From Synechococcus sp. PCC 7502 (GTDB lineage Bacteria > Cyanobacteriota > Cyanobacteriia > Pseudanabaenales > Pseudanabaenaceae): a stretch of 64,000 nucleotides of DNA. Position 1 is the stretch's first letter; the number at the start of each line of letters is the position of its first letter. The stretch lies in NCBI RefSeq assembly GCF_000317085.1, contig NC_019702.1, positions 248,001 to 312,000 on the forward strand. Direction: 5' to 3'. A program made the translations under genes and the position numbers. This document shows, piece by piece, positions 1 through 64,000 of the stretch. The notes below the pieces were generated by a model that was given only the letters and a program-made list of their open reading frames with translations, was not told the origin of the DNA and ran no database searches.

Positions 1-615
1 GGCTATACAATTGCCACGGATTTAGAAGTTTGGCTAGGACATCCGGGTAAGGTGCTAGGAGTTAGAGAAGATTGGGCATTGGCATATCCAAATACCCATC
101 TAGCTTTAATTAAAGCCCTACTGGAAGCCTGTGAGTATTGCGCCGAGCCTGAAAATGCTGAAGAAATTCGCCAAATTCTGTGCCGTCCTGAATATGTAGA
201 TACTGAACCTAAATATATCAATATCGGTGATCCAGACCTCTATACCTGTGCGATCGATCAGCCCCTGCGCCAATATGCCCATCATGAGTTTTATGGCACC
301 GGCATTAATCGTCCTAGCCGTACGGAGCAACTTTGGATTATGACCCAGATGGCACGATGGGCAACGGTTCCTTTTCCCCGAAATTGGGTAGAGATATTAG
401 AGAGAATCTGCAATGTTTCCGCTTTTAGTACAGCCGCTAGGGAACTGGGAATGCTAGAAATAGGCTACAAACGCCCACCGATTCAGCTTTTTGATGGCAC
501 TATTTTTAATACTGATGACCCCATTGGCTATCTTAACGATCTAGAGATCAAAAGTGATATTCATATTGCTGATGTAATTCTGGATGCGCCTAAAATCTTC
601 AAGGTAGCCTCTTAA
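1..615 (+). CDS. C-terminal part of NrtC/CmpC-type (or NrtA-like) ABC transporter protein, 5' truncated by window
   Basis: The frame is open from base 1, giving 204 visible residues that end in a TAA stop. They match the C-terminal lobe of the NrtA/CmpA solute-binding fold; seen in it are HPGKVLGV, a run of conserved Trp/Pro residues and a YKRPP segment near the end. In cyanobacteria this fold occurs both in free NrtA/CmpA and fused behind the ATPase of NrtC/CmpC. Because a NrtD/CmpD-type ATPase follows after only 34 bases, the NrtC/CmpC fusion protein, whose C-terminal domain is regulatory, is the more likely identity. Nitrate and bicarbonate versions cannot be separated from this fragment. 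The first Met-like codon in the window (GTG at 52) is internal, not the start. Confidence 0.85.
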   Translation, partial: GYTIATDLEVWLGHPGKVLGVREDWALAYPNTHLALIKALLEACEYCAEPENAEEIRQILCRPEYVDTEPKYINIGDPDLYTCAIDQPLRQYAHHEFYGTGINRPSRTEQLWIMTQMARWATVPFPRNWVEILERICNVSAFSTAARELGMLEIGYKRPPIQLFDGTIFNTDDPIGYLNDLEIKSDIHIADVILDAPKIFKVAS

Positions 616-649
616 ATCTATTCTTAAAATCCATAAATAATTAAAAAAT

Positions 650-1510
650 ATGCAAGTAATTTCCACCAATCAGACTGACATACCAGCATCTGGGAATTCC
701 CATCCACTCCCGCCTAAGGAACCATTTTTAACAATTACGGATGTCTCCAAAATTTATCCCACCTCTCAACCAGAGGGATATACCGTCCTTAAGGATGTTA
801 ATCTAACTGTGTATGAAGGAGAATTCATTTGTCTGATTGGACACTCAGGCTGTGGAAAATCCACCCTATTGAATATGGTTTCTGGCTTTAATAAACCCAC
901 GCAGGGAGAAGTAAGGCTTCAAAGTAAGCGCATTACTGAGCCAGGACCAGATCGGATGATGGTATTTCAAAACTATGCCCTTCTACCTTGGTTAACAGCC
1001 TTTGAAAATATCCATTTGGGTGTAGATTCCGTTTATCCCCAGAAGTCAAAAGCCGAAAAAGAGAAAATAGTTCGAGATCACCTTGCTTTAGTTGGGTTAA
1101 GTGATGCCGCCGATAAAAAGCCCACACAAATATCGGGAGGAATGAAACAAAGAGTAGCGATCGCCCGTGCTTTAGCTATCCGTCCCCAAGTTTTAATCTT
1201 AGATGAACCCTTTGGTGCATTAGATGCTATTACTAAGGAGGAACTACAAGAAGAACTGCTCAAAATCTGGAACGATTATCGCTGCACGGTATTAATGATT
1301 ACCCATGATATTGATGAGGCTTTATTCTTGGCAGATCGATTGGTGATGATGACTAATGGTCCCGCCGCCGCCATTGGTGAAATCATCGATATTCCTTTTC
1401 CTCGTCCCCGTAACCGCACCAGAATTATGGAAAATCCTGAATATTATGAACTACGAAATTACGCCCTAGACTATCTCTATCGCCGCTTTGCCCATGATGA
1501 TACTGAGTAA
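650..1510 (+). CDS. nrtD: Nitrate/bicarbonate ABC transporter ATP-binding protein, NrtD/CmpD type
   Basis: This 286-residue cytoplasmic ATPase energises uptake of nitrate/nitrite (NrtABCD) or bicarbonate (CmpABCD). Walker A GHSGCGKST lies at residues 64-72, the ABC signature ISGGMKQR in the middle, Walker B as LILDEPFGALD, and the switch His in MITHDIDEA. The C-terminal stretch FAHDD is typical of NrtD and CmpD. It is last in its operon, 34 bases after the NrtC/CmpC-like fragment, and is followed by a hairpin shared with the convergent gene. The family is certain. The substrate, and therefore the symbol nrtD rather than cmpD, is inferred and would be settled by the upstream genes. Confidence 0.85.
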   Translation: MQVISTNQTDIPASGNSHPLPPKEPFLTITDVSKIYPTSQPEGYTVLKDVNLTVYEGEFICLIGHSGCGKSTLLNMVSGFNKPTQGEVRLQSKRITEPGPDRMMVFQNYALLPWLTAFENIHLGVDSVYPQKSKAEKEKIVRDHLALVGLSDAADKKPTQISGGMKQRVAIARALAIRPQVLILDEPFGALDAITKEELQEELLKIWNDYRCTVLMITHDIDEALFLADRLVMMTNGPAAAIGEIIDIPFPRPRNRTRIMENPEYYELRNYALDYLYRRFAHDDTE

Positions 1511-1515
1511 AATTA

Positions 1516-1537
1516 AAGGCTAGGCTGGTTTAGCCTT
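1516..1537. terminator. Hairpin between convergent nrtD-like and pentapeptide genes
   Basis: Perfect 7-bp inverted repeat, AAGGCTA (1516-1522) and TAGCCTT (1531-1537), with an 8-base loop. On the minus strand it is followed by a T-rich run (TTTAATTTT), as expected for an intrinsic terminator of the pentapeptide gene; its stem touches that gene's stop codon. On the plus strand no T run follows, so termination of nrtD there is less certain. Confidence 0.5.
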
Positions 1538-2861
1538 AACCAAAATTTGTATCTTGGAGTTTGGCATTACTTAAATCCGCACCATCTAAATTTGCATTAT
1601 CTAAATCCGCATTTTTTAAATTAGTCTCAATCAGCTTGGCGTTTTTCAAATTTGCCCCACGCAGAATGGCACTATCCAAACTGCTATGGGAAAAGTTTAC
1701 TCCCTGCAAGTCGGCATTTTCTAAATTTAGCCCTTGCATTCCTAGCCCTGCAAATAAGCCGTTACGTCCTTTTTTGGTAACTACTAGGTTAAGAATTTTA
1801 GGATTATTTAAATTACTAGTGCCAAGTTTTGACTCATCTAAGCCATAGGTACGATACCAAGAAACCTGATTTAGCTCTGCTTTAGAGAAATTGGCACCCT
1901 TGAGCGTGGCAAAGGTAAAGTTCGCTGCCGTTAAGTTAGCTTCTTGAAAATTGGTGCTTCTAAATGTAGTCAAGTTAATTACTAGCGATCGCAATGGTAA
2001 AAATACCTCATCCCCTGCTAATGTCCGCCACGCTATGACTGTACCTAATAAAAGGGCAAATAGGGATAAAAAGATTGCACCTTCTCCCACGAATTTAACG
2101 GTTATAAATACGGAAACAATTATAAAAGCCACCATTGCTAATGCTCCAGATACTGCCCCTGCTAAAGTAATAGCCGTAGAAGAGAGAATGGCAAGGGCGA
2201 TTGTCCAAGCTAATGCCCCAGTTATAGTTATTGCCAAAATGGGAGCCGCTACTGTATTTAATGCCTCGGAGATCGCCTTAATTAATTCGGTTGATGGGGT
2301 TGATTGAGATTGAGCAAATTTTAAAACGGTATGCAATGTCCAAGAAATACCTAGAGCAACTAAGCAGAGTAATCCTTCAAAGATTAAAGCTATCCCCAAT
2401 CCTTTTTTTAAAACCACATAAAAGAACACTACTAGGGTTAAGGCGACATATAAGTAAGGAACATTAGATGAACTAATAGTCGAAAGTAGATAATCAGTTA
2501 CTCCCGATAACGCCCCTGTCAGTGCTGACATAGAGAAGGAGATCGCCAGCAAAAAAATACCCCAATAATCTTTTAAGCCTGCTTTGGCATGACTGAAGTT
2601 GGCTCTGCTTAGGTTAGCTTTGCAGAAATTAGCACCACAAATATTTGCATTGGTAAAATTAGTAGGTGGAGAATCTTGGCGATCCAAATCTGTCCAACCC
2701 TCACCCACATCGGCTCTAGTATTACTAAAATTAGCCTCTGTTAGAATTGCCTTAGTAAAGTCTGCCCCACGAATATCGGCATTGCTAAAGTCTGCTCCCC
2801 TTAAGTTCTGCCCTCTAAAGGATTTCCCTCGTAGGTCTTTACCCGCAAAATTAATTGCCAT
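1536..2861 (-). CDS. Pentapeptide-repeat protein with central membrane domain
   Basis: The product has 441 residues from ATG 2861, preferred over an in-frame TTG at 2864 because AAGG lies 9 bases upstream. About residues 10-95 are pentapeptide repeats (A(D/N)LxxANF type). Roughly residues 100-290 hold several hydrophobic segments compatible with about six membrane helices. From about 300 to the end the repeats resume, interrupted by a non-repeat stretch around 345-375. Pentapeptide repeats form a right-handed quadrilateral beta helix; no enzymatic motif is visible and the function is unknown. The membrane domain between two repeat blocks is a recurrent cyanobacterial arrangement. It is transcribed away from ndhO and shares a hairpin with the convergent nrtD-like gene. 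Confidence 0.8.
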   Translation of the reverse strand: MAINFAGKDLRGKSFRGQNLRGADFSNADIRGADFTKAILTEANFSNTRADVGEGWTDLDRQDSPPTNFTNANICGANFCKANLSRANFSHAKAGLKDYWGIFLLAISFSMSALTGALSGVTDYLLSTISSSNVPYLYVALTLVVFFYVVLKKGLGIALIFEGLLCLVALGISWTLHTVLKFAQSQSTPSTELIKAISEALNTVAAPILAITITGALAWTIALAILSSTAITLAGAVSGALAMVAFIIVSVFITVKFVGEGAIFLSLFALLLGTVIAWRTLAGDEVFLPLRSLVINLTTFRSTNFQEANLTAANFTFATLKGANFSKAELNQVSWYRTYGLDESKLGTSNLNNPKILNLVVTKKGRNGLFAGLGMQGLNLENADLQGVNFSHSSLDSAILRGANLKNAKLIETNLKNADLDNANLDGADLSNAKLQDTNFG

Positions 2862-2905
2862 CAAGCATTACCTTGTTAGAAATCATGGTTGTTAGAACGG
2901 GGGTA

Positions 2906-2934
2906 ATTTACAGTCTTTTGTAGGCTTGTGTAGT
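2906..2934 (-). repeat. Dispersed intergenic repeat, copy A
   Basis: On the minus strand this carries CCTACAAAAGACTGTAAAT preceded by ACTACACAAG. The same 19-mer is present exactly at 33127-33145, where the preceding bases also match with a few substitutions, and its 14-base core AAAAGACTGTAAAT recurs at 31027-31040. All three copies are intergenic. This copy sits between ndhO and the pentapeptide gene. Confidence 0.6.
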
Positions 2935-2939
2935 GATTT

Positions 2940-3152
2940 TTATTCTGCTTGCAATTGATCTTTATTTAGCCAGATTGGGGGAGTTGGGACGGCGGCAAAT
3001 TTAACTTGCACATATTCCCCCCGCAGTTCTACAACTTCACCTTTGGTTTCAAACACATAGGCAGACCAACGTGGATCATTAGCTTGTGCTTCCAGACTGC
3101 CCTCTAGCTTCTCACGGATTACTGTTACCAAGGCTCCTTTTTTCAGTTCCAT
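2940..3152 (-). CDS. ndhO: NAD(P)H-quinone oxidoreductase subunit O
   Basis: This 70-residue protein, the usual length for NdhO, is a small peripheral subunit of the photosynthetic NDH-1 complex involved in cyclic electron flow and respiration at the thylakoid membrane. Recognisable are the N-terminal [14 protein letters not shown] segment, the [19 protein letters not shown] core and the C-terminal [15 protein letters not shown] at 3152 is the start. Upstream lie 235 non-coding bases before the end of alaS. Identification rests on recalled similarity to cyanobacterial and plastid NdhO and is strong for so short a protein. Confidence 0.9.
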
Positions 3153-3387
3153 AATATTTTGTGATTTGTATTTTGTGTGATTATTTAGGTATTTGCTGAA
3201 GTAATTGTATCTTTTCTTCTGGCTCTAAATGCAAATTTAAGCATTAGAAAAATTTTAAGTAAACCATTGAGAAATATCATTAGAGATGAAAAATTCAAAT
3301 TACAGGTCGGAACATATACGCAAAATTAGAATTCCTTTTCTGATTCGGTATGAATTTAATCATAGCAAAAGAGAATTTTTTATTCCT

Positions 3388-6012
3388 TTATTTATCTAAA
3401 CTATTCCGCAATTCAGATTTCGCTTTTGATAGAGCTTCTGATAGTTTAGATGGTTCCTTTCCGCCCGCTTGAGCCAAATTAGGACGACCACCACCACCAC
3501 CACCAGTAATTTTAGCGATCGCTCCAATAAATTTCCCAGCATTCAATCCTCTTTTTATCATTTCAGGGCTAAAAGCAGCCACTAAAGAAACTTTATCAGG
3601 TTCAGGAACAGAGCCAAGCACCACAGCACTATTTCCCAACTTTGCTTGTAAGCGTTCGGCTGCGACTTTTAAGGATTCCGCATCTATCCCTTTAATTTCC
3701 GCAACTAGGACTTTAAAATCCCCGATTACTTCTGCTTGAGTAATTAGATTTTCAGATTTAAGGAGAGCTAGTTCTCTTTGTAAGATTTCAGTTTGCTTTT
3801 GGGAGTTCTTTAATTCATTTTGCAGGTTAGTAACACGGTCGGAGATTTCTTCAGGTTTAATCTTAAAGCGATCGCTCAGTTCTTTGACAATGCCATCTCT
3901 AATATTCAAATACTCTACCACAGCCTGTCCCGCTATCGCCTCTATGCGCCTAATTCCAGAGGCAACCCCCGACTCAGAAATGATTTTAAAGATACCAATT
4001 TCCGAAGTGTTTGCCACATGGGTACCACCGCACAGTTCCATAGAGACATTGGGAATATCAATCACCCGCACTTCTGCCCCGTACTTTTCCCCAAACATCG
4101 CCACTGCTCCTTTAGCCTTTGCTTCAGCGATCGGCATTACAGTAATTTCTGATGGATGTGCCTCCAGAATCCAAGTATTGATTAGGTTTTCAATTTCTCT
4201 AATTTCGGCAGTCGTAACGGCACGAGATAGATTAAAGTCAAACCGCAGGCGATCGCTTGTCACTAAAGACCCTGCTTGGGCAATATTGGGATCAACAATT
4301 TTCTTTAGAGCAGCTTGCAGTAGATGGGTAGAAGTGTGATGTGCTTGAATACGTCGGCGATCACTTTTAGCAACCTGAGCATTAACTACGCTATTTAAGG
4401 TAATTTCTCCTCGCTCCACTTGCCCAATATGAATAAATAAATCAGATTCCTTTTGGACATCATCAATGCGAATAATTGTATCACTGAGGGAAAGATAACC
4501 TTTATCGCCAACTTGACCACCAGATTCAGCATAAAAAGGCGTTTGATCTAAAATTATCCGAATGCGATCGCCCGCAACAGCCGTATCTACAACTTGACCA
4601 TTAACTAAAATTAGCTTGACTATCCCTTCAGCATAGGTGTGAGTATATCCAATAAATTCGGTTTTAGGAACTTGTTTAGCAATTTCTGACCAGTTGATCT
4701 GAGTTAATAAATCTATATCAATATGGGCATCTTTGGAGCGTTCTTGCTGTTCCTGCATCGCCACCTTAAAGCCTTCTTCATCTACTGACAAACCTTCTTC
4801 TTCGGCAATTTCTTGGGTGAGTTCTAAGGGAAATCCGTAGGTATCGTATAGGGTAAAGGCATCCGTTCCTTTAATTACTTTACTATCTTGAATTTCTGGA
4901 CTAGTAAGAATTTCTGCTAAGAGTTTTTCCCCTCGCTCTAGGGTTTGCAAAAAGCGATTCTCTTCCTTGCTGAGTTCCGATTTAATTATTGCTTCTCTTT
5001 CTCTAACATTGGGATATGCCTGTTCCGATAGAGCGATCGCCATTTCTGCCACAACAGTTGTAAATTCCCCAGAAATCCCAATCAACCTGCCATGACGCAC
5101 TACCCGCCGCAATAATCTGCGTAAAATATAACCCCGTCCCACGTTGGAAGCTGTAATTCCATCCGCAATCATGTGGACTACGGAACGAACATGATCGCCA
5201 ATTACTTTTAGGGAAGTTTTAGTTTTCTCATCACTTTGATGATAGTCAATACCAGCAATATCTGCCGCCGTTTTCAGAATCGGAAAAATCAAATCCGTTT
5301 CGTAATTATTTGGCACACCCTGTAATACTTGCGCCATTCGCTCTAAGCCTAAGCCCGTATCAATATTTTGCTTTTTAAGCGGAGTAAAACTACCATCACT
5401 ATTTCGATTTAGCTCCATGAATACTAGGTTATAGACTTCTAAGAAGCGATCGTCATCTTCTAAATCAATATGTTTGTCGCCTAGTTCGGGCTTAAAATCA
5501 TAATAAATTTCTGAACAAGGTCCACAGGGTCCCGTTACTCCCGATGCCCAAAAGTTATCTTCTCCCATGCGTTGAATGCGGTGGGCAGGAATGCCAATAT
5601 CATCTCTCCAGATTGCAAAAGCATCTTCATCTTCATGAAATACGCTAACAATTAATCGTTCTGGGGGAATACCGAATACTTGAGTCACTAATTCCCATCC
5701 CCATGCGATTGCCTGCTTCTTAAAATAATCACCAAAACTAAAATTTCCCAACATCTCAAAGAAGGTATGGTGCCGCTTAGTTATGCCCACATTTTCAATA
5801 TCATTAGTGCGGATACATTTTTGAGAAGTCGTAGCTCTGGGAACTTCTGCTTCTTTCAGTCCTAGAAATATGGGTTTAAATGGCAACATACCAGCGATCG
5901 TCAGCAATACCGTGGGGTCTTCGGGAACTAAAGAGGCACTAGGTAAAACTTTATGACCACGTTCTTCATAGAATTTTAGGAATTTAGAGCGGATTTCAGC
6001 ACCAGTGAGCAT
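3388..6012 (-). CDS. alaS: Alanyl-tRNA synthetase
   Basis: This class II enzyme charges tRNA-Ala. The 874-residue length is normal. Order: aminoacylation core with motif 1-3 elements at residues 1 to about 460 (GNFSFGDYF, WASGVTGPCGPCSEI), the editing domain with HTSTHLLQ and CGGTH zinc ligands, a coiled coil (DRVTNLQNELKNSQKQ), and a C-terminal DHHA1-like domain with the glycine run before RPNLAQAGG. The frame extends 35 codons upstream to 6117, but the family begins at the MLTGAEIRSKFL methionine (ATG 6012), so that start is chosen although no clear Shine-Dalgarno is seen. It stands alone, with about 250 non-coding bases on each side. Confidence 0.96.
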   Translation of the reverse strand: MLTGAEIRSKFLKFYEERGHKVLPSASLVPEDPTVLLTIAGMLPFKPIFLGLKEAEVPRATTSQKCIRTNDIENVGITKRHHTFFEMLGNFSFGDYFKKQAIAWGWELVTQVFGIPPERLIVSVFHEDEDAFAIWRDDIGIPAHRIQRMGEDNFWASGVTGPCGPCSEIYYDFKPELGDKHIDLEDDDRFLEVYNLVFMELNRNSDGSFTPLKKQNIDTGLGLERMAQVLQGVPNNYETDLIFPILKTAADIAGIDYHQSDEKTKTSLKVIGDHVRSVVHMIADGITASNVGRGYILRRLLRRVVRHGRLIGISGEFTTVVAEMAIALSEQAYPNVREREAIIKSELSKEENRFLQTLERGEKLLAEILTSPEIQDSKVIKGTDAFTLYDTYGFPLELTQEIAEEEGLSVDEEGFKVAMQEQQERSKDAHIDIDLLTQINWSEIAKQVPKTEFIGYTHTYAEGIVKLILVNGQVVDTAVAGDRIRIILDQTPFYAESGGQVGDKGYLSLSDTIIRIDDVQKESDLFIHIGQVERGEITLNSVVNAQVAKSDRRRIQAHHTSTHLLQAALKKIVDPNIAQAGSLVTSDRLRFDFNLSRAVTTAEIREIENLINTWILEAHPSEITVMPIAEAKAKGAVAMFGEKYGAEVRVIDIPNVSMELCGGTHVANTSEIGIFKIISESGVASGIRRIEAIAGQAVVEYLNIRDGIVKELSDRFKIKPEEISDRVTNLQNELKNSQKQTEILQRELALLKSENLITQAEVIGDFKVLVAEIKGIDAESLKVAAERLQAKLGNSAVVLGSVPEPDKVSLVAAFSPEMIKRGLNAGKFIGAIAKITGGGGGGRPNLAQAGGKEPSKLSEALSKAKSELRNSLDK

Positions 6013-6269
6013 AGTTAGGATTTTGACAGGTTCTAAATCTATATTACTAGATACAGGCTTGGTATTGAGCTTGATAGTCAGCCTAATATAAGGTAAGCCA
6101 TAGCCCGCTATTACCAAGGATACAGCCTAATGAGGGAATTCAGGTCTCAGTAAACTCATAAGGTGTTTCAGCACAGACCAGAACATCTCAAAAGAAATAC
6201 TTGATGAATCAGAGTTTACACATTTTACTTGACTCTCTCGCATAGTGATTTAGTTCTTACTGAAGAACT

Positions 6270-7760
6270 CTAAAAATCAGTCTGCAATACCCCAAAAATA
6301 TTGGAATTATCTGTAGGGGTGTTACCCGCATGGGATGCTCTGTTATCCATAAACTTAGGTAAGGAGACTAAGGCTGTGGCTTTAGCTGTTCCAATTCTTG
6401 TTTGAGCATCTGTTTCAAAATTCAGATCAGGTGAAAGAATAAATATTGCTCCTCCTTTGCCTTGGGCAGCAGTAATTCCTGTGCCAGCGATCGCTTGGTT
6501 ATGCCGAAAAATACAATCAATTAACTTAAGTTCACCAACGCGCAAAAAAAGACCTCCACCCAAACCAGCACCCGCTCCACCAAACCCCACAGCCCCATCT
6601 CCGCCACCAAAACCAGCTTTTCCGGGTATGCCTAACCTACCTATTTGTCCGCCGTAGCCACCACTACCGCCGCCGCCACCAAAGCCGCCATTTCCGCCAT
6701 TACCACCGTTTCCGCCATTACCAACTTTTATAATATTGGCACCATTACCGCCATTACCCGCATTGCCAAACCCACCAAATCCTCCACCGCCACCAAAGGC
6801 GATCGCTCCAATACTGCCATCCTCCAACCCGTGACCAAAATCTCCAAATATTCCTGTTCCTCCATCACCACCATTACCGCCGTTGCCGCCATTACCACCT
6901 TCACTGCCGCCATTACCGCCATTGCCACCATTGCCCGCATTCCCAAACCCACCAAACCCACCGCCGCCACCAAAAACTATACTGCCAATGCCATTTACGC
7001 CAATGCCATTAACCCCAGCCACAGCACCACGGTTTATCTGATATTTAATCTTCTCATTGCTAATACCTAAACCTTCTGATCTAAATCCGTCTGTACTAAT
7101 ACCGTTAACATGGGCGATCGCTCCACGGTTAATTGAGAAGTAATTAGCCCGATTTTGAATAGATGGTTTGATTGGTACTAAATTCCCATTACCACCGATC
7201 GCTTTATTCCCATCAAATACAACTCGGTCTAGGTTAACTTTGCCATCTTGGATAAATAAACCACCGCCCATACCTGCCCCAGCACCACTGCCATTGATAC
7301 TATCAGTACCTTTTGCCAAGCCATTCGCAATAGTCAAATCAGTTAAATTAACATTGCCGCTTTTAACATAAAACACACGATGGGCATTATTACCACTGAT
7401 AATCTCATCACCGTTGCCACGAATAGACAGGTCACTTGTAATTGCGGGTAGTGGACTTTTAAGAGTAATGGCTCCCTTAACTGTGCTTAAGTCAATAATA
7501 TTTATATCTGGATCAGCATTGGCTTTAATAATTGCCTCACGCAGAGAGCCTTCCCCTGAATCTGTGGTTGTAGAAACGATAATTTTCTGAATTGAACTGT
7601 TCGTAATTAAATTAATCCCATCATTCGGATTAGATAAAAGCTCAGAACTTACTTCAGCCTGAACGGGCAAATATAGGGGAAAAATTGCAAAAAACCCAAC
7701 TAAACAGCCAAGTAAAAGTCTAAATAGGAATTTTCCGAACCTATTCCCTAAGCTAATCAT
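6270..7760 (-). CDS. Secreted glycine-rich beta-helix protein (CSLREA-like)
   Basis: The 496-residue product begins with a signal peptide: a hydrophobic core at about residues 12-33, then a VQA-E cleavage site. A segment DSGEGSLREAIIKAN resembles the CSLREA/LREAI entry motif of secreted parallel beta-helix proteins, and short repeats such as GNGDEIISGNN and VNLTDLTIANG follow. From about residue 155 to 420 the chain is dominated by GGxGG/GNGG repeats with two near-copies of a GGGGGFGGFGNAGNGGNGG block. No catalytic motif is seen. The start ATG overlaps the stop of the upstream guanine deaminase gene (ATGA), implying translational coupling. It is likely exported or cell-surface; function is unknown. 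Confidence 0.75.
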   Translation of the reverse strand: MISLGNRFGKFLFRLLLGCLVGFFAIFPLYLPVQAEVSSELLSNPNDGINLITNSSIQKIIVSTTTDSGEGSLREAIIKANADPDINIIDLSTVKGAITLKSPLPAITSDLSIRGNGDEIISGNNAHRVFYVKSGNVNLTDLTIANGLAKGTDSINGSGAGAGMGGGLFIQDGKVNLDRVVFDGNKAIGGNGNLVPIKPSIQNRANYFSINRGAIAHVNGISTDGFRSEGLGISNEKIKYQINRGAVAGVNGIGVNGIGSIVFGGGGGFGGFGNAGNGGNGGNGGSEGGNGGNGGNGGDGGTGIFGDFGHGLEDGSIGAIAFGGGGGFGGFGNAGNGGNGANIIKVGNGGNGGNGGNGGFGGGGGSGGYGGQIGRLGIPGKAGFGGGDGAVGFGGAGAGLGGGLFLRVGELKLIDCIFRHNQAIAGTGITAAQGKGGAIFILSPDLNFETDAQTRIGTAKATALVSLPKFMDNRASHAGNTPTDNSNIFGVLQTDF

Positions 7761-9088
7761 AGAGCCAATTTACCAGCCACATAGGTAGCTTTAATGGAAC
7801 GCTCATCGCCCAAGGTCATCAAACCAAATAACTGTGAAGCGATCGCCTCTAAGGAAAAATCCCCTTTAGTTGCCCTATTTCGTAAAGCTTGTAGAGGTGT
7901 GGCATTGACATCTAAAACCACAAAATCCGCTTCTTTACCCCGATCAAAGCTACCGATTTTATCATCTAGGGATAAAGCCTTAGCACCGCCCAAGGTGGCA
8001 AGGTAAAAAGCCTTAAACGCAGATAAACTCTGTCCTTGCAGTTGAGAAATTTTATAAGCTTCCCCCATCGATTTAAGTTGAGAGAAACTTGTTCCCGCTC
8101 CCACATCCGAACCTATTCCCACTTTAATTTGATATTCGGGCGATTTAGCTTGATGCAATTTAAATAAACCACTACCTAGAAATAAATTAGAAGTTGGACA
8201 GTAAGCGATCGCTGCCCCAGAATTAGACATCCGTTCAAAGGCTGATTCATCTAAATGCACACAATGGGCAAAAATTGAGCGATCACCCACTAAATCAAAC
8301 TGCTCATACACATTTAAGTAGTCCTTACTTGTCGGAAAAAGTGCCGCCGTAAATTCTATTTCCTTCAGATTTTCCGATAAGTGGGTATGAATATATAAAT
8401 CGGGATACTCTTCTTTTAATTTTGCTGCTAATTTAAGTTCAGCATCAGTGGAGGTAATGGCAAAACGGGGTGTAATCGCATAGAGTAATCGATCTTGCCC
8501 GTGCCACTTCTGAATTAGCTCTCGGTTCTCTGCGTAAGCCTTTTGGGGTTCGTTCAGCAAATATTCGGGCGCATTTCGACTCATCAGCACCTGACCCGCA
8601 ATTAATCGCATATTTCGTCTTTGTGCCTCTTCAAACAAGACATCGACCGACGCAGGAAAGATTGTTGTTAAGACTACGGCTGAAGTTGTGCCATTTCGTA
8701 ATAGCTCATCGAGAAAAAAGGAAGCAATCTGACGGGCATAGTCAACATCTCGAAACTTAGACTCCGTGGGGAATACATACTTATCTAGCCATGCTAAAAG
8801 CTGCTCCCCGTATGCGCCAATCATTTCCGTTTGCGGATAGTGAACATGTAAATCAATAAATCCCGGTAAAATCAAGCCTTCATGAACTTCCGTTGGAATC
8901 TGAGCATAGCGATCGCTAAGGTTAGAGTAGGTATCAAATTCAATAATCTTGCCATCTTCGATAATTAATAAACCATCCTGCAAATAGCGAACGCTTTGTA
9001 ATTCACTGTTTAATTGAGATGTGGAGAACGGATCATCCACAAAATCAACAAATGCCCCCCGCACCGCCTTTAAGGATGGATTAACCAT
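7757..9088 (-). CDS. guaD: Guanine deaminase
   Basis: This 443-residue amidohydrolase converts guanine to xanthine and ammonia in purine salvage or nitrogen scavenging. Visible are the metal-binding HVHYPQTEMIG (characteristic of guanine deaminases, where Gln-Thr-Glu-Met follow the HxH), LLAWLDKYVFPTE, HTHLSEN, a second metal His in HCVHLDE, and the metal Asp in GIGSDVGAGTSFS. Length is normal. It is the first gene of a two-gene unit with the glycine-rich secreted protein (4-base ATGA overlap). The product has no signal peptide and should be cytoplasmic. Confidence 0.92.
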   Translation of the reverse strand: MVNPSLKAVRGAFVDFVDDPFSTSQLNSELQSVRYLQDGLLIIEDGKIIEFDTYSNLSDRYAQIPTEVHEGLILPGFIDLHVHYPQTEMIGAYGEQLLAWLDKYVFPTESKFRDVDYARQIASFFLDELLRNGTTSAVVLTTIFPASVDVLFEEAQRRNMRLIAGQVLMSRNAPEYLLNEPQKAYAENRELIQKWHGQDRLLYAITPRFAITSTDAELKLAAKLKEEYPDLYIHTHLSENLKEIEFTAALFPTSKDYLNVYEQFDLVGDRSIFAHCVHLDESAFERMSNSGAAIAYCPTSNLFLGSGLFKLHQAKSPEYQIKVGIGSDVGAGTSFSQLKSMGEAYKISQLQGQSLSAFKAFYLATLGGAKALSLDDKIGSFDRGKEADFVVLDVNATPLQALRNRATKGDFSLEAIASQLFGLMTLGDERSIKATYVAGKLAL

Positions 9089-9177
9089 ATTTAATTATCT
9101 GAAACTTGTTACCGAAAACTGAATTGAAGATTACTCAGAATATCTTAGAGTGCCTGATGATCGGGTAGCGTAATATA

Positions 9178-9639
9178 CTACCTTTGACTGTAAAAACCTT
9201 GCTGATTCTGCTGAGAAGTTTGTTGCTGTTGTCCTGTTTGATTGCCCAGATACCGACTCAAAGGTGCTTCTTGGGGACTTAGAGAAATATAATTATCACT
9301 GACCCAACCTTCTGATTTAGAGGCGTTATCAAACCTGACTAAATACCATGATTGCCCATTGTTACTACCAACTTTTTGAAGCAAAGTTACCTTGTCACCC
9401 GATAAGCCATAACCTAATTCATTCTTGCCATTAACTGCATTAGGTTGGTCGTAAACTTTTATGGGAAAATTCCGATCCAAAGCTGATAAAGTTGCGGGGC
9501 GATTAAGCTCTTGATTACTTTGATTATTTTGAGTACTTTCAAAGGCGATCGCCACAGGTGACATCCATACATTCAGGCATAGACAAGCAAACCCTATCAA
9601 TAGAACTGATATAGTCTTTTTAACCCTATTTATAATCAT
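9178..9639 (-). CDS. Small secreted SH3b-domain protein
   Basis: The 153-residue product has an N-terminal signal peptide (hydrophobic residues about 9-32, ending near AIAFES). A bacterial SH3-like domain follows at roughly residues 55-122, with the pattern VYDQPN...LGYGLSGDKVTLLQKVG...WYLVRF...GWVSDNYISL. The tail of about 25 residues is glutamine-rich. SH3b domains usually bind peptidoglycan or other cell-wall ligands; no catalytic domain is attached. It lies next to another short secreted gln-rich protein on the same strand, 44 bases away. Specific function is unknown. Confidence 0.75.
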   Translation of the reverse strand: MIINRVKKTISVLLIGFACLCLNVWMSPVAIAFESTQNNQSNQELNRPATLSALDRNFPIKVYDQPNAVNGKNELGYGLSGDKVTLLQKVGSNNGQSWYLVRFDNASKSEGWVSDNYISLSPQEAPLSRYLGNQTGQQQQTSQQNQQGFYSQR

Positions 9640-9683
9640 AAAAATTTAATTAAAAATTTATAGATAATTCTTAAATCTCCAAT

Positions 9684-10004
9684 TTATTTCTGAGACTCTT
9701 GCTGATACTGTTTACCGTTTTGAGTGTATGACTCACTGGAATTTTGGTAATCCTGTTTAGTTTGCTGATAATCTTTTTGGTCTTGTTCTTTTTGACTATA
9801 TTCCTTTTGACTTGGTTGAGTATTTTGTTCAAAACCCTTAGCGTCTTGGGTGCTGGCTTGCTTTTGTTGATAGGACTCAGACTTATATTCGGTTTTGTAA
9901 TCATCTTGAGTCTTTGCATAGACTTCTGAAGCAGACATAAAATTCAAGATCACAAAGGCTAAACCGATAAAAAGAACACAGATTTGCTTGTAGATATTCT
10001 TCAT
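9684..10004 (-). CDS. Small secreted Gln/Lys/Tyr/Ser-rich protein of unknown function
   Basis: The product has 106 residues. A signal peptide (residues 1-30, ending SEVYA-KT) precedes a low-complexity, highly hydrophilic mature region of about 75 residues in which Gln, Lys, Tyr and Ser dominate (for example QQKQAS, KEYSQKEQDQKDYQQ). No domain is recognised and disorder is likely. It lies just upstream of the SH3b gene on the same strand and may be cotranscribed with it. Its promoter region carries a 13-base palindromic element shared with the divergent exporter gene. It is accepted as real because of the clear signal sequence and strand context. Confidence 0.6.
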   Translation of the reverse strand: MKNIYKQICVLFIGLAFVILNFMSASEVYAKTQDDYKTEYKSESYQQKQASTQDAKGFEQNTQPSQKEYSQKEQDQKDYQQTKQDYQNSSESYTQNGKQYQQESQK

Positions 10005-10038
10005 AATTGAGGCAATTTTAGTAGATTAAATTTTGTCT

Positions 10039-10051
10039 GTATACAGTATAC
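10039..10051. promoter_or_regulatory. Candidate operator, palindrome copy 1
   Basis: GTATACAGTATAC is an odd-centred perfect palindrome 35 bases upstream of the Gln-rich gene start. A near-copy, GTATACAGTACAC, lies 93 bases away at 10132-10144 on the exporter side. Paired palindromes flanking a divergent promoter region suggest binding sites for one dimeric regulator. The regulator is not identifiable here. Confidence 0.45.
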
Positions 10052-10131
10052 ATTGAATTTGATGTTTACATAAAAAATTCAAACCTAATCCTGTAATCAT
10101 TACTACAATTGTGGTTTGGGAATTAGGTAAT

Positions 10132-10144
10132 GTATACAGTACAC
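10132..10144. promoter_or_regulatory. Candidate operator, palindrome copy 2
   Basis: GTATACAGTACAC differs from copy 1 at one base and is 48 bases upstream of the DMT exporter start. Between the copies lies an imperfect inverted repeat CCTAATCC ... GGAATTAGG (about 10084-10127). The whole 188-base spacer is AT-rich and serves two divergent genes. Confidence 0.45.
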
Positions 10145-10192
10145 AAAATTTAAATTAATATCAATTTAGATACACCCTTTAATGAAAGCACT

Positions 10193-11227
10193 ATGGATTC
10201 ACCTCAAACTCCAGCATTCACCAAGTCACCACTGTTCCTAATTGCCCCGTTTTTCTTTTTAGGTACGTCTATGGTAGCGATGAAGGCAGTAATCCCTAAC
10301 ACTTCGCCTTTATTTCTGGCAGGATTTCGGCTTGTACCTGCTGGGATCATTATTCTAGGTTTAACCTTGGTACTTAAGTTGCCTCAGCCTAAAACCTTAA
10401 AGGCATGGTTATGGATTTTGATGTTTGCGATCGTGGATGGGTTAATGTTTCAAGGATTTTTAACCGAGGGCTTAGTTAATACTGGGGCGGGTCTGGGGGC
10501 TGTACTGATTGATGCTCAACCGCTTGTAGTTGCCATACTTTCAAGGCTGTTATTTGGTGAGTTTATTGGAATTTGGGGTTGGCTGGGTTTAGCAATCGGA
10601 GTTTTGGGAATTAGCCTATGTGGATTGCCCGAACAATGGATAGTGCGGATTCTCCATACTGATTTAACGATCTTTCAAGGAGCTAGTTCCATCAGTTGGT
10701 TCAGCCTAATTCACAGTGGCGAGTTTCTTATGCTGCTGGCTGCACTGTCTATGTCCTTCGGTACAATTATTATTAGGTATGTACGTCAACATGCTGATGC
10801 GATCGTGGCTACGGGGTGGCACATGGTCTTGGGTGGAGTGCCATTATTTATCCTATCTATCTTTTTTGAAACTCAGCAAGTCAGTAATCTTGATTCATCG
10901 AGTTGGGTGGGTTTAGGATACGCAACTTTATTTGGAACGGCGCTTACCTACGGGATATTCTTTTATTTAGCATCAGTGGGAAACCTTACCAGTGTCAGTG
11001 CCTTAATTTTCTTAACCCCGATTTTTGCCATGCTCTTCAGTTACATATTTTTAGGAGAAATGCTGACTACGTTCCAGTGGATTGGGGTAGTTTTAACCTT
11101 GGTAAGTGTAGTTATGGTGATTCAACGAGAAGCGATCGCAAAGAATTTAATTCCATCTCTTATAGATAAACTTAAGCCAGCAGCTATTCCAGTCTTAGAA
11201 AACACCTCAGAGCCTCCATCTAATTAA
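10193..11227 (+). CDS. EamA/DMT-family membrane transporter
   Basis: This 344-residue integral membrane protein has about ten hydrophobic segments arranged as two EamA repeats (roughly residues 18-145 and 185-315), ending in a polar tail. The first repeat opens with FFLGTSMVAMK and the second ends with FLGEMLTTFQWIGVVLTLVSVVMVI, the usual EamA closing segment. Members of the drug/metabolite transporter superfamily export amino acids, purines or other metabolites; the substrate cannot be read from sequence. A central insertion of about 25 residues (HTDLTIFQGASSISW) separates the repeats. It is divergent from the secreted gln-rich gene and convergent with cytM. Confidence 0.85.
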   Translation: MDSPQTPAFTKSPLFLIAPFFFLGTSMVAMKAVIPNTSPLFLAGFRLVPAGIIILGLTLVLKLPQPKTLKAWLWILMFAIVDGLMFQGFLTEGLVNTGAGLGAVLIDAQPLVVAILSRLLFGEFIGIWGWLGLAIGVLGISLCGLPEQWIVRILHTDLTIFQGASSISWFSLIHSGEFLMLLAALSMSFGTIIIRYVRQHADAIVATGWHMVLGGVPLFILSIFFETQQVSNLDSSSWVGLGYATLFGTALTYGIFFYLASVGNLTSVSALIFLTPIFAMLFSYIFLGEMLTTFQWIGVVLTLVSVVMVIQREAIAKNLIPSLIDKLKPAAIPVLENTSEPPSN

Positions 11228-11255
11228 CGTAAAAGTTAACACAAAATCAGAAAAA

Positions 11256-11636
11256 TCAAAGCTGACTTAGATAACTTAATAGATCAGCCATCTCCTCAAT
11301 AGCAGGCTGAAACTGAGGCATTGGAGGAGTCTCACCGCTAACAACTTGATGAATTAATCTTGATTTTGATAGTCTTTCCGAGACATTTTTTAAACTAGGT
11401 CCTACTTTACCATCTGCCCACTGTCCATGACAGGCAACACAATTCATGACAAATATTGATCTACCTTTGACTGGATCACCTTCTAGTTTCAAAACTGCCT
11501 CAGTATAAGCATCAGTTTTATTCAAAAAAAACATAGACCCCATAACAACTATAGCTAAAATCAGAATACCGATTATGAGGGATACATAAAGCGATCGCCT
11601 TGGAGAAGAGTCAGAATTTAGTACTTGATTATTCAC
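11256..11636 (-). CDS. cytM: Membrane-anchored cytochrome c, cytochrome cM type
   Basis: The product has 126 residues from GTG 11636. An uncleaved-looking hydrophobic anchor spans about residues 17-38, followed by one c-type haem domain with CVACH at 66-70 and the probable axial Met in the TPPMPQFQP segment; the C terminus EEMADLLSYLSQL is typical of cyanobacterial cytochrome cM. In cyanobacteria CytM sits in membranes facing the lumen/periplasm and has been linked to respiratory electron flow and to restraining photosynthesis under some trophic conditions. It is monocistronic and convergent with the DMT transporter. Confidence 0.8.
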   Translation of the reverse strand: MNNQVLNSDSSPRRSLYVSLIIGILILAIVVMGSMFFLNKTDAYTEAVLKLEGDPVKGRSIFVMNCVACHGQWADGKVGPSLKNVSERLSKSRLIHQVVSGETPPMPQFQPAIEEMADLLSYLSQL

Positions 11637-11768
11637 AAAAAATTACCGTATCCTAACGTCTATTTCTAAATTGTTCGGTTTCAATGGCTTGATCACAGCA
11701 AACTATGGAAATAACTATGTAAAAGTTTACTATTACTAATATATCTTAAAGATTTGTGTCGATCAAAC

Positions 11769-12734
11769 TTATCTTTCATGAATAGCTTTTAGTCTTTGAA
11801 TATTCGCCCGCACTGATGTAGCTGAGGTGTGTAGAGCCTCTAATTCTTCTGGGGATAAGCCCAGCTCTACGACCATATCAACACCCTCTTGTCCTAACTG
11901 AACTGGTACCCCCATAAATAGTCCTTCCAAGCCATACTCTCCCTGTAAGTAGGCTGCGGCGGGAATAATGCGGCGACGATTACGTAAAATTGACTCAACC
12001 ATTAGGTAAGCAGCTGATGCTGGGGCAAAATAAGCACTTCCTGTTTGTAATAGCTTGACAATTTCCGCACCCCCATTGCGAGTTCTATCAACTAGACGGG
12101 CGATCGCATCCGCAGACATCAATTCCGTAATTGGTACTCCACTAACCGTAGAATACCGAGGTAGAGGTACCATTAAATCGCCATGTCCACCCATAACCAT
12201 GGCATTAATATCAGCCGTTGATGTACCTAGTTCCATGGCAATAAATGCTTGAAATCTTGAAGCATCAAGTACCCCTGCCATACCCATCACCTTATTAGTC
12301 GCAAACCCACTAATTTCCCATGTCAAATAGGTCATCACATCTAATGGGTTAGTAACAACTATAATTACGGCATTAGGAGAGTGGGAAATTGCCCTAAGTG
12401 TAACCTCAGAAACGATCTTGGCATTAATTTTTAGTAGATCGTCCCGACTCATCCCATCTTTCCTTGGCACTCCTGCGGTAATTACAATTACATCAGAATC
12501 TTTTGTATGGGTATAGTCATCAGTCCCAATAATTTGGCGATCATGATTTTCTAAAGCTCTTGCCTGCATTAAATCCAAAGCTACACCTTGAGACCTACTT
12601 GCAACTACATCCAAGAGGATCACATCCGCAAGATTTTTTTCCACAATTCTTTGTGCCAAGGTACTGCCAACATTGCCTGCACCAATTACACTAACAACAG
12701 GATGGGAAATATGATGCGGGTTAGACTTAAACAT
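11769..12734 (-). CDS. mdh: Malate dehydrogenase (LDH-like type)
   Basis: The 321-residue cytoplasmic enzyme interconverts malate and oxaloacetate with NAD(H). The Rossmann motif GAGNVG is at residues 18-23. The substrate-discriminating loop reads VPRKDGMSRDDLL, with Arg where lactate dehydrogenases have Gln, which argues for malate. The catalytic His lies in GGHGDLMVPL, and TNPLDVMT is conserved. Length is normal. It is transcribed alone. The 295 bases upstream (12735-13029) contain no recognisable gene. Confidence 0.93.
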   Translation of the reverse strand: MFKSNPHHISHPVVSVIGAGNVGSTLAQRIVEKNLADVILLDVVASRSQGVALDLMQARALENHDRQIIGTDDYTHTKDSDVIVITAGVPRKDGMSRDDLLKINAKIVSEVTLRAISHSPNAVIIVVTNPLDVMTYLTWEISGFATNKVMGMAGVLDASRFQAFIAMELGTSTADINAMVMGGHGDLMVPLPRYSTVSGVPITELMSADAIARLVDRTRNGGAEIVKLLQTGSAYFAPASAAYLMVESILRNRRRIIPAAAYLQGEYGLEGLFMGVPVQLGQEGVDMVVELGLSPEELEALHTSATSVRANIQRLKAIHER

Positions 12735-13029
12735 AATTAAGGGTATTTACCTAAAGTGAATTGGATGAATGTAAACTCTAAAACTTACCGCAATGTGCAG
12801 CTAAAAAAGGGAAAAAGAAACTCACAGTTCAGAGTGTTAGAAAATAGAACTAACGTCAATAGCAGTGAGCAATATGTCTATAGGATATTTTATTATTGCT
12901 GTATTTTGTAGCCGTATTTTGTTCAGTTGATGGACTACTGAAAGAAATAACAGAAATACATCGAACCAAAATCAAAGGGATTCTGCCAGCCCTAAGTAAC
13001 TGAGATAAATTAATTCATTATTAATAAAA

Positions 13030-13686
13030 ATGCCCATCTATCAAAGTTTTATTGATATTAATATCTATGACTCCCCCAATTTCACATCCTTAGCAACGCA
13101 AATGGCAGGGGGAAGATACCTAAAAATTTTGCAACCAGAGGTTCTGCAGGTTCAGCTTTTAGAAGATGGATATACAGGATTTGTCCGTAATTTGTTTCAT
13201 CTCCGCCCTGTAGAGTATTCCTATGAGCCAATAGAGTTATCAGAAGCAGAAATTATAACTAAAATCCCCCAAGCGATCGCCTATGTTGAAACTGCCATGA
13301 CTGTTAAAAACGAATACCTATGGGGTGGAACCGTACCTCCTAACTTTGACTGCTCAGGATTAATGCAAGCAGCTTTTAATGCAGCAGGAATCTGGATTCC
13401 ACGGGATGCCTATCAACAGCAAGAGTTTACTACCCCTATATCTAAATCAGAACTACAAGGGGGCGATTTAGTATTTTTTGGAATTGGCGAGAAAGCAAAT
13501 CATGTGGGGATGTATTTGGGCGAAGACTTGTATATTCACTCTTCAGGCAAAGAGAAAGGCAATAACGGTATTGGCATTAACTCCCTTAACCCAGATCAAG
13601 ATCAAGTTTCCCAAAGATATGCAACTGAATTACGAGGATTTGGTCGGGTGACAAAATGTTATATTCCATTGATTAGCTTTTGCTGA
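13030..13686 (+). CDS. NlpC/P60 cell-wall peptidase with N-terminal SH3-like domain
   Basis: The 218-residue product resembles the cyanobacterial gamma-D-glutamyl-diamino acid endopeptidase structurally known from Anabaena. An SH3b-like region (residues about 5-70, SPNFTSLATQMAGGRYLKIL) precedes an NlpC/P60 catalytic domain. The nucleophile Cys is in NFDCSGLMQAAF, the catalytic His in NHVGMYLGEDLYIHSSG. It should cleave stem peptides during murein recycling. No signal peptide is seen, so it is probably cytoplasmic, as in the Anabaena homologue. Its 3' end overlaps the convergent methyltransferase gene by 14 bases. Confidence 0.88.
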   Translation: MPIYQSFIDINIYDSPNFTSLATQMAGGRYLKILQPEVLQVQLLEDGYTGFVRNLFHLRPVEYSYEPIELSEAEIITKIPQAIAYVETAMTVKNEYLWGGTVPPNFDCSGLMQAAFNAAGIWIPRDAYQQQEFTTPISKSELQGGDLVFFGIGEKANHVGMYLGEDLYIHSSGKEKGNNGIGINSLNPDQDQVSQRYATELRGFGRVTKCYIPLISFC

Positions 13687-14524
13687 TTTGCCATAGTTGA
13701 ATTTGATAACAGAGATTCTGCTCAAAGATTTTTGGAGCATCTAAACCTTCGGTCACGATCTTTTTCAACCACCGCCTATATGCCCAACGTAAAAGTTTGT
13801 GGATTGGTGGTACAGCGATCGCACTTAAGTCAGCAAGATAATTGATTGTACTTAGTCCAAATCGCTGAAAGTTGGCAACTGCTAGATCAATGGTGGGGGC
13901 AGCTTGGGTAGAAATATCTTCACATTTGACTAAGGTAAATCCCGATTCGGTTAATGCCGTAAGTAGTTCCTTTACATCATGGCAATTGGAAAATATGCCA
14001 TCTTGATAGCTAGAATTAGAGCGCATCATATCCGCAATCAACAGATACCCTCCCGCATTAAGTAACTTGGTGCTACAACGAGCAATATCAAGAACCGATA
14101 TATACTGACTACTTTCACTTAAAAGGATTAGATCATAATGAAAATTTCCATTAAAGTTTTCCAATGTCGATAAATGAAACTTCGCTTTTCCTTGGGTATA
14201 GCTGAGAAACCGCTCCTGCTGGAATGGATCAGGTGCCAGCCCTTCCACATCAAAACCTTTATTCAGTAAATAGCCAGCATTCCCACCCGTGCCACAGCCC
14301 ACATCCAAAATTGTTTTTGTCCCAGATGGAATAAAACTCACAAGCTTATCGGTATATGCCTGCTGAGCAGATCGTAATCGAGAGATCGTTAATTCTTCCG
14401 TACCACTAGGTAATGGTTCCCAATAGCCATAATGGAGAAAAGGAGAATCTGTCAGCCCCAAATAATAATTTAGAGCTGCATTTTGGTAGCGAGTTGCTTG
14501 GGAAATAGCGATTGATTGGGACAT
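13673..14524 (-). CDS. SAM-dependent methyltransferase, class I
   Basis: The product has 283 residues. Motif I is ILDVGCGTGGNAGYLL (about residues 88-103), followed by the acidic end of strand 2 replaced by DVEGLAPD and a post-motif region ILLSESSQYI. The fold is a type-11-like Rossmann methyltransferase; the N-terminal NYYLGLTDSPFLHYGYWEP resembles enzymes acting on small molecules or lipids, but the substrate is not known. It is 67 bases downstream of a B12-binding radical SAM gene on the same strand, so the two may be cotranscribed and act on one pathway. It overlaps the NlpC/P60 gene tail to tail. Confidence 0.8.
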   Translation of the reverse strand: MSQSIAISQATRYQNAALNYYLGLTDSPFLHYGYWEPLPSGTEELTISRLRSAQQAYTDKLVSFIPSGTKTILDVGCGTGGNAGYLLNKGFDVEGLAPDPFQQERFLSYTQGKAKFHLSTLENFNGNFHYDLILLSESSQYISVLDIARCSTKLLNAGGYLLIADMMRSNSSYQDGIFSNCHDVKELLTALTESGFTLVKCEDISTQAAPTIDLAVANFQRFGLSTINYLADLSAIAVPPIHKLLRWAYRRWLKKIVTEGLDAPKIFEQNLCYQIQLWQISKS

Positions 14525-14591
14525 AGGGATAGGCTTAAGAATTATGACTTAGAGATTGCTTAGAGATTAACTTGCGGAGATCTTTAGCTAC

Positions 14592-16187
14592 TTACGTTTC
14601 CGCCAGTTCCATAATTTTTGCCTGAATCGTATTTGGTGCGGATATCTGTAACGGGTCATAGCCAAGTTGGGCAGTAATGCGTGATCTAGCGACCTCTCGA
14701 TATTCCCAAAAGTGTTCACCTGTCGCACATAGTCCTAAGTACATATTCAGAAACTGAGGTTTTTGACGCAAAATTAACCATAGCTGTCGCCAAAACTGCC
14801 CACGAATTTCCGATCGCCGTATGCCCTGATGCCAAATTAACTGTATAATTAAGCGTAAACCTTTATTTAAAGGTAACTTCATAGTCTGGCGCAGGTTAGT
14901 TCTACTGCGAATATTCAGGCATTGGTATAAGCACCTTTCCAGATAGTTCTTAGGTTCATAGAGCCGCCAAAATCCTTCCACATACTCCCTTGCAATTTCA
15001 GCTAATGGACGAGTAGGAATGAAATTCATTAAGGTATTCTGATCTCCAACTTCAGTTACGCCTATCCCTGTCACTAAACGGTGTTCTTGTTTGAGCCGTT
15101 CCCATAGTTGCGTATTCGGTAATGCCTGTAAAATCCCCAGCATTGGTTGAGGAATATTAGTTTCTTTAACAAACTCTTGGATCCGATCTCCTGCTCCCGA
15201 TCTCTCACCATCAAATCCCAAAATAAACCCTGCATAAATCAATAATCCTGCATCATTAATCTTGCGACAGGACTCTACCAAGGGATAGCGCATATTTTGC
15301 AGTTTTTGAGTAACTTCTAGGCTATCTTGATCGGGAGTTTCTATGCCCAAAAATACGGAATAAAAACCTGCCTCCACCATTAAATCTAGTAATTCATCAT
15401 CTTCAGCAAGGTTTACCGATGCTTCGGTCATAAATGTAAATGGATAATTATGCGATCGCATCCACGGAATTAATGCTCGTAAAAACCGTTTGACATTACG
15501 TTGATTGCCAATAAAGTTATCATCTACAACAAATACCGATCCGCGCCAGCCTAGATCATAGAGCGTTTGCAGTTCGCCTAAGGTCTGATGCGGTTCTTTA
15601 GTGCGAGGCTTACGTCCGTATAGGGAAATAATGTCGCAAAATTCACAGTTAAAGGGACATCCCCGTGAGAACTGAATGGACATCATGAAATACTGATCCA
15701 TCGGCAGCAAATCAAAGCGAGGCATTGGACTTTTAGTCATGTCAGGTTTTTCCACGCCCCGAAAGATACCATTTCCTTTCCCCTCAGCGATCGCCTCTAA
15801 AAATAGGGGAACTGTAACCTCACCTTCATCTAAAACTAAATAGTCTGCTCCAGTATCTAAGGCATCTTGGGGAACTGATGTTGGGTATGCCCCACCCACT
15901 GCCACCTTTTTACCCAATCTCAGTGCCTTTTGAATCAGGGTATGAAAATCTGATTTTTGCACTAACATCGCCGATAGAATTACAAGATCACACCATTGCC
16001 AATCAGCATCTGTTTCTGGAACCACATTCCGATCATAAAACCGTATTTCCCAATCCTTTGGTAACAATGCCGCCACCGTAATCATGCCTAAGGGTGGAAT
16101 CACTGACTTTAATCCCACCATCTTAATCGTGCGATCATAAGACCAAAACGACTGAGGAAACTGAGGATAGAGCAGTAATGTTTTCAT
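14592..16187 (-). CDS. B12-binding radical SAM protein (HpnP-like family, DUF4070 C terminus)
   Basis: The 531-residue product has an N-terminal cobalamin-binding-like Rossmann domain (residues about 1-150), a radical SAM barrel starting with the cluster motif CPFNCEFC after FSRGC, and a C-terminal DUF4070-like domain. The family includes the hopanoid C-2 methylase HpnP and many uncharacterised methylases or carbon-skeleton enzymes. Conserved segments such as CDIISLYGRKPRTK, FVVDDNFIGN and GFILGFDGE are visible. Substrate cannot be assigned; no hopanoid genes lie nearby. The gene is followed by a methyltransferase on the same strand. Confidence 0.82.
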   Translation of the reverse strand: MKTLLLYPQFPQSFWSYDRTIKMVGLKSVIPPLGMITVAALLPKDWEIRFYDRNVVPETDADWQWCDLVILSAMLVQKSDFHTLIQKALRLGKKVAVGGAYPTSVPQDALDTGADYLVLDEGEVTVPLFLEAIAEGKGNGIFRGVEKPDMTKSPMPRFDLLPMDQYFMMSIQFSRGCPFNCEFCDIISLYGRKPRTKEPHQTLGELQTLYDLGWRGSVFVVDDNFIGNQRNVKRFLRALIPWMRSHNYPFTFMTEASVNLAEDDELLDLMVEAGFYSVFLGIETPDQDSLEVTQKLQNMRYPLVESCRKINDAGLLIYAGFILGFDGERSGAGDRIQEFVKETNIPQPMLGILQALPNTQLWERLKQEHRLVTGIGVTEVGDQNTLMNFIPTRPLAEIAREYVEGFWRLYEPKNYLERCLYQCLNIRSRTNLRQTMKLPLNKGLRLIIQLIWHQGIRRSEIRGQFWRQLWLILRQKPQFLNMYLGLCATGEHFWEYREVARSRITAQLGYDPLQISAPNTIQAKIMELAET

Positions 16188-16415
16188 TAGTTCAGTTTTT
16201 GGATATAGCTATTAATTTGTCAACCTCTTGAGTGATTTCTTGTATGATTTGATAGAGTTGATTGAGTTTGATATAAAACGTATAGATAAAATTTGGCAAA
16301 TTAAAACCTAGTAAGACTCTGGACAGTGATCGCCCCGATAATTCACTAGATCATTCGTAAGATGTTAAAGCAGGAACAAAGTCTAAAAAATTCTTAAAAA
16401 TCTGAAAAAACAAAT

Positions 16416-17231
16416 ATGTCTAAAACTGTACTTATAACTGGTGCCTCCAGTGGCATTGGCAAACAAACGGCACTATGGTTTCAAAAACGAGGCTGGAATG
16501 TGGTAGCAACCATGCGATCGCCGGAGACAGCTACGGAACTATCACAACTGGATCGGGTACTATGCCTAAAATTAGATGTGACTGATATTAATTCCATTAC
16601 CTTGGCTCTGGAGCAAGCGATCGCTGAATTTGGTCGAATCGATGTATTAGTTAATAATGCAGGTTATGGACTAGCGGGAGTATTTGAAGCCTCAACCATT
16701 GAGCAAGTAAAAAGGCAGTTTGCTACTAATGTGTTTGGTTTAATGGATGTGACCCGCTCTCTGCTTCCCCATTTTCGTCAACACAAGGGCGGAGTTATTG
16801 TTAACGTAGCTTCTGTGGGTGGACGGGTAGCGTTTCCCCTATTAAGCCTGTACCATAGCACCAAATGGGCAGTGGAAGGTTTTTCCGAATCATTGCAACA
16901 TGAACTCAAACCTCTGAATATTAGGGTAAAAATTATTGAACCAGGTCCCATTAAAACCGATTTTTACGATCGCTCCCTAGACCTAATTACTAACCCCGAT
17001 ATAACTGCCTACGATCCAATTATTGCTACGGTTTCCCCTAACATGAATAGATTAGGACAGACGGGCTATCCTGCGGAGTTAGTAGCTAAGACCATATACG
17101 AAGCTAGTACCGATAATTCATGGCGATTACGCTATCCAGTGGGTGGAGCTGCTCCCTTATTATTTTTACGCAAACTCTTGCCTGATCGCCTATTCACTTT
17201 AATTATAGAGCAGATCATGCTAGCTAAGTAG
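16416..17231 (+). CDS. Short-chain dehydrogenase/reductase (classical SDR)
   Basis: The 271-residue oxidoreductase has the cofactor motif TGASSGIG at residues 7-14, NNAGYG, the catalytic Ser in VNVASVGG and YHSTK carrying the catalytic Tyr and Lys. An Arg after the second strand (TMRSPE) suggests NADP preference. PGPIKTDFYDR follows the catalytic site as in classical SDRs that act on retinoid/steroid-like or lipid ketones, but the substrate is not determinable. It is monocistronic, preceded by 228 bases of non-coding AT-rich sequence. Confidence 0.85.
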   Translation: MSKTVLITGASSGIGKQTALWFQKRGWNVVATMRSPETATELSQLDRVLCLKLDVTDINSITLALEQAIAEFGRIDVLVNNAGYGLAGVFEASTIEQVKRQFATNVFGLMDVTRSLLPHFRQHKGGVIVNVASVGGRVAFPLLSLYHSTKWAVEGFSESLQHELKPLNIRVKIIEPGPIKTDFYDRSLDLITNPDITAYDPIIATVSPNMNRLGQTGYPAELVAKTIYEASTDNSWRLRYPVGGAAPLLFLRKLLPDRLFTLIIEQIMLAK

Positions 17232-17375
17232 TAATTTTGCAACATACTATAACCATAAACAAAGACATTGCCGTCGTATTTTCTATAACAAGCCTTACCG
17301 TACCCAAAACGTGGCTCTTCGATAATTCTCGTCAGTATTTTTTATTAAATTAGATTCAATATCAAGGTAAAGTTT

Positions 17376-17711
17376 ATGCGTTTAGAAGACTATTTTGACT
17401 TTTTAAGTCCTGATGATATTCGGATTAAAGGTCATCGCATTGGAATTAAAGATGTGATTAGATACTACTTAAGCGGCTTTAGTCCTGAAGATATTTTAGA
17501 AGAACTACCAAGTCTCAACCTAGAAAAAATCCATGCAGTAATTACTTTTTATTTGGGTAATCGGTCTCAAATTGATGCCTATATGCTTCGTTTAGAAAAG
17601 TCACAGGAGCAAGATTATCAAGAGTGGCTGCTAAAAGAGCCTACTGAAGTCATTGCTCGATTGCGATCGCTTAAGGCACAAGTAGGGAAGGAATTGTTAC
17701 CTACATCATGA
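17376..17711 (+). CDS. DUF433-family protein, putative antitoxin
   Basis: The product has 111 residues. The core DDIRIKGHRIGIKDVIRYYLSGFSPEDILEELPSLNLEKIHAVITFYL is the DUF433 winged-helix pattern, often the first gene of VapBC-like pairs. The C-terminal half is charged and probably helical. It overlaps the next gene, a PIN-like protein, by the four bases ATGA, so the pair is translationally coupled. A Shine-Dalgarno-like AAGG lies about 8 bases before ATG 17376. The antitoxin role is inferred from gene order and family, not shown by sequence. Confidence 0.75.
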   Translation: MRLEDYFDFLSPDDIRIKGHRIGIKDVIRYYLSGFSPEDILEELPSLNLEKIHAVITFYLGNRSQIDAYMLRLEKSQEQDYQEWLLKEPTEVIARLRSLKAQVGKELLPTS

Positions 17712-18067
17712 AAATACGATTTTTACTTGATGAAAACCTCTCACCTAAGTATAAATCTGCAATATTAAGGCTTAATCCCCAGATTGACATTATGAGAGTT
17801 GGCGAGGTAAGTATGCCACCTTTAGGAACACTTGATCCTGAAATTCTAATCTACTTAGAGATGTCAAAGAGATTAATAGTGACAGATAATCGAAATACTA
17901 TGCCTACACATTTAGAAGAACATTGGTCTTCAGGTGGACATATTTGGGGGTTGTTTTGGTTACGCCCAAATCTCACTCTTAGCAAAGCTGCTGAAGAACT
18001 TAATCTTGTTTGGGGAGTTTCGGAAGCAGAGGAATGGGTTGATAAAATTAGTTGGATTCCTTTTTAG
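17708..18067 (+). CDS. DUF5615-like PIN-type protein, putative toxin
   Basis: The product has 119 residues. It starts IRFLLDENLSP, the typical opening of DUF5615/Mut7-C-related PIN-like proteins, and has a second acidic site at IVTDNRNTMP. The expected fold is a compact nuclease-like domain; the acid positions (Asp8, Glu9 and the Asp of VTDN) are kept. Together with the overlapping DUF433 gene it forms a toxin-antitoxin-like module. It ends 35 bases before purE on the same strand, so read-through into purE is possible. Confidence 0.75.
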   Translation: MKIRFLLDENLSPKYKSAILRLNPQIDIMRVGEVSMPPLGTLDPEILIYLEMSKRLIVTDNRNTMPTHLEEHWSSGGHIWGLFWLRPNLTLSKAAEELNLVWGVSEAEEWVDKISWIPF

Positions 18068-18102
18068 TTTATCGACATCATAATGTATGAAATAAAAATA
18101 GT

Positions 18103-18639
18103 ATGGAAATATATATGGGTATAGAAACCAAAAATCAAATTAGCATCATCATGGGTAGTGATTCCGATCTGCCGACTATGGAAGGGGCGATCGCCATCTG
18201 TCAAGAATTTGGCGTTGGTTATGAAGTGGCAATTATTTCTGCCCACCGTACTCCTGAACGCATGGTTGATTTTGCTAAACACGCCCACGAACGGGGAATC
18301 AAAGTAATTATTGCTGGGGCTGGAGGAGCCGCCCACTTACCGGGAATGGTAGCAGCCCTATCACCTTTGCCTGTAATTGGTGTTCCTGTGGTTTCTAAGC
18401 ACTTGAATGGTCTTGATTCTCTATACTCTATTGTGCAGATGCCTAAGGGAATTCCCGTTGCCACTGTAGCGATCGGTAATGCCGAAAATGCTGGACTACT
18501 GGCAATCCAAATTCTGGGAACCTATGAACCATCCCTTTTAGCAAAAGTGCAGGCATACCGTATTAGCCTTGAGGCTATGGTTATGGAAAAACAAACAAAA
18601 TTAGATACTAAATACTTGGGTACTATACATACATCCTAA
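18103..18639 (+). CDS. purE: N5-carboxyaminoimidazole ribonucleotide mutase
   Basis: The 178-residue class I PurE catalyses N5-CAIR to CAIR in purine synthesis. Signature sequences are [12 protein letters not shown] (phosphate-binding loop), [10 protein letters not shown] with the catalytic His, [12 protein letters not shown] and [10 protein letters not shown]. Two in-frame starts are possible: ATG 18103, and ATG 18115, which has GGA about 10 bases before it and fits the family start slightly better. No purK is adjacent. It lies 35 bases behind the DUF433/PIN-like pair, an unusual neighbour for a purine gene. Confidence 0.94.
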
Positions 18640-18708
18640 TTAAATTCTAATTGCCTAACTTACTGCCAATCTAGTTGTCATAAATTTCTGAAAAACCATC
18701 AATAAAGT

Positions 18709-18722
18709 GTAACTTGTAATAC
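18709..18722 (+). promoter_or_regulatory. NtcA-type box upstream of cphA
   Basis: A perfect GTA-N8-TAC (N8 = ACTTGTAA) lies 174 bases before the cphA start. NtcA, the cyanobacterial global nitrogen regulator, binds this pattern. A TAN3T -10 candidate (TAAAAT at 18736) is closer than the usual 22-24 bases, so the exact promoter architecture is unclear. The motif alone occurs by chance; the support comes from being in front of a nitrogen-storage gene. Confidence 0.5.
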
Positions 18723-18896
18723 AAAAAATATTCTATAAAATCAGTTCACAAGTCTATGTTAGAGAGCATTTTGTAGCTAATAATACTGTTTTTAAGATGA
18801 TCTCTATAGACAGTTGCCTTGTTTACTTTGACCCCATACAATGATTCATAATTTTACTAAGACCATAATACTGGTTACTTAAAGAGCCTCCTTCCT

Positions 18897-21503
18897 ATGA
18901 AAATTCTCAAAGTCTCAACCCTGCGTGGTCCAAATCAATGGCATATTCAACGCCACCAACTGATTGTGATCAGGTTAGATTTAGAGACTTCTCTCCAGAC
19001 TCCGCCCAAATCAATCCCCAATTTTTACAATAATCTAGTAGAGCTTCTTCCAAACCTAGGACGTAACGAACTATTTGTATTCCTGCGGTCTATGGAAAAC
19101 GCTACTATGGCTGATGTGGTGCAAAATGTCGCCCTAGAATTGCAAAGACTAGCAGGAATGCCCGTGGAATTTGGTGCCAATCGTCCTACGGCAGAGTCGG
19201 GAGTTTATCAAGTTGTATTTGAGTATCAATTTGAGCAGGATGGTCGCTATGCTGCCCGTGCCGCAGTACGTCTCTGTCAAAGCCTGATCGATACTGGAAC
19301 ATATCCCATATTTGAGTTCCAACAAGACCTGCGAGACCTCGCCGAGCTAAAACTAGAATCACAGTTAGGACCCAGCACCGAGTCAATTGTGGCGGAGGCA
19401 AATGCTAGGGGAATTCCTTGGCTGAATATTAATAGCCGTGCCATGATTCAGTTGGGCTATGGTATTCACCAAAAACGTTTACAAGCCACTCTCAGTAATT
19501 ACACGGGAATTTTGGGCGTAGAACTTGCCTGTGATAAGGAAGCAACAAAGGGAATTTTGCGAGATTCAGGTATTCCTGTGCCTAGGGGAACGGTAATTAA
19601 ATCTTTGAAGTATTTAGAAGAAGCGATCGCTAATGTGGGTGGATTTCCCATAGTGATCAAGCCCCTTAATGGTAATCACGGACGCGGAATTGGGATTGAT
19701 ATTCGCTCGATGTTGGCGGCAGAGGATGCCTTTGAAGTGGCTCAACAGGTTTCGGAAGAAGTAATCATTGAAAGATTTCACCAAGGGCGAGATCACCGAG
19801 TTTTAGTCGTAAATGGCAAAGTCGTGGCTGTGGCAGAGCGAATTCCCGCCCATATTTATGGTGACGGCAAATCCACGATCGCTGAACTGATAGAAATTAC
19901 TAACCGTGATCCTCTGCGCGGGGACGGTCATGACAATGTTTTAACCAAAATAGTTTTAGATCGCACTAGTTTAGATATTCTCCAACGTCAAGGACTCAGC
20001 CTAGAAACTGTCTTGGAAGCAGGAAAAATTTGTTATCTCCGAGCCACTGCTAACCTCAGTACGGGAGGAATTGCCGTCGATCGCACCGATGATATTCATC
20101 CCGAAAATATTTGGTTGGCACAGCGCGTAGCTAAAATTATTGGTTTGGATATAGCTGGGATTGATGTCGTCACCTCTGATATATCTAAACCCCTACGAGT
20201 TACCGATAGCGTCATTGTCGAAGTCAATGCGGCACCCGGGTTTAGAATGCACACTGCCCCAAGCGTTGGAACTCCCCGCAATGTGGCTGCGCCAGTAATT
20301 AGTATGCTATTCCCAGAGGGATCACCTGCACGGATTCCCATTATTTCGATCACAGGTACTAATGGTAAAACTACCACCACACGGTTAACTGCTCATATTT
20401 TTAAGCAAACCCAAAAAGTTATTGGCTACACCACCACCGATGGGATTTACATTGGCGAATGGTTGGTCGAAAAAGGCGATACCACTGGTCCTGGTAGCGC
20501 TCAGGTAATTTTGCGTGATCCCACGGTCGAGATTGCCGTGTTAGAGACAGCCCGTGGCGGAATTCTCCGTTCTGGATTAGGATTTGATGGTTGTGATGTG
20601 GGCGTAGTTCTAAATGTGCAGGCTGATCACTTAGGGATTGGTGATATTAACACCATTGAAGAATTGGCACACCTAAAAAGCGTTGTCCCAGCGTCGGTTT
20701 TCCCCAGTGGCTATGTCGTCCTCAATGCTGAAGATGAATTAGTTGTGGCTATGGCTTCTAAGGTGAAAGCTCAGGTGGCATTTTTTAGTCTCGATCCAGA
20801 GAATCCTGTATTTAAGGCTCATGTGGAGCAGGGTGGATTAGGCGCAGTGTATGAAAATGGCTATCTGTCAATTATTCGAGCGGACTGGAAATTACGGATT
20901 GAAGAGGCGATCAATGTGCCGCTTACCTTGGGAGGAAAAGCCAATTTTATGATCCAAAATGCTTTGGCTGCCAGTTTAGCTGCCTTTGCTCAGGGGGTAA
21001 AAATTGAAGAGATTAAAGCAGGGTTGGTTAGTTTTGTAGCTTCGGCGGATCAAACTCCCGGCAGAATGAATTTATTTAATTTGGGTAAATTCCATGTATT
21101 GCTTGATTATGCTCATAATCCTGCAGGCTACAGAGCGATCGCTGATTTTATTAATACTTGGAAAGGTGAACGCATTGGCATCATTGGCGCACCCGGAGAT
21201 CGGCGAGATAGCGACATTGAAGAACTAGGGCAACTGGCTGCCACCATGTTTAGTCGGGTAATTGTGAAGGAAGATAGCGATCGCCGTGGTCGAGAACCTA
21301 ATGCCGTAGCTGCTTTGATGCAAAAAGGAGTAATCTCTGCTAATCCGAATCTTCCCTGTGAAATTATTTTGGATGAAGTAACTGCGCTGGAAACTGCTTT
21401 AAATCAGGCAACTGACGGCTCCCTCGTCGTAATTTTCCCTGAAAAAGTAGAATCGATAATTAAGTTAATTGAGGCAAGAATATCGCAGGAACCTTCACCA
21501 TAA
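18897..21503 (+). CDS. cphA: Cyanophycin synthetase
   Basis: The 868-residue enzyme polymerises aspartate and arginine into the nitrogen-storage polymer cyanophycin using ATP. An N-terminal domain of about 160 residues precedes an ATP-grasp domain (about 210-470, including KPLNGNHGRGIGIDI and EVNAAPGFRMH) and a Mur-ligase-like domain with the P-loop GTNGKTTTTRL near residue 486 and the C-terminal DYAHNPAGYRAI. Length is standard. Cyanophycinase (cphB), often adjacent, is absent here. An NtcA-type box lies upstream, and an uncharacterised gene follows after 47 bases on the same strand. Confidence 0.97.
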   Translation: MKILKVSTLRGPNQWHIQRHQLIVIRLDLETSLQTPPKSIPNFYNNLVELLPNLGRNELFVFLRSMENATMADVVQNVALELQRLAGMPVEFGANRPTAESGVYQVVFEYQFEQDGRYAARAAVRLCQSLIDTGTYPIFEFQQDLRDLAELKLESQLGPSTESIVAEANARGIPWLNINSRAMIQLGYGIHQKRLQATLSNYTGILGVELACDKEATKGILRDSGIPVPRGTVIKSLKYLEEAIANVGGFPIVIKPLNGNHGRGIGIDIRSMLAAEDAFEVAQQVSEEVIIERFHQGRDHRVLVVNGKVVAVAERIPAHIYGDGKSTIAELIEITNRDPLRGDGHDNVLTKIVLDRTSLDILQRQGLSLETVLEAGKICYLRATANLSTGGIAVDRTDDIHPENIWLAQRVAKIIGLDIAGIDVVTSDISKPLRVTDSVIVEVNAAPGFRMHTAPSVGTPRNVAAPVISMLFPEGSPARIPIISITGTNGKTTTTRLTAHIFKQTQKVIGYTTTDGIYIGEWLVEKGDTTGPGSAQVILRDPTVEIAVLETARGGILRSGLGFDGCDVGVVLNVQADHLGIGDINTIEELAHLKSVVPASVFPSGYVVLNAEDELVVAMASKVKAQVAFFSLDPENPVFKAHVEQGGLGAVYENGYLSIIRADWKLRIEEAINVPLTLGGKANFMIQNALAASLAAFAQGVKIEEIKAGLVSFVASADQTPGRMNLFNLGKFHVLLDYAHNPAGYRAIADFINTWKGERIGIIGAPGDRRDSDIEELGQLAATMFSRVIVKEDSDRRGREPNAVAALMQKGVISANPNLPCEIILDEVTALETALNQATDGSLVVIFPEKVESIIKLIEARISQEPSP

Positions 21504-21550
21504 ACTAATTAAATTCTTATTTAAATTTGGGAAAACGGAGACTGGGTGCT

Positions 21551-22330
21551 ATGAATATAGGAGATCGCCTTGAATTTAGTTTTTGGGAAGCGGGTTGTCT
21601 GATCTGGCTTGCCTGTAAGGACTTAGGCGGACTCAGCTATGAAGAATTGGATAGTTTAATTCAGGGGAACAATCCCGAAAAAGCTAAGCAATTTATCTTT
21701 GAGCATAAAGCATACTTAGCTATGGATTTGTATCAAGATGATGGCTATACAGTTCGAGTAGTTTTTGGTGACTTAAACCAACAGGAACATGAAGAATGGG
21801 TAGCTCGTGTGCGCTGGCACCTCAATATTCCCTCAGGAAACCTTGTTGTTTCAGGGAGTTTAGGCTCGGAAGATGAATTTGAGGAAATGCCCAGTGTAGC
21901 TGAGACAGAAGATACTGAATTTCTAGAGTGTTATGTCGAAGTTCCCCCTAGTCAATATCAAGTAGAAGTCTATAGTTATGCTCCCGGTGATCTCTCAACA
22001 GGTTGGGAACAAATTATTGGGGATGAAGATTCTTGGTGTAAGCCGAGTCCCGATATAGAAAGGGAATCATTACAAGACTACTTCACTCGTACCCGTTTTG
22101 GGGAAGCTCCACCCCCTTGGATTGCCTATGAAATTGCTGATCCTGAAGCAAAAACTAGAGAACTTTACGAAGCCTCCATTACAACTAAGTATATTAATTT
22201 CGTGATCCGCCTATCTCCAGTTCTCGAGAATATTCCTAAGCCCGAATTAGATAGAGGTTGCTTAAATTGGGAATTTCGTAAACCTGAGCAATGTCCACTT
22301 GGGATTCCAAGCATAAAGCAAAAGCAGTAA
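21551..22330 (+). CDS. Uncharacterised protein downstream of cphA
   Basis: The product has 259 residues from ATG 21551, which has GGAG 10 bases upstream; an in-frame TTG lies at 21527. No family was recognised. The protein is acidic, rich in Glu and Trp, without signal peptide or membrane segment. The N-terminal half includes LEFSFWEAGCLIWLACKDLGG and FIFEHKAYLAMDLYQDDGY, suggesting a globular alpha/beta domain. The middle (about 110-135) is very acidic and may be a linker; the second half carries YTRTRFGE-like and PPPWIAYEIADPEA segments. The 47-base gap and shared strand suggest cotranscription with cphA. Confidence 0.7.
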   Translation: MNIGDRLEFSFWEAGCLIWLACKDLGGLSYEELDSLIQGNNPEKAKQFIFEHKAYLAMDLYQDDGYTVRVVFGDLNQQEHEEWVARVRWHLNIPSGNLVVSGSLGSEDEFEEMPSVAETEDTEFLECYVEVPPSQYQVEVYSYAPGDLSTGWEQIIGDEDSWCKPSPDIERESLQDYFTRTRFGEAPPPWIAYEIADPEAKTRELYEASITTKYINFVIRLSPVLENIPKPELDRGCLNWEFRKPEQCPLGIPSIKQKQ

Positions 22331-22394
22331 TCGCCATAAAAGTTAAAACACCACATCAGCAAAAAGCATCCACAGATCATCCCTTAGTATGGCT

Positions 22395-23441
22395 TTATGC
22401 TATCTCCCCTTCGCAACTGGGGCGAGCAATTAGTCCCCCATAGGGTTCGGGGGCAAATATTTGATCGGGATCATTGAGTAGATAGCGATCGCAAATATCA
22501 AAAAGTTCAGATTCTTGAGTAGCACGGCGCATATCAAAGAGAAAGTTACCTGCGGCATCTACACTCTGCCCAATAAAATTTAAATATTTTTTCAAAGCAC
22601 TGACCCGCGATCGCTCAGGAATATTTGGATTAATATTGGCATACAGGCGATCGATATAGCTACGCACTGCCCCAAGGGTAATTACCTGCACAGGTTCCTT
22701 ATTTAAATATTGGCGAATTTGGCTAAAAATCCAAGGATTACGAATGGCAGATCGACCAATCATTACCCCTGCCGCCCTTGTCTCTGCCAAAACTTTGCCC
22801 GCACTCAAAGCTGAAGTAATATTACCATTTGCCAAAACGGGACATTTCACAATTCTTACTGCCTCGGCAATGCGATCATAATGCACCTCACTTCTGTACA
22901 TTTCCTTAACGGTACGACCATGCAAACTTAAAAGATTAATGTCATGGCGATTAATAAGATTAAGGATATGGTGAAAATTTTCGGTATTCTCGAACCCAAT
23001 TCGCATTTTGACCGTAAATGGTAAATTCACTGACTCTCGCAATGCTCCTAAAATTTGATCAACTTTAACTGGATCACGCAAGAGTCCACCTCCAACATTT
23101 TTACGATAGATTCTGGGAGCGGGACATCCCATATTTAGGTCTATGCCAGCGATCGCATACTGAGCTAATTCTTTAGCAACACGCACTAAATCGGGAATAC
23201 TCTCCCCAATCAATTGGGCAAAAATGGGACGGTTTGTTGAGTTTTCGGTGATGGCACGCAAAATATGTCTTTCAGGTCGGGAGTCGGCATATACACGAAA
23301 ATATTCTGTAAAAAAATAATCGGGGCTACCATAGTCAGAGATCATAGTCATGAATGCTAAATCGGTCACATCCTGCATGGGGGCAAGGGCAGTTATAGCT
23401 TGATGGGGTTTTATAGGAGTTGGTAGCGATCGCAAATACAT
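22395..23441 (-). CDS. tRNA-dihydrouridine synthase (first of two)
   Basis: The 348-residue FMN enzyme reduces specific uridines in tRNA to dihydrouridine. Seen are the N-terminal LAPMQDVTDLAF, DLNMGCPAPRIYRKNVGGGLL with the catalytic Cys and Lys-rich tRNA-contact segment, VKMRIGF, LHGRTVKEMY and the FMN-binding GVMIGRSAIRNPWIF. It is a Dus family TIM barrel with a helical C-terminal domain. A second, more DusB-like paralogue is at 58371-59387, so the two probably modify different positions. It is separated by 61 bases from the RluD-type gene upstream on the same strand. Confidence 0.9.
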   Translation of the reverse strand: MYLRSLPTPIKPHQAITALAPMQDVTDLAFMTMISDYGSPDYFFTEYFRVYADSRPERHILRAITENSTNRPIFAQLIGESIPDLVRVAKELAQYAIAGIDLNMGCPAPRIYRKNVGGGLLRDPVKVDQILGALRESVNLPFTVKMRIGFENTENFHHILNLINRHDINLLSLHGRTVKEMYRSEVHYDRIAEAVRIVKCPVLANGNITSALSAGKVLAETRAAGVMIGRSAIRNPWIFSQIRQYLNKEPVQVITLGAVRSYIDRLYANINPNIPERSRVSALKKYLNFIGQSVDAAGNFLFDMRRATQESELFDICDRYLLNDPDQIFAPEPYGGLIARPSCEGEIA

Positions 23442-23502
23442 GATTTTTGGGAAATGCCCCAGTTAATAATCTCAAACTTGTAATCTTAAAGACTTTGATT
23501 AT

Positions 23503-24408
23503 CTATGAAAATTTACGCAGTTGCGTTAAAAATTTAGTAAAAGCCTCTGGAGGGTTAGCGATCGCCACAATTAATTCCCCAGAAATAGGATGGGTAAAAC
23601 TTAATCGCCACGCATGGAGAGCCTGTCCTTTTAATTGACTAATCGCCCTACTGTAAATTGGATCGCCTGCGATCGCATGCCCCATATAAGCAGCATGGAC
23701 TCGAATTTGATGGGTTCTTCCGGTTTCCAGATCGAATTTCACTAAAGAGTAATTTCCTAAACGTTCCTGTACTTCCCAGTGGGTAATTGCCGATCGCCCA
23801 TTTTCGACCACCGCCATTTTTTTACGATCGCTTTTATGTCTACCAATCGGAGCATTTACAGTACCAGAGAGAGTTTTGGGCGCACCATTAACAATCCCTA
23901 AATATTCCCGCTTAGCGGTTTTTGCCTGAATTTGTGCCTGTAAACTTTGATGTGCCTGATCAGTTTTTGCCACCACGATCGCCCCACTGGTATCTTTATC
24001 CAAACGATGCACGATTCCCGGACGTTGTACGCCATTGATGCCAGATAAATTAGGACAATGTGCCAACAGAGCATTAACTAAAGTCAGATCACTATGTCCG
24101 GGCGCAGGGTGAACTACTAAACCTACGGGCTTATTAATTACCAATAAATGTTCATCTTCATACAAAATTTCTAAGGGTATAGACTGGGGTTGTAGGTCAA
24201 GGGGTTGGACTTCAGGGACTTCCAAAATTAGGCGATCGCCAACCTTAAGCAAGGTTTTTTTCTCAGTGCAGACAGATTCATTAATTTGGACGAAACCCTG
24301 TTGAATCAGCTTTTGAATCTGCGATCTAGAAATTTCCTCTAGCTTTTGCGCTAAATAACTATCCAGACGTTCTTGAGGAACTTCTACGGCAAGGTGGTGC
24401 AGGTTCAT
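23503..24408 (-). CDS. RluD-family pseudouridine synthase
   Basis: The 301-residue enzyme has an N-terminal S4 RNA-binding domain (RLDSYLAQKLEEISRSQIQKLIQQG, about 12-70) and an RsuA/RluA-type catalytic domain. The catalytic Asp is in HRLDKDTSGAIVVAKT; the C-terminal GRTHQIRVHAAYMGHAIAGDPIY is conserved. RluD modifies 23S rRNA helix 69 in other bacteria; which target is used here cannot be told from RluA/RluC/RluD family resemblance alone. It lies between dus and the PIN-like gene, all on the minus strand. Confidence 0.9.
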   Translation of the reverse strand: MNLHHLAVEVPQERLDSYLAQKLEEISRSQIQKLIQQGFVQINESVCTEKKTLLKVGDRLILEVPEVQPLDLQPQSIPLEILYEDEHLLVINKPVGLVVHPAPGHSDLTLVNALLAHCPNLSGINGVQRPGIVHRLDKDTSGAIVVAKTDQAHQSLQAQIQAKTAKREYLGIVNGAPKTLSGTVNAPIGRHKSDRKKMAVVENGRSAITHWEVQERLGNYSLVKFDLETGRTHQIRVHAAYMGHAIAGDPIYSRAISQLKGQALHAWRLSFTHPISGELIVAIANPPEAFTKFLTQLRKFS

Positions 24409-24437
24409 GTATTAATTATAGTTAATTGGCTGAGTAA

Positions 24438-25100
24438 TTATTTGGGTAGATGCGGTAGTCCTGTTTTTTGCCAAAATTGGTTAAATTCCTTAGGCTGGAG
24501 CGATCGCCATGCAACCAAACCGATTACCACTATTACAATCCAACTAATTAATCCAACTATAAATTTATTTAAACGGGCAAGATTCGCATTCCGAACTGTT
24601 TTGGCTCTGGAGGTTGTGGAGATATTAATTACTGTTTGGGTAGGGATTTGGCGGTTTTGAATCCATGTTCGCACCGTGGGGGCTGTAGCGGTGGAAAGAT
24701 TTGCTTGATTCAGTTGATTAATAGCCTGAATTAGAGTCACCGTATTTGTAACCAGAATTACTGTACTTGCAGACTGTAAAGCTAGTCCGTAGGCACACTC
24801 AGCGATCGCCAAGTCTAAACGAGAACTACGACTGGTGGAATTACTAAGCTTTTGACTTAATAGGGCATGGACGGCAGAAATATCCGTAACTTGCCAATTA
24901 CTAGTAACTAGAAATCTTAGAAATTCGGAAGCGATCGCCTCTTGGGTTTTATCTGAACCAAATCCAGCCACAACGGAATTAATCTCATCCACGACTGCTT
25001 GGGGAATCATACAGATGCCTAACCCAGACGCTGAACGCCAAAAATGGGAATCACTGGAAAGTACGGCACTGCGATCAAGTAATAAAATTACATCAGTCAT
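24438..25100 (-). CDS. PIN-like domain protein with C-terminal membrane anchor
   Basis: The product has 220 residues. A PIN-like domain at about 1-135 keeps Asp9 (LLLDRSAVL), Glu39 (VVDEINSV) and Asp96 (SRLDLAIAECAYGLA), but the fourth acidic position, usually TND, reads VTNT with Thr120. A Ser/Thr-rich linker follows, then a single hydrophobic helix at about 182-198 (FIVGLISWIVIVVIGLVAW) and a short tail. It may be a membrane-tethered RNase or a degenerate nucleotide-binding derivative. It is flanked by rluD-type and uvrA genes on the same strand. No known family name was recognised with confidence. Confidence 0.7.
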   Translation of the reverse strand: MTDVILLLDRSAVLSSDSHFWRSASGLGICMIPQAVVDEINSVVAGFGSDKTQEAIASEFLRFLVTSNWQVTDISAVHALLSQKLSNSTSRSSRLDLAIAECAYGLALQSASTVILVTNTVTLIQAINQLNQANLSTATAPTVRTWIQNRQIPTQTVINISTTSRAKTVRNANLARLNKFIVGLISWIVIVVIGLVAWRSLQPKEFNQFWQKTGLPHLPK

Positions 25101-25175
25101 GGATTTTCACCAACAGAAAAAAATGAAATATCTGCACCTAAGTTATGAGTTAGTTACACCTGATGAGCCAAACTT

Positions 25176-28025
25176 TTACGGAGCTTGAGCCATAGAGAAT
25201 TGTGTCAAAGTTTCCTTTAGGTATCTGCCTGTATGGGAATGGGGAATTTGAGCTACTTGTTCGGGTGTACCTTCAGCAATGACCTGCCCCCCGCGATCGC
25301 CGCCTTCGGGACCCAAATCAATAATCCAGTCAGAGCAGCGAATCACATCCAAATTATGCTCGATCGCTAAAACACTATTCCCTTTATCCACTAACCGTTG
25401 CACCACATCCAAAAGTTTATGGACATCATAAAAACTCAGTCCCGTGGTCGGCTCATCAATTAGGTATAGAGTTTTACCTGTTGCCCGTTTAGATAATTCC
25501 GTTGCCAGTTTGACCCGTTGCGCTTCTCCACCTGAAAGGGTTGGTGCCGATTGTCCTAGGCGAATATAGCCTAAACCCACATCTACCAGCATTCCCAGTT
25601 TGGTATGAATTTGATGAATATTTTCAAAAAAGTGCATTGCTTCTTCGATGGTCATATTTAAAACATCGGCGATCGTCTGCTCTTTATACTTCACTTGGAG
25701 AGTTTCTCGGTTATAGCGTGCGCCTTTGCAGACATCACACTGCACATAGACATCGGGTAGAAAATTCATACTGATCACATTCACACCCTGCCCACCGCAA
25801 GCCTCGCACCGACCTCCTTTCACATTAAAAGAGAACTGCCCCGCCTTATAGCCACGGGTTTTTGCCGCCGTTGTCAGAGCAAAGGTTTCTCGAATTAGGT
25901 CAAAGGTACCCGTATAGGTGGCGGGATTGGAACGAGGGGTACGCCCGATGGGAGATTGATCAATGACAATAAATTTGTCCAATGCCTTTAAGCCCAGCAC
26001 TTGATCTACACCCTTAGGCACAGGGACTTTACGATTGAAATGATGTTCTAGGTAAGTATGGAGAATTTCATTAACTAGGGTTGACTTGCCAGAACCAGAT
26101 ACTCCCGTGACGCAAACCAGCTTACCCAAAGGAATTTTGACATTGAGGTTTTTGAGATTGTGACTATGGGCGTTACAAATTTCAATGAACTTACCGTTGC
26201 CTTCCCGTCTGGTATTTGGAGTGAGAATTTGCGATCGCCGCGCTAAATAGCTACCAGTAATCGAGTCGGGATGGTTCTCAATATCCTCAACTGTACCTTG
26301 GGCAATTATTTGTCCGCCATGAATGCCAGCCTTAGGACCAATATCGACTAAATGATCGGCAGCACGGATGGTTTCTTCATCATGCTCCACAACTATTAGG
26401 GTATTACCTAAGTCTCGCAGCTTATGCAGGGTTTTTAGTAATCTGCCGTTATCTCTTTGATGTAAGCCAATGCTAGGTTCATCTAATACATACAACACAC
26501 CTGTTAAACCCGAACCGATCTGCGTAGCTAACCGAATCCGTTGTGCTTCTCCCCCAGATAAGGTAGTCGTAGAGCGATCTAGGGTTAAATAATCTAAGCC
26601 CACATCTAACAAAAACTGAAGACGGGCTTTAATTTCCTTTAAAACCAGATTGGCGATCTGGGCAGTGCGCCGATCTAAGTCTAAATTTTCTAGGCGGTCT
26701 TTACAAATTCCCAGTGCCACGGAAGTGAAGTCGGTAATTCGATAGCCGCCAATCCTTACAGCCAAGGATTCAGGTTTTAAGCGGGTACCATGGCATTCCC
26801 CACAGGACAACTCGATCAGGTACTGTGCCAGTTTTTGTTGATAGGTTTCCGAACTAGCTTCGTTATATTGCTGTTGTAGCATTGCCACCACGCCTTCATA
26901 GCGTTTGTAGTAGCCATCTTCGCCCTTAGAGAAACGAGAATCTGCTTTAATAAATATTTTTTCTGTAGTTCCGTATAGCAAAATATCAATTTGATATTCC
27001 GATAATTTTTCCCACGGCGTACTAATATCAAACCCCGCATATTCACCGAGGCTGGCAAGTAATGATAAATAATAGGTGTGGCTTTTATCTGCCCAAGGAG
27101 CGATCGCCGCATACACAGGTAACTTCGGATCGGGAACAATTAATTCGGGCGAAAAAGTTTTGACATGCCCTAGCCCATGACAAGCAGGACAAGCTCCATA
27201 GGGAGAATTAAAGGAGAATAACCGTGGCGATAATTCATCCATTACAGCCCCATGCTCCGTACAGGCAAAGTTTTCAGAAAAAGTGATAATATGGGGATTT
27301 TCTCCCAATACTTCTACCATAAGAATACCCTCCGCCCGTTTTAAGCAGGTAGCGATCGAATCAGTTAAGCGTTCTTGAATTCCATCCTTGCGGACAAGGC
27401 GATCAACTACAATTTCGATGTCATGACTCTTAGTTTTTGGTAGTTCGATATTATCCCCTAGTTCTCTCACCTCACCATTGATTCTCACCCTAGCAAAACC
27501 CTCGGCAGCGAGTCCCGCTATGAGTTTTTGATGGGTACCTTTTTTACCCCTGATCACTGGAGCCAATAGTTGAAATTTGGTGCCATTGTCTAGCTCCATC
27601 ACCTTATCAACCATTTGATCGATAGTTTGGGGGGAAATATTGCGATCGCAAATATAACAATGGGGCGTTCCTGCTCTACCAAATAACAGCCTTAGATAAT
27701 CATAGATTTCCGTAACCGTACCAACCGTAGAACGGGGATTATGGGATGTGGATTTTTGATCAATGGAAATGGCGGGACTAAGCCCTTCAATATAATCGAC
27801 ATCAGGCTTTTCCACCTGTCCTAAAAACTGGCGCGCATATGCACTTAAGGATTCCACATACCGGCGTTGTCCCTCGGCAAAAATCGTATCAAATGCCAAG
27901 GATGATTTTCCTGACCCCGACACCCCCGTAAATACTATTAATTGATCTCTAGGGATGGTTAGATCAATATTCTTAAGGTTATGCTGACGCGCACCACGAA
28001 CCTGAATGTGAGTATGATTGGGCAT
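25176..28025 (-). CDS. uvrA: Excinuclease ABC subunit A
   Basis: The 949-residue DNA-damage sensor of nucleotide excision repair is a duplicated ABC ATPase with zinc modules. Walker A motifs are GVSGSGKSSLAF near residue 32 and GVSGSGKSTLVN near 640. Zinc-binding Cys pairs appear as CACHGLGH and CEACGGQG...CDVC; signature sequences LSGGEAQRIRLA and LSGGEAQRVKLA occur once per half. Length is normal. No convincing LexA box was seen in the 265 bases between it and the divergent pdhB. Confidence 0.97.
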   Translation of the reverse strand: MPNHTHIQVRGARQHNLKNIDLTIPRDQLIVFTGVSGSGKSSLAFDTIFAEGQRRYVESLSAYARQFLGQVEKPDVDYIEGLSPAISIDQKSTSHNPRSTVGTVTEIYDYLRLLFGRAGTPHCYICDRNISPQTIDQMVDKVMELDNGTKFQLLAPVIRGKKGTHQKLIAGLAAEGFARVRINGEVRELGDNIELPKTKSHDIEIVVDRLVRKDGIQERLTDSIATCLKRAEGILMVEVLGENPHIITFSENFACTEHGAVMDELSPRLFSFNSPYGACPACHGLGHVKTFSPELIVPDPKLPVYAAIAPWADKSHTYYLSLLASLGEYAGFDISTPWEKLSEYQIDILLYGTTEKIFIKADSRFSKGEDGYYKRYEGVVAMLQQQYNEASSETYQQKLAQYLIELSCGECHGTRLKPESLAVRIGGYRITDFTSVALGICKDRLENLDLDRRTAQIANLVLKEIKARLQFLLDVGLDYLTLDRSTTTLSGGEAQRIRLATQIGSGLTGVLYVLDEPSIGLHQRDNGRLLKTLHKLRDLGNTLIVVEHDEETIRAADHLVDIGPKAGIHGGQIIAQGTVEDIENHPDSITGSYLARRSQILTPNTRREGNGKFIEICNAHSHNLKNLNVKIPLGKLVCVTGVSGSGKSTLVNEILHTYLEHHFNRKVPVPKGVDQVLGLKALDKFIVIDQSPIGRTPRSNPATYTGTFDLIRETFALTTAAKTRGYKAGQFSFNVKGGRCEACGGQGVNVISMNFLPDVYVQCDVCKGARYNRETLQVKYKEQTIADVLNMTIEEAMHFFENIHQIHTKLGMLVDVGLGYIRLGQSAPTLSGGEAQRVKLATELSKRATGKTLYLIDEPTTGLSFYDVHKLLDVVQRLVDKGNSVLAIEHNLDVIRCSDWIIDLGPEGGDRGGQVIAEGTPEQVAQIPHSHTGRYLKETLTQFSMAQAP

Positions 28026-28214
28026 AAACCTAATTTCCTTGTTTCCAGCTACCCACTGTGGTGAAAATAGACCGCATTAAGAAACGAATTCTAGCATAAA
28101 TTACCATCCTGCTTGTTATCTCAGTACCTGTCTCACTAGGGCATACTTTTATGTCTTCCCTAGAACATTATTAAAAACCCATAAATTAGATTAATTCAAT
28201 ATCAAAGGCAGTCT

Positions 28215-28243
28215 TTGTATAACTGTCCATAACAGCTTATGAT
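28215..28243 (+). promoter_or_regulatory. Sigma70-type promoter candidate for pdhB
   Basis: TTGTAT (28215-28220), a 17-base spacer and TATGAT (28238-28243) lie about 48 bases before the pdhB start. Both boxes keep the most conserved bases of the sigma70 consensus. No experimental support exists in the sequence itself. Confidence 0.4.
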
Positions 28244-28290
28244 AGAAAGCACGAAAAATTTATTACTAAACTTACCTAACGAATTAAGCC

Positions 28291-29274
28291 ATGGCAGAGG
28301 TTACCTTTTTTAATGCCCTCAGAGCAGCCCTAGACGAAGAGATGGATCGAGACCCCACCGTGTATGTCATGGGCGAAGATGTGGGCTTTTATGGAGGTTC
28401 CTACAAAGTTACCAAGGATTTATATAAAAAGTACGGTGACTTACGTTTGCTAGATACCCCAATTTGTGAAAATAGCTTTACTGGGATGGCGGTAGGTTCG
28501 GCAATGACGGGCTTACGTCCTGTGATTGAAGGCATGAACATGGGTTTTTTGCTATTGGCTTTTAATCAAATTTCCAATAATGCAGGGATGTTACGCTACA
28601 CCTCTGGGGGCAACTTTAAGATTCCTTTAGTGATCCGTGGTCCTGGTGGTGTGGGCAAAAATTTAGGAGCAGAGCATTCTCAACGCTTAGAGGCATATTT
28701 TCAGGCGGTACCAGGGATTAAAATTGTTTCCTGCTCTACACCCTATAACGCTAAAGGTTTATTGAAATCAGCGATTCGTAATGATAATCCTGTTTTATTC
28801 TTTGAGCATGTTTTACTCTATAACCTCAAGGAAAATTTGCCCGATGAAGAATATTTATTACCCTTAGATAAGGCAGAATTAGTACGCCCAGGGAAAGATG
28901 TGACAATTTTGACCTATTCCCGCATGCGCTATCACGTTCTCAAGGCAGTAGAGACCTTAACGAAAAAAGGCTATGATCCAGAGGTGATTGATCTGATTTC
29001 ATTAAAACCACTGGATTTAGAAGCGATCGCTACTTCTTTACGCAAAACCCATAGATTAATTATCGTAGAAGAAGATATGCGCTGTGGTGGGATTGGTGCC
29101 GAAATCATTGCCTCCATTAATGACAACTTTTTTGATGAACTTGATGCGCCAGTTGTGCGTTTAGCATCTTTGGATGTACCTACTCCCTATAACGGCACCC
29201 TTGAAAATCTGACGATTGTGCAGCCTGAAGATATTATTAAAGCTGTGGAAAAACTGTTGGGTAATGCTATTTAA
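28291..29274 (+). CDS. pdhB: Pyruvate dehydrogenase E1 component, beta subunit
   Basis: The 327-residue subunit forms, with PdhA, the thiamine-diphosphate-dependent E1 enzyme that decarboxylates pyruvate for acetyl-CoA formation. Recognisable are the N-terminal [46 protein letters not shown] with the active-site Glu, and [12 protein letters not shown] near the C terminus. As in other cyanobacteria, it stands apart from pdhA and the E2/E3 genes. Its end overlaps the convergent glycosyltransferase gene by 8 bases. Confidence 0.94.
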
Positions 29275-30322
29275 TTAATCTCTTAAACCATGCCTCAAAG
29301 CGATCGCCCAGAGCAGAAAGGGAGAATTCTCGTTCAGCTTGACGGCGACAACTGGCTCTATGCAGCTTAGAAACTAGTTTCACAGAACTACATAGAGATT
29401 CAATATTATCTGGCTCCACTAAAAATCCCGTTTCTTGGTGATGAATAATTTCCACAATTCCGCCTCTAGCGTAGCCAATCACTGGCACTCCACAGGCAAG
29501 AGCCTCGATCGCCACATTACCAAATGCTTCTTCCCATTTTGGGGTCATTAGTAATGCCGCACACTCACCTAAGAGTTCTTGAAGCTTTAGGGTGGGATGA
29601 AAGCCGAGGTAATTAAGTTGTGCTTGGGGATATTGGGTTTGCACTTGATCCCAGTAGTCCTGATCCTGCATTTTTCCCATAACCTGAATCGGGATTTGTA
29701 AAAGCTCGGAAACCGCCGCCGCATCTTCTAAACCCTTTTCGGGAGCAATTCTGGCTACCCATGCTAGTTGAGGTTGGGATATGGGCTGAAATTGGTATAA
29801 GTCTAAATCAATGCCACTACTCAGAATTTCAAAATCTACGGATTCACCAAAGGTATATGCCTGCGCCTTGGTATAAACGCCAATGGTACCTTTATGGGTC
29901 TGGGATACTTTGTGTACGAGGCGATCGATATTATCTAAGAGCGAACCCATACTGACAAAGTGGGCAATGGGAGTACGAAAAAATGGGGTGAGGTAAAAAG
30001 GGAGCCAGTCATAGGCAAAATTCACAATTAAATCATAACTATCTTGAACTTGCCGTGCATATTCCCAGAGATTGGCGAGAACCGAGTTATCAGGAAAACT
30101 AACTGGGTCGGTACGGGATTGATTTTGGGCAAAGCTATGTATCTCTCCGGGAATCGTAATGATCGGAATTTCTGTGGATATAGAACCAAGGGATGCCGCT
30201 AAATGGACTATGTGCGATCGCCCAATTAATTCCTTGGCAATATTTTGGACTGTTAGTTCTACGCCACCGCCGATTCCCGACCCAAATGCCCCAACAGGCG
30301 TGGAAATAAATAGTAATTTCAT
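29267..30322 (-). CDS. Glycosyltransferase family 4 protein
   Basis: The product has 351 residues from the ATG at 30322 ([20 protein letters not shown]). The frame extends ten codons upstream, but that would run into the hydrolase gene and lacks family similarity. The GT-B fold is indicated by the N-terminal glycine-rich loop [30 protein letters not shown] and the donor-binding [30 protein letters not shown] with the E-x7-E pattern. The sugar donor and acceptor are unknown. It lies 14 bases behind the alpha/beta hydrolase gene and is probably cotranscribed with it. Confidence 0.85.
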
Positions 30323-30336
30323 AGTAATTTCACGGT

Positions 30337-30933
30337 TTATAACTCTGCCCAAAAATCTAGGATTGCCCTTGCCACAAGGGAATGGTTTTTCAGGCGTGGA
30401 TGGTTGATCCCCTTAAGGACTTTAAATTTACCATGACTAAACTGAGTGCTAGCAATGGTGACAGTACCATCACTGATCCCATTAATATCACCTGCAATAC
30501 TCAAGGTCTTAATATGGAATGCGATCTTCTCTGCGATAGCCATGCGATTAATAGCTAAATCTGCACCAATAGCGATCGCCAAGGGATCAAGGATTTTTGC
30601 CAACTTAGAACCCCCCACAGGCGAACCAACTAAAACTAGGCTATGGACATTTTTCCACCATTGAGGATAGCGATTTAGAATTTCTAACCAAATTAATCCA
30701 CCCATAGAGTGACCAACAATTCTAATTGGGGTATGGGGATATTGCTCAAAATTAGCGATCGCAATGGTTTCTACGGTTTGAATTAACGGTGCTATTTTCC
30801 ACCAAGTGTTCCACCAACCTAAGTTAGGGGCAACCACAAGGGCATCGGGCGTAGCCAGAGTTTGTCCAAGGCAGCTAATTTTGTAATTATGATCCGCCCA
30901 ACCATGCTGAGCATAGAGTAAAAAATCTGGCAC
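30337..30933 (-). CDS. Alpha/beta hydrolase
   Basis: The 198-residue protein (GTG start) has a nucleophile elbow GHSMGG and an early HGWAD loop that would form the oxyanion hole. The C-terminal INHPRLKNHSL supplies a candidate catalytic His; an acidic partner is not obvious. It is short for an alpha/beta hydrolase and lacks a large cap. No signal peptide is seen, so it should be cytoplasmic. Substrate is unknown. It is the first gene of a two-gene unit with the GT4 enzyme. Confidence 0.72.
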   Translation of the reverse strand: MPDFLLYAQHGWADHNYKISCLGQTLATPDALVVAPNLGWWNTWWKIAPLIQTVETIAIANFEQYPHTPIRIVGHSMGGLIWLEILNRYPQWWKNVHSLVLVGSPVGGSKLAKILDPLAIAIGADLAINRMAIAEKIAFHIKTLSIAGDINGISDGTVTIASTQFSHGKFKVLKGINHPRLKNHSLVARAILDFWAEL

Positions 30934-31026
30934 TAGTCAACTCTCTAATTTACTACAGCCTATTTGACAACTAAGGGATACTTTAGGGTGTGGGCTGCCC
31001 GCCACGCAGGGATTCCCCCGACACAT

Positions 31027-31040
31027 AAAAGACTGTAAAT
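31027..31040 (+). repeat. Dispersed intergenic repeat, copy B
   Basis: AAAAGACTGTAAAT is the 14-base core shared with copies at 2906-2934 (minus) and 33127-33145. Upstream of it, GGGATAC and GGGCTGC (30975-31000) also recur in the same order before copy C. Location: spacer ahead of the ndhF gene. Confidence 0.55.
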
Positions 31041-31225
31041 AGATTAAATCTATAAAAACCATAGGTTTTCTTCGTAGCTGGGAAGATAACATTACTTAAT
31101 TATCCTAAAATTGACGATAGATTAATAAAATATAAAATTTCTTCAAAATAACCTTGAACCTAGAAGTTTTTAGCCTGTTAAACCAACATCTTGAAGCTTC
31201 AGTTACGCACAATTACTTAATAACG

Positions 31226-33064
31226 ATGAATTTGACCGAATTTTTACTGCAAAAAAGTTGGTGGATCCCCTGCTATGGATTGATTGGAGCTCTGCTTACC
31301 CTGCCTTGGGCAACTGGGATAGTCAAGCGTACAGGTCCTCGTCCTGCGGCTTATTTTAATTTATTGATGACTGTAGTTGCCTTCATTCACGGCACAATTG
31401 TATTCCGCGCAATTTGGCATCAGCCACCGCAATTATTAACTTTTGAATGGCTAAGGGTTTTGGATTTTAACCTAAGTTTTAGTCTGAATATTTCTGTAGT
31501 AAACATGGGTGCAATGGAGCTAATCACGGGATTAAGCTTGCTGGCTCAGTTTTTTGCCATCGGTTACATGGAGAAAGATTGGGCATTAGCGAGATTTTTT
31601 GCCCTTATGGGCTTTTTTGAAGGGGCTATGAGTGGCTTAGCAATCAGCGACTCCCTTTTACTTAGCTACGGGCTATTGGAAATATTAACCCTATCTACCT
31701 ATTTACTCGTGGGCTTTTGGTATGCTCAACCCCTTGTGGTAACTGCGGCACGGGATGCTTTTTTAACTAAACGGGTGGGAGATGTAATTTTACTGATGGG
31801 GATTATATCCTTGGCATCGATCGCTGGGGATTTAAATTTTCCAAGCTTGTATAAATGGGCAGAAACTTCCGACTTATCACCTCCGCTTGCCACCTTATTA
31901 GGTTTAGCATTAGTCGCAGGACCTACGGGGAAATGTGCCCAGTTTCCTTTACATTTATGGCTGGATGAAGCTATGGAAGGACCTAACCCAGCGTCAATTT
32001 TGCGTAATTCCGTGGTAGTAGGCTGTGGGGCGTATATCTTAATTAAATTACAACCGATCATTGCCCTTTCGCCCTTAGCTCTTAATGCCTTAATTGTAAT
32101 TGGGGCTGTGACTGCCGTTGGTGCATCTTTGGTGGCGATCGCCCAAATTGATATTAAAAGAGCTTTTTCCCATACAACCAGTGCCTATCTAGGGTTGGTA
32201 TTCGTGGCTGTGGGCATGAATCAGATCAGTTTTGCGTTGATTTTACTATTTACCCACGCGATCGCTAAAGCATTACTATTTATGAGTGTCGGAGCAATTA
32301 TTTCCACGACTCAAAACCAAGATTTAACCGAATTAGGGGGCTTATGGTCAAAAATGCCCGCAACGACCATATCTTTTTTAGTCGGCTCCTTTAGTCTAGT
32401 GGCTGTACCACCTTTGGGGGGATTTTGGTCTTTGCTCCAAGGTTTAGATGCCTTTTGGGATAATCAACCCATTGTATTTTTAATCCTAACTGTAAATACC
32501 TTAACGATTTTGGGGCTAACTCGGGTATTTCGCCTAACCTTCCTTGGGGATGCTCAACCGAAAACTCGTCGTGCGCCCGAAGTACCTTGGACAATGGCAG
32601 TGCCAATGGTGTCTTTAATTATTGTGTCTGTGCTAATCCCTTTAATTATGCAAAGATTAGGACTCTTACCGCTATGGGCAGATATTAATAAAACGGCTGT
32701 AATTGACTTACTAATCTCCAGTGTGCTAGGGGTAGCGATCGGAAGCAATATTTACTTACACAAAGCATGGTCAAGGTCTTTACAATTGCCTTGGCGCGTA
32801 ACCCAAGATTTATTGGCATACGACTTTTATATAGATCGACTTTATCGTTTAACTGTAGTCTTTGCGGTCAATCAACTATCCCTGATTAGTGCCTGGATCG
32901 ATCGCTATGTCATTGATGGTTTAGTTAATTTAGTGGGACTATCCTCTATTTTCAGTGGAGAAAGCCTTAAGTACAGTACATCGGGACAATCCCAGGGCTA
33001 TATTTTCACAATTTTGCTAGGCATAGGACTCTTCACTTTATTCATAACTTGGTCATTGTTCTAA
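31226..33064 (+). CDS. ndhF: NAD(P)H-quinone oxidoreductase subunit NdhF, CO2-uptake type (NdhF3/F4)
   Basis: The product has 612 residues from ATG 31226; an upstream in-frame TTG at 31154 adds 24 residues with no family similarity. It is a polytopic antiporter-like subunit with about 15-16 hydrophobic segments. The conserved core ATGKCAQFPLHLWLDEAMEGPNPAS-like segment and KRAFSHTTSAYLG are present. The RTGPRPAAYFN opening and short length match NdhF3/NdhF4 of specialised NDH-1 complexes that drive CO2 hydration rather than the longer respiratory NdhF1. An ndhD gene follows in the same direction, as in those loci. Whether it is F3 or F4 was not decided. Confidence 0.88.
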   Translation: MNLTEFLLQKSWWIPCYGLIGALLTLPWATGIVKRTGPRPAAYFNLLMTVVAFIHGTIVFRAIWHQPPQLLTFEWLRVLDFNLSFSLNISVVNMGAMELITGLSLLAQFFAIGYMEKDWALARFFALMGFFEGAMSGLAISDSLLLSYGLLEILTLSTYLLVGFWYAQPLVVTAARDAFLTKRVGDVILLMGIISLASIAGDLNFPSLYKWAETSDLSPPLATLLGLALVAGPTGKCAQFPLHLWLDEAMEGPNPASILRNSVVVGCGAYILIKLQPIIALSPLALNALIVIGAVTAVGASLVAIAQIDIKRAFSHTTSAYLGLVFVAVGMNQISFALILLFTHAIAKALLFMSVGAIISTTQNQDLTELGGLWSKMPATTISFLVGSFSLVAVPPLGGFWSLLQGLDAFWDNQPIVFLILTVNTLTILGLTRVFRLTFLGDAQPKTRRAPEVPWTMAVPMVSLIIVSVLIPLIMQRLGLLPLWADINKTAVIDLLISSVLGVAIGSNIYLHKAWSRSLQLPWRVTQDLLAYDFYIDRLYRLTVVFAVNQLSLISAWIDRYVIDGLVNLVGLSSIFSGESLKYSTSGQSQGYIFTILLGIGLFTLFITWSLF

Positions 33065-33126
33065 CTTCAAGTTCATGCAAGTTCATGATTGAGGGATACG
33101 TTGGGGCTGCACCCCTACTAAGCAAA

Positions 33127-33145
33127 CCTACAAAAGACTGTAAAT
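33127..33145 (+). repeat. Dispersed intergenic repeat, copy C
   Basis: CCTACAAAAGACTGTAAAT is identical over 19 bases to copy A and shares its 14-base core with copy B. The 40 bases before it contain GGGATAC and GGGGCTGC, as before copy B. A 10-base tandem CAAGTTCATG (33068-33087) lies just upstream. Location: spacer between ndhF and ndhD. Confidence 0.6.
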
Positions 33146-33189
33146 CAACTTAAACTCTAAAACTTTAGAAATTAATTAGAAATTAATCT

Positions 33190-34665
33190 ATGCTCAGTGT
33201 TCTCATTTTAATTCCCCTATTGGGAGTCCTAATCATTGGCTTATGGTCTTCTGCAAATACTCAGCATATCAAAACCTTAGCTTTGATCCTAGCGGGGATC
33301 GCATTGGGCTGGACAGTATTTTTAGGATGGCAATTTGATTTAAGTAATCCCCACTTTCAGTTTCAGGAATATTTACCTTGGATTGATACCCTAGGACTTA
33401 GTTACCAAATCGGTATTGATGGTTTATCCCTGCCGTTATTGGGACTAAATAGTTTGCTAACCCTAATTGCCATTTACAGTAGTGAAGACTCGATTAAGCG
33501 ACCTCGACTCTATTACAGTCTGATGCTTTTACTGAACAGTGCTGTGGTGGGTGCATTTGTAGCGCAAAATTTGCTGTTATTTTTCCTATTCTATGAGCTA
33601 GAGCTAATTCCGTTATATTTGCTAATTGCCATTTGGGGTGGTTCCAAGCGGGGTTATGCAGCTACTAAGTTTTTAATCTACACGGCGGTGTCTGGAATTT
33701 TAGTCCTTGGGGCATTTTTAGCAACGACTTGGTTGAGCGGTTCTCCTAGTTTTGACTACGATAGCCTCCTGATTAAATCCATTCCCCTAGGACAACAACT
33801 CATACTTTTAGGCGGACTATTAATTGGGTTTGGCATAAAAATTCCCCTAGTACCTCTGCACACTTGGTTACCCGATGCCCACGTTGAAGCTTCCACACCT
33901 GTTTCAGTCTTGCTGGCGGGGGTTTTACTCAAGCTTGGTACCTATGGCTTGTTACGATTTGGCTTGGGGCTTTTTCCCAGTGCGTGGACGATTTTGGCTC
34001 CGTGGTTAGCAACTTGGGCGGCGGTTACAGTTTTGTATGCTTCCTTAACAGCGATCGCCCAGACTGACATGAAAAAAATTGTTGCCTATAGTTCAGTGGC
34101 ACACATGGGGTATGTTCTACTGGGGGCAGCAGCAATGACTGATTTGGGAATCCTTGCTTCCATTTTTCAAATGGTTAGTCATGGCTTAATTTCGGCAATG
34201 TTATTTTTGTTAGTGGGTGTGGTCTATCAAAAAACTGGCAGTCGTGATCTTGACGTGCTGCGAGGACTGTTAAATCCTGAACGGGGTTTACCCCTAATTG
34301 GCACCTTAATGATCACTGGTGCTATGGCTAGTGCAGGCATACCGGGAATGGTGGGCTTTATTTCCGAGTTTCTGGTATTTAGAGGTAGTTTTCCTGTTTT
34401 CCCCGTTCAAACTTTATTATGTATGGTCGGTACGGGCTTAACAGGAGTTTATTTACTGATCCTGTTAAATCGGGCATTTTTTGGTCGGTTAGCAGAATCT
34501 AGTGCCAATTTGCCCAGTGTAGTTTGGGGCGATCGCCTGCCATCCATTGTCTTAGCGGTTTTAATTCTAGTTTTAGGGATTCAACCCAGTTTAATGGTGC
34601 GTTGGAGTGAATCAACATCGGTCTTACTAGCTCCACACTCGATCCAAGTTTCCAGCGTAAATTAA
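33190..34665 (+). CDS. ndhD: NAD(P)H-quinone oxidoreductase subunit NdhD, CO2-uptake type (NdhD3/D4)
   Basis: The 491-residue polytopic subunit belongs to the membrane arm of NDH-1. About 14 hydrophobic segments are visible, with FYELELIPLYLLI, KIPLVPLHTWLPDAHVEASTPVSVLLAGVLLKLGTYG and TDMKKIVAYSSVAHMGYV, the proton-antiporter core. It pairs with the ndhF gene 125 bases upstream. In CO2-uptake loci such a pair is normally followed by cupA or cupB; here a convergent ClC gene follows instead. Confidence 0.9.
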   Translation: MLSVLILIPLLGVLIIGLWSSANTQHIKTLALILAGIALGWTVFLGWQFDLSNPHFQFQEYLPWIDTLGLSYQIGIDGLSLPLLGLNSLLTLIAIYSSEDSIKRPRLYYSLMLLLNSAVVGAFVAQNLLLFFLFYELELIPLYLLIAIWGGSKRGYAATKFLIYTAVSGILVLGAFLATTWLSGSPSFDYDSLLIKSIPLGQQLILLGGLLIGFGIKIPLVPLHTWLPDAHVEASTPVSVLLAGVLLKLGTYGLLRFGLGLFPSAWTILAPWLATWAAVTVLYASLTAIAQTDMKKIVAYSSVAHMGYVLLGAAAMTDLGILASIFQMVSHGLISAMLFLLVGVVYQKTGSRDLDVLRGLLNPERGLPLIGTLMITGAMASAGIPGMVGFISEFLVFRGSFPVFPVQTLLCMVGTGLTGVYLLILLNRAFFGRLAESSANLPSVVWGDRLPSIVLAVLILVLGIQPSLMVRWSESTSVLLAPHSIQVSSVN

Positions 34666-34671
34666 ACAAAT

Positions 34672-34690
34672 ACCAAAAAGCTGATTTGGT
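34672..34690. terminator. Hairpin between convergent ndhD and clc genes
   Basis: ACCAAA (34672-34677) pairs with TTTGGT (34685-34690) across a 7-base loop. On the minus strand the stem is followed by ATTTGTTTAATTT, a T-rich tail suited to ending the ClC transcript; the plus side has no strong T run. The stem is only six base pairs, so support is moderate. Confidence 0.4.
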
Positions 34691-34733
34691 GATACTTTGA
34701 GAGTTTATCGGGGTATAACTAAAATTTGAGCTT

Positions 34734-35951
34734 CTACTTAATCTTGGCTTTCAGTTGTGAGGGAATAAAAGGATATCTAGGAGATAATAGAAACCCGACC
34801 ATACTTGCAAAGAGCACTGGAGTAAATATACTTAATCCAGCTAACTTAGCAAGGATCAGAGTCGTACTAATTGGCGTTCTAGTCACACTGGCATTGAGAG
34901 CAGCCATCACACAAATCATGGCAAGTGTCTCATTAGAACTCGGATTAGCGATCGCAATAGCTTTACCTAAACAGGCTCCAATAAAAAATAGCGGAATAAT
35001 AATTCCTCCTCGCCAACCTCCTGTCACAGTTATGCTAATTGTGAGCATTTTAGAGATCGCTAAAGCCACCAGCACCATAATCGAAAAGTCGCTGTTAATG
35101 ATTTCGTCTAGTTGATGTTCACCAAAGAAGCGTGTCAGTGGAAATAAAATCGCTAATCCACCTAGCACGAATCCAGCTAAAGTAGTGCGCCCATAGATGG
35201 GAATCGATAAGGATTCTAGTAGCCGATCGCAGCTACGAAATATAGCGACAAATAACCAACCTGCGATCGCACCCACTACTCCATAGAGCATAGCTTCTGC
35301 AAAAGTAAAAAGATGATCAACGCTGTACTGAGGAAAATGCCAAGTTGGTCCCAGCCCAAGATTGGTGAACATTACAAAAATGGTATAACTGGGGCAACTG
35401 GCTACGATCGCGGGTAAAATTGCTTCAGCATACTCAGCAACATGTTGATGATGCAAAATCTCTAAGGCAAAGAAGGTTCCACCCAATGGCGCACCAAATA
35501 GAACCGTAAATCCCGATGCCATACCTGCAATACTCAAAGTCCGCAACGATTCTCCAGTTAACCGCAAGCGATCCGCAAACCAAGTGCCGATTGAACCTGT
35601 GATTTGCACCATTGGTGCTTCTGGTCCCGCACTACCACCACTAGCAATACTGATCAGTGATGACAGAATCATGGAGGGATTCTCACGGGTAGCTAGTCGT
35701 CCTCCATTAAGGTGGATGTTATCAATAACTAATCCAATCTCACCGGGGTTTCCTAGCCAGTGAATCACTAAACCAATCAATAACCCAGCTAAGGGCATGA
35801 TAATTAATAAAACTAACCCATTAAAATACTCGAATGCTTGTATCAGGTGGGATAATGCTATCCAATAAACTGAACCAAATAAACCACAGGTAACTCCTGT
35901 CATTGCCCATAGTAGAACTGAACGACTCAGAGTTAGGGGATTTTGTATCAC
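34734..35951 (-). CDS. ClC-family chloride channel/transporter
   Basis: The 405-residue membrane protein has a ClC core of about 10-11 hydrophobic stretches and no C-terminal CBS domains. Conserved landmarks are GSAGPEAPMVQITGS (equivalent to the GREGP filter motif), APLGGTFFALEI and GGWRGGIIIPLFFIGACLG. At the gating-glutamate position of GREGP the residue is Ala, although a Glu follows two residues later, as in a bacterial subgroup. Cl- transport mode (channel or exchanger) is therefore unclear. It is 83 bases downstream of the HPP gene on the same strand. Confidence 0.88.
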   Translation of the reverse strand: MIQNPLTLSRSVLLWAMTGVTCGLFGSVYWIALSHLIQAFEYFNGLVLLIIMPLAGLLIGLVIHWLGNPGEIGLVIDNIHLNGGRLATRENPSMILSSLISIASGGSAGPEAPMVQITGSIGTWFADRLRLTGESLRTLSIAGMASGFTVLFGAPLGGTFFALEILHHQHVAEYAEAILPAIVASCPSYTIFVMFTNLGLGPTWHFPQYSVDHLFTFAEAMLYGVVGAIAGWLFVAIFRSCDRLLESLSIPIYGRTTLAGFVLGGLAILFPLTRFFGEHQLDEIINSDFSIMVLVALAISKMLTISITVTGGWRGGIIIPLFFIGACLGKAIAIANPSSNETLAMICVMAALNASVTRTPISTTLILAKLAGLSIFTPVLFASMVGFLLSPRYPFIPSQLKAKIK

Positions 35952-36034
35952 GAAATGCCTCTTCTAGCTGATTGTATAAATTTACAAAAAGTGACTGCTT
36001 GATCTTGTTCTTTTGGATAAATCCTATTTAGGAT

Positions 36035-36592
36035 CTATAGCCAATGCTTAGGATAAGTGCGCTCTTCAGAAAGATTATTAAAAATAACAGCACATAATAC
36101 TAAAATCATCGAACCCTCTAATGTTGGAGTAACTAGAAATTGCCAGTTAGGTTTTGTCATCATGACAACTAACGCAACTGCACCTGAAGGTGGATGCAAG
36201 GTATTAGTAAATTGCATTATGGCGATCGCTATAGAAACAGCTAGCCCCATTGTCCAAGGCGAAGATCCCCAAATATTTAAGATTATTAATGACACTAAAG
36301 CTGCTATTAGGTTACCACCAAGGACATTACGAGGTTGAGCTAAAGGACTTTCAGGTACACCAAAGATCAAAACACTAGTTGCCCCAAAGGGAGCCATAAT
36401 TAGTGGGCAATTTGTAATTACAGAAAGGTAAGCGGCAATGGTAATTGCTAAACAGCTACCTAACCAACTCCAAAAGACATGTTTGTGATGGGGTCTTTGG
36501 ATCGGACAAGTTAATGGACATTCTCTCCATCTAGTGAATAACTTGAACCAGTAAGACTGCCATTTCAAATATATTTTTTGGAAACTTATCAT
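36035..36592 (-). CDS. HPP-family membrane protein (possible nitrite transporter)
   Basis: The 185-residue protein has about four to five hydrophobic segments. The family's defining LHPPSGAVALVV motif is present, together with PFGATSVLIFGVPESPLAQPRNVLGG. HPP proteins in cyanobacteria and chloroplasts have been described as nitrite transporters; here that role is inferred from family only. It is first of a possible two-gene unit with clc. The 253 bases upstream, shared with the divergent antiporter gene, contain three ATTAAG direct repeats. Confidence 0.8.
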   Translation of the reverse strand: MISFQKIYLKWQSYWFKLFTRWRECPLTCPIQRPHHKHVFWSWLGSCLAITIAAYLSVITNCPLIMAPFGATSVLIFGVPESPLAQPRNVLGGNLIAALVSLIILNIWGSSPWTMGLAVSIAIAIMQFTNTLHPPSGAVALVVMMTKPNWQFLVTPTLEGSMILVLCAVIFNNLSEERTYPKHWL

Positions 36593-36744
36593 ATATGAAT
36601 ATCATTGGATAAATGTCAAAATTTGATGACATTGTACTCCTAAAGTTACAATTTTGACTGCAAGGCTAAAATAGATTAATGATCTAAAGTTGCTATTGTA
36701 ACTATTGTAAATTTTAAAACCCCCTGTAAGTGGGGCATAGGTTT

Positions 36745-36775
36745 ATTAAGATAGTCCATTAAGCTGTCTATTAAG
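36745..36775 (+). repeat. Three ATTAAG direct repeats upstream of antiporter gene
   Basis: ATTAAG occurs at 36745-36750, 36758-36763 and 36770-36775, a spacing of 13 and 12 bases, about one helical turn. Read on the minus strand the units are CTTAAT, resembling the start of cyanobacterial Pho-box half sites (CTTAACCT), though the spacing is not the canonical 11 bases. They lie 71-101 bases ahead of the antiporter start. Confidence 0.35.
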
Positions 36776-36845
36776 CTTTAGTCACACTCGTATATACTTC
36801 ATAGTTTGACTTTAACTTCAAGCCATAACCGCCTAACATAGTGTC

Positions 36846-38807
36846 ATGGAAGGCTCATTTTCAATCACAGTCCTGATCATTACAGCCTTAATTACAGGGG
36901 TACTGGCACAGGTTATCGCCAACTATTTCCGAGTTCCTAGCATTGTTTTTCTATTAATCCTAGGACTGGGTTTAGGGCGTAGTGGGTTAGGGCTGATTGA
37001 ACCCGATCATTTGGATTCAGGCTTAGAAGTAATAGTTTCCTTGGCTGTGGCTCTGATCCTGTTTGAAGGCGGATTTAACCTGCAACTCCAAAATTTGGGT
37101 AAAGTCTCTAGCACCATTCGTAACCTCACTACCATCGGTACTTTAATTAGCTTGCTAGGAGGTGGGATTGCTGCCTATTATTTTAGTGAATTTCCCTGGG
37201 CGATCGCCTTTCTCTATGCCTCACTGGTTGTAGTCACTGGACCTACGGTGATTAATCCGATCCTAAAGGAAGTAAATCTGGATCGGCGATTAGCGACAAT
37301 TTTAGAGGGTGAGGGTGTACTCATCGATGCGGTCGGAGCGATTTTAGCTGTAGTCGTCTTAGATGTGGTCTTAAATAATAATGCTTCAGTATTTGAGATC
37401 ATCCAAAGTCTGATTTTGCGCCTAGGCATTGGAGCCATAATCGGTATTAGTGGAGGATTCCTACTTAGTAATTTCCTCAAGCGATCAAAGTTTGTCGCAA
37501 CTGATGTCAAAAGTTCCGTGGTTTTAGCTGCGGTTTTGGGGTGTTTTGCGATCGCTCAATCAATTCAAAATGAATCGGGACTAATGACCGCCGTACTGAT
37601 GGGCATTGTGGTCAGAGCCGCATCCATTCCTGATGAAAGACTGTTACTTAAATTTAATGGACAGTTAACCATACTCATGGTGTCAATGGTGTTTGTCCTG
37701 CTATCGGCAAACCTATCTATTTCCAGTATTTTAGTTTTAGGTTGGGGTGGAGTGTTTACAGTATTGGCAATTATGTTAATTGTGCGCCCCCTCAATATTT
37801 TAGTTTCCACATGGAATAGTGGTTTAAATTGGCGGCAAAAAGTTTTTTTAGCGTGGTGCGCCCCCCGTGGCATAGTTGCAGCTTCGGTTGCTTCACTATT
37901 TGCAATTATTCTCACCGATAAAGGGATTAATGGCGGAGCCGCAATTAAGGCATTAGTATTTTTGACTATTGCTATGACCGTATGCTTGCAAGGATTAACA
38001 GCTAAATGGTTAGCAAGACGTCTATGCCTAACCAGCCAAGAGTTTGAAGGAGTGGTAATTGTCGGGTGTAATCCTTTGGGGCTAATAGTGGCAAAGCTTC
38101 TCCAAAATGGGGGGCAGAATGTGTCGATGATTGATGACAGTACGGAATCCTGTAAACAGGCGATCGCCCAAGATATTCCCGTTATAGTGGGTAATGCTAT
38201 GGATATTAAAACCCTGACCGAGAGTGGTTTGGATCGGGCTAGTACTTTCATTGCGTTAACGATTAATCCCGATATAAATTTGGTGGTTACCCAAAGGGTA
38301 CAGGAGGAATTTCGACCACCTCGGGTAATTGCCGTCTATGCCGAATCTCCAAATTTGTCTCCGTCTAAAGCTCCTAATTCTCCTAAGACTATAGAAATTC
38401 AACAGGCTTTTACCAGTAGAGTCCCAATCAAGGCTTGGAATCAATACCTTACCCAAAAAGAAGTACAACTGGGTGAAATTACACTGACGGAAAATATCGA
38501 TCTACAATTGGCTGAATTTAACTCTGCCCTGATTACAGGTAACATCTTACCAATTATCCTAGAGTGCCAAAATCAACTGCAAATCGTTACGGCTGATTAT
38601 GTCTGGCAAACGGGCGATCGCATTATTTACCTGCGTTATACTCCTAAAATTCTTACTCCTAGCTCAAAGCCTCTAACACAATCACTAGCGCAAACACTGA
38701 CAATTGATGTTAGTCCTAACCCCCTTCCCACAGAGACAAAAGTAACAATTAAACCTAATCCCCCAGACTTTTTATCTATGGCAAGGGAAATTCTCAAGAA
38801 ATACTAG
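36846..38807 (+). CDS. CPA1-type Na+(K+)/H+ antiporter with TrkA-N (RCK) domain
   Basis: The 653-residue protein has an N-terminal membrane domain of about 12 helices (residues 5-395) with FEGGFNLQ and VVTGPTVINPIL, typical of NhaP-like antiporters. A cytosolic Rossmann domain with VVIVGCNPLGLIVAKLL follows (about 400-530), then a C-terminal ligand-binding-like segment and a Pro-rich tail. The RCK part suggests gating by nucleotide or ions. It lies divergent from the HPP/clc unit. Confidence 0.88.
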   Translation: MEGSFSITVLIITALITGVLAQVIANYFRVPSIVFLLILGLGLGRSGLGLIEPDHLDSGLEVIVSLAVALILFEGGFNLQLQNLGKVSSTIRNLTTIGTLISLLGGGIAAYYFSEFPWAIAFLYASLVVVTGPTVINPILKEVNLDRRLATILEGEGVLIDAVGAILAVVVLDVVLNNNASVFEIIQSLILRLGIGAIIGISGGFLLSNFLKRSKFVATDVKSSVVLAAVLGCFAIAQSIQNESGLMTAVLMGIVVRAASIPDERLLLKFNGQLTILMVSMVFVLLSANLSISSILVLGWGGVFTVLAIMLIVRPLNILVSTWNSGLNWRQKVFLAWCAPRGIVAASVASLFAIILTDKGINGGAAIKALVFLTIAMTVCLQGLTAKWLARRLCLTSQEFEGVVIVGCNPLGLIVAKLLQNGGQNVSMIDDSTESCKQAIAQDIPVIVGNAMDIKTLTESGLDRASTFIALTINPDINLVVTQRVQEEFRPPRVIAVYAESPNLSPSKAPNSPKTIEIQQAFTSRVPIKAWNQYLTQKEVQLGEITLTENIDLQLAEFNSALITGNILPIILECQNQLQIVTADYVWQTGDRIIYLRYTPKILTPSSKPLTQSLAQTLTIDVSPNPLPTETKVTIKPNPPDFLSMAREILKKY

Positions 38808-38880
38808 CAACCACAAATTTTTGTTGTTTGGAATACATTAAAATTGTATCTATTGAACGGTAATGCTATGATTGCCAACG

Positions 38881-38914
38881 TGTAACACAAACGAAAATGT
38901 AACACAAAGGAAAA
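38881..38914 (+). repeat. 17-base tandem duplication carrying the gpmI ribosome-binding site
   Basis: TGTAACACAAACGAAAA (38881-38897) is directly followed by TGTAACACAAAGGAAAA (38898-38914), 16 of 17 bases identical. The second unit contains AAGGA 9 bases before the gpmI ATG; in the first unit that position reads AACGA. The duplication therefore created, or kept, only one Shine-Dalgarno sequence. Confidence 0.7.
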
Positions 38915-38920
38915 TTTACT

Positions 38921-40519
38921 ATGGTTACAGGGGCTGTTTCTCCACTAGTTCTAGTTATACTGGACGGCTGGGGGTATCGAGAAGAAGTTGATGGCAATGC
39001 GATCGCCGCCGCCAAAACCCCAATTATGGACAGTCTGTGGCACTCATACCCAAAAACTTTGCTCCAAGCATCAGGCAAAGAAGTCGGTTTACCCAAGGGA
39101 CAAATGGGAAACTCTGAGGTTGGACACCTTAACATTGGCGCAGGAAGGGTGGTACCTCAGGAACTAGTACGAATTTCTGATGCTGTTGATGATGGCACAA
39201 TTTTTACTAACGAAGCTCTAGTCAAGGTTTTTGATGCCGTCAAAGCCAATGGTACTAAGCTGCACCTGATCGGATTATGCTCCGATGGAGGAGTACATTC
39301 TCATATCGATCACCTGTTTGGTTTACTAGACATGGCTAAATTAAGGGGAATAGCCGATGTTTGTATTCATGTAATCACCGATGGTCGAGATACTCAGCCA
39401 ACTTCAAGTCTAATCCATGTCCACAAAATTCAGGCATACATTGACCATATTGGTATCGGTAAAATTGTGACGATTAGTGGTCGCTACTATGCCATGGATC
39501 GCGATCGGCGCTGGGATCGGGTCCAAAAAGCATATGATGTCATGGTTAAAGATGACCTAGGTGCAATTACCTCAGCGATCGCTGTCCTTGAACATGCCCA
39601 TAGCGAACAAATTACCGATGAGTTTATCCCCCCTACCCGCATTGCCCACGGTGCCGTTGCCGCAGGAGATGGAGTAATTTTCTTTAATTTTCGTCCCGAT
39701 CGCTCCCGAGAAATTTGCCAAGCATTTGTTACCCCCAAATTTAGCGGATTTGAGCGTAACCTAATTACTCCTTTGCACTTTGCTACCTTCACCCAGTACG
39801 ATCCCACCTTGCCAGTGGATGTGGCTTTTGTCGCCCAAAACCTTGACAACATGCTGGGACAGATGATCGCTAAACATCATCTCAAGCAACTTAGGGTTGC
39901 AGAAACGGAAAAATATGCCCATGTTACCTACTTTTTTGATGGTGGTAGCGAAGAACCCAATGAAGGTGATGATCGAATTATGATCAATAGCCCTATGGTC
40001 TCCACCTACGATCAGTCTCCACCCATGTCTGCCCTTGAAGTTACAAAAACAGTTATAGAAGCAGTCAATAAGCGAATTTATAGCCTGATTGTTGTGAACT
40101 ATGCCAACCCAGATATGGTAGGACATACAGGTAATTTTAATGCGGCGATCGAAGCCATCACCGTAGTTGATAAATGTCTAGGACAACTTATAGCTGCAAT
40201 TAATGGAGCGGGAGGAACAGCTTTAATTACAGCCGATCATGGCAATGCTGAATATATGTGGGATGAGCATCATAATCCTTGGACAGCCCATACTATAAAT
40301 CCCGTGCCGTTTATCGTAGTTGAAGGTGAAGGCTTAAAAATACGGGGATATGGGGGCGAGGTGGAACTGAAATCCGGTGGTAAATTGGCAGATATTGCGC
40401 CGACAATCCTTGAGATTTTACAAATTCCTCAACCTCCCGAAATGACAGGCACATCTCTCCTTGCTGCCACTGACGTTGAGTTGCGAGCTTCCCGAAGTCC
40501 AGTACGGATTAAGGTCTAA
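38921..40519 (+). CDS. gpmI: 2,3-bisphosphoglycerate-independent phosphoglycerate mutase
   Basis: The 532-residue cytoplasmic glycolytic/Calvin-linked enzyme interconverts 3- and 2-phosphoglycerate with two Mn ions. The alkaline-phosphatase-like fold shows VLVILDGWG, GNSEVGHLNIGAGR with the phosphorylated Ser, VITDGRDTQPTSS, NFRPDRSRE and TADHGNAEYMWD. Length is normal, with a short unusual C-terminal extension (ELRASRSPVRIKV). It is preceded by a tandem duplication including its ribosome-binding site and followed after 46 bases by a cyclophilin gene on the same strand. Confidence 0.96.
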   Translation: MVTGAVSPLVLVILDGWGYREEVDGNAIAAAKTPIMDSLWHSYPKTLLQASGKEVGLPKGQMGNSEVGHLNIGAGRVVPQELVRISDAVDDGTIFTNEALVKVFDAVKANGTKLHLIGLCSDGGVHSHIDHLFGLLDMAKLRGIADVCIHVITDGRDTQPTSSLIHVHKIQAYIDHIGIGKIVTISGRYYAMDRDRRWDRVQKAYDVMVKDDLGAITSAIAVLEHAHSEQITDEFIPPTRIAHGAVAAGDGVIFFNFRPDRSREICQAFVTPKFSGFERNLITPLHFATFTQYDPTLPVDVAFVAQNLDNMLGQMIAKHHLKQLRVAETEKYAHVTYFFDGGSEEPNEGDDRIMINSPMVSTYDQSPPMSALEVTKTVIEAVNKRIYSLIVVNYANPDMVGHTGNFNAAIEAITVVDKCLGQLIAAINGAGGTALITADHGNAEYMWDEHHNPWTAHTINPVPFIVVEGEGLKIRGYGGEVELKSGGKLADIAPTILEILQIPQPPEMTGTSLLAATDVELRASRSPVRIKV

Positions 40520-40565
40520 AAGGCATTAAAATTATAAAAAACATCACTTAAGGAACTCAAATTAT

Positions 40566-40985
40566 ATGACCCGTGCGATTATGGAAACCAGTAAAGGTAC
40601 CATTAACCTCGACCTATTCGATCAAGATGCCCCCAATACGGTCAAAAACTTTGTGGATTTAGCGCAAAAGGGTTTCTATGATGGTTTAAGCTTTCACCGA
40701 GTTATAGACAATTTCATGATCCAAGGCGGTTGTCCCTTCGGCACTGGCACTGGTGGACCTGGTTATAAGATCAACTGCGAAATTAACTCCAATAAGCATC
40801 TAGCAGGAACTCTATCTATGGCTCATGCTGGCAAAAATACTGGTGGCAGTCAATTCTTTATCTGTCATGCGCCCCAACCTCACCTAGATGGAGTCCATAC
40901 CACCTTTGGTCAAACTAAAGATTTAGCAGTGGTCAATGCAATTCGTAAGGGAGATAAAATTCTCTCTCTAAAGATTGAAGCGTAG
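40566..40985 (+). CDS. Cyclophilin-type peptidyl-prolyl cis-trans isomerase
   Basis: The 139-residue single-domain protein lacks a signal peptide and should be cytoplasmic. Conserved catalytic and substrate-binding elements include [14 protein letters not shown] (with the key Arg), [31 protein letters not shown]. It is slightly shorter than typical bacterial PpiB, missing some loop residues but complete in the core. It may be cotranscribed with gpmI. Confidence 0.92.
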
Positions 40986-41084
40986 GCTATCTTTACCTCT
41001 CTCTAAGTAATCACTAATTCTAGGTTTAGAACTAACCCTTTTGAGCCTAGATTATTTTTGTAAATTACTTTTTATGTACTTTAT

Positions 41085-41483
41085 ATGGATAAATACGAAG
41101 AATTAAGAACCCATGAAACTGAAGCAGGCAACTATGCTTTAGATATAGAAGATATTATTAATAAGCTCAAAGAATGGGATCAAAAATATGGGATCGATTT
41201 ATCTGACGTTGAATCTGACGCAGTTACAGTTTATTTTAAAAATCTACCCGATGATTTAACCTTACTTGCCCAAGAAATTTATGAGTTTTGCCCAGATATA
41301 ATTGATCAGCATTTTGGCTGCTTAGGCGATACGATCGAAATACTAAAGGACATGGGAGAAGAGGTATCAGAGGAAATATTGGAATTAGTTGAAGGTGTCG
41401 ATTTAGAAGATGATAATCATGGATTGGAGTTGCTGCAAAGGTCACTCAAAAAATATAAATTAGTTGGGCTATGGTGGGATTAA
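41085..41483 (+). CDS. DUF4253-like protein
   Basis: The 132-residue acidic protein has no signal or membrane segment. The pattern LKEWDQKYGIDL, LPDDLTLLAQEIYEFCPDIIDQ and the terminal LVGLWWD recalls the DUF4253 domain, whose function is unknown. No catalytic residues can be proposed. It lies in a run of small plus-strand genes behind the cyclophilin, 99 bases downstream, with a further uncharacterised gene 46 bases behind it. Confidence 0.65.
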   Translation: MDKYEELRTHETEAGNYALDIEDIINKLKEWDQKYGIDLSDVESDAVTVYFKNLPDDLTLLAQEIYEFCPDIIDQHFGCLGDTIEILKDMGEEVSEEILELVEGVDLEDDNHGLELLQRSLKKYKLVGLWWD

Positions 41484-41529
41484 GTGGGATTAATTAAGAT
41501 TAGCAATTTAGCAAGAGTATAAAATTCCT

Positions 41530-41985
41530 ATGCCATCTCAATCTTCCATAGATATGATAGATACGCAAGTTAATCATCTCATTCGTAATGCACCTGATTT
41601 AGCTACTTCTGAGTCAATTAAGGCGATCGCTCCCGTATTAAAAAACATTGCTCTACAACAAAAACACTCTAAATATTTTCTAGTCCAGTCTAAAGGCGGA
41701 AATTTAGTTTTGACCACCCTAAATCATGTTAGTGACTCTAGGATCAGTAAAAATGTAATCTACGCCTATCCATCCTTAGCGATCGCCGCCCAAAACCAAG
41801 CAGGATTAATTGACTCAGAAATTATTGAGGTTGAGATTATTAGTCTACTGTTTCAACTTTTAGGAATGCCAGAATTAGATAGTCTAATCCTTGATGAAAA
41901 ACTGCCCAAAGAAATTGAGAGACAGAAACTATATAACCTTTGCCAAGTGCAATTAAGGACTCAAATAACTAACAATATTGCCTAG
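41530..41985 (+). CDS. Uncharacterised protein, 151 residues
   Basis: The product is a predicted soluble, mixed alpha/beta protein without signal peptide or recognised motif. It has a helical start (DMIDTQVNHLIRNAPDLATSESIKAIAPVLKNIALQQ) followed by strand-like segments (HSKYFLVQ, GNLVLTTL) and an acidic helix. Its stop codon interleaves with that of the convergent gene at 41982 (CTAG overlap). It is probably the last gene of the gpmI-ppi-DUF4253 run. Function is unknown. Confidence 0.65.
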   Translation: MPSQSSIDMIDTQVNHLIRNAPDLATSESIKAIAPVLKNIALQQKHSKYFLVQSKGGNLVLTTLNHVSDSRISKNVIYAYPSLAIAAQNQAGLIDSEIIEVEIISLLFQLLGMPELDSLILDEKLPKEIERQKLYNLCQVQLRTQITNNIA

Positions 41986-42338
41986 GACTTTTTAATATCC
42001 TTTGCCATTTTCCGAAATATGTCCATATCAGTACTGGTATTGATAGCAATATCAGGCTTTCTAAATTGAGATTGAGACTCTATTTTTTGCTCAGATTTCT
42101 GCTCTAACTCACCCACAGATTCTTGTTTTTCTATGGAGGATACCACTTCAGTTACTTCGCCTAAGCCTTTGGGAAAACTTTTCGTAACAGCCTTAGGGGT
42201 TCTCATATAGTCAATATCGCCATAGGTTTTAGCTGAGTCAGCATCTAGGAAAAAAGCACCAGCATCTTTTTTTGCTTTAGCTGCACTATCTTCTTGTTTG
42301 GGCTTAGAACCAAATAAACCTCTTATAAAACCAGTCAC
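41982..42338 (-). CDS. Small protein of unknown function, cyanobacteria-type
   Basis: The 118-residue protein starts MTGFIRGLFGSKP, continues with a Lys-rich linker and the segment GAFFLDADSAKTYGDIDYMRTPK, which I recognise as recurring in cyanobacterial hypothetical proteins. The rest is Glu/Gln/Ser-rich and probably disordered. No signal peptide or membrane helix is predicted, though the short hydrophobic N terminus could contact a membrane. It is divergent from urtA and shares its 308-base promoter region. Confidence 0.65.
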   Translation of the reverse strand: MTGFIRGLFGSKPKQEDSAAKAKKDAGAFFLDADSAKTYGDIDYMRTPKAVTKSFPKGLGEVTEVVSSIEKQESVGELEQKSEQKIESQSQFRKPDIAINTSTDMDIFRKMAKDIKKS

Positions 42339-42646
42339 TGTTTTCTCCAGATTTTGTTTTTTATGTATTTTTATTTAGTTATTTTAATGTATTGACATAA
42401 ATAATTAACACAAATAATTAATGTGAATTTGGCATAAAGAAAGTATGAGTTTTTATCTATAAAATTAGATTTTTTCGATCATTAAATCAGAATTTGTATC
42501 TTTAAATACAAGTACAGAACTTGCTGTAACTGAAAATGACACTATCTAACATTGACTCTAAATTTTAGTTAGGCTGCCATAGGTAAGTACTAACCAAGAC
42601 TAGAAGTCTGAGCTATGCTTTTAACAAAAAATGTGCAGGAGAAATA
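42339..42646. other. 308-base spacer between divergent unknown gene and urtA
   Basis: The spacer is very AT-rich. It holds a TTGACA-like element at 42392, a direct repeat AAATAATTAA (about 42400-42421), the NtcA-type box at 42496-42509, and an AGGAG ribosome-binding site shortly before urtA. No open frame or RNA gene was recognised in it. Confidence 0.6.
42496..42509 (+). promoter_or_regulatory. NtcA-type box upstream of urtA
   Basis: A perfect GTA-N8-TAC (N8 = TCTTTAAA) lies 137 bases before the urtA ATG. urt genes are NtcA-regulated in other cyanobacteria, which supports the call. A TAN3T -10 box at the usual 22-24 base distance is not clear; TAACAT at 42547 is farther downstream. Confidence 0.6.
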
Positions 42647-43939
42647 ATGGGAATAGATAGACGTAAATTTTTAGTATATGGTTCTGCCTCCTTAGGAACT
42701 GCAATGCTACTAAAAGCCTGTGGTGGAGAGACTCCAACTACTACAGCACCAACCCCTACTACTACTCCAGCAGCAGGTGGAACTATTAAAGTAGGAATCT
42801 TACATTCGATCAGTGGCACTATGGCAATTAGCGAACAGAGTGTTGTTGATGCTGACTTGTTAGCGATCGAGGAAATTAACAAAGCTGGTGGTGTATTAGG
42901 TAAGCAAATTGAAGCGATTACTGAAGATGGAGCTTCCGATTGGCCCACCTTTGCCGAAAAAGCCACTAAGCTCATTGATCAAGATAAGGTTGTAACCGTC
43001 TTTGGTTGTTGGACTTCCTCTAGCCGTAAAGCGGTACTGCCCGTATTTGAATCGAAAAAGCACATGCTGTGGTACCCCGTGCAGTACGAAGGACAGGAAT
43101 GCTCTGATTATGTGTTTTACACAGGTGCCGCTCCCAACCAACAAATTGAACCTTCGGTAGATTGGTTACTGGAAAAGAAAGGTAAGGAATTCTTTTTAGT
43201 TGGGTCTGACTACGTTTTCCCTCGGACTGCAAATACTATTATCAAGGCACAGTTAGCAGCTAAGGGGGGCAAGGTCGTAGGTGAAGACTATATTCCCTTA
43301 GGTAGTACTGAAGTAACTCCAATTATCTCCAAAATTAAACAAGCTCTTCCCAATGGAGGCGTAATCTATAACTCCCTGAACGGTGACAGTAATGTTGCTT
43401 TCTTTAAGCAATTACAAGGTGCTGGCTTAACTCCAGAGAAATATCCTTCCATGTCAGTCAGTATTGCTGAAGAAGAAGTCAAAGCGATTGGGGTGGATTA
43501 CCTGAAAGGACACTATGCTTCATGGAACTACTTCCAAACCGTAGATTTACCTGAAAGTAAGAAATTTCTAGAGGCATTTAAAGCCAAATATGGCAAAGAT
43601 AGAGTAGTAAACGATCCAATGGAAGCCGCATATGTTTCTGTCTACTTCTGGAAAGCTGCGGTAGAAAAAGCAGGTACTGCTGATGATTTAGAAGCAGTGC
43701 GGAAGGCAGCCCTAGGACTAACCTTTAAAGCTCCCGGTGGTACTTACACCTTAGAAAATAATCATCATACTGCTAAGTTTGTCCGTCTTGGTCAAGTTCG
43801 TGCCGATGGCTTATTCGATATTATCTACGAAACCAAAGCTCCAGTTGTTCCCGTTCCTTGGAACCAGTTTGTAGCTGAAACTAAGGGTTATGCCTGTGAT
43901 TGGTCTGATCCTGCTAAGGGTGGTAAGTATAAGGTTTAG
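42647..43939 (+). CDS. urtA: Urea ABC transporter substrate-binding protein
   Basis: The 430-residue periplasmic-side binding protein delivers urea to UrtBCDE. The N terminus has a twin-arginine motif (RRKFL at 5-9), a hydrophobic stretch and a lipobox LLKAC with Cys25, so a Tat-exported lipoprotein is likely. A Thr/Pro linker precedes the Leu/Ile/Val-binding-type fold. VGILHSISGTMAISE, FGCWTSSSRKAVLP and GQECSDYVFYTGAAPNQQIEP are characteristic of UrtA. It is followed by urtB after a stem-loop. urtC, urtD and urtE are not in the window. Confidence 0.95.
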   Translation: MGIDRRKFLVYGSASLGTAMLLKACGGETPTTTAPTPTTTPAAGGTIKVGILHSISGTMAISEQSVVDADLLAIEEINKAGGVLGKQIEAITEDGASDWPTFAEKATKLIDQDKVVTVFGCWTSSSRKAVLPVFESKKHMLWYPVQYEGQECSDYVFYTGAAPNQQIEPSVDWLLEKKGKEFFLVGSDYVFPRTANTIIKAQLAAKGGKVVGEDYIPLGSTEVTPIISKIKQALPNGGVIYNSLNGDSNVAFFKQLQGAGLTPEKYPSMSVSIAEEEVKAIGVDYLKGHYASWNYFQTVDLPESKKFLEAFKAKYGKDRVVNDPMEAAYVSVYFWKAAVEKAGTADDLEAVRKAALGLTFKAPGGTYTLENNHHTAKFVRLGQVRADGLFDIIYETKAPVVPVPWNQFVAETKGYACDWSDPAKGGKYKV

Positions 43940-43979
43940 TTATTGAACATTTCGTAATTGGCATTTAATCTGTGTAACT

Positions 43980-44010
43980 AAGGGTTGAGAGGGTGTATCT
44001 TTCAATCCTT
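43980..44010 (+). terminator. Stem-loop between urtA and urtB (attenuator candidate)
   Basis: AAGGGTTGA (43980-43988) pairs with TCAATCCTT (44002-44010), nine pairs with one G-U, loop of 13 bases, followed by TCTTTG. Such intercistronic hairpins often stabilise or partially terminate the message behind an abundant binding protein. The weak T run makes partial termination or mRNA stabilisation more likely than full stop. Confidence 0.45.
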
Positions 44011-44053
44011 TCTTTGTATCTGAGTTGTTTTAAGGGCTATTTTGAGGGTAATT

Positions 44054-45211
44054 ATGGCAGAAGTTGTAGATGGCATCTTTAACGGTATTAGTACTGGTTC
44101 AGTTTTGTTATTAGCGGCTCTAGGACTGGCGATCGCCTTTGGATTAATGGGGATCATTAATATGGCGCATGGTGAACTGATGATGCTAGGGGCATATACC
44201 ACCTACGTCATTCAAAATTTATTCAAGAGTCTGGGGGCGCAATGGTTTGAGGTTTATATCTTTTTTGCCCTGATTGCCGCTTTTATAGTCACAGGATTAA
44301 TTGGCTTTATCCTAGAGCGCAGTGTCATTAAGTTTCTGTATGGCAGACCCTTAGAAACATTATTGGCAACTTGGGGGGTAAGTCTAATTTTGCAACAGTT
44401 TGTCCGCAGTGTGAGTTGGGGACTTCTGATCGGCATAGTTACTTTTTGTATTTTATTTTTTGGTGGTTGGACTATTGCTAGTTTTCGCTCTAACTGGGAC
44501 AGGATTAAAAATTGGTTTGCTGTAGTTATGGTTCCTCTGTCGGCAGCAGTGGCGATCGCTTTAAGTTTTGTTTTAGGCAATACCTATAAATTAGCAATTA
44601 CTAAGCCTTGGTTTGGGGCGCAAAATGTGGATGTGTCTTCACCATTATGGCTGCGGGGTGGTACTACGATTGGCACATTACAAATGCCCTATACCCGATT
44701 ATTTATTATTGCGTTAACGATTTGCTGTGTAATTGGAATTTATTTATTCTTACAGCGATCGCCATGGGGTTTAAGAATGCGAGCCGTAACCCAAAATCGA
44801 GCCATGAGTGCATGTTTAGGTATTCCTACTCAAAAAGTTGACTCTTTAACCTTTGCCTTAAGTTCTGGTTTGGCGGGGATTGCTGGTTGTGCTGTGAGCT
44901 TTTTAGGATCAGTGGGGCCCAATACGGGGCAGAACTATATCGTTGATACCTTTATGGTGGTGGTAGTTGGTGGAGTTGGTAAACTAGTCGGCAGTATTGT
45001 GGCGGCTTTGGCACTGGGTACTACTAACTATTTAGTCGGTTCGGGAGCGATCGCCAATTTGTTAAAGCCAATTACCCCGCTCTACGATCTGTTTACTTTT
45101 TTTGCTACCACCAGCATGGCTAAGGTTTTGTTATTTGCGCTGATTGTCATCTTTTTACAATATAAACCCGCAGGTATGTTTCCCTTGAAGGGACGATCAA
45201 TAGAACTCTAG
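44054..45211 (+). CDS. urtB: Urea ABC transporter permease UrtB
   Basis: The 385-residue inner-membrane permease (ATG 44054, GAGGG about 6 bases upstream; an in-frame TTG lies at 44042) is related to LivH. About nine to ten hydrophobic helices are visible, with INMAHGELMMLGAY and FALSSGLAGIAGC, and the ending FLQYKPAGMFPLKGR is typical of the family. The central part (about 130-200) holds extra hydrophobic sequence, a feature of the longer cyanobacterial UrtB. It is 114 bases behind urtA. The gene that follows is on the opposite strand, so the transporter is incomplete at this locus. Confidence 0.93.
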   Translation: MAEVVDGIFNGISTGSVLLLAALGLAIAFGLMGIINMAHGELMMLGAYTTYVIQNLFKSLGAQWFEVYIFFALIAAFIVTGLIGFILERSVIKFLYGRPLETLLATWGVSLILQQFVRSVSWGLLIGIVTFCILFFGGWTIASFRSNWDRIKNWFAVVMVPLSAAVAIALSFVLGNTYKLAITKPWFGAQNVDVSSPLWLRGGTTIGTLQMPYTRLFIIALTICCVIGIYLFLQRSPWGLRMRAVTQNRAMSACLGIPTQKVDSLTFALSSGLAGIAGCAVSFLGSVGPNTGQNYIVDTFMVVVVGGVGKLVGSIVAALALGTTNYLVGSGAIANLLKPITPLYDLFTFFATTSMAKVLLFALIVIFLQYKPAGMFPLKGRSIEL

Positions 45212-45234
45212 ATCGCCATACTTCTGGTGGGATA

Positions 45235-46683
45235 TTAAAGTAAAGAAAACAGAAATGTATAAATTAAGCGAAATAAACTAGTCACTGCAACTAGACTCAC
45301 GCCTGCGATCGCACTGAGAAGGGCAATAATTTCTAGGGGTGGCAAATTTAGCTGAAATAAAAACTGTACGCCAAACACAATTAGCACCGTAAGTACAACT
45401 CCAGCAGTCAAGTCCTTATTATCAAGAGTTTGAGAAATACGGAGAAATAAAATTGCTAAGATTATACCCGCTACAATCATCAGACTAGGATAAAGACCAA
45501 TGAATAATCCTCCCACGGTATTCGCAACAACCCCTAGGAGTCCCGCTTCAAAACCGATTAAAAAAGCGGCAATTAATTGGGGCTGTAAAGGTGGAAGTAC
45601 TAGAGCCTTGGGTAATCTGCGTGCAGGTTGTGGAGGCTGACTAATCTGCTGATTTGCTGGTTGATTAGTTGTTTGCAGTGATTGTGGCTGATTAATGGCT
45701 TGATTAGCTATAGGGGTGGGAATTGGGGCAGGAACTGAACTAGAGTTAGCATTAAGGGCATTTAAAACTGCTTGTGCCGAAGCATAGCGATCGCTGGGGG
45801 CATTTTCTAACATTCGATCTAAAATATCAGCCAACTTAGAACTAACTTGAGCATCTTTCCTCCAGTCCCATCGATTGGTATTGGCATTAAATAAATCTTC
45901 AGGTTGTTTACCCGTTAACAGCACTATACAGGTGGCAGCAAAGGCATATAAATCCGTAGAAGGAAAGACCTTATCCCCACGCATTTGTTCAGGCGCACCA
46001 AAACCGGGAGTAAATATGCCCGTAGATTTTTGACTGGCAGCAGCAATGGTTGCCTGCTTTACCGCACCAAAATCCAGAAGATACAACTGATCATCAGCAT
46101 TTTTGAGCATGATATTTGAGGGCTTAATATCTCGATGGATCGAGTTATTGTCATGGACAAATTGCAGCACTGGTAAGAGACTTTGCATAATTCTTGTTAC
46201 CTCTGCCTCTGGTAATGCTCCATACTGCTCGGTCACTTTTTCTAAGGTAATCCCATCAATGAACTCTTGCACTAAATAAAAGTAAATTTCCTCCTTAGAT
46301 GATTGATAGCCACTGACGGGTACTTCAAAAAATGCTAACAAATCAGGAATTTGCGGATGCCGACCCAGTTCTTCTAACACTGCCCCTTCTCGATCAAAAA
46401 GCTCCTTGGCAAACTCCATTTGATCGGGATTTAAACCCGTTGGTAAAAGTTGCTTGACTACACATTTCCGCATAGCAGGGGTATAGCGATCGCGGGCTAA
46501 ATAGGCGGCACCAAATCCTCCCCGCGCCAAAAGCCGTTCGGTGATGTATCGCCCTCCCAAGATCAAAGGCATGCCGCATTTAATACAAAATTTTTGGGTA
46601 ACAGTTTTAAGCGTATTACCTGTACTGAGGTCTGGGAATACATTGATATGGTTGCAGGTGGGTCGAGTGCAATATATTTCCAC
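45235..46683 (-). CDS. Serine/threonine protein kinase with zinc-ribbon N terminus and membrane C terminus
   Basis: The 482-residue protein (GTG start) opens with a Cys-rich element, CTRPTC and CIKCGMPL, that could bind zinc. The kinase domain spans about 45-315: glycine loop LLARGGFGAAYLA, Lys77 in VVKQLL, catalytic HRDIKPSNIML, and DFGAVKQ with the metal-binding Asp. A Gln/Pro/Asn-rich linker (about 320-355) leads to a C-terminal region of four to five hydrophobic helices. This is a Hanks-type kinase of the common cyanobacterial Spk layout. It is convergent with urtB and follows the REC-PAS gene on the same strand. Confidence 0.88.
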   Translation of the reverse strand: MEIYCTRPTCNHINVFPDLSTGNTLKTVTQKFCIKCGMPLILGGRYITERLLARGGFGAAYLARDRYTPAMRKCVVKQLLPTGLNPDQMEFAKELFDREGAVLEELGRHPQIPDLLAFFEVPVSGYQSSKEEIYFYLVQEFIDGITLEKVTEQYGALPEAEVTRIMQSLLPVLQFVHDNNSIHRDIKPSNIMLKNADDQLYLLDFGAVKQATIAAASQKSTGIFTPGFGAPEQMRGDKVFPSTDLYAFAATCIVLLTGKQPEDLFNANTNRWDWRKDAQVSSKLADILDRMLENAPSDRYASAQAVLNALNANSSSVPAPIPTPIANQAINQPQSLQTTNQPANQQISQPPQPARRLPKALVLPPLQPQLIAAFLIGFEAGLLGVVANTVGGLFIGLYPSLMIVAGIILAILFLRISQTLDNKDLTAGVVLTVLIVFGVQFLFQLNLPPLEIIALLSAIAGVSLVAVTSLFRLIYTFLFSLL

Positions 46684-46717
46684 GATGTTGTTTTAGATAG
46701 CTTTGGATGGCAAGGGT

Positions 46718-47929
46718 TTAGCGATCGCTGATATGAAAAAATATACTGAGTAAAGCGGGCTTATGATCAAAAATAAATGGCTGGATCGAAAGCAGTACCT
46801 TGAATAAGTTTCTGCCTTCGGGCTTACAAATCAATTTATAGTTGCGGACATAACCATCTCGCTCTAAAACCTCGGCAATATTATACGCATCCTGTAGGTC
46901 ATTATATAAAGATTGAATACTGCGACCAATTAAATCCCAAGAGGCAATACCAAAGGTACTACTGGCAATCGGATTAGCATAGAGAATCTCCCCATCGGCG
47001 GTACGACTAATTAATACTGGTAACGGAATGGCTTGGGCAATGGTTTGTAACTGATCCATATTTTGTCTTGCGGATTCGGCAATTTCTGCGGAACGGCGAT
47101 CGCTAATATCTTCCACCGTACCCACATAGAAAATAACTTCATCCTGTTGATCCCGCACCGCATTAATACTTTCCCGAATCCATGCCGTACTGCCATCCCG
47201 CCGATAGATTTGCGACTCGAAGCCAGAGACAAAGCCAAATTCCTGTAGAGTATTTTCAAACTCCTTGCGTAAACTCATACTCACATAGGGTTTAACGTCG
47301 TTACTATTAAAGTCATCAATTAATTCATCGGCAGAACCATACCCATAGATATTGGCTAGAGCCTGATTAGCATTGAGATATTCGCCCTCGGCGCTGGTTT
47401 GAAATATACCTTCTATGGCGTTATCAAAAATAGCTCGATACTTTTCCTCTGCCTGGCGTAAAGATTCTTGGGCACGGATGCGATCGCGGAGTAATTGTTT
47501 AAGTTGTAAATTCTGATCCTGTAAATGTTTTTGTAAGCGCCGTACCACTAACTGGTTATCCATGCGAGCTAGAACCTCTTGCAACTGAAACGGCTTAGTC
47601 ACATAGTCCACTCCACCCACACTAAAAGCTTTGACCTTATCTAAAACATCATCCAAGGCACTGATGAAGATTACGGGAATATCCAAGGTTTGCACATCCC
47701 GTTTCAGTCGTTCACAGACTTCGTAACCATCCATATCTGGCATATTAATATCCAGTAAGATTAGGTCGGGAGGAGCAGATTGGGCTGCCATTAGAGCTAG
47801 CTGTCCATTAATTGCCTTCCGCACTTTATAACCTTGCTCCGAGAGCATAGATGCCAAAAGCCGTAGATTATCAGGGGTATCATCTACAACTAAAATGTCA
47901 CCTTTGAATGGTTCGGGGCGATCGCTCAT
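46718..47929 (-). CDS. Response regulator REC-PAS-PAS without output domain
   Basis: The product has 403 residues. A receiver domain (9-125) has the acidic pocket DD16-17 and phosphoacceptor Asp60 (LLLDINMPDMDG). A coiled coil of about 30 residues (LQKHLQDQNLQLKQLLRDRIRAQESLRQAEEKY) leads into a PAS domain (about 165-285, ending TVEDISDRRSAE) and a second PAS (about 295-403). The chain stops right at FFHISDR, where such proteins normally continue into a kinase or cyclase; the stop lies in GCGATCGCTAA. It is 56 bases behind the hybrid kinase gene on the same strand. Confidence 0.85.
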   Translation of the reverse strand: MSDRPEPFKGDILVVDDTPDNLRLLASMLSEQGYKVRKAINGQLALMAAQSAPPDLILLDINMPDMDGYEVCERLKRDVQTLDIPVIFISALDDVLDKVKAFSVGGVDYVTKPFQLQEVLARMDNQLVVRRLQKHLQDQNLQLKQLLRDRIRAQESLRQAEEKYRAIFDNAIEGIFQTSAEGEYLNANQALANIYGYGSADELIDDFNSNDVKPYVSMSLRKEFENTLQEFGFVSGFESQIYRRDGSTAWIRESINAVRDQQDEVIFYVGTVEDISDRRSAEIAESARQNMDQLQTIAQAIPLPVLISRTADGEILYANPIASSTFGIASWDLIGRSIQSLYNDLQDAYNIAEVLERDGYVRNYKLICKPEGRNLFKVLLSIQPFIFDHKPALLSIFFHISDR

Positions 47930-47985
47930 GGGTTTATAGTTTATATCTTTAGTTAGGTCAAAAGTTAGGTCTAATTAAGTCTAAA

Positions 47986-50900
47986 TTAATCCTTCGTCAA
48001 ATCAAGTAACTGGTCAAATCGAAAGGTATTCACTAAATTTCTTAAGCCATTAGCTAGATTACCATTAGAAACCTGGTCTATAAGCTCTAAAATCCGATCT
48101 TCATCCAGTTGGCTTGCGGCTAAGTGCATTTGCTCCCGCCACTCCGTGGACATAGCTTCAAGGTCTTGGGGTGTTAATTCTGGCTTGGATGTACCTAAAG
48201 AATTAGATGAATTAGATAAAAGCGATCGCTGCTGGAGATTGGGAATTTCGGCATAGATATACTGCAGTCCCAAATGTTCTCCCATTTTGGTAAAAATCAA
48301 CTCGGCAGGGAAAGGCTTACGCACAAAATCATCACAACCTGCGGCTACAACCTGCGATCGCTCTTCTTCAAAGGCACTGGCAGTCAAAGCAATAATCACT
48401 GTGGACTGTCCTTGGGGTGTACCTTTAATTATTTTGGTTGCTGTATAACCATCCATAATTGGCATCCGCATATCCATCCAAATTAAGTGCGGCATCCAAG
48501 TTTCCCAAATTTCAATTCCCTCTTCCCCATTATTTGCCAACTTTACTTCAAATCCAAGTGGTTCTAGTAACTTTAATAACACCTGTTGATTTTCCCTGCG
48601 ATCTTCAACAATTAAAATCCGATATTGAGGCTGATGGGGAGCCAAACCCGCGACCTGTCGAGTAAATTCCAACTGACGCATAGGCTGCTGCTCTTGGCTA
48701 TTGGGAACAGGAATCTCGAAGCTAAAAATTGTACCCACGCCTACGGTACTACTAACGGTTATATCTCCACCCATCAAGCGCACAAACTGTCTACTGATCG
48801 GCAACCCTAAACCCGTACCCTCTTGAGATTTACGCCCTGAGGTACTTTGGATAAAAGCCTCAAATAAAGAATCAATTTCATGGGCAGCAATACCTGTACC
48901 TGTATCTTGAACTTCAAATAAAAGTTGCTGATAGTCTGGGTTGATCCCTGTAGTTTGCACCCGTAAGGTAACCGTACCTCGATTGGTAAATTTAATGGCG
49001 TTACCCATGAGATTAATCAAAACTTGGCGCAGTTTGCCTTCATCCCCAGAAATATAACGGGGGACATTGGGGGCAATTTCGCAGGTTAACCTTAATTGCT
49101 TAGACTTAGCCTTATATTTCAACATTTCCTCAATATTCATGAGTAGATAATGTAAATCAAAACTGCCGCAATTTAAGGTGGCTCGACCAGCTTCAATTTT
49201 TGACATCTCTAAAACATCATTAATTAGACATAACAAGTGTTCACCACTACGATTAATAATTTGCAGAGATTCTTGATGATCGGGACTTAGGGATGCATCT
49301 CTTACTAATACCTGAGTAAATCCTAAAATCGCATTTAAGGGCGTGCGTAACTCATGGCTCATATTTGATAGAAACTCGCTTTTAGCCCGATTAGCTTGAT
49401 CTGATACTTCCTTAGCTCTTTGCAGTTCTGCTTCTGCCAACTTACGGGCAGTAATATTTTCGACTAAGCCCTCATAATACAAAAGCCGTCCCTGGGAGTC
49501 TCTGACGGTGCGGGCATTTTCCGAAATCCAGATGATGCTTCCATCTTTGCGATATACCTGCGATTCAAACCCTGAGATTGTGCCACAGGCTTCCATTAAG
49601 TCAATAAAATCTTGGCGGCGGTGGGGATCAACATAAAGCTCTTTGCCCACATCGTCAATTGCAAACATCATTTCCCCAGCCGATTCATAGCCATAGAGTT
49701 GAGCGAGGGCGGGATTAGCACTTAGGTATTGTCCATCATGGGTGGTTTGATAAATTCCCTCTACGGCATTTTCAAAGATGCTCCGATATTTCTCTTCCGT
49801 TGAGCGTAGAGCTTCTTCCGCCGCTACTCTGGCACTGACATCACGAATTAACCCAATGACAGACAATTCCCCGCTTAATTCAAATATGCCTACCCTTGCT
49901 TCAATAGGAAAAGTACAGCCATCCTTATGGCGATTAATGCCATTGATCGTAATTGGGGTACCCGGTTTCATCGCTTTCCATGCTGACTTTAGGGTTTCGG
50001 GTGGCGTGCCGACTTCGATATCAAAAACCGTAAGATTCAAAAGCTCATCACGGGTGTAGCCTAAGTTTTGGCAAGCTCTTTGGTTAACATCAGTAATATT
50101 GCCTTCGAGGTCATGGACAAATAGGGCATCAGCGATATTTTCTAAAAGAGATCGAAATTTTGCTTCACTTCTACGCAGATTTTCTTCCGCTTTTTTGCGA
50201 TCGCTAATATCACTGAGAACGGAAATAATGCAATTTTCACCATTAATTGTAATTGGTTCTGCGGATATGAGTCCTACGCCAATTTCTCCCGATCGCAGCC
50301 TTAACTCGATTTCTTGGTTCCTAACATAGCCTTTCTGCGTTAAGGTTTGAATAAATTTTTGCCGATCATCGAAGTTTTGCCACATATTCAGTTCGAGGCT
50401 GGTGCGTCCAATGATTTCTGAGCGGGTATAACCAGAGAATTCTAAAAAGCTATCATTAACATCCAAATGACAACCATCGTCACGGCGGGTAATGGCGATC
50501 GCATGGGGCGTAGAGCGAAAGGCAGTGGCAAACTTGGCTTCGGAAAGAATTAAGGCAGTTGAGGCATCATTACGGTCTTGGATTTCCCGTTGGAGTCTAG
50601 TATTCTGCTCTTCCAGTTGTTTTTGTAAATCTCGAATTTTTAACTGATGTTTAATGCGTGCCAGAACTTCCTGTGCCTGAAAAGGTTTAGTAATATAATC
50701 GGCGGCTCCGAGGTCAAAAGCTTTGATTTTATCAGCAACACTATCTAAGGCACTCAAGAAAATTATGGGGACATCTTGAATTGTGGGCATGGTCTTAAAA
50801 TGTTGACAGACTTCATAGCCATTCAAGCCCGGCATGTGAATATCTAATAGGATCAAATCAGGACAGTACATTTGCACTTCAGCTAGAGCTAACTCGCCAC

Positions 50901-51009
50901 TGGGAATACACCTAGTCGTATAACCATGCTTAGTCAGAATTCGCTCTAAAAGTAAGAGATTACTCAAAGTATCGTCAACTACCAATATGTCTGCCTTAAA
51001 TTTGCCCAT
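47986..51009 (-). CDS. Hybrid sensor histidine kinase (REC-PAS-PAS-PAS-HisKA-HATPase-REC)
   Basis: The 1007-residue soluble protein begins with a receiver (Asp56 in LLLDIHMPGLNG), followed by a coiled coil, three PAS domains (about 155-275, 280-400 and 405-525), a HisKA dimerisation domain with the phospho-His in MSHELRTPLNAI, an HATPase domain (NLMGNAIKF, DTGTGI, GTGLGLPISRQ) and a C-terminal receiver (MDMRMPIMDG). The last 100 residues look like a helical HPt-like remnant without a clear phospho-His. No membrane segment is seen, so an internal signal is sensed. The downstream REC-PAS-PAS protein shares strong similarity with its third PAS (SGFESQ(I/V)YR(R/K)DGS) and is its probable partner. 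Confidence 0.9.
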   Translation of the reverse strand: MGKFKADILVVDDTLSNLLLLERILTKHGYTTRCIPSGELALAEVQMYCPDLILLDIHMPGLNGYEVCQHFKTMPTIQDVPIIFLSALDSVADKIKAFDLGAADYITKPFQAQEVLARIKHQLKIRDLQKQLEEQNTRLQREIQDRNDASTALILSEAKFATAFRSTPHAIAITRRDDGCHLDVNDSFLEFSGYTRSEIIGRTSLELNMWQNFDDRQKFIQTLTQKGYVRNQEIELRLRSGEIGVGLISAEPITINGENCIISVLSDISDRKKAEENLRRSEAKFRSLLENIADALFVHDLEGNITDVNQRACQNLGYTRDELLNLTVFDIEVGTPPETLKSAWKAMKPGTPITINGINRHKDGCTFPIEARVGIFELSGELSVIGLIRDVSARVAAEEALRSTEEKYRSIFENAVEGIYQTTHDGQYLSANPALAQLYGYESAGEMMFAIDDVGKELYVDPHRRQDFIDLMEACGTISGFESQVYRKDGSIIWISENARTVRDSQGRLLYYEGLVENITARKLAEAELQRAKEVSDQANRAKSEFLSNMSHELRTPLNAILGFTQVLVRDASLSPDHQESLQIINRSGEHLLCLINDVLEMSKIEAGRATLNCGSFDLHYLLMNIEEMLKYKAKSKQLRLTCEIAPNVPRYISGDEGKLRQVLINLMGNAIKFTNRGTVTLRVQTTGINPDYQQLLFEVQDTGTGIAAHEIDSLFEAFIQSTSGRKSQEGTGLGLPISRQFVRLMGGDITVSSTVGVGTIFSFEIPVPNSQEQQPMRQLEFTRQVAGLAPHQPQYRILIVEDRRENQQVLLKLLEPLGFEVKLANNGEEGIEIWETWMPHLIWMDMRMPIMDGYTATKIIKGTPQGQSTVIIALTASAFEEERSQVVAAGCDDFVRKPFPAELIFTKMGEHLGLQYIYAEIPNLQQRSLLSNSSNSLGTSKPELTPQDLEAMSTEWREQMHLAASQLDEDRILELIDQVSNGNLANGLRNLVNTFRFDQLLDLTKD

Positions 51010-51182
51010 ACTAATAGCGAGTCTAGTCCTAAATCTACTTAAAGCTAACTTAAATCTGTAAGTGAGTAAGTCAGCTTATTCCATTCCAGCTTGTGTTTAA
51101 GCTTAGCTTATTTACAAAGGGATAACTACCTGTTTTATGGCTTAGTCTTGACTTAAAATAACAGGCTAATAATAGGATAAAG

Positions 51183-52898
51183 TTACGGATTAATTGGCGG
51201 GGAAAAACTTGGGATTAATGCCACGGGAATCATGGCAGCGATCGCCTGGGGAATAGGAGGAAGGGAAAAATTAAATCTACCCATAGCTGCATTCCATAGT
51301 TTTGTAGGTTCCAAGTCTGCCGCAATCAATTGCCATAGTCTTTGTATTTCCGTAATATGCAAACGGTCATCTTCGGTCAATGCCATAATTAGCCTTTGGC
51401 GCAGTAATTTACCTTCTTCGGAAAAAAGATATTGTAAACCCAGAGTTGCAGTGGGAACTAGATCAAAGTTTTGGTCAGATTTGGCGATCGCAATCAAATT
51501 TTCCAGCCTTGCCCATTGGAATTTATTATCCTTAAACAACACCTCTAGTAATCTTCGTCTTAAGCTGGCGGATTCATCGGTTAATAGCCGTCTTGCCACG
51601 TAGGGATAGGCAACTTGGACAATCTTAAATTCGGGATTCATGCTGAGTGCCACACCTTCTTGGGTAATTACAGAGCGAATAATTAGGGCAAACTTAGCGG
51701 GTAAACAGAAGGGGTAGGTGTACATTAAATCCGAGAAGCGATCGGTGACAACCTTGAAGTTAAATTCACTGACTTTTTCGGTCATAATATCGCCTAATAC
51801 CGCTTCTAGGGCAGCAACTATGGGCATCATCTCCACATTGGGTGCGAGAAACCCGAGGTTGACGTAATCCTGCCCTAGCTGTTGGTAATCCTTATTAATT
51901 AAATGCACCACGGAATCGACAAGTTGTTCTTTGGTATTCAGGTCTAGTTGATCCATCATGCCAAAGTCAATGTATGCCATGCGTCCGTCATAGGTGGCGA
52001 AAAGATTGCCGGGGTGGGGATCGGCGTGAAAAAACCCAAATTCCAAGAGTTGACGCATTCCCGATAAGACCCCAATTTTGACTAGTTCATCGGTATCTAA
52101 CCCTGCAGCTTTAATGGCGGCGGTATCCGTAAGTTTAATGCCATTGATCCATTCCATTGTTAGAACGTAGCGGGTGCTGAAACGGCGATATATTACAGGA
52201 ACCTTGACTTGGCGATCGCCTGCAAAATAAGTGGCAAACCGTTCGGCATTGGTGGCTTCATTAATATAGTCAATTTCCTCAAATAGTTTTAAGCCAAATT
52301 CATCAACTACGGTATCGAGATTTTGTCCCAGATTTAGAGGTAAGAAAGGGGCGATCCAAGTAACTAGTTTACGAATTACATAGAGATCAAGGGTAATTGT
52401 CGGGATTAGGTTCGGTCTTTGTACTTTAATTGCTACTTCTTCTCCAGTCAGGAGATTAGCTTTATATACCTGCCCTAAACTAGCAGCTGCCACTGGGGTA
52501 GGCGATATATAAGCATAAACTTGATTAAGGGGCAATCCCAATTCCCTTTCGATGGTACGGAAAGCATGTGGAGTAGGAAAGGCGGGTAATTGATCTTGAA
52601 GTTTAACTAGTTCTGCTAAAAAGTCGGCTCTGACTAAATCTGGGCGAGTGGAAAGAGCCTGTCCAATTTTAATGAAGGTGGGACCAAGCTTAGTAATAAT
52701 TCGACGTAAGTGCTGTGCCCGTTTAGTTTGATTTTTAAGTTCTTGATTGGTGATCTTATCCCAACCTAATCCCCAGATAAAACCCAAAAACATGAAGATA
52801 ACGGACAGGATCCGCCAAATTGCTAGCCAAGGGCGGCGATTGTAGTGATAGGCGATCGCCTGATAGTCGTAGTCATGACACTGATCGAGATAATTCAC
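51183..52898 (-). CDS. ABC1/UbiB-family atypical kinase
   Basis: The 571-residue protein (GTG start) has an N-terminal hydrophobic segment (about 28-45) and the ABC1/ADCK kinase-like core: KLGPTFIKIGQALSTRPDL (the KxGQ motif), AAASLGQVYKA replacing the glycine loop, HADPHPGN and YIDFGMMDQL. Members support quinone synthesis or lipid/plastoglobule functions. Two short hydrophobic segments near the C terminus could add membrane anchoring. It is transcribed in the same direction as ftrV, with 138 bases between. Confidence 0.9.
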   Translation of the reverse strand: MNYLDQCHDYDYQAIAYHYNRRPWLAIWRILSVIFMFLGFIWGLGWDKITNQELKNQTKRAQHLRRIITKLGPTFIKIGQALSTRPDLVRADFLAELVKLQDQLPAFPTPHAFRTIERELGLPLNQVYAYISPTPVAAASLGQVYKANLLTGEEVAIKVQRPNLIPTITLDLYVIRKLVTWIAPFLPLNLGQNLDTVVDEFGLKLFEEIDYINEATNAERFATYFAGDRQVKVPVIYRRFSTRYVLTMEWINGIKLTDTAAIKAAGLDTDELVKIGVLSGMRQLLEFGFFHADPHPGNLFATYDGRMAYIDFGMMDQLDLNTKEQLVDSVVHLINKDYQQLGQDYVNLGFLAPNVEMMPIVAALEAVLGDIMTEKVSEFNFKVVTDRFSDLMYTYPFCLPAKFALIIRSVITQEGVALSMNPEFKIVQVAYPYVARRLLTDESASLRRRLLEVLFKDNKFQWARLENLIAIAKSDQNFDLVPTATLGLQYLFSEEGKLLRQRLIMALTEDDRLHITEIQRLWQLIAADLEPTKLWNAAMGRFNFSLPPIPQAIAAMIPVALIPSFSPPINP

Positions 52899-53036
52899 GG
52901 TGCTTATAGTAGAAATTTATTAACTTGAATAAAGAAACTAAATAAATGAATTTAAATTAAGGCTTAGATCAATTGTAATAATTCTTTAGAAATATGGTGT
53001 TTAGCTTTACACATCCGAGATCGTTTTAACTAGAAA

Positions 53037-53261
53037 TTAACTAGCAAGTTTGATCTCATGGCTACCGAGATGCACTTTAAACTTATCGCCAAGTTTGACC
53101 TCATAGGGATAGTTAGGGCTAATGGGTCTGCCATGCCATTCGGTAATTATGGCTATGATTTCTCCTTCTAAGCCTTGAATATCAAAAGCCTCACCTTTAT
53201 GACTGGGATGATGGTAAACCTTAATAGATTCAACAACAGAGATGCGATCGCCAACCTTCAT
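53037..53261 (-). CDS. ftrV: Ferredoxin-thioredoxin reductase variable subunit
   Basis: The 74-residue protein matches the non-catalytic variable chain of ferredoxin:thioredoxin reductase, which shields the Fe-S catalytic subunit FtrC during light-driven thioredoxin reduction. The pattern KVGDRISVVESIKVYHHPSHKGEAFDIQGLEGE and EWHGRPISPNYPY is diagnostic. It forms an SH3-like small barrel. ftrC is not in the window, as is usual in cyanobacteria. Confidence 0.9.
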   Translation of the reverse strand: MKVGDRISVVESIKVYHHPSHKGEAFDIQGLEGEIIAIITEWHGRPISPNYPYEVKLGDKFKVHLGSHEIKLAS

Positions 53262-53353
53262 ATATTTTTCCTTAATATTTTTCCCTAGTGCAGTTTACAG
53301 AAAGTCGTGGTGATCAGACAATCTCCCTCTTACATTTAACCAATTAACCAAAC

Positions 53354-53743
53354 TTAACTAATCGCTGCTAGACCAATTTGATCAAGGGTAAATTTCGGTG
53401 CATGACCCCAAAAGGCTTCTAATCCGTAAAATTCTCGTTCTGTTGGCATCATAATATGGACAATCACATCCCCATAATCTTGGAGAATCCAACCAGCATC
53501 ACTTTCTCCCGCCATGCGAATTGGCTCCCGTTGTAATTCTTCGCTGATTTTAGTTTTGATGCCATTGGCGATCGCCCGTACCTGAGCTTTGGAGCGTCCC
53601 GTCGCAATGATAAAATAATCCGCAAGTACCGAAACCTCACCTATAGCTATGATCAAAATATCCTCAGCTTTGCGATCATCGGCGGCAAGTGCTGCCATTA
53701 CTGTCATTTTGTAGGTGAAGTCTTGAGTTGGATTTGAGGTCAT
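53354..53743 (-). CDS. rsfS: Ribosome silencing factor RsfS
   Basis: The 129-residue Iojap/RsfS protein binds ribosomal protein uL14 and blocks subunit joining when nutrients are low. Recognisable are the central YFIIATGRSKAQVRAIANGI and the later GWILQDYGDVIVHIMMPTEREFYGLEAFWGHAP. Length is normal. It is 92 bases upstream of ftrV on the same strand. Neighbours do not suggest a special role. Confidence 0.93.
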   Translation of the reverse strand: MTSNPTQDFTYKMTVMAALAADDRKAEDILIIAIGEVSVLADYFIIATGRSKAQVRAIANGIKTKISEELQREPIRMAGESDAGWILQDYGDVIVHIMMPTEREFYGLEAFWGHAPKFTLDQIGLAAIS

Positions 53744-53845
53744 AGGTATTTTCTTGACTATTTTTTCAGCATAAAAGCATTAAGTTGTCTAGCATATAGC
53801 TTATATTTACATTACTGTTAGGAGATTTGCACAAGTTTATAAATA

Positions 53846-54289
53846 ATGGCAACTTATTTCTTGCAATATTTAATGCGATATTTTTGGAGATTTTTAAAGT
53901 TTATTCCGCCTCTTGCGATCGCTAGCTTTATTTTAGTCGGTTGCCAGCCCAGCAGGTTTACGCAATGCCAGCAGATCATCCAAGTTACAAATAGTGCTAA
54001 GTCTGTACCTGTGGCACAAAATCCCAATGAATTTACGGTAATTGCTCAGAATTTAGAAGGGATTAATCTGAAAGTTCAGGCGATCGCGCTCACGGATAAA
54101 ACCCTAAATAGCTATAAGATCGGATTCTCCCAACTTTATACAGCCGTGGCACAGTCATCCCGTCAGATTGCCCAGTCCGTTCAAGAACGCAATCAAAATA
54201 ACTTGAATCAATCTCAACAGCAATTGCAAGTTTTAGCTGACCAAGAAGTAGCTTTGGTGGCTGAGGTGAACAAATACTGCACTGAATAA
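53846..54289 (+). CDS. Putative lipoprotein, 147 residues
   Basis: An N-terminal hydrophobic segment ends in FILVGC, a lipobox whose Cys32 would be the lipidated residue. ATG 53846 or the in-frame ATG 53873 (MRYFWRFLKF) could start it; the second gives a more normal signal length. The mature part is soluble, rich in Gln and Asn, and probably helical (LYTAVAQSSRQIAQSVQERNQ), like a periplasmic coiled structure. No family was recognised. It is convergent with the ABC ATPase gene, only 4 bases apart. Confidence 0.65.
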   Translation: MATYFLQYLMRYFWRFLKFIPPLAIASFILVGCQPSRFTQCQQIIQVTNSAKSVPVAQNPNEFTVIAQNLEGINLKVQAIALTDKTLNSYKIGFSQLYTAVAQSSRQIAQSVQERNQNNLNQSQQQLQVLADQEVALVAEVNKYCTE

Positions 54290-54293
54290 TAAA

Positions 54294-55229
54294 TCAAGTA
54301 TTAATCAAACTAGAAACTAAGGGAATACTAGGTTCTAGGCGTTCTCTAGTTAGTTCCACATAGATATTTTCCAGACGTACAGGTTGGATAGAGATAGAGT
54401 CGATCGCAATACCACCAAATAAAGTCACAATTTCCTGTAAAGACCGATGTTCGGGCAGCCAAAATGCTAAATCATTACCATAGCGGTGGTGACTAAATCC
54501 TAAACTTTGACCACGGGCGATCGCTAATTCTTCCACAGGCGTATGCATAATTAAAATCGCTGCGGCTGGAATCACACTGCCCAATTCACTCAGGCTTCCT
54601 TCAATTAGGAGTTCACCATTTTTGAGAATGCCAATGCGCTGACAGAGTCGTTCTGCTTCTTCTAACAGATGAGTTGTGAGTAACAGGGTCATACCTTGGT
54701 AGCGCAGTTGATTTATCAATTCCCAAATTTGATAGCGAGCTTCAATATCTAAGCCTGTTGTGGGTTCATCTAAAATTACTAACTTAGGGGCATGGACTAG
54801 GGCGATCGCTATGTTAATCCGCCGTTTCATCCCACCACTCAAATTTCCAACTATGCTTTTAGCTCGATCAGTAAGATTCACAGCCGCCAAACAGTTTTGA
54901 ATTCTTTGCTGTTTCAGTTGTCCAGTCAACCCATACAAAGTTGCAAAAAAATCAAGGTTTTCGTAACAGGTTAACCCCTCATAGAGTAAATTTTCCTGTG
55001 GCACAATCCCAATCATTGATTTAGTCAGAGTGCCTATGGACTGGTTATCAATGGCGATCGCCCCACTGTCAGCATTAATCAAATTACAAATAATATTAAT
55101 TAGTGTAGTTTTACCCGCCCCATTGCGCCCCAAGAGTCCGTAGATTTCCCCTGCGGGAATATGCAGATTTATATCCCTTAAAACTTGGCGATCACCGTAG
55201 AACTTAGATAAATTTTGAATTTTGAGCAA
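54294..55229 (-). CDS. ABC-2 type exporter, ATP-binding protein
   Basis: The 311-residue ATPase (TTG start) has Walker A LLGRNGAGKTTLIN, the signature NLSGGMKRRINIA, Walker B KLVILDEPTTGLD and the His of TTHLLEEAE, followed by an extra C-terminal domain of about 90 residues, common in DrrA/CcmA-like exporters. The permease gene lies directly upstream, with only 2 bases between. The substrate (drug, lipid or polysaccharide) is not predictable. Confidence 0.88.
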   Translation of the reverse strand: MLKIQNLSKFYGDRQVLRDINLHIPAGEIYGLLGRNGAGKTTLINIICNLINADSGAIAIDNQSIGTLTKSMIGIVPQENLLYEGLTCYENLDFFATLYGLTGQLKQQRIQNCLAAVNLTDRAKSIVGNLSGGMKRRINIAIALVHAPKLVILDEPTTGLDIEARYQIWELINQLRYQGMTLLLTTHLLEEAERLCQRIGILKNGELLIEGSLSELGSVIPAAAILIMHTPVEELAIARGQSLGFSHHRYGNDLAFWLPEHRSLQEIVTLFGGIAIDSISIQPVRLENIYVELTRERLEPSIPLVSSLINT

Positions 55230-55231
55230 AG

Positions 55232-56011
55232 TTATAGTCTCCTCTCTGTGGAGAGCATTCTGCGGTATGCCAACCAGCCACTAGCTAAAGATATAAGTAA
55301 AAAACCACCTAAAAATAAGAAATGCAGCCTTAAATCGTAATCATCTAAATCCTTAGCACGATAGGAAATAGCTAATAAAGCCTCGTTCATGTGATAAATC
55401 GGATTAAACTGCGTAACTAATAGCAACTGCTTGGGTAAAAAAGTAGTCGGGACAAATGCCCCCCCCAACATCAATAAAGGCACACCAAAGCCCGCCACTA
55501 AACTATTGACATCCTCTGCCCGCCGTGCAAATTGAGTACCTAATAAAAATCCCATGCCCACATAGGAAGCAATACTACAGAAAATTACGATCGCCCCAAG
55601 GAACCAAGAGCCAGAAAATTCTACCCCAAACAATGCCGCCACGGTATAGATCAGTAAACTCTGCCCGATTCCAATACAGCCATAGGCGCAAAAAATGCCC
55701 AGGAAATAGGATATGCCCGCCAGGGGTGATAAAAATAAACGTTTGATAGTTTTGCTTTCCCGTTCCGCCACAATCGTGGAAATTGTCCCCCCTAGGCTGC
55801 TAAAAAATAAAGCTGCGCCCACTAAAGTTGAAGGTGTAGCCAGTCTAAATGCCTCTAAGGTTGTGATTTTACTACCTTCAGCCAAAATGAAACCATTAAG
55901 CAAAAGCATAGATATGGGGAAAATTACCCACAAAATTAAAGTTCGCTGCTGTCGAAATAGCTCAGTTAAAATGCGGCGGGCGATCGCTCTAGTTTCATAC
56001 CAATATTTCAT
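55232..56011 (-). CDS. ABC-2 type exporter, permease protein
   Basis: The 259-residue membrane protein starts best at ATG 56011 (MKYWYETRAIARRIL); an in-frame start seven codons upstream is possible. Six hydrophobic helices are visible, with the family segment LGGAFVPTTFLPKQLLLVTQFNPIYHMNEAL. It resembles NodJ/DrrB-type permeases. It is first in the two-gene unit with the ATPase behind it; the pair would form a homodimeric exporter. Confidence 0.85.
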   Translation of the reverse strand: MKYWYETRAIARRILTELFRQQRTLILWVIFPISMLLLNGFILAEGSKITTLEAFRLATPSTLVGAALFFSSLGGTISTIVAERESKTIKRLFLSPLAGISYFLGIFCAYGCIGIGQSLLIYTVAALFGVEFSGSWFLGAIVIFCSIASYVGMGFLLGTQFARRAEDVNSLVAGFGVPLLMLGGAFVPTTFLPKQLLLVTQFNPIYHMNEALLAISYRAKDLDDYDLRLHFLFLGGFLLISLASGWLAYRRMLSTERRL

Positions 56012-56139
56012 GTACAAAATACTACAACCCAAGAGCTAATTCGGACAAGTATTGCTATGACTCAGATACTATCCGTAGAAACAGCATGGTAGTCTTGTTT
56101 AAGATTCATTAATTTTTAATTCATTAATTATCAATAAGT

Positions 56140-57849
56140 ATGTTGCGTCTTGAACACATTCAAAAAATCTACCCCACAGGCGAGGTGCTTAAAGACGTTA
56201 ATTGGGAGGTAAAGCCCGGCGATCGCATTGGTTTAGTTGGTGTCAATGGTGCGGGTAAATCCACCCAACTCAAAATTATTGCAGGGGAAATTGAACCCAC
56301 TTCTGGACAAATAATTAGACCCAGCAGCTTAAAAATTGCCTATCTTACCCAAGAATTTGAAGTTGATCCCAGCCGCACGGTTAAAAATGAGTTTTGGCGG
56401 GTATTTACTGAAGCCAACGAAGCTCAGGCTGAACTAGCAAAAGTCCATGCCCAGATGGAAAAGCTAACCGAAAATGATGACTTTGATCAGTTATTAAAGC
56501 AAATGGATCGACTCCAACGTCGATTTGAAGCATTAAATGGCTATGAATTAGAAAGCTCAATTGATAAAATTCTGCCCGAATTAGGTTTTGTTCCCCAAGA
56601 TAGCGATCGCACCGTAGATCAATTTAGTGGTGGCTGGCAGATGCGGATGAGTTTAGGTAAAATCCTGCTCCAAACCCCAGATTTATTACTCTTAGATGAA
56701 CCGACTAACCATTTAGACCTTGAAACCATTGAGTGGCTCGAAAAATATCTAAAGGGTTTGAAAACGCCGATGGTAATTGTGTCCCACGATCGCGAATTTT
56801 TAGATCGTTTATGTACGCAAATAGTGGAAACTGAACGGGGTGTATCCCAAACCTATATAGGTAATTACTCTTCCTATCTCACCCAAAAAGCAGAGGCACA
56901 GGAAGCACAGATGAGTGCCTTTGAACGTCAACAAAAATATTTAGACAAACAACAAACCTTCGTAGATCGATTTCGCGCCAGTGCAACCCGCAGTACCCAG
57001 GCAAAGAGCCGTGAAAAACAACTAGATAAAATTGAGCGAATTGAAGCTCCAGATAGTGATGTCAGAACCCTACGCTTTAAATTTCCGCCTGTAACTCGAA
57101 CGGGTAGAGTAACCGCAGAAATTCGGGATTTAACCCATGCCTACGGTGACAAGATTTTATTTATTGGTGCCAATTTAGAGATCGAACGGGGCGATCGCAT
57201 TGCCTTTGTCGGACCTAACGGCGCAGGAAAATCTACCCTCCTGAAAATGATTATGGGGATCGAACCCTATAACGAAGGCATTATTGAACTAGGGCATAAT
57301 GTGCTACCTGGGTACTTTGAACAAAATCAAGCTGAGGCACTTGACCTACATAAAACTGTCCTAGCAACCATTCACGATGACTTTCCCAAAATGACCACCG
57401 AAGAAGTACGGGGCTTACTGGGAAGATTTTTATTTAGTGGTGACACTGTATTTAAAAAAGTTGGTGATATTAGCGGGGGCGAAAAGGCAAGATTAGCACT
57501 GGCAAAAATGCTAATACAGCCTGTAAATTTTTTAATCTTAGATGAACCTACAAACCATCTGGATATTCCTGCCAAGGAAATGCTGGAAGCGGCACTAAAG
57601 GAGTATGAAGGCTCGGTAGTTATTGTGTCCCACGATCGCTACTTTATCTCCCAAGTTGCTACCAAAATCGTGGAAGTGCGAGATTGCGAATTGCGTGTGT
57701 ATGCAGGTAATTACGATTACTATCTATCTAAAATTGAAGAGGAACAAAGGGAAGCAAAACATGCGGCGGAAATGAAAGCAAAGGCAGAAAGAGATGCTGC
57801 TAAAAAAGAAAAAGAACGGGATAAACAAAAGGCAAAGGCGAAGAAATAA
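56140..57849 (+). CDS. ABC-F family ATPase
   Basis: The 569-residue protein has two ABC ATPase domains and no membrane segment. Walker A motifs are GVNGAGKST (near residue 35) and GPNGAGKST (near 360); signatures are QFSGGWQMRMSLGK and DISGGEKARLALAK; both LLLDEPTNHLD boxes are kept. The inter-domain linker (about 245-310) is charged and helical, as in translation-factor ABC-F proteins that act at the ribosomal E site. A Lys/Glu/Ala-rich helix of about 40 residues forms the C-terminal end. The substrate and antibiotic role cannot be predicted. Confidence 0.92.
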   Translation: MLRLEHIQKIYPTGEVLKDVNWEVKPGDRIGLVGVNGAGKSTQLKIIAGEIEPTSGQIIRPSSLKIAYLTQEFEVDPSRTVKNEFWRVFTEANEAQAELAKVHAQMEKLTENDDFDQLLKQMDRLQRRFEALNGYELESSIDKILPELGFVPQDSDRTVDQFSGGWQMRMSLGKILLQTPDLLLLDEPTNHLDLETIEWLEKYLKGLKTPMVIVSHDREFLDRLCTQIVETERGVSQTYIGNYSSYLTQKAEAQEAQMSAFERQQKYLDKQQTFVDRFRASATRSTQAKSREKQLDKIERIEAPDSDVRTLRFKFPPVTRTGRVTAEIRDLTHAYGDKILFIGANLEIERGDRIAFVGPNGAGKSTLLKMIMGIEPYNEGIIELGHNVLPGYFEQNQAEALDLHKTVLATIHDDFPKMTTEEVRGLLGRFLFSGDTVFKKVGDISGGEKARLALAKMLIQPVNFLILDEPTNHLDIPAKEMLEAALKEYEGSVVIVSHDRYFISQVATKIVEVRDCELRVYAGNYDYYLSKIEEEQREAKHAAEMKAKAERDAAKKEKERDKQKAKAKK

Positions 57850-57852
57850 AAC

Positions 57853-58152
57853 CTAGTAATTGGGAGGAACAATCTTAAAGATCGTGTTGACGCAGGTTAG
57901 TTCAAATAGCTCCTGCACTTGACTAGATACTGAACACAATGCCATCTCTCCACCTAATTCTCTAATTTTTCTCAGACTAGCAATCAAGCAACCTAGCCCC
58001 GAGCTATCCATTTGCTCTACATTCTGTAAATTAATTAATAGGACTAGAGGTCTTTGTTCCATAGCGGAATTTAATTGCGATCGAAAGGCGGGAACGGTAG
58101 TAGCATCAAGTTTGGGATGGGGGCAAATAACTTCTAATAATTCCAAAACCAT
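57853..58152 (-). CDS. STAS-domain anti-sigma factor antagonist (first)
   Basis: The 99-residue RsbV/SpoIIAA-like protein is taken from ATG 58152; an in-frame TTG at 58182 adds ten residues. The conserved MDSSGLG (49-54) includes the Ser that an RsbW-type kinase would phosphorylate. The single STAS domain fills the chain. Its end is 3 bases from the convergent ABC-F gene. Partner-switching relatives lie at 60.3-62.5 kb. Confidence 0.85.
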   Translation of the reverse strand: MVLELLEVICPHPKLDATTVPAFRSQLNSAMEQRPLVLLINLQNVEQMDSSGLGCLIASLRKIRELGGEMALCSVSSQVQELFELTCVNTIFKIVPPNY

Positions 58153-58370
58153 AAGTGCCAATTTCTCCGTAATTCCTAACAAAACAGTGATTCTACTCTA
58201 TTAAGCAAGAGTTTTTAACCATTTTGCACAACTTAGACCTGTATTTAGATTGATAAAGTTCAATTCCGATCATTACGAGCCAAATTTTCAACTCAACTAT
58301 TTCATGGTTGATACAGCCAGTATAGACTACCTTAACACTCTAAAAAATTAGTACTCACTAATACCAAGAG

Positions 58371-59387
58371 CTAACTCGAAGCCAACAATTCCATAGCCTG
58401 ATCCAGTAAATCTAACCCCTCAGATAAAGTTTCAATCAGGCATAGTTTTCCCCGTAAAGTTGCAGCACCATTAAAACCCTTACAGTACCAAGTTAAATGT
58501 TTTCGAGCTTGACGAATACCCCGATCGCCCTTGTATTCATGTAAACCAATTAAATGCTCACGGGCAACTTGCAAACATTCGAGGGCAGAGGGTTTAGGTT
58601 TATGCTCACCAGTTTTTAGGTAGTGATCAACTTCTCCCACTAAAAATGGATAGCCCATAGTGCCACGGGAACACATTACTCCATCCGCCCCAGTTGCTTC
58701 TAGGCAGGCGATCGCTGCTTCCGCAGAAAAAATATCACCATTGGCAATCACAGGAATTGTAAGAATCTCTTTAACTTTTTTGATCCATTCCCACTTAGCA
58801 GCCCCATTGTAACCCTGCGCCCTAGTGCGACCATGCACAGTAATCATTTTGGCACCAGCATCTTCCATGCGTTTAGCAAAATCTAAAATATTAATTTCCG
58901 CCTCACACCAACCAATGCGGGTTTTCACAGTTACTGGCACATCTACAGCCTTGACCACCGATCGCACAATTTCCTCGGCAATTTCGGGTTGACGTAAAAG
59001 CGATGATCCCCCACCATTTTTAGTAATTTTATTTACAGGACAGCCCATATTAATATCAACGGTATCTGCCCCCTCGGATACAGCCCTTTGAGCGGCTTCT
59101 GCTAAAAAATTAGGACGACAATCAAATAATTGAATACTAATCGGAGTTTCCGATCGCTCAATTTCCATAATTTTCGGCAGCTCATTCACATAATGCAAAC
59201 CCGTAGCATTAACCATTTCCGTATAGGTCATGGAGTCAGGTGCATAGTTACGCACCAATCGCCTAAATACTAAATCCGTCACGCCTGATAGGGGCGACTG
59301 CAAAACTCGGCTTTTCAACTCAAAGTCACCTATTTTCAAGGGTTCTGATAATCTAGCTTTAAGGTTGGTTTGACTGGTTTCTGACAT
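58371..59387 (-). CDS. dusB: tRNA-dihydrouridine synthase B-like
   Basis: The 338-residue FMN-dependent Dus enzyme has the opening LQSPLSGVTDLVFRRLVR, DINMGCPVNKITKNGGGSSLL with the catalytic Cys, VKTRIGW, HGRTRAQGYNG and GVMCSRGTMGYPFL. This is closer to the DusB pattern than the paralogue at 22395-23441. The C-terminal domain includes RQARKHLTWYCKGFNGAA, a tRNA-binding helix. It is transcribed alone; a 362-base spacer lies upstream. Confidence 0.92.
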   Translation of the reverse strand: MSETSQTNLKARLSEPLKIGDFELKSRVLQSPLSGVTDLVFRRLVRNYAPDSMTYTEMVNATGLHYVNELPKIMEIERSETPISIQLFDCRPNFLAEAAQRAVSEGADTVDINMGCPVNKITKNGGGSSLLRQPEIAEEIVRSVVKAVDVPVTVKTRIGWCEAEINILDFAKRMEDAGAKMITVHGRTRAQGYNGAAKWEWIKKVKEILTIPVIANGDIFSAEAAIACLEATGADGVMCSRGTMGYPFLVGEVDHYLKTGEHKPKPSALECLQVAREHLIGLHEYKGDRGIRQARKHLTWYCKGFNGAATLRGKLCLIETLSEGLDLLDQAMELLASS

Positions 59388-59749
59388 TTTTTTTGCTAAC
59401 GTAACTTTTCTGATTTTTTATTAGGGCAGTTTTGAGGTTTATATCACTGGCTTGGCGATCGCTATTTTTTACCTTTTATGTTCAATCGTCCTTCAAGCCT
59501 CCATAGATATAATAACCCTGATTTGTAAGGCTCAAACCCACGGCAAAACCAATTGATTTAATAAAATTGATCAAAATAAAATACCAAGCAAATGTTAAGA
59601 AAAGTTACGAACTTGATATAATTGTGGTTGTCTTCAAACTTTCAAATTTTCAGTCAAATTTTTAATCAAATTTTAAAATTGTTAGTTTTAGATTTTTTCT
59701 ATTAGTCCTGTAAGCCCGCCTGTTATTTTAATCATAGGTACTTAAAGTT
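59388..59749. other. 362-base AT-rich spacer between divergent dusB and DUF2605 genes
   Basis: No ORF with coding character or RNA gene was recognised. It contains one HIP1 octamer around 59456 and a promoter-like element TTAAGA (59595) - 16 bases - TATAAT (59617-59622) directed at the DUF2605 gene, leaving a leader of about 120 bases rich in TCAAATTTT-type motifs (59640-59675). Confidence 0.6.
59595..59622 (+). promoter_or_regulatory. Sigma70-type promoter candidate for DUF2605 gene
   Basis: TTAAGA, a 16-base spacer and a perfect TATAAT. It lies about 128 bases before the DUF2605 start. Confidence 0.45.
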
Positions 59750-60067
59750 ATGAACAATTCTGCCTTTCCCGATGCTGAAGTATTAAAAAATATCTTTGAG
59801 CCACTTTTAGAAGACTTTGAATATTGGTTTGGGCGATCGCTAGTTCTACTTGAAGAGGAAGAACTTGATTTCATGACCGATATCCAAAAACACGACTTGA
59901 TTACGAGAGTTAAAGACACCCTCCAAGCGGTGCAAACTGTCAAAATGATGTACAAATTATCGGGGGAACAAGTTGGTATTGAAGTACAGGCTTTAATGCC
60001 TTGGCATAACCTTATGATGGAATGTCAATCGGTGGGAATGCGTTTTCGCCAAAGTCAGGCTAGTTAA
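59750..60067 (+). CDS. DUF2605 family protein
   Basis: The 105-residue protein has the pattern LLEDFEYWFGRSLVLLEEEEL, TRVKDTLQAVQTVKMMYKLSGEQVGIEVQALMPWHNLMMECQSVGMRFR, which I recognise as cyanobacterial DUF2605. It is predicted all-helical and soluble; the function is unknown. It sits ahead of the convergent RsbW-like gene and near the PP2C and STAS genes, so a link to that signalling set is possible but inferred. Confidence 0.8.
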   Translation: MNNSAFPDAEVLKNIFEPLLEDFEYWFGRSLVLLEEEELDFMTDIQKHDLITRVKDTLQAVQTVKMMYKLSGEQVGIEVQALMPWHNLMMECQSVGMRFRQSQAS

Positions 60068-60170
60068 GGTGAATTCCCAATGAGCTAATTAGACTTTTGG
60101 GTATTTTACTTGGACTTGATTATTACTCCTTTTCTAGTATAAAAATTATACTTAGGATTTACGCACTCAA

Positions 60171-60187
60171 TTGGGGCTTTACCCCAA
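60171..60187. repeat. Intergenic hairpin TTGGGG-CTTTA-CCCCAA
   Basis: A perfect 6-bp inverted repeat with 5-base loop lies in the 274-base spacer between the convergent DUF2605 and RsbW-like genes. GGATTTACGCAC precedes it. No T run follows on either strand, so it is not a typical intrinsic terminator. It may belong to a dispersed palindromic repeat. Confidence 0.4.
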
Positions 60188-60341
60188 GAGTCTCTCAAAT
60201 ACCACGAAGGAGTTTCACCCCATTTAATTAAGTTAAGTCTATTTTTATAGTGAGAAGGGATTAGGATCGTTACCTGCAACCAACTCAAATTACGGCAAGG
60301 CTGTTGTTAAGTTCAGATTAATATAAGGTTAACTAAAATGG

Positions 60342-60752
60342 TTAAAAGCGCTTAATCATAAGTAAGCAATTGCGACCATCGGGCAAGTGATCGTACCTAA
60401 AAACATCAACAATCTGGTGAATTAAATCTAAGCCCCTTCCCCCTAAAGCATTAATATCCACATCATCTAGATTTGCTAATTTATCTGACAGCGCAAATCC
60501 TGCACCATAGTCAAATACCTTCATTTCCAGACTATGATCTTCGAGCACCGCTTCCAATAAAATTGGGGTATTCTTAGGCATACCCTTGTGAGCATGACGC
60601 ACGGCATTAGTAAATACTTCAGCCAGAGCAGTTTTACAGTACAACCAGTCATTTTTGGGCATATTGGTATGATCAAGTTCCTCAAACCAATTTAGGACTG
60701 CGGCTAGTTCACTTAAATCAGTATTAACTTGGAGGGCGATCGTTTGAACCAC
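60342..60752 (-). CDS. RsbW-like anti-sigma regulatory factor (Ser/Thr kinase)
   Basis: The 136-residue HATPase_c_2 protein (GTG start) keeps Glu45 and Asn49 in LAEVFTNAVRHAH (N box), VFDYGAGF with Asp81, and GGRGLDLI at 104-111. Proteins of this type phosphorylate a STAS partner and, when free, hold a sigma or other target. A 12-base tandem duplication containing TATACA lies just upstream. STAS genes at 57.9 and 62.2 kb and a PP2C phosphatase at 61.0 kb are the expected partners. Confidence 0.85.
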   Translation of the reverse strand: MVQTIALQVNTDLSELAAVLNWFEELDHTNMPKNDWLYCKTALAEVFTNAVRHAHKGMPKNTPILLEAVLEDHSLEMKVFDYGAGFALSDKLANLDDVDINALGGRGLDLIHQIVDVFRYDHLPDGRNCLLMIKRF

Positions 60753-60769
60753 GGGCAGTTTTAGAAAAG

Positions 60770-60793
60770 TTGTATAAAAAATTGTATAAAAAA
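60770..60793 (-). repeat. 12-base tandem duplication at the RsbW-like promoter
   Basis: TTGTATAAAAAA is repeated perfectly at 60770-60781 and 60782-60793. Read toward the minus-strand gene each copy gives TTTTTTATACAA with a TATACA -10-like core, starting 18 bases before the GTG. Two equivalent -10 elements would result. Confidence 0.5.
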
Positions 60794-61026
60794 ATCTATG
60801 TCCTAACTATAACAAACACTAGTTTGTCGAATTGAGAATCTGATTTTTAACTAACCTAGCCACCTTATCTAGCTATAGAATTACTGAAAGCAAAAAAAGT
60901 ATAAGGTTAACAATATTGCAGAGTATCCTCCTTACTTCAGTAGTTCATATTTATTCACTAAGTCCTTACAATTACTGTGAATAAGGGTAATTTTTTCCAT
61001 AATTCTAGCTTTAATACGGGTGATAA

Positions 61027-62178
61027 ATGTTACAAGTCTTGGTAATTGATGATGATCCCGTCATGCGGATGATTCTTAAAAATGCCCTTCAAGAGCAAGG
61101 TTACTTGGTAATTTTGGCTAAGGATGGGCAGGAAGGTATTGATCTAGCTAAAAAGCATCACCCCGCTTTGGTGATTTGTGATTGGCTTATGCCCAAAGTT
61201 GATGGTTTAGAAGTTTGTCTACAAGTTAAGCAAGAACCTAGTCTTTACTATACTTTTTTTATTTTATTGACCTCACGCTCGGCGGTCGAAGATAAGGTTC
61301 AGGCTTTAAATCATGGTGCCGATGATTTTCTCTCAAAGCCAATTGACAAAATGGAATTGATTGCCAGTGTCAGAGCAGGGCTGCGATTATATCAACTCAA
61401 TCAGGACTTACAATTACAGAAGCAGCTATTGGTGGCAGAGCTAAATGAGGCAAGTGAGTATGTGCGATCGCTTTTACCTAAGAGTTTAGATCATAATGTC
61501 AAAATTCGCACTGAGTTCTTACCCTCTAGTCAGTTAGGCGGAGATTGCTATGATTTTTATTGGCTTGATCCCGATCATCTGGCAATTTACTTAATTGATA
61601 CCTCGGGGCATGGGGTTGGTTCAGCATTACTGTCGATTTCGATTTTAAATCTTTTGCGATCGCAATCCTTCGGTAAAGATAAATTTTACGATCCCAAAAT
61701 CGTCATGACCGAACTGAACCGTGCCTTTCAAATGAGTCAGCAGGGTGGTCGATATTTTACGATGTGGTATGGGGTATATCAGCAATCAGAACGCAAATTA
61801 GTGTATGCCAATGCTGGACATCCTACTCCCATTGTAATTTCAGGTAATCATGACAATCTTAAGATTAAACAATTACCAAGTCTGAGTATTCCCATTGGCT
61901 TTTTCCCTGATGCCGAGTACACCAGTGCCGAATTATTGATTGATAGGAATACTAGCCTTTATATTTTTAGTGATGGTATTTTTGAAGTAATGCAGGAAAC
62001 TGGGAGAATTTGGGGTTTAGCTAATCTGATTAAGTTATTAACCAATGAATTGCCTTTAAGTCAAAATATTACTGGTCAAAACTTCACGGCGGAGTGGGTA
62101 CGGGAACATATTCGTAAAGAAACCCCTGATGCCGATTTTAGTGATGATGTTTCTCTAGTGCATATTAACTTTCCGTAG
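61027..62178 (+). CDS. REC-PP2C (RsbU/SpoIIE-type) phosphatase
   Basis: The 383-residue protein has a receiver domain (1-120) with acidic residues Asp8-10, phosphoacceptor Asp52 (VICDWLMPKVDG) and the conserved Lys in FLSKPID. A short coiled coil (about 128-150) joins it to a PPM/SpoIIE phosphatase domain (about 165-380) with the metal Asp in LGGDCYDFYWLD, DTSGHGVGSALLS and FSDDVSLVHI. Phosphorylation of the receiver would control dephosphorylation of an STAS antagonist. Its stop overlaps the convergent STAS gene by 14 bases. Confidence 0.9.
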   Translation: MLQVLVIDDDPVMRMILKNALQEQGYLVILAKDGQEGIDLAKKHHPALVICDWLMPKVDGLEVCLQVKQEPSLYYTFFILLTSRSAVEDKVQALNHGADDFLSKPIDKMELIASVRAGLRLYQLNQDLQLQKQLLVAELNEASEYVRSLLPKSLDHNVKIRTEFLPSSQLGGDCYDFYWLDPDHLAIYLIDTSGHGVGSALLSISILNLLRSQSFGKDKFYDPKIVMTELNRAFQMSQQGGRYFTMWYGVYQQSERKLVYANAGHPTPIVISGNHDNLKIKQLPSLSIPIGFFPDAEYTSAELLIDRNTSLYIFSDGIFEVMQETGRIWGLANLIKLLTNELPLSQNITGQNFTAEWVREHIRKETPDADFSDDVSLVHINFP

Positions 62179-62497
62179 TCAGATTAACAGCCAGATCAAA
62201 GGCAGAGCGATCGGGATATATATCAAATACCTTATCCATTCTTGTTAACTCCATGATGATCCGCACTTGATCGTTAAGGGAAGATAGATAGAGCTTGGCA
62301 TTTTTAGTACGAACCCTTTGTAAAATTGCCACCAACGACCCTAAACCAGAGCTATCCATAAATGTAATATTCGTGAGATCAAGCAAAATTATTTCTGCTC
62401 CTGCTTCTAGTAAATCAGTGACCTGACGGCGAAGTTTATTGCCCCCGGCATTGTCAATTAGTCCTGCTGGTTCTAGTACCTTTAAAGCTGCACTCAT
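62165..62497 (-). CDS. STAS-domain anti-sigma factor antagonist (second)
   Basis: The 110-residue RsbV-like protein has MDSSGLGSLVAIL with the phosphorylatable Ser at about 49-50. AAGGT about 8 bases before ATG 62497 supports the start. It overlaps the REC-PP2C gene tail to tail; the phosphatase is its most likely activator and the RsbW-like protein at 60342 its likely kinase. Confidence 0.87.
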   Translation of the reverse strand: MSAALKVLEPAGLIDNAGGNKLRRQVTDLLEAGAEIILLDLTNITFMDSSGLGSLVAILQRVRTKNAKLYLSSLNDQVRIIMELTRMDKVFDIYPDRSAFDLAVNLTTES

Positions 62498-62581
62498 GAT
62501 TTATTACCTTTTTTCCTGTTTAATATACTATTTTTTTTAATTGATATTTTTAATTGACTTTATCTATCAATCAAGCACTAC

Positions 62582-64000
62582 TCAAACATTTAATTTGGCT
62601 TCTTCTTTAGGTTGCCACACTGCTGCTCTGATTACAACCGATAGGAGGGAAATGTTATAGATTGCCCAGCCGCTATTTAGTAAATATACCCAAGGATCGG
62701 GTAATGTTCCCATTAAAAAGCGGATTAAGCTCCAAGCCATGCCTACAATACTCAAGATGACGATCGCTAATTGTGGTACGACTAGATTTAGATAGTTACC
62801 TGATTGTCTCTGTTTAGGTGTAACTTGAAAATTCAGAGGTGTGCGCGAAAATACACTCCAAATCGATTGGATAAATAGGGGAAATAGAGCGATCGCATAC
62901 TGTTCTGACCGCCATAGCTCACCTGCTGGAATCCCCCAAGTTGCGGCTAAAAAAGTTAGGCGATTGATGATAAAGGCAGGAAAAAAGTGAATGGCAAAAT
63001 CATTGCCAAAAGCCTTTACAGGAATAATACCCGTGAAGAAAAAGATAATCGGACAGCTAATAAAAATTACCGTAGCAAAGCCAGAAAAATAGCTGTACAT
63101 AGTTTGAAAGTATTGCAAGCGTTGCCAAAAACTTAAACCGGACTTAATTAGAGGATTTTCCTGCACTAGCACTTGAATAGTACCTTGCGCCCAACGCAAT
63201 CTTTGCTTCAAGGTTGAACCTAAATCATCGGGAGCTAGTCCTTCGGCTAAAAGTTCATTGTGATAGACCGATTGCCAACCCGCACCGTGTAAGCGCATGG
63301 CAGTATTCATATCCTCGGTAATGCTACTACTGGACATGCCCCCAATTAAATTAAACTCATCAATGCGAGACGCATCCTTTTCTAAGGAATCGGAAAAATA
63401 TTGCAAGCCCACATTAAGTAGAGCCTCACGGCGCAGAATGGCATTAGTGCCAGTATAAAAGGCGGAATTTAAGCCATCTTTACCCTGTTGAATAGGACCA
63501 TAAAATAAGTGAGCAGAATGCCCGTAGGGATCGCCAGGGGGGAGATTATAAAAATCCTGAGGTGTTTGGACAAAGGCAATGCGATTACTTTCATATTTAC
63601 CTGTCCATTGATTGTAGCTAAAGAAGTAGGGTAAGACCCGTTTTAGAAATTGGGGTTTGGGAATGTGATCGGCATCAAGGGTAAGAATAAAGTCCCCGTT
63701 GGTTTCACCCGAAAAAATCGCATGGTTGATGTTTCCAGCTTTGGCATGGTGGGGTTTGCCGGGAGTTTTGGTGCGGGCAATATAGCGGCATCGGACTAGA
63801 TCACTTGCCTCTTGTTGTTTTTGCCGAATTTCCTGTTCAAGGCGTTGTTGTTCTTGGACTAGGCGATCGCTAATACTCACACTAGTGGTTTCATGTCCAA
63901 CCATAAACACAAATACATCACGCAGGGTCTGTAAAAATTTACGCGTTCCATGATTAGGGGGCAGGTTTTGCAGAAACTCCTCGGCTTCATTGGTCTCAGG
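62582..64000 (-). CDS. Cellulose-synthase-like family 2 glycosyltransferase, N terminus outside window
   Basis: The frame stays open to the window edge: 473 residues are visible; the GTG at 63910 is internal. Catalytic features are LTLDADHIPKP (DxD-like), QTPQDFYN, STAMR-type TED (ITEDMNTAM) and QRLRW, diagnostic of processive GT2 enzymes of the BcsA type. At least five hydrophobic helices follow in the C-terminal half. No PilZ domain is present at the end of this chain. The missing N terminus should hold the nucleotide-binding start and first helices. Product polysaccharide unknown. Confidence 0.85.
   Translation of the reverse strand, partial: PETNEAEEFLQNLPPNHGTRKFLQTLRDVFVFMVGHETTSVSISDRLVQEQQRLEQEIRQKQQEASDLVRCRYIARTKTPGKPHHAKAGNINHAIFSGETNGDFILTLDADHIPKPQFLKRVLPYFFSYNQWTGKYESNRIAFVQTPQDFYNLPPGDPYGHSAHLFYGPIQQGKDGLNSAFYTGTNAILRREALLNVGLQYFSDSLEKDASRIDEFNLIGGMSSSSITEDMNTAMRLHGAGWQSVYHNELLAEGLAPDDLGSTLKQRLRWAQGTIQVLVQENPLIKSGLSFWQRLQYFQTMYSYFSGFATVIFISCPIIFFFTGIIPVKAFGNDFAIHFFPAFIINRLTFLAATWGIPAGELWRSEQYAIALFPLFIQSIWSVFSRTPLNFQVTPKQRQSGNYLNLVVPQLAIVILSIVGMAWSLIRFLMGTLPDPWVYLLNSGWAIYNISLLSVVIRAAVWQPKEEAKLNV

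Follow-up and report, generated by a model that had tools for sequence, protein, structure and literature searches.

The question which this locus raises is why one 14-base sequence, AAAAGACTGTAAAT, should lie beside three genes of the NDH-1 complex. It occurs exactly at 2906-2919 (-), 31027-31040 (+) and 33132-33145 (+) of the window, that is, the whole stretch of 64,000 nucleotides from Synechococcus sp. PCC 7502 which was analysed, and the elements at these places are referred to here as copies A, B and C. An earlier, sequence-only reading had reported the three sites, at 2.9, 31.0 and 33.1 kb, as always intergenic, and had proposed either a MITE-like or REP-like element or a regulatory site shared by NDH-1 genes. 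Its observations were reproduced in full. The 14-mer is exact at each place, copies A and C have 19 exact bases in common (CCTACAAAAGACTGTAAAT), the words GGGATAC and GGGCTGC are common to B and C, and no copy lies within a gene: B precedes ndhF, C occupies the ndhF-ndhD spacer, and A comes just past the stop codon of ndhO, upstream of a pentapeptide-repeat gene. The neighbours which it had named ndhO, ndhF and ndhD gave NdhO, NdhF3-type and NdhD-type matches at the family level.

With up to two mismatches AAAAGACTGTAAAT has five matches in the window against a shuffle mean of 1.21 (one of 100 shuffles reached five), and two 14-mers occur there at least three times, against none in each of 30 first-order Markov simulations. 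An exact search of the 3.58-Mb genome gave no site beyond the three in the window, and with two mismatches allowed there are 96 genome-wide matches to 80 for the reversed control. Since it stays near the control level, the 14-mer alone is no repeat, and as a repeat unit it was rejected; the family is visible only by a longer profile. The first 11 bases of AAAAGACTGTAAAT are the right terminal repeat of an element, AAAAGACTGTA, and its last three letters, AAT, are flanking sequence outside that element.

When the spacers holding copies B and C were compared by blastn with their own genome, 13 and 17 matches were obtained at E≤1, counts which take in the spacers themselves and chance matches. 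The aligned copies define a non-coding family of ~104 bp, TACAGCCTATTT...GGGGTGTGGGGCTGCGCCCCACGCAGGGG...AAAAGACTGTA, and eleven of them (alignment A2) were made into a sequence-only profile of 104 positions, R1. Against the genome R1 gave 41 matches at E≤1, a figure in which one place appears twice, once per strand; 27 matches reach E≤0.001. The expectation of further copies in the genome is therefore borne out by the element, in tens, and by none for the exact 14-mer. The features of the window are as follows.

30954-31037 (+): copy B, a complete 84-bp element with ends TACAGCCT...AGACTGTA and a partly eroded GC-rich core (R1 57.8 bits, model 1-104; blastn)
30954-30965 (+): left terminal repeat TACAGCCTATTT of copy B, read from the aligned copies
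31027-31037 (+): right terminal repeat of copy B, AAAAGACTGTA, which makes up most of the 14-mer
33082-33142 (+): copy C, with an inner deletion, the left terminal repeat lost and the right end intact (R1 34.2 bits, model 11-104; blastn)
2909-2934 (-): copy A, a right-end fragment only, 26 bp (R1 14.8 bits, model 79-104)
31226-33064 (+): ndhF, NdhF3 family, neighbour of copies B and C (NF005633, TIGR01960)
33190-34665 (+): ndhD-type subunit, neighbour of copy C (NF005060, PF00361)
2940-3152 (-): ndhO, neighbour of copy A (PF11910 [NdhO]; no NCBIfam match)

The 11 sequences of the R1 seed include copy B; copy C, which measures 61 bp, and copy A stand outside it. The match of copy A has an E value of 0.0015 within the window, but of 0.079, which is not significant, genome-wide. 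With filters off a fourth weak match appears at 61591-61619 (7.2 bits, E 0.36), which was taken for chance. At the gathering score Rfam had no match in the window.

The ends of the family, TACAGYCT.../...AGRCTGTA (in longer form TACAGYCTNTTT / GTACTACNCAAA...AGRCTGTA), form, over their outer part, inverted repeats which are short and imperfect, so that the terminal inverted repeats for which the sequence-only reading suggested looking are present. Both terminal motifs are retained, with at most one mismatch each, in 14 of the 27 loci at E≤0.001, and the 11-base right end recurs exactly or nearly so in many other copies. Copies which span the model measure 69-106 bp. Most of these have TA at both borders; it is absent on the right of one (L112). 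None of the 27 loci overlaps an ORF of 80 amino acids or more, to be set beside a control in which ORF overlap is limited to 20 bp or less for 6.9% of 5000 random 90-mers from the window. L127, one of the 27, consists of the core only and clusters with another family. Judged by ORF orientations, the genes on either side of a copy may be convergent, divergent or tandem. At 41 matches in 3.58 Mb one would expect 0.7 per 64 kb, and the three in the window are thus a mild excess, a figure to be read in the light of the window having been picked because of its three copies. The R1 consensus matched no plasmid record, nor did a 10-kb contig (C2) of the genome, a search in which the window genome's own records were possibly excluded. 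A pattern drawn from the core of copy B (GGGCTGCCCGCC) gave one exact place and six with one mismatch against five for its control, and was uninformative.

On these grounds we are confident that the three copies belong, in decayed form, to a single ~104-bp, non-coding, MITE-like family with terminal inverted repeats. Its size falls within the ~50-500 bp of such elements, it has no coding capacity, and its dispersed copies share common borders as well as inverted ends. We would suppose that a transposase acting in trans, probably a TA-targeting enzyme of the DDE type, mobilised the ends. Because of the TA borders and the CAG/CTG ends the candidate is presumably IS630/Tc1-like or of the IS427 group of IS5. 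Copies may then have landed at TA in AT-rich spacers, been tolerated because nothing was interrupted, and eroded. That they adjoin three ndh genes is most probably coincidental.

IS elements are numerous in the genome, with 22 DDE_3 (PF13358) and 79 DDE_Tnp_1 (PF01609) matches, and 40 loci were examined. Ends could be defined for three elements: TACCAAATCG (~1134 bp), which we take to be of the IS630 type, TATAGAGCCTGTTTCATATC (914 bp), which we take to be of the IS5 type, and AGACCTCTTGC (~900 bp). Each was considered as parent and rejected, none being equal to the ends of the family. One IS5-type end, AGCCTGTTTCA, resembles the left end of the family, AGCCTATTTCA, and differs from the right; we regard this as a hint only. 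The transposase partner which the sequence-only reading would have looked for was accordingly not found among the PF13358 and PF01609 elements of this genome. The IS load of this genome (G000; e.g. L062-L101) is high: 19 DDE_3 matches exceed the cut-off, 15 of the loci being 93-99% identical where aligned, and the many DDE_Tnp_1 matches include the 914-bp element. According to passages of PMC3542288, an autonomous partner is not required for MITEs of "type II".

Three other explanations have to be weighed against the MITE-like family. That an AT-rich 14-mer has simply recurred by chance might be argued from the small distance, noted above, between its two-mismatch count and the reversed control. 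Homology over 84 bp in copy B and 61 bp in copy C (57.8 and 34.2 bits), together with full-length copies elsewhere, argues against this, and of all the readings we hold it the least credible, although the case is weaker for copy A, where it rests on the 26 bp of the right end and the genome-wide E of 0.079. One might also think, instead of a DDE-type MITE, of a REP-like palindrome whose mobility depends on a RAYT (REP-associated tyrosine transposase). The family is indeed small and intergenic with palindromic GC-rich parts, and passages of PMC3733652 record REP families, GTAG-15 and GTAG-16, in cyanobacteria. The same passages describe REPs as sequences of 20-40 bp with GTAG or CGTC at one end; our family is ~104 bp long, bears inverted repeats at both ends and has no GTAG or CGTC tag at its border, which makes a REP improbable. 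Of the earlier alternative "MITE-like or REP-like", then, the former part stands, with its inverted ends, common borders and tens of intergenic copies, and the latter, given the 104 positions and the missing tag, is unlikely.

The third explanation, that the 14-mer is a regulator binding site common to ndhO, ndhF and ndhD, is the one which the locus itself invites: there are only three exact copies in the genome, each adjoins an ndh gene, and B and C lie in the same orientation upstream of ndhF and ndhD. Copy A, however, is downstream of ndhO, and the AAT of the 14-mer falls outside the border of the element. At the ndhF loci of 29 relatives, the loci which this comparison covers, none matches R1 (E≤10) and none holds the exact 14-mer. 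Moreover, the many other family copies in which the 11-base end is repeated adjoin diverse genes: 49 flanking ORFs at 25 loci other than copies B and C (one presumed duplicate having been dropped from 50) hit 60 Pfam families, no family having more than two members. Among the 25 of these 60 families that were listed there is no NDH subunit; CIA30, a family of the complex I assembly type, is matched by one flanking ORF. The enrichment near ndh genes which the sequence-only reading raised is not apparent among the families listed for the other copies.

A genome of the same genus (G001, 85% complete) is informative for copy C. Its ndhF stop and ndhD start are ~21 bp apart by eye, as against 125 bp here, so that the spacer lacks copy C and is ~100 bp shorter. 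The spacers have diverged and this is an approximate empty site only, not an exact one; the region upstream of ndhF is too different to compare. With stricter filters R1 had no match in G001 at E≤0.01. The absence of copy C from this spacer fits an insertion in the PCC 7502 lineage and not a conserved regulatory site. In the ndhF of G001 (L005) a TGA lies in frame a few codons ahead of the aligned stop. Taken with the 29 relatives and the diverse flanking genes, the sister spacer leaves the shared NDH-1 site very unlikely, and that part of the earlier proposal was abandoned in favour of the decayed MITE-like family. The practical value of the finding in the window lies mainly in preventing a false regulatory annotation near ndh genes.

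When R1 was searched against 58 genomes, PCC 7502 included, 21 matched, and they did so in two ways, by the ends or by the core. In G005, G011, G012, G040, G049 and G051, among others, it is mainly the GC-rich core that matches, and this core lies between quite different ends. This core, of ~46 bp, reads GGGGTKTGGGG(G)CTGCGCCCC(C)A.GCAGGGGTTTCACCCCTGCACCCC. A core model (R2) of 46 positions was built from 42 cores, these being the 42 of 66 kept in alignment A3 once near-duplicates had been removed, together with copies of the PCC 7502 genome whose cores were eroded or misaligned. By R2 the core is present in 29 of 145 genomes of cyanobacteria (PCC 7502 again included), belonging to 21 of 88 genera, and 22 of the 29 had given no sequence to its seed. 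Several genomes carry tens of copies, per-genome counts being limited by the 42 scored candidates.

The flanks of 128 core copies, chosen for passing an alignment score of 22 and having at least 40 bp on both sides, were clustered. Average linkage gave 24 clusters, 19 of them multi-copy, and single linkage nine, seven of them multi-copy, with one chain of 105 of the 128 copies which joins the TACAG family to TATAGC types; the number of end types therefore depends on the method. Even by the most lenient clustering there are seven multi-copy end types, namely the TATAGC/TACAG chain, TACTCC, TAAGTAGG, GGATCG, CTAGTG, TATACTG and ATACCAATTT. At least three genomes (G000, G040 and G165) hold two or more end types. 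The PCC 7502 genome has the core in two families, TACAG and TACTCC, the second of which (L127, L129, L130 and L131) has the ends TACTCCTTTCCC.../...GGGAAGGGAGTA around the same core. Elsewhere, too, the core sits within MITE-like families with different ends (loci L243-L282 and L308-L397). The core is a module common to the PCC 7502 family and to other MITE-like families whose ends differ from it.

In the better-kept copies the GC-rich core can form two hairpins. The best-scoring copy of the PCC 7502 genome (L102) folds better than its shuffles on either strand (z -3.84 and -2.71); another (L104) does hardly better (z -1.09), and copies B (z -0.73 and 0.60) and C (z 0.67) show no advantage over theirs. 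By RNAalifold, A1 has no predicted pair and A3 has four. For the two named hairpins 88.4% of the cells of A3 are paired against 84.1% in shuffles, and there are 26 double-sided cells against 12.9, a pairing signal of which part is stem-length change aligned without gaps. Pairs changed on both sides do not exceed the shuffles in A3 (68 of 500 were as high), nor do further pair types (95 of 500).

The hairpin loops occur in both orientations among the copies of one genome in G005, G072, G100 and G148. The first loop reads TGC in 15 and GCA in two of 20 copies in G005, TTC in 10 and GAA in one of 13 in G072, and TTC in seven and GAA in two of 12 in G148. For the second loop the figures are TTCCA 14 and TGGAA one of 20 (G005), and TTTCA four and TGAAA three of 13 (G072). 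In these counts loops which the search expression could not parse are tallied as unparsed. No reversed loop was counted among the 10 copies each of G011 and G012. We infer that loop reversals of this sort would result from inversion between a hairpin's two arms, as if the hairpins extrude.

The second way of matching R1, by the ends, is that of Pseudanabaena-like genomes, where related ends surround a different palindrome. The label rests on the element's matches, at 81-88% identity, to five plasmid records of Pseudanabaena galeata and Pseudanabaena sp. ABRG5-3. In this family (G014, G026 and others) the right end, GTACTACTCAAAGCCTCAATAGRCTGTA, resembles that of the PCC 7502 family, GTACTACACAAACCCATAAAAGACTGTA, when the two are lined up by eye; the left end, TACAGCGCTTTGCGCTTA, and the long palindrome which forms the core are unlike their PCC 7502 counterparts. 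For the end pattern TACAGCSYWTTGMGSYTT the match counts are 227 in G026 and 100 in G014; its reversed form gives three and six. Among the end matches listed for these two genomes no parent element with paired ends was seen. An 18-mer of G026, TATAGCCTTCTGAGCTTT, with six listed places, was tried as the end of an IS and rejected: it lies inside a larger repeat, and since three of its copies are identical also in the eight bases before it, it is not a border. In G026 one element of the Pseudanabaena type (L298, 111-450) carries two inverted-repeat inserts, TAGCGG...CCGCTA and AGTAGC...GCTACT, each at a TA which by eye is single in the uninterrupted paralogue L303. Insertion of one element into another thus occurs in this clade, and it is one way in which modules could be mixed.

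As an element, the one in the window is ordinary, its family being a further example of MITE-like repeats, and the common core is the better lead. We would suggest, tentatively and with more doubt than conviction, that the core is an independent cassette which has moved, across the cyanobacteria, from one MITE family to another, the ends of these families being unrelated. Should this be so, MITEs would be modular, with ends and hairpin payload interchangeable. The presence of one core within differing ends raises the question of whether cores are exchanged by nested insertion or by recombination, and of what conserves them. Three short core strings were not found in the literature searched, nor did we recognise, among titles and the starts of abstracts, an account of one core common to several MITE families; as an argument for novelty this has little weight.

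Several known classes of small repeat invite comparison with the PCC 7502 family. Elhai et al., in 2008, reportedly described very small mobile repeats of cyanobacteria, ~21-27 nt in length; like these, our family is tiny and presumably mobile, and it differs in its ~104 bp and its terminal inverted repeats. With the GTAG- or CGTC-tagged REPs, as presented in passages of PMC3733652, the family has in common that it is palindromic, intergenic and cyanobacterial. Unlike these sequences of 20-40 bp, tagged at one end, it consists of two inverted ends around a core. It comes closer to the MITEs, among them Nezha, a cyanobacterial MITE (Zhou et al. 2008, as cited in parts of PMC3733652 and PMC10969869), a likeness of general kind. 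Passages of PMC3542288 give 147 MITEs for Anabaena sp. 90, 132 of them intergenic, and like these the PCC 7502 family is short, non-coding, multi-copy and mostly intergenic, with inverted ends. The "type II" MITEs of that strain are there said to have no similar IS ends in the genome, and for our family none were found in the two transposase families searched. What sets the PCC 7502 family apart from Nezha and the MITEs of Anabaena sp. 90 is that many of its copies are decayed and that its core is common to families with other ends.
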